Positions 1 to 43,205 of a DNA stretch of 43,205 nucleotides are shown piece by piece. The position numbers were made by a program, and so were the translations under genes. The stretch lies in the NCBI RefSeq assembly GCF_030400225.1, contig NZ_VJYB01000009.1, positions 1 to 43,205 of the forward strand. Reading direction: 5' to 3'. The DNA is from Lactobacillus sp. UCMA15818. Its GTDB lineage: Bacteria; Bacillota; Bacilli; Lactobacillales; Lactobacillaceae. The notes under the pieces were generated by a model. It searched no databases, was not told the DNA's origin, and saw only the letters and a program-made list of their open reading frames with translations. Numbering within the stretch: position 1 is the first letter of the stretch; each line of letters begins with the position of its first letter.

Positions 1-83
1 ATGGATTAACTCCAGTCGAATATCGTAAACAGTATCTAGCTAACAATTAAAATAAACATGTCCAACTTTTTTAAGGCAGTACA
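1..83 (+). mobile_element. Right end of an IS3-family insertion sequence
   Basis: The window opens inside an insertion sequence. The last 15 codons of a transposase are visible, followed by a terminal inverted-repeat-like end at about 59-83 (TGTCCAAC...GCAGTACA). That end resembles the IS-tip palindrome at 1826-1882, which shares TGTCYAACTTTT...CAGTA. It abuts a truncated copy of the dispersed palindromic repeat, so the element probably inserted into that repeat. The left end and any target duplication lie outside the window. The IS3 assignment rests on the transposase C-terminus and the end sequence only. Confidence 0.7.
3..50 (+). CDS. IS3-family transposase, C-terminal fragment (5' part outside window)
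   Basis: Frame 3 reads GLTPVEYRKQYLANN and then a stop. This matches the C-terminal signature of IS3/IS150-type orfB (DDE integrase) transposases, where a 'TPxxYR' motif lies just before the end. Only 15 residues are in the window, so intactness of the gene cannot be judged. The stop is followed by about 10 bases and then the terminal inverted repeat, the expected spacing for this family. Confidence 0.75.
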   Translation, partial: GLTPVEYRKQYLANN

Positions 84-246
84 AAGTCGGGAAAATTTGA
101 GTACTAACTCGAAATTACGAACATAGCGAGTACTTTGCTACGAGTAATTTGAAGTTAGGCGGAGAATTTTGACTTGTGGAACACGTTTAATCAGAGTCTG
201 ACACAAGTTGAGAAAATTTGAGCACTAACCAAAATTACGAACATAT
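84..246. repeat. Dispersed palindromic repeat, copy 1 (IS-truncated) plus a partial second copy
   Basis: Bases 84-189 match the repeat seen at 8285-8402, 19145-19254, 23897-24006 and, in part, 28421-28480. The core CTAACTCGAAATTAC ... GTAATTTGAAGTTAG forms a long imperfect hairpin. The outer left arm is missing where the insertion sequence joins. A second left half-copy (CTGACACAAGTTGAGAAAATTTGAG...) follows at 198-245, giving an incomplete tandem. No coding capacity was seen. Confidence 0.8.
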
Positions 247-259
247 TAACCTAGTCCTT

Positions 260-901
260 CTATATAGTAATACTACCTTCATACAAATAATATATTTCAG
301 GATTTTTATGCGGCGTTCCATCTTCGTCTTTCCAGAAAAAGTTTTTTTGATTGACTCGCTGTAAACCCTTGTGATCATAAAATTTAAAATTAGATGAATT
401 ATCGGTAAACAAGTAAAAGTTGTTTACACCCAATCTTTGAAGATAATCATAAAAATGTTTGTACAGCTTTCCTCCAATGCCCAATCCTTGATACCCCTCC
501 TTAACAATCAATAGATTAAGTGCTCCGCCATACTTCTTCCCACTTAACGCTAGTAATTCCTCATCAATATTCATCGTTTCCATATATTGTGCAAAAATAT
601 AATTTTTATCTTCGAATCCAGCTAACTGTAACAATGATTTTAATTGTCGTCTCTGCCAAACATATTGCAGTCTTGACCATTGTTCATGACTTGTGGCGAC
701 TATGCCCACAATCTTACTATTGATTACTGCCACAAAAACATCATCTGCCCCGACCAGTAAATCGCATAAGAAGAATTCCGCCATAGGCTTGACCAAAGGC
801 TTTTCAATCCATTCACGGTAATCCCATGTCTCTATAACCATTTCCAAGACTTCTTGATAATCAGCATCTTCCATTTTTCTATAAATAATTTTCTCTCTCA
901 T
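260..901 (-). CDS. GNAT-family N-acetyltransferase
   Basis: This 213-residue protein has the length and layout of a single-domain GCN5-related acetyltransferase. The N-terminal strand carries YRKMEDADYQEV. The acetyl-CoA-binding motif A is visible near residues 134-148 as VKEGYQGLGIGGKL, matching the (Q/R)xxGxG/A pyrophosphate loop. A C-terminal FYxxxGL-type segment (KFYDHKGLQRV) is typical of the fold. The substrate cannot be deduced. It stands alone on the minus strand between the repeat region and divergent efp. The ribosome binding site before the ATG at 901 is weak. No catalytic residue could be assigned by eye beyond the CoA loop. Confidence 0.8.
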   Translation of the reverse strand: MREKIIYRKMEDADYQEVLEMVIETWDYREWIEKPLVKPMAEFFLCDLLVGADDVFVAVINSKIVGIVATSHEQWSRLQYVWQRRQLKSLLQLAGFEDKNYIFAQYMETMNIDEELLALSGKKYGGALNLLIVKEGYQGLGIGGKLYKHFYDYLQRLGVNNFYLFTDNSSNFKFYDHKGLQRVNQKNFFWKDEDGTPHKNPEIYYLYEGSITI

Positions 902-1046
902 CTTTATACTCTCGACTTCCTGGGTATTTAAACCAATTTTCTATCCTCTATCGTACCGTAAAGTTCTCGAAAGACAAAATACTTGCTGCTTTATTTACAA
1001 TATTCCTATTTTACTGTCCATTTCTTCAATGTTCCATCATTCTTTA

Positions 1047-1055
1047 TGTTATACT
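1047..1055 (+). promoter_or_regulatory. Extended -10 promoter for the efp leader/efp
   Basis: TGTTATACT is an extended -10 element (TG-N-TATACT). No good -35 is visible at the usual distance. It would start transcription near 1062, about 32 bases before the leader ORF and 130 bases before efp, so the leader would lie in the efp transcript. Confidence 0.55.
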
Positions 1056-1093
1056 GAAAGTTGAACATAAAAAAATAATTGGTGGAAATAATA

Positions 1094-1141
1094 ATGACTC
1101 ATCGTGGTTTCGCTCTATCACTCGCACCACCCCTTGCTTAG
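1094..1141 (+). CDS. Putative 15-residue Pro-Pro leader peptide upstream of efp
   Basis: The short ORF reads MTHRGFALSLAPPLA and stops 49 bases before the efp start. A GGTGG ribosome binding site lies 8 bases upstream of its ATG. The Pro-Pro codons (CCA CCC) near its end are the kind of motif on which ribosomes stall without EF-P, and the downstream gene is EF-P. The bases ACCCCTT (1129-1135), spanning these codons, are exactly complementary to AAGGGGT (1177-1183), the efp ribosome binding site. CCACC (1127-1131) can also pair with the leader's own GGTGG (1081-1085). The translation and pairings are seen directly. A regulatory role is inferred. Chance occurrence of a 15-codon ORF is possible. 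Confidence 0.5.
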   Translation: MTHRGFALSLAPPLA

Positions 1142-1190
1142 TTAGCAATTTATAGATTTATAATACAAAAAATAAAAAGGGGTTACACAA

Positions 1191-1748
1191 ATGATTGAAG
1201 CAATTGAATTAAAAGTTGGAATGATTTTTGAAAAAAATGGTAAACTCATCAAGGTACTCGAAACTAACCATCACAAACCTGGCAAGGGTAATACAGTTAT
1301 GCAGATGAAGCTGAACGATATTCGTTCCGGCTCAATTGTTCAGACTACTATGCGTCCTACAGAAAAAGTTGACCTAGCAATCGTTGATAAGAAGAAGGCT
1401 CAATTCTTATATAAGCAAGATGATATCATCTTCTTTATGGATCTAGACACATATGAACAATATGAACTACCCGCTCAACTAATTGAAGCAGAAAGTAAGT
1501 ATTTAATTCCCGACTTACAAGTTCAACTAAACTTTTGCAATAATGAATTAATCGGAATTGATTTACCAACAACTGTTGAAATGACAGTTACTGAAACCGA
1601 ACCAACTATTAAGGGTGCTACGGCTGCTAGTGGCGGAAAACCTGCAACAATGGACACAGGACTTATTGTCGTTGTTCCCGATTTTATCAAAAATGGTGAA
1701 AAATTAGTTATCAACACTGGAAATGGAACCTATAAGCAGAGAGCTTAG
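1191..1748 (+). CDS. efp: Elongation factor P
   Basis: EF-P binds between the P and E sites of the ribosome and speeds peptide-bond formation at consecutive prolines. The 185-residue protein has the normal family length. The N-terminal KOW-like domain carries the loop HHKPGKGNT (about residues 27-35), with the conserved lysine that is modified in many bacteria. The middle OB domain is followed by the C-terminal OB domain signature GGKPATMDTGLIVVVPDFI. The N-terminal domain (TVMQMKLNDIRSG) is rather different from the commonest form (FVRxKLxNL), so it may be one of two EF-P paralogues, as I recall for some lactobacilli. The ATG follows a strong AAAGGGG site 8 bases upstream. See the Pro-Pro leader ORF just before it. 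Confidence 0.95.
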   Translation: MIEAIELKVGMIFEKNGKLIKVLETNHHKPGKGNTVMQMKLNDIRSGSIVQTTMRPTEKVDLAIVDKKKAQFLYKQDDIIFFMDLDTYEQYELPAQLIEAESKYLIPDLQVQLNFCNNELIGIDLPTTVEMTVTETEPTIKGATAASGGKPATMDTGLIVVVPDFIKNGEKLVINTGNGTYKQRA

Positions 1749-1825
1749 AACTTATTGTCCGTTGTTTTCCATTTACTATAATCTGTTACCTTCAAGGACT
1801 TGAATATAAAAAAAGACTTAATCGA

Positions 1826-1882
1826 AACATACTGACCCCCAAAAGTTAGACATAAAATCTAACTTTTGGGGGTCAGTATGTT
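1826..1882. repeat. Perfect 25-bp inverted repeat resembling abutted IS3-family ends
   Basis: Two perfectly complementary 25-base arms (1826-1850 and 1858-1882) flank a 7-base loop. Each arm contains ACTGACCCCCAAAAGTTAGA or its complement, which resembles the tips of IS3/IS150-type elements and partly matches the IS end at 59-83. The transposase body is absent, so this could be a MITE-like remnant. It lies between convergent efp and the phosphoesterase gene and could end transcription from either side, although the flanking T-runs are weak. Confidence 0.8.
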
Positions 1883-1916
1883 ATAGGAGTTCTTTTAGTA
1901 CAAAACAAAAAGGTTT

Positions 1917-3476
1917 TTATTTGATTATTTTCAAATTATTAGGTTGAACTGCTTTAAACTCTTTGTGCTCCCTTAGGTATTTAGCAATCAGCTTTGGCAT
2001 ATCATCATCACACACACGAATACTCTTATCCATATTAAACATCGGATATTCACCACCACCAACAGCTCGATACTGACTAATCGCGACATCAATCTTATCA
2101 GTGTCTTTAAGCACCTGCTTATGGTACATAACTCTAACAACTCGCTGCCCCAGTGGTTTGGTTAAATCAAAAGTGTAATCTATTCCTGAATAATAATCGT
2201 AATTATACAGCTGGACTTTAGATACATTACAACTACTTGCCATACTGATTGAACCATCTGCATGAAGTTCAAAAAAGCTGGCACACCGCTCCAGAGCTGC
2301 TCTCAAATCGGCACCACTAATTCGTTCAACTACTAATGTATTGGGATAGATATAGTTGTTCAAGATATCCCTGACAGTAATTTGTGCATCATAACCTTTG
2401 ACCTCATCATTAAATAGTGCAGAACCGGCAACATCTGTCCCAGTAGCATCCATCTGGATATGATTGATTAAGTCTAAATATGCGTGTCCATGCAGCCTTG
2501 CATTCAGATGATTATGAATATGCATGTTCCCATTGACAGTTGCTACTGGTATATCCAGCCAATCTTCAATACTGTGTCTCCAGTCCATTAAAATTGCTTC
2601 TAGTTCTTGATTTACCGGTTGGTCACTTGTATTAAGAAGTTCTGCGCTTGAGCCGATTATCGCTTTATTGTCATCTAATTCTATTGAAATCTGTCCTACA
2701 TTTTCGGCACGGTATCCAGGTTGAGTAGTCGGAACTCCATTAACAAGTTGTGCTATTTTTCTGTGTTGGTGTCCAGTTACTAGGGCATCGATACCTGGTA
2801 CTTCGCAAAGCAGTGCATACCCCTCGTTTTCACCCGTTAATTCTTCAGTTAGTCTGCCACTACCAAGGTCTTTTTCAAAACCACCATGATAAGCAACCAC
2901 TACCACATCTGCTTGCTTTTTTAAAATCGGAACATATTTTTTTGCCGCTGTAAGAGCAGAACTAAAAGTAATTCTATCAATATTTTCTGCCTTTTCCCAG
3001 TGTGGTACATACTGCGTGGTCAATCCTAAAATCGCAATTTTGATACCCGCCTTTTCAATTATTCGATATGGCTGATCAATAATTTTTTGCGCCATCTCTC
3101 CACTAATATTTGCACCTAAAATCGGATACTTTTTATTTTTCCAGGTTTCTTCAATGTACGATATTCCATAATCAAATTCGTGGTTCCCTAAAACACCTGC
3201 ATCTGCATCCAGAAAATTAGTCATCATACAAAAGTCCTGATTATATTTTTTTGTTTTCCTTGTGCGGTAAGTATAATCGGTCATAGGAGAACCCTCTAAG
3301 AAATCGCCATTTTCGATGTATATGACAACCTCATCGCTAGCAGCTGTCTCCTTGATTGTCTTAATAACCTGTGCAGCCTTCAAATAACCAAATGGATGAT
3401 AGTCTGTTCTACTGCTAAAATTAGTTGGAAAAATATAACCATGTACATCGCTTGTCGAGAGAATCTTAACCTTCAT
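1917..3476 (-). CDS. Cytoplasmic 5'-nucleotidase / 2',3'-cyclic phosphodiesterase family metallophosphoesterase
   Basis: This 519-residue protein has the two-domain layout of UshA/YfkN-type nucleotidases. The N-terminal calcineurin-like metallophosphatase domain shows the metal-binding motifs in order: STSDVHG (about residues 7-13), ENGDFLEGS (about 55), GNHEFDYG (about 97), YHGGFE (about 196) and TGHQHR (about 234). The C-terminal 5'-nucleotidase domain follows from about residue 310. Most relatives are secreted or wall-anchored. This one starts directly at the first beta-strand (MKVKILSTSDVHG), with no signal peptide and no LPXTG, so it is predicted to be cytoplasmic. It is probably a nucleotide scavenging or housecleaning enzyme; the exact substrate is unknown. 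It converges on efp across the IS-tip palindrome. Confidence 0.88.
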   Translation of the reverse strand: MKVKILSTSDVHGYIFPTNFSSRTDYHPFGYLKAAQVIKTIKETAASDEVVIYIENGDFLEGSPMTDYTYRTRKTKKYNQDFCMMTNFLDADAGVLGNHEFDYGISYIEETWKNKKYPILGANISGEMAQKIIDQPYRIIEKAGIKIAILGLTTQYVPHWEKAENIDRITFSSALTAAKKYVPILKKQADVVVVAYHGGFEKDLGSGRLTEELTGENEGYALLCEVPGIDALVTGHQHRKIAQLVNGVPTTQPGYRAENVGQISIELDDNKAIIGSSAELLNTSDQPVNQELEAILMDWRHSIEDWLDIPVATVNGNMHIHNHLNARLHGHAYLDLINHIQMDATGTDVAGSALFNDEVKGYDAQITVRDILNNYIYPNTLVVERISGADLRAALERCASFFELHADGSISMASSCNVSKVQLYNYDYYSGIDYTFDLTKPLGQRVVRVMYHKQVLKDTDKIDVAISQYRAVGGGEYPMFNMDKSIRVCDDDMPKLIAKYLREHKEFKAVQPNNLKIIK

Positions 3477-3618
3477 ATGTTTAAACCATCTTCTTTCGCA
3501 ATCTTCTTAAAAAACAAATTAATTAAAACATCTATAAAAAATATAACTTTTTAACTAATATTTTCAAGAAACAAAACAAAAATACCTTTAATAGTTTAAT
3601 TCAATAGACACTTCATTT

Positions 3619-4458
3619 TTAGACCTTCGTATCTGAAATGATAGTCTCATGATCCATAATCTTGCTTAGTCGTTCTCGATTCTCAGCGATCAACAGTAGA
3701 AAAATCGTCTCCACAACGGTCATTGCTGCAACTCGCGAAAAATAATACTCCGATTGCAAAACCCTCTGTCTAACTGCCGTATGCAAATGATAGTCTGCTT
3801 CTAGGGCAATTGGTGAATCACTGCGGTTAGTAATTGCTATTATTTTCATTCCTCGTTTCTTTGCCACATCAATTTGTTTTAATAATGATTTAGATTCACC
3901 AGAATTGGAGATAACCATTAGCACATCCCTATCTGTTAGATTAAGAGTCTGCCCGATTGAAGTCTGCCATGATTCCGAACAAATTGATAAAATACCAATC
4001 TGATTAAAGCGATAAGCTGCATCCGCAACAACAGGAAACGTATTACCCTCTGCCGCAATCTGTAAAATATGTGCATTTTGAATTAATCCCATAATTTTTT
4101 TTATCGTTGGCGTGGTTACACTATTCAAAGTATTAGTAATCTCAGCATTTTTATTATCACTAATGTTAGCGATTGCTTGTTGAATATTATCAATATTAAT
4201 AACTTTGTAGTAACTAGATTCATCATCGGAGACTTTCGCTAATTTAATCTTCAATTGATGAAAACCAGACAACTGCAAATTCTTACAAAATCTTGAAACA
4301 GAGGCTTCACTGACAACTGCCTTAGCTGCAAGTTCCGAAATTGTATAATTTACCGCATCTCCAGGATTTTTTAAAATAACCTGTGCAATTTTTTTGTCGG
4401 TCTGGGTCATAGCACGCAAGTTACTATATATTGTATCAACTACATTTTCGCTACTCAT
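3619..4458 (-). CDS. RpiR-family transcriptional regulator (HTH + SIS domain)
   Basis: The protein has an N-terminal RpiR helix-turn-helix (about residues 1-75, including ELAAKAVVSEASVSRFCKNLQLSGFHQLKIKLA) and a C-terminal SIS sugar-phosphate-binding domain (about 120-250, with VISNSGESKSLL). Such regulators sense phosphosugars and control uptake and catabolic genes. It is encoded just downstream of, and on the same strand as, the fructose-type PTS gene (54-base gap), so it probably regulates that gene and perhaps the divergent rpiA-like operon. The ATG at 4458 was preferred over an in-frame upstream start at 4479 because GGAGG lies 10 bases before it. The length is typical of the family. Confidence 0.88.
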   Translation of the reverse strand: MSSENVVDTIYSNLRAMTQTDKKIAQVILKNPGDAVNYTISELAAKAVVSEASVSRFCKNLQLSGFHQLKIKLAKVSDDESSYYKVINIDNIQQAIANISDNKNAEITNTLNSVTTPTIKKIMGLIQNAHILQIAAEGNTFPVVADAAYRFNQIGILSICSESWQTSIGQTLNLTDRDVLMVISNSGESKSLLKQIDVAKKRGMKIIAITNRSDSPIALEADYHLHTAVRQRVLQSEYYFSRVAAMTVVETIFLLLIAENRERLSKIMDHETIISDTKV

Positions 4459-4512
4459 TAATCTCAGTCCTCCAAACAACTGTGTAAAATAGAATCAATT
4501 ACATAATATCAT

Positions 4513-6414
4513 TTATTCTTCGATGAGCGCTATCTTTTTTGGCTTCCAAACACCATAAATTGTTCCGGCTACAACTGATCCGATTATTAAAGCTAATACA
4601 AAATACAAAGGATTGTGCATCAATAAAACAACCCATAAGCCGCCATGAGGAGCTGGTACACTAACCTTCCATAATTGAGCCAGTCCACCACCAATTACAG
4701 AACCGATGATACAAGAACCGATTACTCGTAACGGATCAGCAATCGCAAATGGAATTGCTCCTTCGGTAATAAATGAAATTCCTAAGACATAGTTACTGAT
4801 TCCAGCTTTACGTTCATCTTCCGTAAACTTATTTTTCCAAATTGTTGTTGCAATTGCGATTGCTAAAGGTGGAATCATCCCCCCAACCATTACGGATGCC
4901 ATCATACTGCCATCACCAGTCGCTGTTAATACACCAATTGCAGTCGTATATGCCGCTTTATTCACTGGGCCGCCCAAGTCAACTGCCTGCATTCCACCAA
5001 GAATTGCTCCAAGCAAGATTGCATTTGCGGTTCCCATAGTTGTCAAAAAATGAACTAAGAACAGATTAACTACTGAGAAAATCGGATCAATTACAAAGAA
5101 CATTAATGTTCCAATGATAAATAATCCTAATACAGGAAAGATAATCATTGGTTTTAATCCGTCTAATGATTTCGGTAATTTAATAAATATCTTCTTCAAC
5201 AACAAAATCAAATAGCCTGCGATGAATCCTGCAATAATCCCACCAATAAATCCGGCACTACCACTTGACTTAACAATACTTGCACTCGCTTGCGTTGCCA
5301 TATAGCCACCGACAAAACCTGGCATCATGGCTGGACGATCACCAATTGAAAATGCAATAAATCCGGCTAAGATCGGAATTAAGAAACTAAATGCATTTGT
5401 TCCAAGTGAGTTCAAGAATATAAAAGCAGTTGAAGTCTTCCCTAATGATTGCTCTAACAAAAATGAAATTGCCATTAAGATTCCACCACCAACAACAAAG
5501 GGCAGCATATTCGAAATTCCACTCATTAAATCTTGATAAACATGATGCCAAATTCCACCTTGCTTATTATCTTCACTTGAAGAGCTATTTCCACCCGCAA
5601 CTTCAAACGTAGCAAGATTCCCAGCCAACACACGCTGAATAAGTTCATCAGGTTTCTTAATACCATCAATTACAGCAGTCTGTAGAACTTTCTTCCCAGC
5701 AAAGCGCTCCACTTCAACTTTTTTATCTGCCGCAACAATTACGCCTACAGCATTAGCAATCTCATCTGTACTTAAGCGATGCTTGACTCCCTCTGACCCA
5801 TTTGTCTCAACTCTCATCCTAACATTCATTTTTTTACCAGCATCAAGTAATGCTGACTCTGCCATATATGTGTGCGCAATTCCAGTTGGGCAAGCAGTTA
5901 CAGCAACAATTAAAGGTAAATCTTGAATCTCAGGCTGTTGTATCTCATTTGATTCCTTTTTGTCACTAGCTGCTTTGAATAATTGCTGAACTTCCGTTGG
6001 TGTTTTTGCTTTCTTTAAATCTGTAATCAGATTAGCATCCAACAATAATGATGATAATCCCGCCAGAGCTTGCAAATGAACATCATTAGCATTAGCTGGA
6101 GCAGCAATCATGAAGAACAAATGAACCGGTTTTCCATCAAGTGCATCGTAATCAATTCCCTGTTCGCTTTTCGCAAATAAAACAGCAGCTGCGTTTACCG
6201 CCTTATTTCTAGCATGAGGCATTGCAATTCCATCACCAATTCCCGTCGTTGCTTCCTCTTCGCGCTTGAAAATATCTTGTTCAAAAAGCTTTTTATCATT
6301 AACTAAACCATTTGCAAAAAATGAGTTAACCATTTCATGCAATGCATCTTCCTTAGTTTTTGCTTTTAAATCCATAATCATGATGTCTTTTTTCAGTATG
6401 TTTAATACATCCAT
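4513..6414 (-). CDS. PTS fructose-type transporter, EIIABC fusion
   Basis: This single-chain 633-residue phosphotransferase permease imports and phosphorylates a sugar. The EIIA domain (about residues 1-150) has the active-site histidine in AMPHARNKAV. The EIIB domain (about 165-265) has its cysteine in VTACPTGIAHTYMAE. The membrane EIIC domain (about 290-620) carries the family motif GGPVNKAAYTTA. The order A-B-C is normal for Gram-positive fructose-family enzymes. No 1-phosphofructokinase gene (fruK) sits beside it, so the sugar need not be fructose. The neighbours (RpiR regulator, RpiA paralogue, Gfo/Idh dehydrogenase) suggest an unusual ketose, pentose or polyol. The promoter at 6466-6494 overlaps a cre site, so repression by CcpA is likely. 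RBS AGAGG lies 8 bases before the ATG. Confidence 0.9.
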   Translation of the reverse strand: MDVLNILKKDIMIMDLKAKTKEDALHEMVNSFFANGLVNDKKLFEQDIFKREEEATTGIGDGIAMPHARNKAVNAAAVLFAKSEQGIDYDALDGKPVHLFFMIAAPANANDVHLQALAGLSSLLLDANLITDLKKAKTPTEVQQLFKAASDKKESNEIQQPEIQDLPLIVAVTACPTGIAHTYMAESALLDAGKKMNVRMRVETNGSEGVKHRLSTDEIANAVGVIVAADKKVEVERFAGKKVLQTAVIDGIKKPDELIQRVLAGNLATFEVAGGNSSSSEDNKQGGIWHHVYQDLMSGISNMLPFVVGGGILMAISFLLEQSLGKTSTAFIFLNSLGTNAFSFLIPILAGFIAFSIGDRPAMMPGFVGGYMATQASASIVKSSGSAGFIGGIIAGFIAGYLILLLKKIFIKLPKSLDGLKPMIIFPVLGLFIIGTLMFFVIDPIFSVVNLFLVHFLTTMGTANAILLGAILGGMQAVDLGGPVNKAAYTTAIGVLTATGDGSMMASVMVGGMIPPLAIAIATTIWKNKFTEDERKAGISNYVLGISFITEGAIPFAIADPLRVIGSCIIGSVIGGGLAQLWKVSVPAPHGGLWVVLLMHNPLYFVLALIIGSVVAGTIYGVWKPKKIALIEE

Positions 6415-6465
6415 TTTGAAAACCTCTTTCCCTTTTTTTTATTTAGTGAAAATAATTACAATCAA

Positions 6466-6494
6466 AATGTAACCGCTTTTTAGAAAAAAGTCAA
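6466..6494 (-). promoter_or_regulatory. Promoter for the fructose-type PTS gene with overlapping cre site
   Basis: On the minus strand, TTGACT (plus 6489-6494) and TACATT (plus 6466-6471) are separated by 17 bases. The sequence ATGTAACCGCTTTTT at 6467-6481 matches the CcpA cre consensus WTGNAANCGNWNNCW with one mismatch and covers the -10 region. Catabolite repression of the PTS gene is therefore likely. Confidence 0.7.
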
Positions 6495-6510
6495 CATCTA
6501 ATTTAAAGTG

Positions 6511-6539
6511 TTGACAAATAAATTTTCATGTAATACTAT
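6511..6539 (+). promoter_or_regulatory. Promoter for the rpiA-like / Gfo-Idh operon
   Basis: TTGACA (6511-6516), a 17-base spacer and TACTAT (6534-6539) precede the rpiA-like start by about 65 bases. The promoter is divergent from the PTS promoter, and the two -35 boxes lie 16 bases apart. One regulator bound between them could therefore control both transcripts. Confidence 0.7.
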
Positions 6540-6603
6540 GTTCTTGTAAATTAATTTCATAAATATTTATTTTCTGAAAAAAATTTAAAAAGAGGTGATT
6601 AAG

Positions 6604-7272
6604 TTGCCACCGATAGTCAAAGAAGCGCTTGCACTTATCAAGCCAAACATGAGTATCAGCCTAGGTGGTGGAAGTAATGTTTCTCATCTTGCTTCTGCGC
6701 TGGCTGCAAAGCCTGATTTAAATCTAACAATTTATACTCCATCTGAGCTCACAAGAAATTATTGCAAGTCACTTGGAATAAGAATTACGAGCAACGTTGG
6801 TATCAAGCATATTGATCTGGCTTTTGATGGATGCGATTCATTGGACACAGATCTTAATGCTCTAAAAAGCAATGGCGGTATTCATTTATTTGAGAAAATC
6901 AATGCTGAATTAGCTGATGAATATATCATCTTGGCCCCCCACCAAAGGGTAACAAAATTACTCAATCCTGCAGTACCACTCACACTTGAAATAGTTGATA
7001 TTACAAGTTCCGCCGTGTTGCAGCGACTTGAAGAATTAAATCTAAAAGGCAGTATTAGGCTGGCAAAAGACATTGCAGGCTATGCAAGAACACCCTTAGG
7101 GAACCTCTTAATAGACTGCTACGCAAGTGATTGGCATAATATCTCGCAAGTTAACGCTATTCTCGCACAACTAAATGGAGTCGTTGCCACATCTTTCTTT
7201 GAGAATCTGGTAACACTTGGTTTAACTTTTGATGAAACTGGAAAAATATATGAATTTAGGAAGGAAGATTAA
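6604..7272 (+). CDS. RpiA-family ribose-5-phosphate isomerase paralogue (diverged)
   Basis: RpiA interconverts ribose 5-phosphate and ribulose 5-phosphate. The fold is recognisable over the full length (222 residues): the phosphate loop as SLGGGSNVSHLA (instead of the usual GLGTGSTA), then AFDGCDSLDTDLNALKSNGG, corresponding to the catalytic AFDGADE...K-GGG region, and FEKI for the usual REKI with its catalytic Glu. Asp, Lys and Glu are kept, but neighbouring positions are changed, so it may act on another sugar phosphate. The TTG at 6604 is chosen because AGAGG lies 8 bases upstream; the GTG at 6595 overlaps that site. It sits 2 bases before the Gfo/Idh gene and is divergent from the PTS gene. 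It is probably accessory to the imported sugar rather than the housekeeping enzyme. Confidence 0.75.
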   Translation: MPPIVKEALALIKPNMSISLGGGSNVSHLASALAAKPDLNLTIYTPSELTRNYCKSLGIRITSNVGIKHIDLAFDGCDSLDTDLNALKSNGGIHLFEKINAELADEYIILAPHQRVTKLLNPAVPLTLEIVDITSSAVLQRLEELNLKGSIRLAKDIAGYARTPLGNLLIDCYASDWHNISQVNAILAQLNGVVATSFFENLVTLGLTFDETGKIYEFRKED

Positions 7273-7274
7273 TT

Positions 7275-8255
7275 ATGACAAAATATAATTGGGGTATGAT
7301 TGGTACCGGCTGGATCGCACATGAAATGGCTGACGCATTGAATGATGTTAACGGTGAGGTCTATGCCGTTGCTGATGTCAACAAGGAGATGCTGGAAAAA
7401 TTTGCATCAGAGAAACACATCAAAAAAACATATACTGATGCAGATGAGATGATTAACAACCCTGACATTGATGTGATCTACATTGCCACACCGCACACAT
7501 ATCATTATCAATATATCAAAGCTGCTCTAGAAGCTGGCAAACACGTATTTTGCGAAAAAGCAATCACTGTTAATGCCAAACAATTTGATGAAGTTGAGGC
7601 TTTAGCAAAAGAAAAAGGCTTGATTTTAACAGAAGGACTCACCTTGTATCACATGCCTGTCTTCGATCAGGTAAAAGAAATTATTGCTGCTGGCAAATTA
7701 GGTGATATCAAATTAGTACAAGTTAATTTCGGTAGCTTGAAAGACTATGATCCAAAAAATCGTTTCTTCAACAAAGATCTTGCAGGTGGCGCCTTATTAG
7801 ATATTGGCGGTTATGCAACTGCATTTGCAAGAACCTTTTTGGCAAGTCAACCAAACACAACATTAACAACAGTTAAATTCTTCGAAACTGGCGTTGATGA
7901 ACAATCTGGTATTATTTTGAAAAATGATCAAGAACAACTCGCAGTGATGGCATTATCCATGCGTGCGAAACAGCCAAAGCGTGGGGTTGTTTCTGGAACA
8001 AAGGGCTACGTTGAAATCAACAATTACCCTCGTGCAACAAGTGCTGAAGTCACATATACCGAGGATGCACACGAACAAGCCAATGAAACTTTGACAGCTG
8101 GTGATGATACACAAGCTTTACGTTACGAAGTTCGTGATATGCAACGCTATATTGATAATGGTCACGATGATGGTCAACTTGCAATTTCACGCGATGTTGC
8201 TCACATTCTGGACAGTGTCCGCAATGCTTGGGGAATGAAGTATCCATTTGATTAA
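7275..8255 (+). CDS. Gfo/Idh/MocA-family oxidoreductase
   Basis: This 326-residue NAD(P)-dependent dehydrogenase has a two-domain layout. The N-terminal Rossmann fold begins with NWGMIGTGWIAHEMADAL. The family's catalytic-lysine motif appears as FCEKAIT (about residue 95), where most relatives have EKP. The C-terminal alpha/beta domain carries a GGALLDIGGYA segment, with the (G)G..D.G.H-like position changed to Tyr. Relatives oxidise sugars, inositols, dihydrodiols or glucose-fructose derivatives; the substrate here is unknown. It is translationally close to the rpiA-like gene (2-base gap, AGGAAG RBS), so the two probably work on the same sugar as the divergent PTS. Confidence 0.88.
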   Translation: MTKYNWGMIGTGWIAHEMADALNDVNGEVYAVADVNKEMLEKFASEKHIKKTYTDADEMINNPDIDVIYIATPHTYHYQYIKAALEAGKHVFCEKAITVNAKQFDEVEALAKEKGLILTEGLTLYHMPVFDQVKEIIAAGKLGDIKLVQVNFGSLKDYDPKNRFFNKDLAGGALLDIGGYATAFARTFLASQPNTTLTTVKFFETGVDEQSGIILKNDQEQLAVMALSMRAKQPKRGVVSGTKGYVEINNYPRATSAEVTYTEDAHEQANETLTAGDDTQALRYEVRDMQRYIDNGHDDGQLAISRDVAHILDSVRNAWGMKYPFD

Positions 8256-8284
8256 TCAATGTAAGCTATACTTTGAACACTGAA

Positions 8285-8402
8285 AAAAGTAGTCTAATTC
8301 GCTAAAATTTGAGTACTAACTCGAAATTACGAACATAGCAGGCACTTTGCTATGAGTAATTCGAAGTTAGACGGAGAATTTTGACTTATGAAACACGTTT
8401 AT
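8285..8402. repeat. Dispersed palindromic repeat, copy 2
   Basis: This copy keeps the whole hairpin core (CTAACTCGAAATTAC ... GTAATTCGAAGTTAG) and the right-hand end GACTTATGAAACACG. The outer left arm is degenerate. It has the same orientation as copy 1 and lies directly before a terminator-like hairpin (8418-8460) that is itself related to the hairpins beside copies 3 and 5. Confidence 0.8.
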
Positions 8403-8417
8403 TCTTACTAAATATAG

Positions 8418-8460
8418 GAGAACTGGTTTAAAAATTTAACTTTGAACCAGCTCTTTTTTA
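8418..8460 (+). terminator. Rho-independent terminator of the rpiA-like / Gfo-Idh operon
   Basis: The hairpin GAG..CTGGTTT / GAACCAG.CTC with an AT-rich loop is followed by TTTTTT. It ends the operon before the NADH oxidase promoter. Read on the other strand, its loop (AAAGTTAAATTTT) matches the hairpin beside repeat copies 3 and 5. Confidence 0.75.
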
Positions 8461-8474
8461 ATAAGCTTTTTGAT

Positions 8475-8503
8475 TTGACAATAAAATATTAACATGTTAA
8501 ATT
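8475..8503 (+). promoter_or_regulatory. Promoter for the NADH oxidase gene
   Basis: TTGACA (8475-8480), a 17-base spacer and TAAATT (8498-8503) predict a start near 8510. This lies downstream of the in-frame ATG at 8494 and so supports the GTG start at 8530. Confidence 0.7.
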
Positions 8504-8529
8504 GTTCCCAGAAATTGGGGGTAATTAGT

Positions 8530-9909
8530 GTGAAGAAAAAAATTATTATTGTCGGTGCCTCTCATGGTGGACATCAGTCTATTCTTGAACTGCTTAGCCG
8601 CTATGACGATGTTGACATTACTTTGTTCGAAACGGGAGACTTTATTTCGTTTATGTCCTGTGGCATGGAATTATACTTGGAAAATAGTGTAACCAACGTC
8701 GAGGCAGTCCGCAATTTCAGGCCTGAAAGTTTTCCACAGAAAAACGTTCACATTTTGAACAACCACCAAGTCACTAAGATTAATAGCGATCAAAAAACTG
8801 TTTCTGTTACTGATTTAGAAAATGGCAAGAGTACTGAAGAATCATATGACAAACTGATTCTCAGTTCAGGTGTGAATCCTAAATCTTTACCAATACCTGG
8901 TAAAGACCTAGAAAATGTTTATTTGATGCGTGGTTATGATTGGGCAACAAAAATAAAAGCCAAATTAGAAGATCCAAGCGTTAAGAACATTACCGTTATT
9001 GGTGCTGGTTACATTGGCATTGAAGCCGCTGAAGCTGCTGTCAAAGCTGGGAAACATGTAAATCTTTTAGATGTTATTGATCGCCCTTTAGGAACTTATC
9101 TTGATTCTGAATTAACAGATGTCATCAGTGAGCACCTAGCAGAAAAGGGTGTTGAGGTTCATACTGGAGTTAAAATTTCAGAATATAGTGGTCAAGGCAA
9201 TCAGGTTCAAGCGGTCAAAAGCGACCAAGGTAATTTCCCAAGCGATGTAGTCATTCAAGCTGCTGGCGTTCAGCCAAATACTGCTTGGTTAAAAGGAACT
9301 GTTGATCTTGATGCTCGTGGTTGGATTAAAAATGATAAGTACCTCAGGACAAATCTTCCCGATGTATATGCCATTGGGGATGCCACATTAGCATATTCAG
9401 TCGCTGCAAATAAAAAAATTCCGGTAGCGCTTGCCACCGTTGCTCGTCGTGAGGCTCGTTACTTAGTGAAACATCTTTTTGAGAAAACTCCATCCGTTCC
9501 CTTTGCAGGAATAGTTGGTTCATCAGCCTTAAGTGTTTTCGATTATCATTTTGCTCAGAGTGGCTTAAATAGCTTCACTGCTGAGCGTGCAGGTGTTAAA
9601 ATAGCTAGTTCTTTCTATGAAGATACTCTCCGTCCAAGCTATGTCCCAGAAAATAAAGTAAATCCGAAAGTTTACGTAAAACTTTTCTTCGATCCCGAAA
9701 ACCATCGTCTTCTCGGTGGTGCGGTCTTATCAACATATGATATAACTGCTCAAGGAAATGTTTTAGCCCTTGCTATTTCGCAACAACTAAAAGTAGAAGA
9801 TTTGGCTGAAGCTGACTTCTTCTTCCAACCAGGTTTTGATCGTCAATGGAGTTTACTCAACTTAGCTGCTCAACATGCATTAGGCGAAGTAGAATTCACA
9901 AAAAAGTAA
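8530..9909 (+). CDS. FAD-dependent NADH oxidase / CoA-disulfide reductase family protein
   Basis: This 459-residue flavoprotein belongs to the peroxide reductase-type group that includes water-forming NADH oxidase (Nox), NADH peroxidase and CoA-disulfide reductase. The N-terminal FAD-binding motif is IIIVGASHGGH. The redox-active cysteine is at about residue 44 in SFMSCGMELYL. The NAD-binding motif VIGAGYIGIEAAEA lies near residue 157 and the second FAD motif YAIGDATLA near 280. A C-terminal dimerisation domain follows. In lactic acid bacteria such enzymes mostly regenerate NAD+ with oxygen. The GTG at 8530 is preferred because GGGGG lies 8 bases upstream and the predicted transcript starts after the earlier ATG. 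It forms a single-gene unit between two terminators. Confidence 0.88.
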   Translation: MKKKIIIVGASHGGHQSILELLSRYDDVDITLFETGDFISFMSCGMELYLENSVTNVEAVRNFRPESFPQKNVHILNNHQVTKINSDQKTVSVTDLENGKSTEESYDKLILSSGVNPKSLPIPGKDLENVYLMRGYDWATKIKAKLEDPSVKNITVIGAGYIGIEAAEAAVKAGKHVNLLDVIDRPLGTYLDSELTDVISEHLAEKGVEVHTGVKISEYSGQGNQVQAVKSDQGNFPSDVVIQAAGVQPNTAWLKGTVDLDARGWIKNDKYLRTNLPDVYAIGDATLAYSVAANKKIPVALATVARREARYLVKHLFEKTPSVPFAGIVGSSALSVFDYHFAQSGLNSFTAERAGVKIASSFYEDTLRPSYVPENKVNPKVYVKLFFDPENHRLLGGAVLSTYDITAQGNVLALAISQQLKVEDLAEADFFFQPGFDRQWSLLNLAAQHALGEVEFTKK

Positions 9910-9929
9910 TTTATATTTAATCGAACAAA

Positions 9930-9985
9930 AAGATCTTCCTAAATTATGAGACTTAATTCTGATAATTTAAGAAGGTCTTTTTTTA
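9930..9985 (+). terminator. Rho-independent terminator after the NADH oxidase gene
   Basis: A near-perfect 18-base stem (AAGATCTTCCTAAATTAT with ATAATTTAAGAAGGTCTT) is followed by a run of T. The 14-base loop is AT-rich. The remaining 130 bases up to 10117 show nothing further. Confidence 0.85.
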
Positions 9986-10116
9986 TTAACAACAAACAAT
10001 GACTTAAAATATCACAGATACCTGCAAGAAACTGAATAAATCAATGAAAGAAAAAATTTCCATGTAGTTCTCTGAACTAAGCACTATTTATGGTAATTTG
10101 CGGTTATATTTTACTG

Positions 10117-10692
10117 TTAAACTTCACGAACAAGTTTTAAATTTTCGCGGTTATCAGCAACAAAGTGTAAATAATGCGTGAAGCACTCTTCTAGAAAAGA
10201 GATGGTTTTGGCATTTGTCAATTGGGACTGATCATCAAATTGCTGTTTAGCATTGCTCAATAAGAATTCATAACCCGGCATAACAAAGGCATTAACACCA
10301 GGAGAATTTAGAATTTGACGGAGGTTATCTTGCGCGCGTGCTGTCCCCTGGAAACCTAAAGAAGCCCCAACAACCATTACTGGCTGAGTAGTGAACGGAT
10401 GTGTGGCTGCTGATAACCATTCAATTGTGCTTTTAAGTGCAGCTGTAATTGCATGATCATATTCGGGTGTAGCAATAATGATTCCATCCGCAGCAGTGAG
10501 CTGATCACTCAAAGTATAGACACTGCTTGGAACATCTGCTAGTCCAGTTTCGTTAAATAAGGGTATCTCGTCTATTTCAGCCACAGTGATAGTGGCATCG
10601 GTAATGAAGTGGTGCTGCATATATTCTAAGAGCATCCGGTTATATGAAGTTGGAGCATTAGTTCCCACTAAACCTACTAAGTTAAGTACCAT
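10117..10692 (-). CDS. NAD(P)H-dependent FMN reductase (flavodoxin-like)
   Basis: This 191-residue protein is of the NADPH-dependent FMN reductase family. The FMN phosphate loop is visible at the N-terminus (GTNAPTSYNRML) and the isoalloxazine-binding signature at about residues 77-92 (ATPEYDHAITAALKSTIEW). A MVVGASLGFQGTARAQ segment follows. Such proteins pass reducing power from NAD(P)H to flavin or to a partner flavoprotein. The gene lies 12 bases after the MFS gene in the same operon as the fumarate-reductase-like flavoprotein and could be its electron donor. RBS AGGAGG lies 9 bases before the ATG. A quinone or azo-dye reductase role is also possible. Confidence 0.85.
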   Translation of the reverse strand: MVLNLVGLVGTNAPTSYNRMLLEYMQHHFITDATITVAEIDEIPLFNETGLADVPSSVYTLSDQLTAADGIIIATPEYDHAITAALKSTIEWLSAATHPFTTQPVMVVGASLGFQGTARAQDNLRQILNSPGVNAFVMPGYEFLLSNAKQQFDDQSQLTNAKTISFLEECFTHYLHFVADNRENLKLVREV

Positions 10693-10704
10693 TTAGAATT
10701 CCTC

Positions 10705-11889
10705 CTATTCCTGATTAAACTTGTGGCTTTTCTTGTCAACTACGGTATAAATAGCCATAATAACGGTTAAGATAGCGAATCCCCAACTGCACAGCATTAA
10801 GACAAAGTAAGGCTGATCATTGCCAAATAAGTTAGCAACACCATTAACTAAGGTTGGTGATAGGAAAGCACCTAAGTTAATTCCTACTAAGATAATAGAA
10901 GTTGATAAATTTGCAGAGTTAGCTGGAGCGATTTGTGCTACGCGATAAAAAGCCTGTGGAAAAACCCAACCAAAGAAAACTCCGCAAATGATAACACCAA
11001 TCGTAACGACCAGAACACTAGTAGCTGTAGCAACAATCATAAAACCTATTGAAATTCCTAGTAAAGCAATTGGTAAAATAAAGTTACCGATAAATTTACT
11101 AATCTTACCAAATGGCATGCTAGCAAACATCGAAGCAGCTCCCATTCCTGCCAAAATACTTGAAGCAATTGCAGGAGTAGTAATGTGCTGTGCCGTCACA
11201 AAACTCGCTAACTTAATCGTCATCATCATGAACATTCCAAAAATGGCAAGCATTAATAATGCAAGCATAAAAACATGGACATTAGTCGATTGTTTCGGTA
11301 CGTTTGTCTTCTCATTTGTCTGGTGATCAGTCGGAATCTTAACAAAAAAGCCAAACATTAGTAAAGGAATCATTGCAATTAGGTAACCTGCAAAGGCAGT
11401 CTTCCAGCCAGCAAGAACGAGAATCCCTAACAGTAAACCAAAGCCTGCATTTCCTAAATTTTGTGATGTATTTTGATAACCCAACATGTCGGCTAGTTCT
11501 TGTTTTTTATAAAAACGGTACATTAAGCTAACGGCAAAGGGATTAAAGAGACCAATTCCTAAACCCATAATAAAGCGGCCAATTACAATAACCATGTAAT
11601 TGGTAACGAAAACAGGAGTTAACCCGCCGATTAAGTACATTACCAAACCACTCATGATAGTCCGTTTAATTCCAAATTTTTGGGCAATCATAGTTGAAAA
11701 CATAATCATTAGTAACACACCTAAGTTAGGCAGAGTTGAAATCATTTCAACTTGCGCGGTAGTTTGCTGTGTAAATGTATTTTCCATTAATGGGATAGCA
11801 ACCGCTATTGATGGCGCGGTCATTGATAAAATCGAAAGCGAAAGCACTGATAGTTTAAATAACCAACCGTGTGATTTAGCATTTTCCAT
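10705..11889 (-). CDS. MFS transporter
   Basis: This 394-residue polytopic membrane protein has about 12 hydrophobic segments and the major facilitator layout. A loop 2-3 motif appears as AQKFGIKRTIMSG, and GRFIMGLGIGLFNPFAVS follows. It lies between the fumarate-reductase-like gene (19-base gap) and the flavin reductase gene (12-base gap), so it is almost certainly co-transcribed. In that context it most likely imports the compound to be reduced or exports its product. The substrate is not deducible from sequence. Confidence 0.85.
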   Translation of the reverse strand: MENAKSHGWLFKLSVLSLSILSMTAPSIAVAIPLMENTFTQQTTAQVEMISTLPNLGVLLMIMFSTMIAQKFGIKRTIMSGLVMYLIGGLTPVFVTNYMVIVIGRFIMGLGIGLFNPFAVSLMYRFYKKQELADMLGYQNTSQNLGNAGFGLLLGILVLAGWKTAFAGYLIAMIPLLMFGFFVKIPTDHQTNEKTNVPKQSTNVHVFMLALLMLAIFGMFMMMTIKLASFVTAQHITTPAIASSILAGMGAASMFASMPFGKISKFIGNFILPIALLGISIGFMIVATATSVLVVTIGVIICGVFFGWVFPQAFYRVAQIAPANSANLSTSIILVGINLGAFLSPTLVNGVANLFGNDQPYFVLMLCSWGFAILTVIMAIYTVVDKKSHKFNQE

Positions 11890-11908
11890 GAGTTAAAACC
11901 TTCCTAAC

Positions 11909-13420
11909 CTAGTTTTTAATTAATTTATTATTTTTAGTTTTAATATATTCACTAGCACTTGTACCAGCAATTCGTCCAGATGTCCAAGTAAAACCAGAAG
12001 CCAAGCCTTCATAGGCAGGGTAGCAGTGACCTTGATAATAACCACCAGCATTAGCGCCACCCGTATAGAGACCAGGAATAGATTTGAACTTGTCATCTAG
12101 AACACTTAGATTGGTATCAACACGAACACCACCAACCGTACCTAAGTAAGCAACTTGGGCAGAAAAAGCATAGAAAGGTCCTTGTTCTACTGAATAGACG
12201 AGTGAGCGACCAGATTTTGCAAAATCAGTATCGACACGATTTTTCACATTGTGATTGTACGCAGCAACTGCCTGAGTTAAAGTAGCTGAATCCATATTTG
12301 CAGCAGCAGCTAATTCAACTAAAGTATTACCCTTAAAGGCTGTCCCAGCGGTAACGGATTCATTGGCAAGTTTGGTGAAATCACCGGGCTCAGTCCCAGC
12401 CCCTGGACCGGCTTGCGAGATTTCGAGTTGACCCCCGGTTTTAGTGAAATCATCAAGGGTTGCTTGGTCAACCACAAAATAGTACTTACCACCAACAGAG
12501 TATCCTGCATTGGCCCACTCAACAGTATCGTAAACTACATCCTCATTAGTAAAGCGCTCACCTTTGGAACTTACCCAAAACAATGGCGTTAATAATAATT
12601 GAGTTAACGCAGAGTTGGAAAAGCCAGCTAAATGTTTCTTTGAAGTTTGTTGAGTAACTTTGGATTTAGCTAATTGGGCGGCATGAATCAAGGCAGTCCC
12701 ATCAATGTTGACCCCACCTGCAGCAACGATTGCCTTAAGTCCTTCGCCATTATTAGGTACTCCTAATTGCCGCAAATTACGAGTATGCATTGTTTTAGCA
12801 ACTAAGTCACTATCACCACCAAATCCACCCGTTGCGATAATTGTTGCCTGTGCCTCAACATCAATGACCTCGCCATTAACAGTGGTTGCCTTAATCCCAA
12901 TAACTTGACCAGTGCTGTCTTGTTTAATAGCCTGCATAGTGACATTAAATTCGAATTTGACACCTTCGTCAACTAGAGTTTGCTGAATACGTTCATAACT
13001 ACCAGTTTTATCTTGATACATATGATAAACACCACCCTGATAGTCACTGTTACGATGAGCAAATTGTGTTGTATCAGCAGTTGCATTTAATTTAATATGC
13101 ATCCCCATTTTCTCAATCCACGCTAAAGTATCAGCTGCTGAAGTAACAATTTTATGAATTAGCGGTCCATTGGAAATGTTATGGTTATAACTAGTCAACT
13201 GTCGAATAGCCTCAGTTTTGGACATGACCATCCCGCGTTCGCGCTGTTCTTTGGAGTCAATAGCGAAGAAGCCACTCGAGATTTTAGTATTCCCACCAAT
13301 TTGAGGCTGCTTTTCTAGAACTAAGACCTGTAACCCATGCTCAGCGGCAGCATGGGCGGCGGCTAAACCAGTTCCGCCAGCACCAGCTACAACAACATCA
13401 GTTTTAATTAATTTGCTCAT
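11909..13420 (-). CDS. FAD-dependent fumarate reductase-like flavoprotein (putative ene-reductase)
   Basis: This 503-residue protein belongs to the fumarate reductase/succinate dehydrogenase flavoprotein family (FAD_binding_2). It begins with the dinucleotide motif VVVAGAGGTGLAAAHAAAEHG and the GGNTKISSG segment of the family. A second FAD motif (TIIATGGFGG) is near residue 195. The C-terminal GLYTGGANAGGYYQGHCYPAYEGLASGF matches the usual GLYAAGE..GG..G..R..G....... region. No haem or covalent FMN domain is present, so an outside electron donor is needed; the neighbouring FMN reductase is the obvious candidate. Known relatives reduce fumarate, urocanate, hydroxycinnamates or vinylphenols. 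The ATG at 13420 has GGAG 8 bases upstream. Its divergent AraC-type neighbour probably controls it. Confidence 0.85.
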   Translation of the reverse strand: MSKLIKTDVVVAGAGGTGLAAAHAAAEHGLQVLVLEKQPQIGGNTKISSGFFAIDSKEQRERGMVMSKTEAIRQLTSYNHNISNGPLIHKIVTSAADTLAWIEKMGMHIKLNATADTTQFAHRNSDYQGGVYHMYQDKTGSYERIQQTLVDEGVKFEFNVTMQAIKQDSTGQVIGIKATTVNGEVIDVEAQATIIATGGFGGDSDLVAKTMHTRNLRQLGVPNNGEGLKAIVAAGGVNIDGTALIHAAQLAKSKVTQQTSKKHLAGFSNSALTQLLLTPLFWVSSKGERFTNEDVVYDTVEWANAGYSVGGKYYFVVDQATLDDFTKTGGQLEISQAGPGAGTEPGDFTKLANESVTAGTAFKGNTLVELAAAANMDSATLTQAVAAYNHNVKNRVDTDFAKSGRSLVYSVEQGPFYAFSAQVAYLGTVGGVRVDTNLSVLDDKFKSIPGLYTGGANAGGYYQGHCYPAYEGLASGFTWTSGRIAGTSASEYIKTKNNKLIKN

Positions 13421-13484
13421 AATAATCACTCCTACATTAAGTTATGCTTATATTTTATAGTGAAATGTTGCACAATATCAGTAG

Positions 13485-13518
13485 AAGATATATCTTAATC
13501 TTAGGGTAAATATATCTT
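13485..13518. promoter_or_regulatory. Candidate AraC-type operator between the reductase operon and its regulator
   Basis: ATATATCTT occurs twice in the same orientation, at 13488-13496 and 13510-13518. The start-to-start spacing is 22 bases, two helical turns, as is usual for AraC-family half-sites. The first lies inside a perfect 12-base palindrome, AAGATATATCTT (13485-13496). The AT-rich composition makes chance repeats plausible. Confidence 0.45.
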
Positions 13519-13541
13519 TTATGAAAAAGAGGAAAGCTCAA

Positions 13542-14450
13542 ATGATAATAAATCATACAATAAAAAGTGCTATAAAGATTGATGGAATGGTATCTGAGCG
13601 TCGAAAACTGCCTTCAATTACAAGCAGTGCAGCTTATTGCTTTAAAGTTCACATGCAAATGATTGAGTGCATAGCAAGCTGTGCAGTAACATTGGGTACA
13701 ACAGAAATTCCATTGCGGCCCTTTGATGTGATCTTAATTCAACAAGTCGATCAATTGCTATTCAAGGCCACTGATCAGCCAGCTGAAATTCGAATTTTTG
13801 ATGAATGGCTGCAAATACCGAATCCATTAAATATGACACTGGTGGGCAATAATCCACTGATTCATGATTTAATGAACGATGTTGATTCGCAACGAAATCA
13901 ATACGTAGTTTTCCGCCATCTGGAAACTAAAATTGTGCATGGATACTTGAATGTAATTGCTACTTTAGAGAATTATCCAACAGATAAGTTTTTAACATTC
14001 CAGCATGAGAGTCTACTGGGCTTGTTATATACTGAACTATTACGTGCACATCGGCAAAAAATTTCTAAGACTGACTCTTCTTTTCCTCAACGCCCTATTC
14101 GTTACGCAGGACCGGACGCACAGGCCGGTGCAATCTTCATGTACCTAACACAACATATTAATGATGTAACTTTAGTGAGTGCTGCAACTTACTTTGGATA
14201 CCAGCAAAACTATTTTTCACGTTTATGTCACGCACTGTTTAATCAATCTTTCTCAACTTTGAAGACGACCTTACGGATGGAAATGGCAGCACGCATGTTA
14301 TCACTATCAAGTAAAGGTATTGATGAAATCAGTACCGAATTAGGCTATAAAAATTTAACTAGTTTTTATAGCCATTTCCGCAATGAACGTGGACAGACTC
14401 CCCGTCAGTTTCGTGAAGAATACCAGCAACATATTCATCAACACTCATAA
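13542..14450 (+). CDS. AraC-family transcriptional regulator
   Basis: This protein of about 302 residues has an N-terminal cupin-like sensing region (up to about residue 150) and a C-terminal double helix-turn-helix of the AraC type (about residues 200-295). The second helix-turn-helix shows GIDEISTELGYKNLTSFYSHFRNE, followed by the family signature GQTPRQFREEY. It is divergent from the reductase/MFS/flavin reductase operon and is its likely ligand-dependent activator. The ATG at 13542 is preferred over 13521 because GAGG lies 9 bases upstream. The inducer is unknown. Transcription ends against the DUF1003 gene at the hairpin at 14526. Confidence 0.88.
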   Translation: MIINHTIKSAIKIDGMVSERRKLPSITSSAAYCFKVHMQMIECIASCAVTLGTTEIPLRPFDVILIQQVDQLLFKATDQPAEIRIFDEWLQIPNPLNMTLVGNNPLIHDLMNDVDSQRNQYVVFRHLETKIVHGYLNVIATLENYPTDKFLTFQHESLLGLLYTELLRAHRQKISKTDSSFPQRPIRYAGPDAQAGAIFMYLTQHINDVTLVSAATYFGYQQNYFSRLCHALFNQSFSTLKTTLRMEMAARMLSLSSKGIDEISTELGYKNLTSFYSHFRNERGQTPRQFREEYQQHIHQHS

Positions 14451-14525
14451 TGGCTGCAGAGATACTATTTGTGTGATTAGTAATCTGATTTTTAAAATAT
14501 TGCTTGTATATTTGGTCATAAAAAA

Positions 14526-14567
14526 TACCCCATAATAATTAGATTTTTACCTAACTATTATGGGGCA
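14526..14567 (-). terminator. Hairpin terminator downstream of the DUF1003 gene, shared core with 29922-30025
   Basis: Read on the minus strand, ATGCCCCATAATAGTTAG pairs with CTAATTATTATGGGGTAT and is followed by TTTTTTA. It would end the DUF1003 transcript and sits between convergent genes. Its core (TAGTTAGGTAAAAATCTAA) recurs with few changes in the long palindrome at 29922-30025. Confidence 0.75.
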
Positions 14568-14655
14568 TCTCACTTGTAGTACACTCTCTACTTTTTTAAT
14601 CAAGTTTTTAATTCTATTTTTATACTCATATGTTCCATAATTCAGATTAATACTA

Positions 14656-15408
14656 TTATTTTTTGTCTTTTTCTTCAAAATATTGCTGTAATCTTCTTAA
14701 TTCACTTACCTGTGACTCAATAGACCCTAGCATCTCCGTTTGGATTTTCTGGATTTGCAATAAATTTGGCTGATCTTGTTGAATTAAGTGATCAATTTTT
14801 GAATGCAGAACCCTAATCTCTTCTTCTGACTTCTGATTCACTTGATAATCATTACGTGATTCCAGTCGATCATACTCGGATGAACGATTTTGACTCATCA
14901 TGATCAATGGTGCCTGAATTGCAGCGACCATACTTAAAAAAAGATTCAGTAAAATAAATGGATATTGATCAAAATGTACACCGAACCAATGAAATACATT
15001 TAAAAGTATCCAGAAAATCATGATTCCAATAAAACTTAAAATAAATGACCAGCTACCACCAAAACGTGCAACTCCATCAGCAATTCTTTGTCCAAAAGTC
15101 ATAGAGTTTTCTAATTGCTTACGTACATCTATTACTTGATAGGCATCATTTTCCATCACACGCGTTAGTTTTCTAGTTAACTTATCGTTTTGCCGATAAT
15201 CTTTTTCAATCATCTGATCCATCTTTTTTACACGATACTGCACTAGATGCTCACTGCAAATAAATTGGCTGTCAGCAGCTTTCGGATAGTCTCGTCTTAT
15301 CAGTGCTCGCAGAGAACCATCCAGATCTTTTAGAAAAACCCCGTCCACCAAATCATACTCTTTTTGATCTACAAGACATTTTAGCCCATGCTCCATATTT
15401 TTTTCCAT
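14656..15408 (-). CDS. DUF1003 family membrane protein
   Basis: This 250-residue protein carries the DUF1003 signature: FGQRIADGVARFGGSWSFI, two membrane segments (about residues 118-138 and 150-172) and the diagnostic loop YPFILLNLFLSMVAAIQAPLIMMSQNR. A cysteine-containing N-terminal region precedes it. The C-terminus is a predicted coiled coil (SEEEIRVLHSKIDHL ... SQVSELRRLQQYFEEKDKK). The function of the family is not established. The ATG at 15408 has GAGGGG 9 bases upstream. A small ORF and a closed stem lie in its 5' region, and a promoter sits at 15577-15605. Confidence 0.88.
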   Translation of the reverse strand: MEKNMEHGLKCLVDQKEYDLVDGVFLKDLDGSLRALIRRDYPKAADSQFICSEHLVQYRVKKMDQMIEKDYRQNDKLTRKLTRVMENDAYQVIDVRKQLENSMTFGQRIADGVARFGGSWSFILSFIGIMIFWILLNVFHWFGVHFDQYPFILLNLFLSMVAAIQAPLIMMSQNRSSEYDRLESRNDYQVNQKSEEEIRVLHSKIDHLIQQDQPNLLQIQKIQTEMLGSIESQVSELRRLQQYFEEKDKK

Positions 15409-15430
15409 TGATAATTTCCCCTCAATTGAA

Positions 15431-15529
15431 TTATTTTAGGCGCCTATATTGCGAGGGAACGTAATCATCAGCACCACTAACCATTGCTTCGTCACTACTA
15501 TTTATAGTACATCTATGACTATCTGACAT
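15431..15529 (-). CDS. Putative 32-residue small ORF in the DUF1003 leader
   Basis: The ORF begins MSDSHRCTINSS and ends SGADDYVPSQYRRLK, with its stop 22 bases before the DUF1003 ATG. A GGTG site lies 6 bases before the ATG, though the spacing to the best purine run is short. It would be on the same transcript. The peptide is hydrophilic with no membrane segment or signal. I do not recognise it. The DNA also forms a 7-base-pair stem closing an RNA domain, so the reading frame could be incidental. Confidence 0.4.
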   Translation of the reverse strand: MSDSHRCTINSSDEAMVSGADDYVPSQYRRLK

Positions 15530-15536
15530 TTCCCTC
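15453..15536 (-). promoter_or_regulatory. Candidate structured 5' leader of the DUF1003 gene
   Basis: On the minus strand GAGGGAA (15536-15530) and TTCCCTC (15459-15453) form a perfect 7-base-pair stem enclosing 70 bases with further short hairpins (e.g. ACTAT/ATAGT). The position, between a promoter and the gene, would suit a regulatory RNA. I could not match it to M-box, yybP-ykoY or other known riboswitch patterns from memory. Confidence 0.35.
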
Positions 15537-15576
15537 ACCACACTTTCTAAAATTCCTGTTGATTTGATACACATTT

Positions 15577-15605
15577 ACCATAGCGATTTATTGCAGAAGT
15601 GTCAA
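15577..15605 (-). promoter_or_regulatory. Promoter for the DUF1003 gene
   Basis: On the minus strand TTGACA (plus 15600-15605) and TATGGT (plus 15577-15582) are separated by 17 bases. Transcription would start near 15570, giving a leader of about 160 bases that contains the small ORF and the closed stem. Confidence 0.65.
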
Positions 15606-15730
15606 TCATCTACTTGAACTATAAATTTTTTTTAATACCTAAACAACAAATTATTCTCTAAATATAATTCATTTAAAAATTAAATTGTACGTAATAACTA
15701 TAAAATATAATTAATTATTTATAGTACTAC

Positions 15731-15759
15731 TTGTTGTCTCCTGCTTAATTTCTTATAAT
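15731..15759 (+). promoter_or_regulatory. Promoter for the large membrane protein gene
   Basis: TTGTTG (15731-15736), a 17-base spacer and a perfect TATAAT (15754-15759) precede the ATG at 15805 by about 45 bases. The stretch between this promoter and the divergent DUF1003 promoter (15606-15730) shows only AT-rich sequence. Confidence 0.7.
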
Positions 15760-15804
15760 TCTGATGCTATGTAATCTAATTAATGTAAAAGAGGAACAAT
15801 TCTT

Positions 15805-17511
15805 ATGAGAAGTTTTCAAAAGCACCTATTAATTGGTGGGTGTTTATTTTCGTTTTCAATATTGCTAGTGCTCCCGCAATATTTTCCCGGTGGAATAATT
15901 TTAGGCCCTGACTTTTTATTTCATTATAATCGTTTTTATGACACCGCTATGCAAATAAAAACTGGTAATTTTCAATATTTTATTTCTACATATGGATTCC
16001 AGCAATCTGGCAGAATTGTTAATGCCTTATATGGTCCAATATTTGCTTACTTACAGGGATTATTACTATTATTATCAAAAACTTGGTACAATTACCAAAT
16101 TTTTTCGCGCCTTCTCCTAAATATCATTGCAAGTTTCTCTATGTATTTCTTACTACGCACAGGCCATATCAGAATTCGCGTAGCGGTTCCCATAGCCTGC
16201 TTTTATTTAACAACTTTTTCCATCCAGGATTGGACATTTCGCCAAGGTTTCACAAGCTGGGGAGCCGCAATCACTCCACTTGCGCTAATTCCAGCCTTCA
16301 AATACGTCATAAACCATGAGATAAATAGTATTAAACTTGCCTTATGTGTCGCCTTGCTTCTCCAGGTTCATGTCTTAAGTACTATCCTTTTGGTAATAAC
16401 CTACATTCCTTTTTTTGCCTATGGACTATTGAAATCAACAAGTCTAAAAAAAGATATTCTTAAAATTAGTAATGCCATCTTTTTATTTTTACTCCTAACA
16501 ATGAATATCTGGACTGTCTTACTCGCTATTACACATTCAAATAATTTAATATTGCCTTTTACAAACAGGCATATGTATTCATACTCTGTTACAGAGCGCG
16601 GCAGTTATTGGCTTTTTACTTCAATCCCCCTCACAGTAATCATAATATTTTTGTTTTATCATTCTATAAAAAAATGGAATAATTATCCACCATTTATTAA
16701 AAGCTGCAGCATAAATTTTTTTATATTTTCACTTCTCTCTACCAGTCTTTTCCCTTGGTATTTAATAACTAAATACCAAATAAAAACACTTGAGATTTTT
16801 CAATTTCCCTTCCGCTTTTTTGTGATTGTAACAATTTTTGCATGTATTTTATTCGCATACTTTCTGTCAAATCAATTATCTAAGGGCAATGATAAACAAG
16901 TTTACGTTATTATTTTACTCGTTGTTTTTGTAGGATTTTTTCAAACCATGACTTTATTAAATAAAAAATATGAAAAGTGGATGACTAGTAATCGCCCACT
17001 TAAAAATCTAAGTACACTTGTTTTTAATTCTAAGAACGACAGCCGGATTCACAATTCACTCTATTCCACAGATCTCACTTCATTATTGAATCTAGTTCAG
17101 AAAAAAACACCCGATTATTTGCCTAGTTATCACGGTAGTACTAAGAAAAATTACGAATTGTATGGTCATTATATTATTTCTGACAATTCACGTTTCACAA
17201 AAGCCGTGCGTAATAATATATTAGTTATCACTTGGTACGGCAAAAAGAAAAAAATAATTAGTATTCCTATAATAAAATATTACAATACATGCCTTATTTT
17301 AAATGGAAGAAAAATAATGGAAAGACGTCGCCAATACTGTGTAACAAAAATTGGAACACCTCTTGTAACACAAAAGAAGGGGAAAAATACGTTAGTTGTT
17401 AGCTATAACATTGGAAATTGGTTCCTGCCCATCATGTATCTTATCATCATCACATGGATTAGTTGTCTAACTTATATTGTACTGAAATTATTTAGAAGAT
17501 TTAAAAAATAA
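15805..17511 (+). CDS. Large polytopic membrane protein, possible GT-C-type glycosyltransferase
   Basis: This 568-residue protein has about ten or more hydrophobic segments. An early extracytoplasmic loop carries GPDFLFHYNRFYDTAMQIKTG, with an acidic D-F-x-x-H-x-x-R pattern like that in GT-C / YfhO-type membrane proteins of lactobacilli (often named '6-pyruvoyl-tetrahydropterin synthase related'). A soluble region lies near residues 390-530, followed by a last membrane segment (FLPIMYLIIITWISCLTYIVLKLF) and a basic C-terminus. It probably works on lipid-linked sugars or cell-envelope polymers, but this is a fold-level guess. The gene stands alone, with its own promoter and a shared terminator. 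Confidence 0.6.
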   Translation: MRSFQKHLLIGGCLFSFSILLVLPQYFPGGIILGPDFLFHYNRFYDTAMQIKTGNFQYFISTYGFQQSGRIVNALYGPIFAYLQGLLLLLSKTWYNYQIFSRLLLNIIASFSMYFLLRTGHIRIRVAVPIACFYLTTFSIQDWTFRQGFTSWGAAITPLALIPAFKYVINHEINSIKLALCVALLLQVHVLSTILLVITYIPFFAYGLLKSTSLKKDILKISNAIFLFLLLTMNIWTVLLAITHSNNLILPFTNRHMYSYSVTERGSYWLFTSIPLTVIIIFLFYHSIKKWNNYPPFIKSCSINFFIFSLLSTSLFPWYLITKYQIKTLEIFQFPFRFFVIVTIFACILFAYFLSNQLSKGNDKQVYVIILLVVFVGFFQTMTLLNKKYEKWMTSNRPLKNLSTLVFNSKNDSRIHNSLYSTDLTSLLNLVQKKTPDYLPSYHGSTKKNYELYGHYIISDNSRFTKAVRNNILVITWYGKKKKIISIPIIKYYNTCLILNGRKIMERRRQYCVTKIGTPLVTQKKGKNTLVVSYNIGNWFLPIMYLIIITWISCLTYIVLKLFRRFKK

Positions 17512-17525
17512 ACTACAGATTCGAC

Positions 17526-17577
17526 AAAAAAGAATTGATAAAAATTAGCACAGACTAAATTTATCAATTCTTTTTTT
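17526..17577. terminator. Bidirectional terminator between convergent genes
   Basis: AAAAAGAATTGATAAAAATTAG pairs with CTAAATTTATCAATTCTTTTT around a 6-base loop. The T-runs on both strands would stop the membrane protein gene on the plus strand and the APC permease on the minus strand. Confidence 0.85.
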
Positions 17578-17630
17578 ATTTTTAGCATTAAAAATGAAAG
17601 CTTTATTTTATTATTTTAAACCCATTACAA

Positions 17631-19073
17631 TTACTTATTTCTATTGAGTTCACGTTTTCTAAGATAAGGTAACAAGAATCCTACTCCAAACAAAACGAAG
17701 ACAGTGATAAAGTTCATTATCAATTGATAATCGAATGACTTAGTCCCATAATCAGCATCCTGCGGAATAAAGCCTAGCGTAGCACAAACAAATGTGAATA
17801 AAAAACACCAGCCACCGACAATTAATGCAATTTTACGGTTCCGAATAAATATGTAATTTGAATGGAATTCCTTTTCGCGCCATCTCATTGCTAAAAATGC
17901 AAAAAACACCCAACAAGTTTTATATGGTGAAACTATTCCGTTGATATTCAATAGCCAATTATAGATAGTATTGATATTTGGTAGAGTTCCCGTCAACAAT
18001 AACAAAAATAAACTCAATCCTGTAGTCATCAAATATGAATTGACTGGTAACCCCTTTTTATTTTTCTTAGTTAACCAGCTTGGCATAAACTTATCAGCCA
18101 CATCTCCCGCAAAAACACGGCTTGATGCATCTAATAAAACCGCTAATTGTGCCATCATGAAGATTGCTTGCACAATCGCAAAGAGATACATTAAAAACTT
18201 GCCTAATCCAAGTTCTGTACCAAGCATTGAAAAAGCATAATATGGCCCATTCATCTTAAAATCATGTGGAATAGCATTTGCATTGAAAAAGACTGCTAAT
18301 GACAATGTTCCAAAAATGGTTAAAAATGCTGTCATTAACGCTAACAACCACATTGCCTTGGGAAATTCATGTTTAGGATCACGCATTTGAACTATATATG
18401 GAGCTGCTAGTTCGGCACCTGACATCGCAAAAATCAGTAGTCCTGTGGTCGAGAAATATTTCAAGCTAAAATTTGGCATAAAAGCTCCCCAGTTAAATGG
18501 CTGTGTCGCAATACGAGCTCCGTGCATCAATGCATACCCTGCAAGTAAAACAAACAACATTGACATAATAAACATTGCACCACCACCGATTAGCGACAAT
18601 GCTTCTAAAGAATTTTTAATCGCGTTTTCTAATAGAATAAATATTAGTATTATGGCAAAAGTCAATAGGCCAAATTCAAACGTGGACATCTTATTGCCTA
18701 AGGTGTTATTTCCAAGAACCATCCAACTAAATGAAACAATCACCGAATTAGAAACATCCACTATGTACGGAACACTTTGAATCCAGTACATCCACGAAGT
18801 CCAGTAACCTAGTGTGTCATTACCGCTCCGTCTTACCCAAGAAGCTAATCCCCCACTTTGATTATCAAAAGTCAGACTCAATTGACTGACGATTAGTTCA
18901 TATGGGATTACGTAGGCAAATAATAGGAAGATCCAAGATACAACAACAGAAAGTCCCTGATTTTGGTATGGGTAAAAAATATTTTCAAAACTAATAATGG
19001 TTACAAAATCTAAAAGTGCGATTACTGGCCAACTCATATAGTTTTTTTTGGACTGTAAAAAATTATTAGGCAT
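17631..19073 (-). CDS. APC-superfamily amino acid permease
   Basis: This 480-residue, roughly 12-segment transporter is of the amino acid-polyamine-organocation superfamily. The expected conserved stretch around membrane segment 6 is seen as TTGLLIFAMSGAELAAPYIVQMRDPKHEFPKA (the usual FAFxGxE...xxxxRxPxRxxPRA). LLDASSRVFAGDVADKFMPSWLTKKNKKGLPVNS matches segment 8 and the following loop. The start of segment 1 reads ALLDFVTIISFENIFYPY rather than the usual GxGS motif. The substrate cannot be assigned; glutamate/GABA-type exchangers are among the nearest by look. The ATG has GGAGG 8 bases upstream. An 11-base-pair hairpin (19093-19120) precedes it. Confidence 0.85.
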   Translation of the reverse strand: MPNNFLQSKKNYMSWPVIALLDFVTIISFENIFYPYQNQGLSVVVSWIFLLFAYVIPYELIVSQLSLTFDNQSGGLASWVRRSGNDTLGYWTSWMYWIQSVPYIVDVSNSVIVSFSWMVLGNNTLGNKMSTFEFGLLTFAIILIFILLENAIKNSLEALSLIGGGAMFIMSMLFVLLAGYALMHGARIATQPFNWGAFMPNFSLKYFSTTGLLIFAMSGAELAAPYIVQMRDPKHEFPKAMWLLALMTAFLTIFGTLSLAVFFNANAIPHDFKMNGPYYAFSMLGTELGLGKFLMYLFAIVQAIFMMAQLAVLLDASSRVFAGDVADKFMPSWLTKKNKKGLPVNSYLMTTGLSLFLLLLTGTLPNINTIYNWLLNINGIVSPYKTCWVFFAFLAMRWREKEFHSNYIFIRNRKIALIVGGWCFLFTFVCATLGFIPQDADYGTKSFDYQLIMNFITVFVLFGVGFLLPYLRKRELNRNK

Positions 19074-19092
19074 AATTATTCCTCCAATGGGG

Positions 19093-19120
19093 CTGAATCA
19101 AAAGTTAAATTTTGATTCAG
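19093..19120. repeat. 11-bp stem hairpin adjoining repeat copy 3
   Basis: CTGAATCAAAA and TTTTGATTCAG are perfect complements around GTTAAA. On the plus strand T-rich sequence follows, as in a terminator. On the minus strand it lies just before the permease RBS. Nearly the same hairpin is found at 28371-28404 beside copy 5, and a related one at 8418-8450 beside copy 2. Confidence 0.75.
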
Positions 19121-19144
19121 TTTCTTTATTTATTTCGTATAAAC

Positions 19145-19254
19145 GTGTTTCATAAGTCAAAATTCTCTGTCTAACTTCGAATTACTCATAGCAAAGTACT
19201 CGCTGTGTTCGTAATTTCGAGTTAATACTCAAATTTTCCCGACTTATGGCACAC
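19145..19254. repeat. Dispersed palindromic repeat, copy 3
   Basis: This is the most complete copy. The ends GTGTTTCATAAGTC and GACTTATGGCACAC form an imperfect terminal inverted repeat, and the interior CTAACTTCGAATTAC / GTAATTTCGAGTTA completes a hairpin of about 110 bases. The following stretch to 19419 shows no gene, only AT-rich DNA, and no convincing terminator for the leucine operon. Confidence 0.85.
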
Positions 19255-19419
19255 TCCCATTTGGTGGCTTATGCAAGGTTGTTGCTATTTCTGAACACAA
19301 GAAGGTTATCCTCACTTAATCTAAAGTCGACTAACGATTAGTCACAATTAAGTATTTTAAAACAAATAGTTAAAGAAATAAAGAGGGATTGTCTTTAAAG
19401 AAAGTTCTGCCATGATATT

Positions 19420-20769
19420 TTAATCGACTTCCTGATTATTAGTTTCAGGTCCAAAAAAATATACAATCACTGCAGCGATTATCGCAAAAATACTTATTAC
19501 AATAAAAATCATTGTAGTATTTGAAATACTCAACAACCATGCAACCCCAAGTGGCATCCCTACAGTTATTAACTTAGATAAACCATTGGCAATCCCTGCC
19601 CCGCGAAAGCGATACTTGGTTGTAAATAATTCCGAAACATAAACACCAACCACCGATGCCATTAAGATATAAAAACAAGTAGTCAACAGGAATCCAAGTA
19701 CCATAACAGTTACTGAATTAGTCTGCTGTGAATAAATAATGCCTAAGACTGCTGCAAAAATAAAGGCGGTGACAATCGTTGGCTTTCTGCCAACCCTATC
19801 CACTAATTGCGCACCCAAAAATGCACCTGTCGGGGCTCCCAGCAACATCACTGTCGTAAATCCTAAAGAAGAAACAATGTTAATTCCTTGCTTAACCAAA
19901 AGTGTTGGCACCCAAGAGGTAAACGTATATTGGCAGACAATTGTTGCTGAAACAGCAACAATTGCAACAAGAAGATTACGTCCAAAATGACTATTAATTT
20001 CAGCAGCAGCCACGGTACTATTTATCTTGGAATTAATTTGGGCTTTGCTTACTCCTTCATCTTTCATCTCGTTTTCAATCTCATTAATAACATCTTGAGC
20101 TTCATCTATTCGACCATGTGCAATGCTCCAACGAGGTGATTCAGGTAAACTGCGACGAAAATACCATAAGATTAACGCAGATATTCCAGAAATAATAAAC
20201 ATTATTCTCCAAGTAAAATGTGGAATCAATAATGTACACATCAACATTGTGATTGGAGCTCCACAATTAGCGATAAATGAAGTTAGTGCACACCATTTTC
20301 CACGACTCTTGACTGGTGCAAATTCATTAATCATTGCATATCCGGTAACTATCTCAGTTCCTAATCCAATACTTGCAAGCAAGCGGCAAGCAATTAAGAA
20401 GTACATATTAGGTGCGAATGAACCAATCAGGGTAAAAGATCCAAAGACAATCAAGTTCAGCTGATATGCTTTCTTTCTCCCAAAAAAGTCTCCCACTATT
20501 CCTGCAAATACCGATCCTAAAAACAAGCCGAAAAAACCAACTGCTAAAAAAATTGAGTTAAGTTTCAATGTTGACCAATTTGTTTCCAACAAATAGCTGC
20601 TTACTCCACTCGCTAAGTACACATCAATCGCATCTAGAAACATACCAGCTGAAACTAAAATAAAAATCTTATAAAAAGTTGTTGTTGGTTGTATCTGATT
20701 CATTCTTGCCTTTAATTGCCATGCTTTTTTATTATCTTGTATATTTTTTGAACTGATTGTTTCTTCCAT
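19420..20769 (-). CDS. MFS transporter at the end of the leucine operon
   Basis: This 449-residue carrier is of the major facilitator superfamily, in the sugar-porter / aromatic or organic acid:H+ symporter style. It has GDFFGRKKAYQ and DRVGRKPTI in the equivalent loops of the two halves, LPESPRW after segment 6, and about 12 hydrophobic segments. It follows leuD by 14 bases with a GAGAGGAAAG RBS, so it is under the same leucine attenuator. Transport of an organic acid tied to leucine synthesis (for example 2-isopropylmalate or a branched 2-oxo acid) is a reasonable guess, because the operon has no leuA. That is inference from context only. Confidence 0.85.
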   Translation of the reverse strand: MEETISSKNIQDNKKAWQLKARMNQIQPTTTFYKIFILVSAGMFLDAIDVYLASGVSSYLLETNWSTLKLNSIFLAVGFFGLFLGSVFAGIVGDFFGRKKAYQLNLIVFGSFTLIGSFAPNMYFLIACRLLASIGLGTEIVTGYAMINEFAPVKSRGKWCALTSFIANCGAPITMLMCTLLIPHFTWRIMFIISGISALILWYFRRSLPESPRWSIAHGRIDEAQDVINEIENEMKDEGVSKAQINSKINSTVAAAEINSHFGRNLLVAIVAVSATIVCQYTFTSWVPTLLVKQGINIVSSLGFTTVMLLGAPTGAFLGAQLVDRVGRKPTIVTAFIFAAVLGIIYSQQTNSVTVMVLGFLLTTCFYILMASVVGVYVSELFTTKYRFRGAGIANGLSKLITVGMPLGVAWLLSISNTTMIFIVISIFAIIAAVIVYFFGPETNNQEVD

Positions 20770-20783
20770 ATATACTTTCCTCT

Positions 20784-21368
20784 CTATTCAAAAATTGGCA
20801 TATTTTTTTCGAAATTACTTATTTTTTCTTCTTGTCTCAGTGTTAATTCAATATCGTCTATTCCAGCAATAAATTTCTGTTTCCATGTTGCATCTATCTC
20901 AAATGCGTACATTTTATCTTGCCAAATTACTTTTTGCTGTGGTAAATCAATTGTAATCTTGTCATCAGGCGCTAACTGCGACAAAATATCTCTTGTACTC
21001 TGTGGCAAAATAATTGGTAATATTCCATTCTTTGTACAATTCATAAAGAAAATGTCGCTATACCCGCCAGCAATTATAATTTTGAATCCCCAATCTTTGA
21101 GGGCCCATGCTGCATGTTCGCGTGAAGAACCACACCCAAAGTTATCACCACTAATTAGAATCGTTGCATCCTGATGTTCTGGTTTATTTAATATAAAGTC
21201 TGGGTTAGGTGTTCCATCGTCTAGAAAGCGCCAATCATGAAAGAGATGCTGACCATAACCTGTTTTTAAGATGTTCTTCAAGAACTGCTTCGGAATAATT
21301 TGGTCTGTATCAATATTATTGTTCATCAAAGGAATTGTTGTCCCTTTGTGGATTGTGATTGCTTCCAT
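20784..21368 (-). CDS. leuD: 3-isopropylmalate dehydratase, small subunit
   Basis: LeuD pairs with LeuC to isomerise 2-isopropylmalate to 3-isopropylmalate in leucine synthesis. The 194-residue length is normal. The signature [16 protein letters not shown] near the N-terminus and [28 protein letters not shown] in the middle are diagnostic of aconitase swivel domains. The ATG at 21368 is one base after the leuC stop and has AAAGGAGG 9 bases upstream. The much earlier in-frame ATG lies inside leuC and is not used. Confidence 0.95.
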
Positions 21369-21369
21369 A

Positions 21370-22746
21370 TTAGATTGCCTCCTTTTGGCGAATGTCAACA
21401 AAATGTCCATGAATTGCTGCGGCTGCAACCATTGCCGGACTTGCAAGATGTGTTCTTGCATTTTTACCTTGCCGACCTTCAAAGTTACGATTAGTTGTTG
21501 ATGCACAGTGAATTCCAGCTGGAATTTTATCTGGATTCATTGCCAAGCATGCTGAACACCCTGGTTCGCGCCATTCGCACCCTGCATTCTTAAAAATCTG
21601 ATCTAATCCTAATTCTTCAGCCGCATTCTTAACCGCTCTTGAGCCTGGAACAATCCATGCAGTTACGTTTTCTGCAATATGATGGCCCTCCATAACGTGG
21701 GCAGCCTCTTGAATATCTGCCAGGCGACCATTCGTACATGATCCAATGAAAATCCACTGAATTGGGATATCTGTTGCCTTAATTGCTGGCTTTAAATCCA
21801 TGTAATCGTATGCCCGCTGCACATTCATATCTGTAATCTTTGGTAAATTTGCATTTACTGGAACTGCCATTGAAGGATTAGTCCCCCAAGAAACATAAGG
21901 TGCTAATGTACTAACATCAAATTCAATTACAGTATCATAGTCAGTAATATCATCCGTATAGAACTGTCGCCAGTATTCAATAGCTGTATCTAGATCTTTA
22001 GGTGCATACTTCCGACCTTTCAGATATTCAAAGGTTGTTTGATCTGGGCGCATCATTCCCATCTTTGCTCCGCCTTCGATTGCCATATTACAAATAGTCA
22101 TTCGATTTTCCATCGACAACTGCTGTACTGTTTCGCCAAAGAATTCGACTGCATGTCCAGTTCCAAAATCAACGCCATTTTGTGCAATTAATGCCATAAT
22201 AATATCCTTTGCAGCGACTCCTTCTTGCAGTTTCCCGTACAAATGAATTCCCATTGTTTTAGGCTTAAGTTGCCAAATTGTCTGCGTAGCCAGCACATGT
22301 TCAACTTCAGATGTTCCAATTCCAAATGCAATCGAACCAAATGCTCCATGGGTTGCAGTATGTGAATCCCCGCAAACTACAATTTGCCCAGGCTGCGTTA
22401 AGCCAAGTTGTGGCCCTATTACATGGACAATTCCTTGCTCTTCATTCCCCATATCTGCCAAACGAAGTCCGAATTCTTTGCAATTTGTTCGCAGTGTTTC
22501 GATCTGTTTGCGTGAAATCTGATCCTTAATATTGAAAATGTCTTTCGTTGGTACATTATGATCCATTGTTGCAAAGGTTCGATCAGGTCGTCTCACAGTT
22601 CGCTTATTCGTTCTCAACCCTTCAAAAGCTTGCGGTGATGTAACTTCGTGTACTAGGTGCAAGTCCACATAAATTAATTGCGGTTCTCCTTTTTTTCCAC
22701 TAACTACATGTTTCTCCCAAAGCTTGTCAAATAATGTTTTTCCCAT
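21370..22746 (-). CDS. leuC: 3-isopropylmalate dehydratase, large subunit
   Basis: This aconitase-family catalytic subunit of 458 residues carries a [4Fe-4S] cluster. The iron-sulphur ligands are visible as FIGSCTNGR and [17 protein letters not shown], and the substrate-binding stretch as [32 protein letters not shown]. The length and all motifs are normal. It starts 6 bases after leuB, in the order leuB-leuC-leuD, and is co-transcribed from the leader promoter at 24199-24227. Confidence 0.96.
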
Positions 22747-22752
22747 TCTATT

Positions 22753-23802
22753 TCATCCTCTCAAATTCTCAATTATTCGTGCTGTAACTTCCTTGGTTGT
22801 CGCTTCACCGCCAAGATCTGGTGTTACACTCCCCATTTCAATAGTTTGTTCAACTGCGTTTGCAATTCTATCAGCTATCTCGTATTCTCCAAATGACTCT
22901 CGAAGCATCATCTCAATACTTTGAATCATTGAGATTGGATCCGCAATTCCTTTCCCAGCAATGTCAGGCGCTGAACCGTGGATTGGCTCATATAGACTCG
23001 GTCCATTAATACCTGTACTCATAGAAGGAATTGTTCCAAGTGATCCTGTTAAGACTGATGCCTCGTCGCTTAAAATATCTCCGAATAGGTTTGCCGTAAT
23101 AACTACATCAAAGAAACTTGGACGCGTAATAATTTTCATTGCCGCAGCATCAACGTAACAGTAATCAACAACAACTTCTGGATAATCATTGCTCATTTTC
23201 TGTGCCACTTGCCGCCATAATTTTGAAGTAGCTAACACATTGGCTTTATCGACAACCGTCACATGTTTCTTGCGGTGCATACTCATTTCAAAACCTATAT
23301 GCATGATTCTTTCAATCTCTTCCACCGTATAACTTGAAGTATCAACTGCTGCATGCTCATCTTGCCTCCTAGGAGTTCCAAAATATATTCCACTTGTCAG
23401 TTCTCGCACAATTACAAAGTCAGTATTTTGAATTACTTCGGCTTTGACTGGAGACTTTCTAGCTAAGACTGGATTAATCTTAGTTGGACGGATATTTGCG
23501 AATAATCCAAGTTTGTTTCTAATTGTTAATAAGCCCGTTTCTGGCCTAACACTTGCCTTATCCCACTTAGGACCGCCAATTGCACTGAGCAAGATTGCAT
23601 CAGAACTTTTGCAGCCTTCAATAGTACTTTGTGGTAATGGCTCGCCACAGCTATCAATTGCTTCGCCGCCAAAACGATACTTATGTATTTGATATTCAAA
23701 CCCTGTTCCTTGTTTAGCTGCTTTTAATACCTCAAGTCCTGCAGCCATTATCTCTGGTCCAATATAATCGCCTTGCAAAACTGCAATTCTTTTTATTTTC
23801 AT
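22753..23802 (-). CDS. leuB: 3-isopropylmalate dehydrogenase
   Basis: This NAD-dependent oxidative decarboxylase makes 2-oxoisocaproate from 3-isopropylmalate. The protein has 349 residues. It shows the N-terminal GDYIGPEI motif (most relatives have GDGIGPE, so Gly to Tyr here), the substrate loop LLTIRNKLGLFANIRP, the catalytic region VDKANVLATSKLWR, and the NAD-binding signature LYEPIHGSAPDIAGKGIADP. It is the first gene of the operon, about 310 bases downstream of the leader peptide, with repeat copy 4 in between. leuA is not seen on either side. Confidence 0.95.
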   Translation of the reverse strand: MKIKRIAVLQGDYIGPEIMAAGLEVLKAAKQGTGFEYQIHKYRFGGEAIDSCGEPLPQSTIEGCKSSDAILLSAIGGPKWDKASVRPETGLLTIRNKLGLFANIRPTKINPVLARKSPVKAEVIQNTDFVIVRELTSGIYFGTPRRQDEHAAVDTSSYTVEEIERIMHIGFEMSMHRKKHVTVVDKANVLATSKLWRQVAQKMSNDYPEVVVDYCYVDAAAMKIITRPSFFDVVITANLFGDILSDEASVLTGSLGTIPSMSTGINGPSLYEPIHGSAPDIAGKGIADPISMIQSIEMMLRESFGEYEIADRIANAVEQTIEMGSVTPDLGGEATTKEVTARIIENLRG

Positions 23803-23896
23803 TAAATTTGTTCCCTCCGCTTATTTTCAATTGATTCTACTCAGACAAGAGGGTTGGGCCAGAATGACCTAACTTCTCTATTTATTCCGTATAAAC

Positions 23897-24006
23897 GTGT
23901 TCCATAAGTCAAAATTCTCCGTCTAACTTCGAATTACTCATAGCAAAACACTCGCTATATTCGTAATTTCGAGTTAGTACTAAAACTTTTCCAACTTATG
24001 TCACAC
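23897..24006. repeat. Dispersed palindromic repeat, copy 4, inside the leucine operon leader
   Basis: This copy has full-length terminal arms (GTGTTCCATAAGTC ... AACTTATGTCACAC) and the whole core. It lies between the attenuator terminator (24015-24049) and leuB, so it is transcribed as part of the leucine mRNA. A degenerate T-rich hairpin region (GGGTTGGGCC..., from 23851) adjoins it, as in the other copies. Confidence 0.85.
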
Positions 24007-24014
24007 TCCCAGAC

Positions 24015-24110
24015 AAAAAGACGCCTCATTCAATATAGAATGAGACGCCTTCCTCCCGAGCCCCATTCCTATAACGGTAAATAGGACTCGACTAATAATG
24101 TCAGAGTCCT
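24015..24110 (-). terminator. Leucine attenuator: antiterminator and terminator hairpins
   Basis: On the minus strand, right after the leader peptide, AGGACTC...GAGTCCT (plus 24083-24110) forms a hairpin. Further down GGCGTCTCATTC pairs with GAATGAGGCGTC (plus 24020-24049) and is followed by five T. GAGTCC can instead pair with the later GGGCTC, giving the alternative fold expected of an attenuator. The exact switching pairs are a reading by eye. Confidence 0.75.
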
Positions 24111-24113
24111 GGG

Positions 24114-24167
24114 TCATAGTAGTAGGGCAAATTCAATTGTGAAACTATTACACATACTATTATTCAT
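24114..24167 (-). CDS. leuL: Leucine leader peptide
   Basis: The ORF reads MNNSMCNSFTIEFALLL and stops directly after three consecutive CTA leucine codons. It has an AGGAG site about 8 bases before the ATG and a strong promoter upstream. The terminator hairpin lies 65 bases downstream. This is the standard layout of ribosome-mediated attenuation: when Leu-tRNA is scarce the ribosome stalls at the CTA codons and the terminator does not form. A similar leader is known for the Lactococcus lactis leucine operon. Three successive identical Leu codons at the end of a 17-codon ORF are very unlikely by chance. Confidence 0.88.
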   Translation of the reverse strand: MNNSMCNSFTIEFALLL

Positions 24168-24198
24168 GGTTAGGACTCCTTTCGTTTAATTTAATAAT

Positions 24199-24227
24199 AA
24201 TCTAACGCGATTTTCATACGTTGTCAA
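24199..24227 (-). promoter_or_regulatory. Promoter of the leucine leader and operon
   Basis: On the minus strand TTGACA (plus 24222-24227), a 17-base spacer and TAGATT (plus 24199-24204) lie about 30 bases before the leader ATG. It is one of the best sigma-A promoters in the window. Confidence 0.8.
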
Positions 24228-24331
24228 TGGAAATTTGCAATAAAACTTAATAATAATAAAAAAATTCTCAATTTATAAAATTTAAAATTAATAATAAATA
24301 GTTGCTTCACAATGTTTGCTTCTTACATTGC

Positions 24332-25534
24332 TCACACTTCGATTCCCAAAAAATTGGCAACTTGTTCGACATCTTTGTCTCCCCGTCCAGAGATATTAAT
24401 TATTACAATTTGATCTTTATTCATCTTAGGCACAATTTTTACCGCTTCTGCAACTGCGTGTGAACTTTCCAATGCTGGAATTATTCCTTCAGTCTTAGAT
24501 AACAGAACAAATGCATCAATTGCTTCTTGATCTGTAATTGCATCATACTGTGCTCTTTTCGTATCCTTAAGATAAGCGTGTTCGGGTCCGACTCCAGGAT
24601 AATCAAGTCCAGCAGAAATTGAGTATGCCGGTAACACATTTCCTTGCTCGTCTTGCAGGACATATGTTTTCATCCCATCCGAAATTCCAACAGTTCCGTT
24701 TGTCATCGTAGCTGCATTATCTGGTGTAGCAACACCTTTGCCTGCTGCTTCGGCGCCAAATAATTTAACTTCAGGATCATTAATGAATTCTGCGAAAGCT
24801 CCAATTGCATTCGACCCCCCACCAACACAAGCAACTATTGCATCTGGCAATCGCTTTTCTTTTTCCAGAATCTGCTTACGAGCTTCTTTACTAATGACAC
24901 TTTGAAAATCTTTAACAATTGTTGGATAAGGATATGGTCCAACAGCCGAACCTAATACGTAGAAAGTGTCATCTAAATGTTGTGCAAAATGACTAAAAGC
25001 AGCATCAACAGCATTCTTCAAAGTCCCATTGCCCTCATTAACAGAATGGACCTTAGCACCCAATAAGTTAATTCTAAAAACATTTAGTTTCTGCCTGCGA
25101 ACATCTTCTGCTCCCATAAATATTTCACAATCCATCCCAAATTTTGCTGCCGCTGCTGCAGTAGCTACCCCATGCTGACCAGCACCAGTTTCTGCAATGA
25201 CCTTTGTTTTACCCATTCTTTTAGCAAGAAGAATCTGTCCAAGAACATTGTTTAATTTATGGGCTCCTAAATGATTTAAATCCTCTCTTTTTAAATATAC
25301 TTTTGCACCACCCAATTTCTTAGTTAATGATTCAGCAAAATAAAGTGGTGTTTCGCGCCCAGAATAATCTTTTAAATAATATGCTAATTCTGCTCTGAAT
25401 TTCTTATCATCTTTATACTTTAAATATGCGTCTTCTAGTTGTTGCAATGCACCTGCAACATCGGCAGGAACATATTGTCCACCAAAAATTCCGTAATATC
25501 CCTTTTTTGTTTGTAATCCTTTTTTTTCTGTCAT
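24332..25534 (-). CDS. trpB: Tryptophan synthase beta chain, orphan paralogue
   Basis: TrpB is a PLP enzyme that joins indole and serine to make tryptophan. This 400-residue copy keeps the PLP lysine in [12 protein letters not shown], the catalytic Glu in [12 protein letters not shown], the PLP phosphate loop [14 protein letters not shown] and the C-terminal NISGRGDKD. It differs from the operon copy at 36854 through most of its length (e.g. [21 protein letters not shown] at the N-terminus), so it is an old paralogue, not a recent duplicate. It has no trpA beside it and could use free indole. The ATG at 25534 has AAGGAG upstream; the longer open frame runs back through the attenuator and is not the gene start. 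It appears to be monocistronic behind a Trp leader peptide. Confidence 0.93.
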
Positions 25535-25560
25535 AATAAAAAACTCCTTTTTATTTTTTA

Positions 25561-25686
25561 TAAAAAGAGAGTCTCGTCCAATAAAAAAACTGACCACACA
25601 TAGGTATGCATGATCAGTCCTTGAATAAACTGTATCCGGCATAGACTCTCTCAAAACTACAAAAGTAATTAAGCAAGTCTATGTCC
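25561..25686 (-). terminator. Tryptophan attenuator before the orphan trpB
   Basis: Three pairings are visible on the minus strand. CATAGACT (plus 25676-25683) pairs with AGTCTATG (plus 25640-25647), forming a candidate antiterminator. AGAGAGTCT (plus 25643-25651) pairs with AGACTCTCT (plus 25566-25574), followed by TTTT. A nested 13-base-pair hairpin (plus 25590-25617, with GU pairs) is followed by seven T. The first two share bases 25643-25647 and cannot form together, as expected for an on/off switch. Confidence 0.75.
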
Positions 25687-25707
25687 ATAAAAAACACCCG
25701 ACCTGCC

Positions 25708-25749
25708 CTAGCTACGCCAAAGTTGCCATGTTTGAATGTTTAAAATCAT
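25708..25749 (-). CDS. trpL: Tryptophan leader peptide of the orphan trpB
   Basis: The ORF reads MILNIQTWQLWRS and carries two Trp codons (TGG CAA CTT TGG). An AAAGGATG site lies about 7 bases before the ATG, a consensus promoter sits at 25785-25813, and alternative hairpins with T-runs follow downstream. This is the layout of ribosome-mediated tryptophan attenuation known from enteric and actinobacterial trp operons. Trp is the rarest amino acid, so two in 13 residues upstream of trpB is strong circumstantial evidence. The neighbouring leucine operon uses the same kind of control. Confidence 0.82.
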   Translation of the reverse strand: MILNIQTWQLWRS

Positions 25750-25784
25750 AATACAGTCATCCTTTCCGTTATTAATTGCTAATT

Positions 25785-25813
25785 ATTATCACTTTATTCT
25801 AACCAAAAGTCAA
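25785..25813 (-). promoter_or_regulatory. Promoter of the trp leader / orphan trpB
   Basis: On the minus strand TTGACT (plus 25808-25813), a 17-base spacer and GATAAT (plus 25785-25790) place the start near 25778, about 30 bases before the leader ATG. The region from 25814 to about 26040 is very AT-rich with no gene. Confidence 0.8.
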
Positions 25814-26069
25814 GTGCTTTATTATTTTTATAAAATTTTTTATTACGAATTTTTGTGTACTAAAAAATTTTTAATACTGAACATTTGATCTTAAAAATAT
25901 AGTAAAGCGCTTATGTTTTATTGTCTTGTATCATCCAAATATCCTTACTACCTCTGTTATATTTGATTTATTGTGAAATTAATTGGATACAATATAGTTT
26001 CGAATAAATTATTAATGGCCCTTATTATTTACGATTAATATGCTACAATTATTTTTAATTACATGTATG

Positions 26070-26078
26070 TGATATAAT
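26070..26078 (+). promoter_or_regulatory. Extended -10 promoter for the glutamine transporter
   Basis: TGATATAAT is a perfect extended -10 (TG-A-TATAAT) 34 bases before the ATG at 26113. No clear -35 is seen. Confidence 0.6.
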
Positions 26079-26112
26079 TGGCATATGATATTAAAGGATA
26101 GAGGGAGATTAA

Positions 26113-27555
26113 ATGAAAATTAGATTAAAACTTTTTTTTGCATTATTTTTTGCAACTTTAGGGATGTTTGCCTGGCACGCTCCACAGGTACACGCTGCCA
26201 CGACTTACACAATTGGTACAGATGTTACCTTTCCCCCATTTGTTTATGCAAATTCCAATAACAAATATGTAGGAATCGATATGGAATTAATCCGCTCCAT
26301 CGCCAAAGAAGAAGGTTTTAAAGTCAACATAAAACCACTTGGATTTAATGCAGCTGTTCAGTCCCTCAGTTCTGGGCAGATTGATGGCGTTATCGCTGGA
26401 ATGACGATTACTGATGAACGTAAGCAAACGCTCAACTTTTCTACCCCTTACTATGAATCTGGAATTGTAATGGCAGTTGCTCCTAGTAGCAAGATTACAA
26501 GCCTTAAAGGATTAAAAGGGAAAACCGTTGCTGTCAAAACCGGTACACAAGGTGCTACATATGCAAACTCAATTAAAGACAAGTATGGATTCAAAATCGT
26601 CACTTTTGATGATTCTGATAATGTCTATAACGATGTTAAAACAGGTAATTCTGCCGCATGTTTCGATGATAGTGCTGTACTTAATTATGGCGTTAAAACT
26701 GGTTTAGGTCTAAAAATCGTTACGAAACCTACCGATGTTGGACAATACGGATTTGCTGTTAAAAAAGGACAAAATCAAAAATTACTAAAGATGTTCAATG
26801 CTGGATTGGCTAAACTAAAGAAAAATGGCAAATACGATCAAATTATCAAGAAATATACTGGTAAAGCAGCCACAACCAAGACAAGTAAATCAAACTCTGA
26901 GGGTAGTACTTTCTTCGGCCTTTTGCGCCAAAATCAAAAAGCTATCCTAAGCGGAATCTTAGAAACCCTTAAGTTGACAATTGTCTCCATCATTTGTGCA
27001 ACGATTTTTGGAATTCTTGTTGGATTACTTGGTGTTTTACCCAACAAATTTGCACGCGGCATCTCTACGACAATTGTTTACATTTTTAGAGGTTTGCCTT
27101 TGCTAGTACTCGCCTTATTCATTTATAATGGTGTTCCTAGTCTAACTGGTACCAAGATTCCAGCTTTCGTAGCTGGTATTATTACTTTGACTTTAAACGA
27201 AGGTGCTTACACTGCCGCATTTGTTAAAGGTGGGATTGAAGCTGTCGATATTGGACAGATGGAAGCTGCGAGAAGTCTAGGGCTACCTTTTGGTAAAGCA
27301 ATGGGCAAGGTTATCCTACCGCAAGGTATCAAGATAATGATTCCTTCATTTATCAATCAATTTATTATTACTTTGAAGGATACCTCGATTCTATCGATTA
27401 TCGGAATTCTAGAATTAACTCAAACCGGTAAGATTATTATTGCTCGTAACCTTGAAGGATTTAAAGTCTGGGCCATCATTGCGGTAATCTATCTCTTAAT
27501 TATTACATTGTTGACATTACTATCTAAGTGGGTTGAACGGAGGATTAATGACTAA
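26113..27555 (+). CDS. Amino acid (glutamine-type) ABC transporter, binding protein-permease fusion
   Basis: This 480-residue protein has a signal peptide (basic MKIRLK, hydrophobic core, cleavage near VHA-A at residue 28) and a type-3 solute-binding domain (about residues 32-250, starting [16 protein letters not shown] and including [27 protein letters not shown]). After a short linker comes a membrane permease domain (about 270-478) with the EAA motif region [22 protein letters not shown]. Fusion of binding protein and permease is typical of GlnP-type transporters of Lactobacillales. Glutamine, glutamate or asparagine are likely substrates; a basic or sulphur amino acid cannot be excluded. 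The stop overlaps the ATPase start by one base (TAATG). Confidence 0.92.
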
Positions 27556-28295
27556 TGGCTAATTTAAAAGTAGATGTAACAGATTTGAATAAAAGTTTTG
27601 GTGATAACCATGTTCTTAAAGGAATTGATTTCAAAGTTGCCAATAATGAGGTTGTCGTGTTGATAGGGCCATCTGGTTCTGGTAAGAGTACACTTTTACG
27701 CTGTTTGAACCGACTTGAGAACCCTACTTCTGGGAAAGTATCAATTGATGGAAAAGATATCAGTAATACTAAAACCAATATTGATCAAGCTCGTGAAAAT
27801 ATTGGAATGGTTTTCCAGCATTTTAATCTCTTCAACAATTTAACAGTTGGTCAAAATGTCGAATTAGCTCCCGTTGAATTAGGTAAGCTTTCAAAAGAAG
27901 ATGCTGCTGCACAAGCAAAAAAATTGCTTACAACTGTCGGACTGGAAGACAAGTATTCTGCTAAACCACAATCTCTTTCTGGGGGACAGAAGCAGCGTGT
28001 TGCAATTGCACGTGCACTTGCAATGAACCCCGACATTATGTTATTCGATGAACCAACATCCGCACTTGATCCTGAAATGGTCGGTGATGTCCTAGAAGTA
28101 ATGAAGAAGCTCGCAAAAGAAGGAATGACCATGGTCGTTGTCACCCATGAAATGGGCTTTGCAAAAGAGATGGCTGATCGTGTGGTCTTTATGGCAGATG
28201 GTGTCGTTGTAGAAGAAGGAAAACCAGAGGCTGTATTCGATCATCCAAAAAACGAACGAACAAAAGCATTCTTAGATAAAGTTATCAACGTATAA
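27555..28295 (+). CDS. glnQ: Amino acid ABC transporter, ATP-binding protein
   Basis: This 246-residue ABC ATPase drives the fused transporter encoded just upstream. All motifs are intact: Walker [11 protein letters not shown]-loop in MVFQHFNLF, signature [15 protein letters not shown], Walker [13 protein letters not shown] and the switch histidine in VVTHEMGFA. Translation is probably coupled to the upstream gene through the one-base overlap. The symbol is given by family resemblance to polar amino acid ATPases. Confidence 0.93.
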
Positions 28296-28370
28296 AAACA
28301 AGATTAACGTGCATAAACCGGATTAGACGGAAAAGTTATAGTAAATTTATGCGTAATCAATTAATCACTG

Positions 28371-28413
28371 GGGTTGAATCAGAAGTTAAATTTTGATTCA
28401 ACCCTCTTTTTAT
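28371..28413 (+). terminator. Terminator of the glutamine transporter operon
   Basis: GGGTTGAATCA (28371-28381) pairs with TGATTCAACCC (28394-28404), followed by TCTTTTTATT. Its loop and upper stem are nearly the same as the hairpin at 19093-19120, so it appears to belong to the composite repeat. Confidence 0.85.
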
Positions 28414-28420
28414 TAAAAAT

Positions 28421-28480
28421 AAATATATCTCATAAGTCAAAATTCTTCATCTAATTTTAATTTCTAAACTATAGCGCATT
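28421..28480. repeat. Dispersed palindromic repeat, copy 5 (left half, degenerate)
   Basis: CTCATAAGTCAAAATTCTTCATCTAA at the start of this stretch matches the left arm of copies 3 and 4, but the right half has decayed. It follows the terminator hairpin as in copy 3. The rest of the gap up to 28612 shows only AT-rich sequence. Confidence 0.65.
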
Positions 28481-28611
28481 CCTTTTTTCTTTAAAAATTC
28501 ATGTTTTATTTGAAAAACAAGCAAATATCATTTCAAAAAAAATCTTATCTTTCTTCTAAAATAATATATAGCTTATGCTTCAAATATATTTATTTAGAAA
28601 AGGGGTTCCTT

Positions 28612-29808
28612 TTGACTAATACTACTGCTACACAAAAACGTCGCCATTTGTATGAAATTGATTTTATGCGTATCTTTTTTACCCTTGGTGTATTATTTAA
28701 TCATACAGTTAATAAATTCACTTCAGCAATGACAGACGGTAATACTTACTATACTGTACGCAGTGCGCGTGTCATGTTCCACTATACTAGAATGGGATTT
28801 ATTTTTATCAGCGGCATTGTTTTAACTTTGACATACTTTAAAAAACATGATTGGTCAAAATTCCTCAAAAAAAGATTTGGTGGCAGCCTCTGGCCTTACC
28901 TAGCATGGAATGCACTCTTAATGACTTTAATGATAATGATTGGTAATCCGAATTATTCACTTGATTCATTTGGCAGCAAATACTTCACAATTGTGATGCA
29001 CGGAAGTAGTTTTTATCTTTATTATATGCTGCTTGTAATGCAACTATATCTACTATTTCCTGTAATTGTTTATCTTTTTCAACACTTTGCAAGACACCAT
29101 TCACTGATTCTATCAACCAGTTTCACTATCCAACTGTTGACAGACTTTTGGATTAAATACGTTATGAGTCAAACCGATACCAGCTCTTGGCCTTATTGGA
29201 TTAAAGCGGTCAGCATCAATATCTTTGCATATCAATTCTATATATTTTTTGGTGTTTATACTTGGCTATATCACGAAAAAGTTTATGCATTTCTTGAGCG
29301 GCATATTAAGCAGTTAATAATTCTCGCTATCACAATGGCCTTTGGTATGATTGCTTATTACCGTATCTGGAACCAGCAATACTTGCAGCTAGATAGCGAT
29401 CACGCCCTATCTCTTCATCAACCTTATATCGTATGCTATGATATTGTGATGCTTAGCCTAATCTTTTGGATTGGAAAAAAATATGCACAACGCCAAGCTC
29501 GTGGTTTGCCAAATTGGTTACAATCACTAATGGATCGAGCTGTTAAAGTCAGCTTTGGTATGTACTTGAATCAAACAATCGGTCTCTTGATCGTAAATTA
29601 TATTTTAAGTACCCTTTCACTGCCAAACTGGTTACTATTGATACTCATCCCTGTTGGATGGCTTCTTGTTGTTTTTATCTCATTTGAACTTGCATGGATT
29701 TGTTATAAAGTTCCCCCCTTAGGATTTCTAGTAGGACGTCCCAATTGGCACCCACTTAAAAATAGCAAGCTCTCTGTATTTAAAAAGATTTCTGCTTCTA
29801 AAGAATAA
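28612..29808 (+). CDS. Acyltransferase family 3 membrane protein
   Basis: This protein of about 398 residues has around ten membrane segments. The N-terminal motif RRHLYEIDFMRIFFTLGVLFNHTV matches the acyltransferase-3 (OafA/YrhL-like) signature, with the family's catalytic-type His (NHTV) in the first helix. GGSLWPYLAWNAL matches the usual RxxRLxPxY region. Such proteins O-acetylate cell-surface sugars or polymers. The TTG at 28612 is preferred because AAGGGG lies 6 bases upstream; the earlier in-frame ATG at 28501 has no RBS and would add an atypical stretch. The polymer it modifies is unknown. Confidence 0.82.
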   Translation: MTNTTATQKRRHLYEIDFMRIFFTLGVLFNHTVNKFTSAMTDGNTYYTVRSARVMFHYTRMGFIFISGIVLTLTYFKKHDWSKFLKKRFGGSLWPYLAWNALLMTLMIMIGNPNYSLDSFGSKYFTIVMHGSSFYLYYMLLVMQLYLLFPVIVYLFQHFARHHSLILSTSFTIQLLTDFWIKYVMSQTDTSSWPYWIKAVSINIFAYQFYIFFGVYTWLYHEKVYAFLERHIKQLIILAITMAFGMIAYYRIWNQQYLQLDSDHALSLHQPYIVCYDIVMLSLIFWIGKKYAQRQARGLPNWLQSLMDRAVKVSFGMYLNQTIGLLIVNYILSTLSLPNWLLLILIPVGWLLVVFISFELAWICYKVPPLGFLVGRPNWHPLKNSKLSVFKKISASKE

Positions 29809-29921
29809 AAAATTCATTGAAATGGAGTCGCAGTGCCATACTATCATCCTAGCTTCTTTCACTGTATAAATCCTAAATCTAGAATTCAAATCTTGTCTTA
29901 TGAAATCTGTTTATTCGTAAT

Positions 29922-30025
29922 AAATAAAGGAACTGCGCCAAATTATACTTTTGAAGTGCACATAGTAGTTAGACAAAAATCTAATTATTATGCGGCACTT
30001 CATTTTTGGCGTAATTCCTTTATTT
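29922..30025. repeat. Long imperfect palindrome between the acyltransferase and bgl operons
   Basis: Nested arms pair over about 104 bases: AAATAAAGGAA/TTCCTTTATTT, CGCCAAA/TTTGGCG, TGAAGTGC/GCACTTCA and CATAGTAGTTAGA/TCTAATTATTATG, with loop CAAAA. It probably stops transcription of both convergent genes. The inner part shares its core with the hairpin at 14526-14567 and recalls the centre of the palindrome at 1826-1882, so a mobile-element origin is possible. The 67-codon ORF across it is not credible. Confidence 0.75.
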
Positions 30026-30047
30026 TAATCTTATAATTTATAATTAA

Positions 30048-34941
<4,894 letters not shown>

Positions 34942-34948
34942 TTAAAAT

Positions 34949-35040
34949 AAAAACCCAGCTAACTCTACAATACTTCTCCCAATTAGGATAAAGTAACTTG
35001 CAAAGTCTCTGGGTTAATGCCTGCTTGACCAGTAACACAC
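34949..35040 (-). promoter_or_regulatory. RAT antiterminator site and terminator before bglP
   Basis: On the minus strand GTGTGTTACTGGTCAAGCAGGCATTAACCC (plus 35011-35040) matches the ribonucleic antiterminator pattern of BglG/LicT targets (GTTACTG...CAGGCA..ACC). It overlaps a terminator whose stem AACCCAG pairs with CTGGGTT (plus 34954-34960), followed by TTTTT. BglG binding would stop the terminator from forming. Confidence 0.85.
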
Positions 35041-35050
35041 CAAAATACTT

Positions 35051-35899
35051 TTATTCTTTTTTTAACCGATGGGCCACGCGCCAAATATGTAAAGTTAAAT
35101 AAACTTTGTCATCTGGTTGCAGTTTCCATTTTGTTTCCTTTTGCAGATAATTATCAATTCGTTCAGTTGTTTCATATGCAAGTGGATATTTCAATTGCAT
35201 TAACTTCAGCAGTGCGGGATCTAATTCACTTGCTGCCAGACTTGTTTTACTGACTCTTTGAACCATCAATGCACGTAGATGTGTAACAAATCGACTATAA
35301 TTAAAAGATTCTGTATCTAATGTCAGATGAAATTGGTACTGTATAATATCAATAATTCCAGAAATCAACTTTGTAATTTTAATTGTATCTTGCAGTCTTG
35401 AACCATCCATACTTGCATTCACAAAATGATACGTCATAAATACGACTTCATTTTTTTGTAATTGAACATGTACTTGTTGGTTTATCAAGGTAATTGCTTT
35501 CTTTGCTGCTTGATATTCCTCGTTGAATAACTTACTGATTTCCCAAATAACTGTTCCATCGCTAATTTCGATTCCTTCATAAGCTCTTTTTAGAGAAAAA
35601 TCAATATGATCTGCAAGAACAAAATACTGATAATCGTTAAACTTAATTCCCAACAATGGTTCAACCAATTCAATAACTTTTGTGGTTAATTCTAATGATT
35701 GCGCCTCAATTTCTTTAAAACTTTCAATATCCAAACTATTCTTTTCAGCAGTCACAAAGCGGCGTTCAACCCTCCCTTCATCAATTAGCATTCCTTGTTT
35801 CTTGCCAAAACCTACACCATTACCAATTACAATCCATTCAGTTCCCTGATCATCTTCAACTAGAGCAGCATTATTATTAAAATTCTTAATAAATTTCAT
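35051..35899 (-). CDS. bglG: BglG/LicT-family transcriptional antiterminator
   Basis: This protein of about 282 residues has the RNA-binding CAT domain (about residues 1-55, MKFIKNFNNNAALVEDDQGTEWIVIGNGVGFGKKQG) and two PTS regulation domains (PRD1 about 70-170, PRD2 about 175-280). Conserved histidines are seen in LADHIDFSL, YHFVNAS, TRYVTHLR-type SRFVTHLRAL and LTLHIWR. It binds RAT RNA and prevents termination when beta-glucosides are present. It is the first gene of the operon, between two RAT/terminator units, which is the usual layout. The ATG at 35899 has GGAGG upstream; the alternative GTG at 35905 overlaps the site spacing. Confidence 0.93.
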   Translation of the reverse strand: MKFIKNFNNNAALVEDDQGTEWIVIGNGVGFGKKQGMLIDEGRVERRFVTAEKNSLDIESFKEIEAQSLELTTKVIELVEPLLGIKFNDYQYFVLADHIDFSLKRAYEGIEISDGTVIWEISKLFNEEYQAAKKAITLINQQVHVQLQKNEVVFMTYHFVNASMDGSRLQDTIKITKLISGIIDIIQYQFHLTLDTESFNYSRFVTHLRALMVQRVSKTSLAASELDPALLKLMQLKYPLAYETTERIDNYLQKETKWKLQPDDKVYLTLHIWRVAHRLKKE

Positions 35900-35929
35900 A
35901 ATCACTTCCTCCAGAAACTAAGTATTAAA

Positions 35930-36005
35930 AAAACCCGCTCTAGACAGTTATTTTATAATAACTAGTCTAAAAGTGGGTTAATGCCTGATCGAATCAGTAA
36001 CACGC
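35930..36005 (-). promoter_or_regulatory. RAT antiterminator site and terminator before bglG
   Basis: On the minus strand GCGTGTTACTGATTCGATCAGGCATTAACCC (plus 35975-36005) matches the RAT consensus. It overlaps a long terminator stem (AACCCACTTTTAGAC with GTCTAGAGCGGGTT), followed by seven T at plus 35931-35937. BglG therefore controls its own synthesis. Confidence 0.88.
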
Positions 36006-36021
36006 TCTGCTTTATGTGATT

Positions 36022-36050
36022 ATAATACCAGCGATTGTAAGCGTTGTCAA
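36022..36050 (-). promoter_or_regulatory. bgl operon promoter with perfect cre site
   Basis: On the minus strand TTGACA (plus 36045-36050), a 17-base spacer and TATTAT (plus 36022-36027) form a strong promoter. TTGTAAGCGTTGTCA at plus 36035-36049 matches the cre consensus WTGNAANCGNWNNCW at every fixed position and covers the -35 box. Carbon catabolite repression by CcpA is expected. The promoter begins 8 bases after the trpA stop, and no trp terminator was seen between them. Confidence 0.85.
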
Positions 36051-36057
36051 CGGATTT

Positions 36058-36861
36058 TTATAAATTCTTTTCTCTATCTCCTTTATGGATAGCTGCACCC
36101 ATTTGCCTAGTGTATCCCGTAATTTTTTCAATCGTCACTGCTGTATTTTCTGCAATTATTTTAACGATTGCTGACCCAACTATTACACCATCTGCAATAG
36201 CTGCGATTTTGGCTGCCTGCTCGGGTGTATGGATTCCAAAGCCTACTGCAATTGGGGCATCAGTTGACTTTCGAATTGCAGTAATCATATCTTCCAAATT
36301 AGAATCAAGCTGGCTCCTAACCCCAGTAACTCCCATTGAAGAAACTACGTATACGAAGCCTGTAGTTTCTTGCACAATTTGTGGAATTCGATCTCCCGAA
36401 GTCGGAGCTACCAACGGAATTAATGCACATTGGTATTTAAGCGTAAAAGGTAATACTTCTGAACGTTCTTCCATTGGCAAATCTGGTATGATTACCCCAT
36501 CTATTCCTACTTGTTTGCATTTAGAAAAGAAACGGTCATAACCGTACTTGAAGATATTATTCAAGTAAACTAACAAAACTAGAGATACATCGCTTTTCTT
36601 TCGGACCTCACCAACCAATTCGAAAACCTTAGTCGTTGTGATTCCTGTTGCGAAAGCTCGCAAATCAGCATCTTGAATAACTGGACCGTCTGCAACTGGA
36701 TCACTGAATGGTACGCCAACTTCAATAACATCTGCTCCACCTGCAGCCAATGCTAAAATTGCTGCAACAGACTTTTCAAAAGTCGGATCACCTGCTGTAA
36801 CAAATCCAATAAATGCCTTATGCTGGTTAGTAAAGGCTGCTCTTAATCTCTTCTCAGTCAT
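36058..36861 (-). CDS. trpA: Tryptophan synthase alpha chain
   Basis: TrpA splits indole-3-glycerol phosphate to indole and glyceraldehyde 3-phosphate and passes indole to TrpB. The 267-residue TIM barrel has the catalytic Glu in [20 protein letters not shown] and the N-terminal [12 protein letters not shown], both intact. The C-terminal phosphate-binding GFGIHTPEQ is present. The ATG at 36861 has GAGGAG about 8 bases upstream and overlaps the trpB stop by 8 bases, which suggests coupled translation. It is the last gene of the trp operon. Confidence 0.95.
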
Positions 36862-38059
36862 AAATTTTCTCTCCTCTATATCTCGCAATTGCCGCGACAT
36901 CTTTGTCTCCTCGTCCTGAAAGATTGCAGACAATAATCTGATCTTTTTTCATCTGCGGTGCAAGCTTCATCACATAGGCAACTGCATGACAACTTTCAAT
37001 CGCTGCAATGATACCCTCTTGACGTGCTATATATTCAAAAGCTGCAACTGCTTCGTCATCAGTGATTCCAACATATTCAGCCCGTTTAGTATCTGCTAAG
37101 GCTGCATGTTGCGGCCCAATTCCAGGATAATCAAGCCCTGCTGAGATTGAATATACTTCATCAATTTGACCATCTTCATTTTGCAGAAACTTTGATTTCA
37201 TACCATGAAAGATTCCCACGCTCCCACGCTCAATTGTTGCTGCATGCTGTTGTGTATTAACACCTTTGCCTGCTGCCTCACAACCGATTAACCTTACAGT
37301 AGGCTCAGAAATAAAATGATAGAACGCTCCCATTGCATTACTTCCACCACCAACACATGCAACTACTGCGTCAGGTAATTTACCTGTTTTATCTTGCAAT
37401 TGTTGTTTGATTTCTTTACTAATAATGGACTGAAAATCACTAACCATTGTTGGGAATGGATATGGACCCATTACAGAACCAATCACATAATGAGTATCAT
37501 TGGTCCTTTTGCTCCATTCTTGCATTGCCGCATTAACCGCATCTTTCAAGGTTCCCGTCCCAGTTGTAATTGAATTGACCTTCGCCCCTAAGAGCTTCAT
37601 GCGATAGACATTCAATGCCTGTCTCTTTGTATCCACTTGACCCATAAAGATTTCACATTCCATCCCCATAAGTGCAGCAATAGTTGCTGTAGCTACTCCA
37701 TGCTGTCCCGCACCAGTTTCGGCAATTACTCTAGTTTTACCCATTTTTTTTGCTAAAAGTATCTGTCCAATCACATTATTTATTTTGTGTGAACCAGTAT
37801 GATTTAGATCTTCACGCTTAAAATAAATCTGTGCACCACCAAGATCATTAGTCATTTTTTCTGCATAATACAATAATGATGGTCGATTAGCATAGTTTTT
37901 CAACAAATCCATCATTTCTGCCTGAAAATCAGAGTTGTTTCGGTAATATTCATATGCTTTTGCCAACTTAGCGACTTCACTCATCAAGGTTTCCGGGATA
38001 TATTGCCCTCCGTATTCACCAAAGCGCCCATTTATTTTACTCGTTTTCTTTGTCTGCAT
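36854..38059 (-). CDS. trpB: Tryptophan synthase beta chain (operon copy)
   Basis: This 401-residue PLP enzyme has the Schiff-base lysine in [12 protein letters not shown], the catalytic Glu in [12 protein letters not shown], the phosphate loop [14 protein letters not shown] and NLSGRGDKD near the end. It is the partner of TrpA. The ATG at 38059 ([11 protein letters not shown]) has AGGAG 8 bases upstream; the GTG at 38066-38068 sits inside that site. It overlaps trpF by 23 bases and trpA by 8, the tight packing of a coupled operon. The orphan copy at 24332 is clearly distinct. Confidence 0.96.
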
Positions 38060-38630
38060 CTCTAACACTCCTTATAAATTCAGCTATTTTATTATTATCT
38101 TTTTGTCCATTTATCTCTACTCCAGAACTAACATCTACGATTTCTGGATGCAACCGCGAGATAGCCTCACCCACATTATTCGCATTTAACCCCCCTGCAA
38201 TCATAAACGGATGTCCTTTTGCGTCAATCTGATTCCAATCAGCCAGTTGCCCCGAACCTGGTATTCTTGAATCAAACATCAAATAATCTACTTTTTCCAA
38301 TGATTTTGTCAGACTATTTACTATTTGAAAAATCAACATGCCTTTATTTTTAAGATTATTGACTTCTGCGTTCGTAATTTCGGTATGCAATTGAACCCCT
38401 TGGATTACCTTTTGTTTGACCAGTTTTTCAACGGTCTGCTCGTCAAAGACTGTAAAAACACCAATTGTTTTGATACAAGGCAAAAGCTGCTCACGAATTC
38501 TTTTCGCTTGTTCAATGCTGACTTCGCGTGAACTTTTAGCAAAAACAAAGCCTACATAGTCTGGAAGAGTCTGATTTAAAATTGCCACTGTTTTTAAATC
38601 TTTAATCCCGCAAATCTTTATTCCTGTCAT
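38037..38630 (-). CDS. trpF: Phosphoribosylanthranilate isomerase
   Basis: This 197-residue TIM-barrel enzyme acts between trpD and trpC products. The N-terminal catalytic cysteine is visible in KICGIKD, the [13 protein letters not shown] segment follows, and the C-terminal phosphate-binding motif is [11 protein letters not shown] with the catalytic Asp in [14 protein letters not shown]. The length is normal for the family. It starts 3 bases after the trpC stop and overlaps the trpB start. Confidence 0.94.
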
Positions 38631-38633
38631 CTG

Positions 38634-39416
38634 CTATCCTTTCATATTTAAAATCGTATCTTTTTTGTTTCGCGCCCGCATTAGATACTCTCCTACTAAA
38701 ATGCCATTAATGCGTGCATTATTTTGCAAGTAAGTTACATCTTGCTGATTTTGAATCCCACTTTCCGAAATCACTAGTTGTTTCGCTGGGACCAAAACAC
38801 TCAGTCTGCAAGTGGTGCCTAAGTCCACCTTAAAATTAGTCAAATCCCGATTGTTAATTCCAATGATTTCAGCATTCGCAGCTAATGCGCGTGTCAGTTC
38901 AGAGTAATTATGGACTTCTACAATTGCGACCATTCCCAAATCATGTGTCAATTCCAAATAGTCATTTAACTGTTCATCACTGAGAATTGCCACAATCAAT
39001 AAAATGATTGCTGCGCCCACAAGTCGAGCTTCATAAATCATATATGGATCAATCACAAAATCTTTCCGTAGAATTGGTAATTTACTTTCTTTGGCTATTT
39101 CTTTTAGATATTCTAGCTTTCCGTGAAAATATTTTTCTTCCGTCAATACAGATATCGCACTGACTCCTGCAGCTTGGTATTCTTTAGCAATCTGTAAATA
39201 AGGAAACTCATTAACGATTGTGCCCTTTGACGGGGATGCTTGTTTTATTTCTGCAATTATACTTAGCTCCGTATCCTGTAAATTTTGTTTAAAAGAGTGC
39301 GCAAGATCATGATTATTCATCTGCTTACTAAGTTTTTTTATTTCCTCAAATTTAATTTTTTGTTTACGCAAGCTAAGACGTTCAGCTGTTGTCGCAACTA
39401 AGTCATCCAAAATCAT
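38634..39416 (-). CDS. trpC: Indole-3-glycerol phosphate synthase
   Basis: This 260-residue TIM-barrel enzyme closes the indole ring. The signature AEIKQASPSKG is near residue 55 with its catalytic lysine. ILRKDFVIDPYMIYEARLVGAAIILLIVAIL follows, then GINNRDLTNFKVDL and ISESGIQ. Motifs and length are normal. The start overlaps the trpD stop by four bases (ATGA), giving translational coupling. Confidence 0.95.
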   Translation of the reverse strand: MILDDLVATTAERLSLRKQKIKFEEIKKLSKQMNNHDLAHSFKQNLQDTELSIIAEIKQASPSKGTIVNEFPYLQIAKEYQAAGVSAISVLTEEKYFHGKLEYLKEIAKESKLPILRKDFVIDPYMIYEARLVGAAIILLIVAILSDEQLNDYLELTHDLGMVAIVEVHNYSELTRALAANAEIIGINNRDLTNFKVDLGTTCRLSVLVPAKQLVISESGIQNQQDVTYLQNNARINGILVGEYLMRARNKKDTILNMKG

Positions 39417-40438
39417 ACAATTACCTCGTTATCATTTGTCATCTTAACAAAATCATTCAACTTAGCTAATGCTAGTTTGCTATCTATTGCTTTTTTGGCT
39501 TCACGGACTCCTTCGAAAAAGTCAACCTCGGGATGTGCAACATGAATTGCAGCTGCAGCATTTAAAAGTACAATCTCACTCTTTGGCCCATGTGCACCGT
39601 TTAAAATTGCACGCGTAATTTTGGCATTTTCTTGCGGAGTTCCTCCAATTAATTCTTGTTTTGTACAACTATGAAAACCAAATTGTTCTGGTGTCAATTC
39701 ATAATTTTTTATTTCTTTTTTATTGAATTCCGCTACCTTAGTCGGACCAGTTAGTGTAATCTCATCTAATCCATCAGTTCCATGAACAATCATCCCAGAA
39801 CTGGCCCCTAGTCGCTGCATTACTTCAGGCATAACCTTAAGTAATTGTTCATCATACACACCCATCAATTGCATCTTTGCTCCTGCGGGATTAGCAAGCG
39901 GTCCTAATATATTAAAAATTGTTCTAAAAGCTAATTCCTTACGAACCGTTGCAACATAACGCATCGCTTGATGGTACTCTTGTGCAAATAAAAAACATAT
40001 CCCAATTTTATCCAGGATTTCAGTTGATTTTGCAGGATTAATACTTATTTTTGCTCCCAGTGCTTCTAATACATCTGCCGCACCACTCAAAGATGTGGCC
40101 GCTCTGTTGCCATGCTTTGTCACTGGTATCCCGGTTGCCGAAACAACAAATGCCGTTGTTGTAGAAATATTAAATGTGTGTGCATTATCCCCGCCAGTTC
40201 CTACAATTTCAAGTGTTTCTTGTTGACTTGAATCAAAATGAAGTGCGTGCTCTCTCATTGATTGGGCTGCTCCTGCAATTTCAGCAATTGTTTCCTTTTT
40301 TTGCGCTAACGCTGTTAAAAGTGCAGCAATCTGAATGTCTGTAGCTCGCCCTGCCATTATTTCATCTGTCGCCTGATTCATTTCCTCGTAACTCAAATTA
40401 CTACCAGCAATAATTTTTTTGATTGCTTCTTTTATCAT
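39413..40438 (-). CDS. trpD: Anthranilate phosphoribosyltransferase
   Basis: This 341-residue enzyme transfers phosphoribose to anthranilate. The PRPP-binding motif GTGGDNAHTFNISTTTAFV and KHGNRAATSLSGAADVLEALG are intact (relatives have GNRSxSSxxGSADVLE). The N-terminal helical domain starts MIKEAIKKIIAGSNLSYEEM. The ATG at 40438 has AAGGAGG 8 bases upstream. The frame stays open further upstream to another ATG with its own RBS (40516), which would add 26 residues. A second Trp T-box lies directly upstream. Confidence 0.95.
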   Translation of the reverse strand: MIKEAIKKIIAGSNLSYEEMNQATDEIMAGRATDIQIAALLTALAQKKETIAEIAGAAQSMREHALHFDSSQQETLEIVGTGGDNAHTFNISTTTAFVVSATGIPVTKHGNRAATSLSGAADVLEALGAKISINPAKSTEILDKIGICFLFAQEYHQAMRYVATVRKELAFRTIFNILGPLANPAGAKMQLMGVYDEQLLKVMPEVMQRLGASSGMIVHGTDGLDEITLTGPTKVAEFNKKEIKNYELTPEQFGFHSCTKQELIGGTPQENAKITRAILNGAHGPKSEIVLLNAAAAIHVAHPEVDFFEGVREAKKAIDSKLALAKLNDFVKMTNDNEVIV

Positions 40439-40534
40439 GTTTACATCCTCCTTAAGAATTGTTTCTGTAAGTTCAAGTTCATATCCCAAAAGAATCTGCC
40501 AACGAAATTCTTTCATTTTTTTACCCCTTTCTCT

Positions 40535-40826
40535 AAAAAATCCGCCCGTAACAGTCACCTGCTAAGGACGGATTTTTCGCGGTACCACCTTAGTTTGTAG
40601 CTTAATAGACAGTTAGTCACTGTTCAAATAAACTACACTCTTACAGGATGCAATCACACCCCTGATAACTGACGCGTATCTTACGTTGCGGAGTACTCAC
40701 ATTTTCATGCTTTAACCGCACCCTCAGTGGTCCATTTAATAGCCTGCGTTCAACCGGACTCGCAGCATCGCCGGTTCTCTGCATGTGCACAACTATCTTG
40801 ATCTCCACTTCATTGGTTTGTATGGA
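40535..40826 (-). promoter_or_regulatory. Trp T-box riboswitch between trpG and trpD
   Basis: On the minus strand the T-box sequence TAAGGTGGTACCGCG (plus 40578-40592) is followed by a terminator stem AAAATCCGTCC/GGGCGGATTTT with T-run (plus 40535-40577). The stem I region contains the specifier TGG in ATTAAATGGACC (plus CCA at 40732-40734), decoding tryptophan. It measures uncharged tRNA-Trp and controls trpDCFBA separately from trpEG. Its 5' 150 bases or so are identical to the T-box before trpE. Confidence 0.93.
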
Positions 40827-40847
40827 TAAATATTTTATTTTTGCTAA

Positions 40848-41420
40848 TTAAACTTTTAAAAAGTTCTGAATAATTGTATTTCCAACTACGCTATCCGTCA
40901 TAATTGATTCTGGATGGTATTGAATCGCATATATGTGTTTTCGACTATCTGAGAAAGACATTAATTCATTATCACTTGAAACACTTGTAATCTTAAAATT
41001 CGCGGGTAATTGTTGATAATCTGCGATTAACGAATGATATCTTGCTGCTTGAAACTTTTGAGGAACCCCATTTAAAATTTCGTCAACATATTTTACTTTG
41101 ATGGTGTCAACTTTTCCATGCATCAATTTAGGAGCAAGAACAACAGCGGTATTAAAAGCTACTGCAATGACCTCTAGTCCCATACAAACACCAAGTATCG
41201 GAATCCTACCAGCGAATTTATTAACGATCCCCACACAATTGCCTGCATCACTCGGGCGACCTGGACCCGGAGAGATAATGATGTGTTTCGGCTTTAATCT
41301 CTCAATTGCAGCACAATCAATTTCATCATTTTTTTTCACAATAATATCAGTTGTAAACTGACCAATTTGTTGATATAGATTATAGGTAAAGCTATCATAA
41401 TTATCGATTAGTAATTCCAT
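40848..41420 (-). CDS. trpG: Anthranilate synthase glutamine amidotransferase subunit
   Basis: This 190-residue class I glutaminase supplies ammonia to TrpE. It begins LLIDNYDSFTYNLYQQIG. It has the nucleophile cysteine in ILGVCMGLEVIAV and the His-Glu of the triad in AIQYHPESI. The usual elbow is GVCLGHQ; here the conserved His-Gln is Leu-Glu, which is unusual (see findings). The ATG at 41420 follows an AGGTGA site and overlaps the trpE stop by 20 bases. The gene is followed directly by the second T-box. Confidence 0.92.
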   Translation of the reverse strand: MELLIDNYDSFTYNLYQQIGQFTTDIIVKKNDEIDCAAIERLKPKHIIISPGPGRPSDAGNCVGIVNKFAGRIPILGVCMGLEVIAVAFNTAVVLAPKLMHGKVDTIKVKYVDEILNGVPQKFQAARYHSLIADYQQLPANFKITSVSSDNELMSFSDSRKHIYAIQYHPESIMTDSVVGNTIIQNFLKV

Positions 41421-42885
41421 CTATTTCACCTCTTGTACTGGCTTGGGTTAATGCATTTCTTACTGACCTTGCCTTATTCAGACATTCCTGATATTCATTT
41501 TTAGCAATACTATCCGCCACAATCCCCGCTCCTGTGTGTAAAATACCTTTCTGACCATTTCGATGTAACAAGCGGATTCCAATTGCCTGATCAATCTCAC
41601 CTGAAAAACTCAGATAACCAAAACTACCACCATAAATGCCGCGTTTAAAATGCTCTAATTCATTAATAATTTGAATTGCCCTGACTTTAGGTGCTCCCGA
41701 CAAGGTTCCTGCTGGGAAAACAGCATCTAAGATATCTAATGCACTTTTTTCTGGTAATACCTGACTTTTAATAACAGATGCCAAGTGAACAACAGTTGCA
41801 AACTTTTCTAAAAAAGCATGCTTTGTAACCTGAATTGTTCCAAATTTACTTATTTGTCCAAGATCATTTCTCCCAAGGTCAACTAACATATTATGCTCAG
41901 CTAATTCTTTTGCACTGTCTAATAATTCCGCACAGTTTTTCTGGTTTTTTACGTTATCAGTTGTTAACTTTCGGGTTCCTGCCAAAGGATAGCTTGCAAG
42001 TTCCTTGCCTTGTCTGGTAATCAATGTTTCAGGAGACGCCGCCACAGCAGCAAATCTTCCCTGTTTAAAATAAAAATGATAAGCATGCGGTTCATCTATC
42101 ATTAACCTCTCTAAAAGTGGTAATAGATCTCCCGTTAAGTTTATTTCTTGCGGATTAGACATAATCAATTGAAAAATATCTCCTGCTGCAATCTGCTTCT
42201 TTGCACTTTGAACCTTATTCGCATATTCAACTTCATTGAAGTGCATTCGAAAATCACTCATTAGTCTCAATTGTGGGATCTCATAGGTTTGTCTTATTCG
42301 TGCAAATACACTTGCTCTAAATTTTTCAAGTTCTTCTTTTGCTTGCTCATAATTAACTTCCAAATCTTCGACTGAAATACTGACAATCAGACTCATCTCG
42401 TTTTTATCATGATCATAAGCAACTAACTTGTTACAGCAGAACAAGCCGATATCTTGTATATTATCTGGATTAGCATGCTGAAAACTAATATGTTTTTGAT
42501 AATATTTAGTATATTCATATGAGAAATAACCTATTAATCCACCAGTAAATGGTGGAAGACCTGGAACAACGGGCTGCTTATATTTTTTTAAGATTTCCTC
42601 CAAATAATCATGTGGATTTACTTCTTCTATTATTTTGTTCCCCTGATTATCACTATCGGTTAACACACCATCTAAAACCGTAATCCTTCGTGTTGGCTCA
42701 ATTACAAAATAACTATAATTTCCAAGTGCATGATTCCCGCCCGAAAAATAAACTGTATCTTCATCGTGTGCCAAGGACAATAACAATTGTTCTTCTTCAT
42801 TCTTTGTTAAAGGTACCTTCATAGCAACCGGCACAAAATTATAAGATGCTGCAATCCTTTTTAACTCATCAATTTTAGGAAACAT
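41401..42885 (-). CDS. trpE: Anthranilate synthase component I
   Basis: This 494-residue chorismate-utilising enzyme makes anthranilate with TrpG. The N-terminal regulatory region is followed by the catalytic core with IAAGDIFQLIMSNPQEI, AASPETLITRQG, the signature LVDLGRNDLG and FPAGTLSGAPKVRAIQIINELE. The feedback-type N-terminal LLLSLAHDEDTVYFSGG (relatives have LLES) is partly changed. The ATG at 42885 has AAAGGAG about 7 bases upstream; the earlier in-frame start lies in the T-box terminator. It is the first gene of the operon. Confidence 0.95.
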   Translation of the reverse strand: MFPKIDELKRIAASYNFVPVAMKVPLTKNEEEQLLLSLAHDEDTVYFSGGNHALGNYSYFVIEPTRRITVLDGVLTDSDNQGNKIIEEVNPHDYLEEILKKYKQPVVPGLPPFTGGLIGYFSYEYTKYYQKHISFQHANPDNIQDIGLFCCNKLVAYDHDKNEMSLIVSISVEDLEVNYEQAKEELEKFRASVFARIRQTYEIPQLRLMSDFRMHFNEVEYANKVQSAKKQIAAGDIFQLIMSNPQEINLTGDLLPLLERLMIDEPHAYHFYFKQGRFAAVAASPETLITRQGKELASYPLAGTRKLTTDNVKNQKNCAELLDSAKELAEHNMLVDLGRNDLGQISKFGTIQVTKHAFLEKFATVVHLASVIKSQVLPEKSALDILDAVFPAGTLSGAPKVRAIQIINELEHFKRGIYGGSFGYLSFSGEIDQAIGIRLLHRNGQKGILHTGAGIVADSIAKNEYQECLNKARSVRNALTQASTRGEIDGITNR

Positions 42886-42911
42886 CTTATCACTCCTTTC
42901 TAAAAATCCAC

Positions 42912-43205
42912 AAAAAAATCCGCCCATAACAGTCACCTGCTAAGGACGGATTTTCCGCGGTACCACCTTAATTCGTAGCTCAAAAAACAGTTAGTCACTG
43001 TTCAATAAACCACACTCTTTACGAGGTGCAATCACACCCCTGATAACTGACGCATATCTTACGTTGCGGAGTACTCACATTTTCATGCTTTAACCGCACC
43101 CTCAGTGGTCCATTTAATAGCCTGCGTTCAACCGGACTCGCAGCATCGCCGGTTCTCTGCATGTGCACAACTATCTTGATCTCCACTTCATTGGTTTGTA
43201 TGGAC
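42912..43205 (-). promoter_or_regulatory. Trp T-box riboswitch before trpE (reaches the window edge)
   Basis: On the minus strand TAAGGTGGTACCGCG (plus 42956-42970) is followed by the terminator AAAATCCGTCC...GGGCGGATTTTTTT (plus 42912-42954). The specifier TGG (plus CCA at 43110-43112) decodes tryptophan. Nearly the whole element is present, but its promoter is outside the window. Compared with the element at 40535-40826, the upstream 150 bases or so are identical while the antiterminator-proximal part differs in places. Confidence 0.93.

Follow-up and report, generated by a model that had tools for sequence, protein, structure and literature searches.

The window analyzed here is a stretch of 43,205 nucleotides from Lactobacillus sp. 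UCMA15818 (contig NZ_VJYB01000009.1), in which an elongation factor P gene (efp, encoding 185 aa) occupies positions 1191..1748 of the plus strand. Over the whole protein its product scored 214.6 bits with TIGR00038 (curated cut-off 185.8) and it was also above the cut-off of NCBIfam NF001810. The gene is a divergent second copy. Specifically, the genome holds two efp genes with a mutual identity of 44%, and the type found in the window forms a separate clade (support 0.919) of 123 of the 149 tips in the tree, 9 of these 123 being the top hits in families of the order other than Lactobacillaceae. The other copy (L002, at G000:C1:286486-287040) was called canonical because a reading frame that is aminopeptidase-P-like by its motif lies just upstream, and because it is 50-75% identical to 57 efp loci from samples of the class and the phylum.

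A putative promoter, a short leader ORF and two ribosome binding sites (RBS) precede the efp of the window, all on the plus strand. The sequence TATACT at 1050-1055, with TG ahead of it, was read as an extended -10 (TGTTATACT, 1047..1055) that may serve both the leader and efp; TATACT also stands before the leader at a similar distance in loci L003-L006, and the element at 1047..1055 was absent from the output of an automatic promoter scan. The leader RBS, GGTGG (1081..1085), is kept as GGTGG or GGTGA in 13 of 13 Liquorilactobacillus loci. The leader ORF (1094..1141), read directly from its ATG at 1094 to its TAG at 1141, encodes the peptide MTHRGFALSLAPPLA, which conservation and amino-acid selection mark as a candidate EF-P-sensing arrest peptide. 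Within it, the stretch under selection, GFALSLAPP (nine codons, 1106..1132), ends in the Pro-Pro codons CCA CCC (1127..1132), the proposed stall site. These are overlapped by ACCCCTT (1129..1135), the putative strand that sequesters the efp RBS, AAGGGGT (1177..1183). Leader, RBS, Pro-Pro, both complementary strands and the efp ATG all lie where a first-pass annotation of this DNA had placed them.

Among predicted genes preceded by 60 nt or more of intergenic DNA, an ORF of 10-45 codons that begins with ATG behind an RBS and contains Pro-Pro was found ahead of one of 21 in the window, namely efp, and ahead of none of 224 in 400 kb of this genome. The DNA pattern for GFALxxxPP has one match in the whole genome and eight in 201 family genomes, all eight directly upstream of efp; the reversed pattern, searched in the same 201 genomes as a control, matched once. 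Rfam gave no match at its gathering score, either for the window or for 20 efp loci. Elsewhere in the window, a strong palindrome at 1832-1876, between efp and an opposite-strand gene, scored as a minus-strand terminator, and two alike stretches seen by eye (~91-126 and 212-247; GAAAATTTGAG.ACTAAC...AAATTACGAACAT) adjoin a divergent acetyltransferase-like gene.

Pro-Pro leaders before efp in Lactobacillaceae

Window-type efp genes were present in 135 of 397 Lactobacillaceae genomes (E <= 1e-56), and 114 of these 135 loci were examined, with 21 of the 135 genomes left out. Curated Pro-Pro leaders were found at 53 of the 114 loci, distributed over 6 of 13 genera, and none was recognized at 61. 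All 13 examined loci of Liquorilactobacillus (g1) with a window-type efp carry a leader (examples are MTYRVFALSLAPPLFLINNP, MTRCVFELSLAPPFLF, MLHFGFALPLPPPSELF, MLILGFALSLAPPRP... and MAHRGFALSLAPPSTL); a 14th genome of this genus, G013, is without window-type efp and falls outside the 13. Leaders were also present at 3/3 loci in g22, 7/7 in g23, 18/24 in g12, 5/10 in g5 and 7/19 in g54, and at none in g6 (16 loci), g15 (7), g50 (7), g13 (3), g43 (3), g9 (1) and g48 (1). The first-pass annotation had looked to the ORF and its prolines in relatives for support, and both prolines are indeed kept in near and distant ones. The leaders were sorted into five sequence families, namely A (GFALSLAPP and relatives, 23 leaders), B (ALVMPLPPP and relatives, 14), C (KKFALPP and relatives, 7), D (IFSIPP and SVLTVPP, 5), and E (RALPPPW and RVLPPPW, 4). 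These families are defined by motifs that were themselves derived from the leaders being sorted, and L053 was included manually, which makes 53 a curated count.

A uniform criterion (RBS, ATG, 10-45 codons and Pro-Pro) recovered a leader at 45 of the 114 window-type loci; by its RBS and ATG it retained 45 of the 53 curated leaders, the eight that fail being mostly of family C (also L042 and L048). The same criterion found nothing at 35 canonical efp loci or at 57 class and phylum efp loci, and a single ORF among 25 canonical efp loci of g12 (L196), which ends before the likely promoter; the sets of 35 and 25 overlap by one gene (L171 = L207). When the RBS was dropped from the criterion, the counts were 54/114 for window-type, 1/35 for canonical and 1/57 for class and phylum loci. 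Under a loose rule (any start, RBS optional), a Pro-Pro ORF was seen before canonical efp in 3 of 35 cases (L171, L175, and L185). The Pro-Pro ORFs before canonical efp in g12 (L207, L208, and L196) were discounted, since each ends before a TTGATATAG element that we read as a promoter.

Genomes with both efp types account for 95 of the 114 window-type loci, and all 53 leaders are among those 95. At the other 19 loci (16 in g6 and 3 in g13) the window type is the only efp found, and leaders number 0 of 19. These counts are suggestive of a tie between the leader and the status of efp as a second copy, the 19 single-efp loci spanning just two genera.

Other arrangements were also observed upstream of efp. 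At 4 of the 10 loci of g5 (L100, L101, L108, and L130), the place of the Pro-Pro leader is taken by an RBS-preceded ORF that starts with MSPG (MSPGPARLVNEVVSS, MSPGPGARSLNEVNRN, MSPGARSFNEGSCK, and MSPGARSLNEGSFK) and lies 73-80 nt before efp; with Pro-Gly by the start, these ORFs may be another EF-P-sensitive leader. The family C leaders of g54 (L082, L084, L097, L114, L119, L123, and L127) appear to begin at or beside the mRNA 5' end and are mostly without an RBS, a TATACT/TATAAT-like -10 ending 7 nt before the ATG in six of the seven and 6 nt before it in the seventh. In g6 (L085, L087, L089, L092, L116, L120, L121, L107, and L110) there is a long 5' region (~120 nt before efp) with partly common words (GAACGAAGCC and GTTCA), and the Pro-Pro leader is absent. 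A tRNA-like or folded RNA before the efp of g6 was considered and rejected, as no tRNA was detected in 14 loci and no consensus fold in nine sequences.

Selection on the leader peptide

Ratios of pN/pS were obtained for 46 of the 53 leaders, with L056, L061, L078, and the four family E leaders left out. For the nine codons that end in Pro-Pro, the nine clades gave 0.15, 0.00, 0.08, 0.00, 0.15, 0.06, 0.46, 0.12, and 0.11, that is, 0.00-0.15 in eight clades and 0.46 in the ninth, from sums that run over sequence pairs and are hence non-independent. After Pro-Pro the ratios were 0.91, 1.24, 0.88, 1.01, 1.15, 1.29, 0.94, and 0.76 in eight of the nine clades, the family D clade having too few codons there. 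In the window's own clade of six leaders, the ratio was 0.15 up to Pro-Pro versus 0.91 beyond it, and in shifted frames it was at least 0.92 wherever it could be computed. Judged by these ratios, the leader peptide matters through its second proline and not after it, and the contrast recurs across separate families.

The residue that precedes Pro-Pro in the 53 leaders is A (17), P (15), L (11), I (5), S (3), G (1) or V (1), and the one that follows is of many kinds. The last proline falls at residue 12-24 of the leader peptides. In the 46 of 53 leaders that are left when gaps of at least 70 nt are dropped, Pro-Pro lies 56.6 +/- 7.2 nt and the leader stop 36.7 +/- 12.6 nt before the efp ATG; for all 53 leaders the distances are 63.2 +/- 19.2 and 43.6 +/- 22.2 nt, respectively.

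Predicted coupling to the efp ribosome binding site

In the MFE fold of the window locus, the Pro-Pro region, ACCCCTT included, is paired with the efp RBS. The predicted probability that this RBS is unpaired was 0.28 in the free RNA and rose to 0.86 when a ribosome was placed on Pro-Pro and to 0.87 when it was placed on the stop codon of the leader, for a footprint of 30 nt that was the analyst's choice. That a ribosome at the leader stop is also predicted to open the RBS counts against the leader of the window as a gauge of EF-P. Among the 23 leaders of family A, RBS release (a gain above 0.2) was predicted for 15 and a loss above 0.2 for one, and with the footprint at equal distance release was predicted for 9 of 96 controls (2/35 canonical and 7/61 leaderless window-type loci). 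The mean accessibility of the RBS in the free RNA was 0.25 in family A versus 0.47 at canonical and 0.54 at leaderless window-type loci. A ribosome on Pro-Pro was further predicted to release the RBS in 4 of 7 family C and 3 of 5 family D leaders, and in none of family B (0/14) or family E (0/4). The first-pass annotation had the efp RBS sequestered and freed by a ribosome on the Pro codons; as a prediction, this structural part is supported for the window's family A, the window included, and is not seen for families B and E.

It had also warned that a C-rich stretch could face a G-rich RBS by chance. For the window (L001) on its own, the 7-nt complementarity does not reach significance, since 8 synonymous recodings out of 100 match or exceed its pairing with the efp RBS. 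For family A, the RBS-leader pairing of 0.62 in the native sequences dropped to 0.45 with random codons that preserve the peptide (Wilcoxon p = 0.0024). Leader-RBS duplexes were better in native than in swapped combinations for family A (p = 5e-5), for g23 (6.5e-4), and for family C (0.003). No significant difference was obtained for the 13 leaders of Liquorilactobacillus (p = 0.25), its subclade (0.28) and families B (0.56), D (0.20), and E (0.34), the p values of the pairing tests being optimistic because the sequences are related. The expected co-variation between Pro region and RBS is significant in family A, g23, and family C and not inside Liquorilactobacillus.

Two further pairings proposed for the leader are less well supported. 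Among the six close relatives checked, that of GTGGT (1104-1108) with ACCAC (1126-1130) is present in the window alone. Pairing of CCACC, at the Pro codons, with the leader RBS GGTGG averaged 0.23 over the 23 family A leaders in RNA ending at the leader stop, and 0.05 when the whole transcript was folded, and was therefore left out of the model. By eye, and in single-sequence folds, the Pro-Pro codons of three g5 leaders (L055, L018, and L059) form hairpins with adjoining 3' sequence (in L055, ATCCCTCC with GGGAGGAT).

A proposed gauge of EF-P activity

EF-P speeds peptide-bond formation at Pro-Pro. We propose, with a probability of about 0.7, that the short ORF encodes a regulatory arrest peptide which gauges EF-P activity and switches on the spare efp. 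At the level of sequence, the proposal draws on the ORF itself, on the selection of its peptide up to Pro-Pro, on the link to the second and not the canonical efp, and on the predicted RBS release in family A; from these we infer a ribosome stall at Pro-Pro, its relief by EF-P, and a rise in efp output. When active EF-P, mainly from the canonical copy, is plentiful, ribosomes would move quickly through GFALSLAPP, after which the mRNA would refold and the Pro-Pro codons and the next codon would pair with the efp RBS and close it. When EF-P is short, a ribosome stalled at Pro-Pro would occupy the sequestering strand, and the RBS some 43 nt further on would stay accessible, allowing translation of the second efp and a return of EF-P activity. 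In families B and E, stalling would have to be coupled to efp by another route. The first-pass annotation had envisaged plain autoregulation of efp; with a second paralog beside a canonical efp that is without such a leader, this becomes the induction of a spare copy. More broadly, and with slightly less assurance, we consider it probable from sequence comparison that lactobacilli have a self-adjusting EF-P supply, in which a second efp with an activity-measuring Pro-Pro leader backs up the canonical copy. The same solution would then exist in at least five leader families, including apparently leaderless mRNAs, perhaps with repeated origin and perhaps with a Ser-Pro-Gly variant.

The leader might instead be an arrest peptide that senses something besides EF-P (a drug, a metabolite or elongation stress in general) and whose stall is insensitive to EF-P, as in the RAPP class; we regard this as unlikely. 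Strong selection on the context before Pro-Pro is what arrest peptides display, and the RAPP-like QAPP is found in 3 of the 53 leaders, these being 3 of the 7 of g23, the leader of the window having LAPP. An EF-P-insensitive arrest is possible because an LPPP arrest peptide from Planctomycetota is able to stall B. subtilis in vivo in the presence of EF-P (PMC10987492). On the other hand, the motif QAPP also speaks for the gauge of EF-P, as stalling of B. subtilis ribosomes by an arrest peptide of this type was efficient in vitro but weaker in vivo, a difference that its authors say may reflect missing EF-P in vitro (PMC10987492). Moreover, it is efp itself that is regulated, Pro-Pro is the element that stays invariant, the leaders stand before the second efp rather than the canonical copy, and RAPP, RGPP, HAPP or HGPP occur in none of the 53 leaders. 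A secretion monitor is likewise unlikely, because leader peptides of 12-24 residues are too short to leave the exit tunnel.

The two or three adjacent Pro codons of each leader would also suit a proline-starvation attenuator in which they sense uncharged Pro-tRNA. This is very improbable, however, since seven more upstream codons are under amino-acid selection, efp is not a proline-synthesis gene, and all four Pro codons are in use across the leaders, which speaks against a sensor of one Pro-tRNA. Hardly credible is a chance or structural feature, be it a C-rich stretch opposite a G-rich RBS or an ORF that serves solely for translational coupling. Although the complementarity in the window alone and the pairing test within the genus are not significant, such a feature is hard to reconcile with amino-acid selection that stops at Pro-Pro in nine clades and with the near absence of such leaders in the controls, and a gap of 5 to 118 nt between leader stop and efp is unlike coupling.

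Leader-peptide control and EF-P-responsive leaders are already known. In the open-licence literature, we found no description of a leader before efp, of its autoregulation or of its control by a Pro-Pro leader of its own. Sieber and colleagues noted that some lactobacilli have two efp copies, of which one is perhaps constitutive and the second regulated by translational need (PMC11611912). If true, our reading would answer this speculation (PMC11611912) at the level of translation. It would also place a general elongation factor under feedback via its own substrate motif, and would provide naturally occurring EF-P activity reporters, along with a set of natural sequences for stalling at Pro-Pro in their selected upstream context.

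The proposed mechanism resembles several known systems. When cat and erm genes are controlled by translation attenuation, it is a ribosome halted within a leader ORF that exposes a hidden downstream RBS; there the stall is caused by a drug to which the gene confers resistance, whereas here Pro-Pro and low EF-P are the proposed cause. In animals, a uORF of AZIN1 with PPW is read out via eIF5A. It shares with the mechanism proposed here a uORF Pro-Pro stall, sensed there through the EF-P homologue, but it belongs to eukaryotic polyamine control and does not control the factor's own gene. The RAPP-like and LPPP arrest peptides before secA, secDF, yidC, and other genes are also uORFs ahead of a regulated gene, with Ala-Pro-Pro, Gln-Ala-Pro-Pro or Leu-Pro-Pro-Pro near the C terminus; as far as the available portions of these sources go, they mainly monitor protein localisation, many are refractory to EF-P, and efp is not named as a regulated gene (PMC10987492, PMC7897499, PMC12992588). 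The efp leaders are short, stand before efp and are without the Arg or His of RAPP and HAPP. The short proline-codon leader ORFs mgtL and mgtP of Salmonella make the downstream gene responsive to EF-P, and loss of EF-P raises the downstream mRNA via these ORFs (PMC5299641, PMC6460261). Their target is Mg2+ transport and their readout the mRNA level, whereas the leaders of Lactobacillaceae have efp itself as their target, would act at translation initiation, and carry adjacent prolines in a selected context. The proposed sign of the efp response agrees with that reported for mgtP and mgtL.
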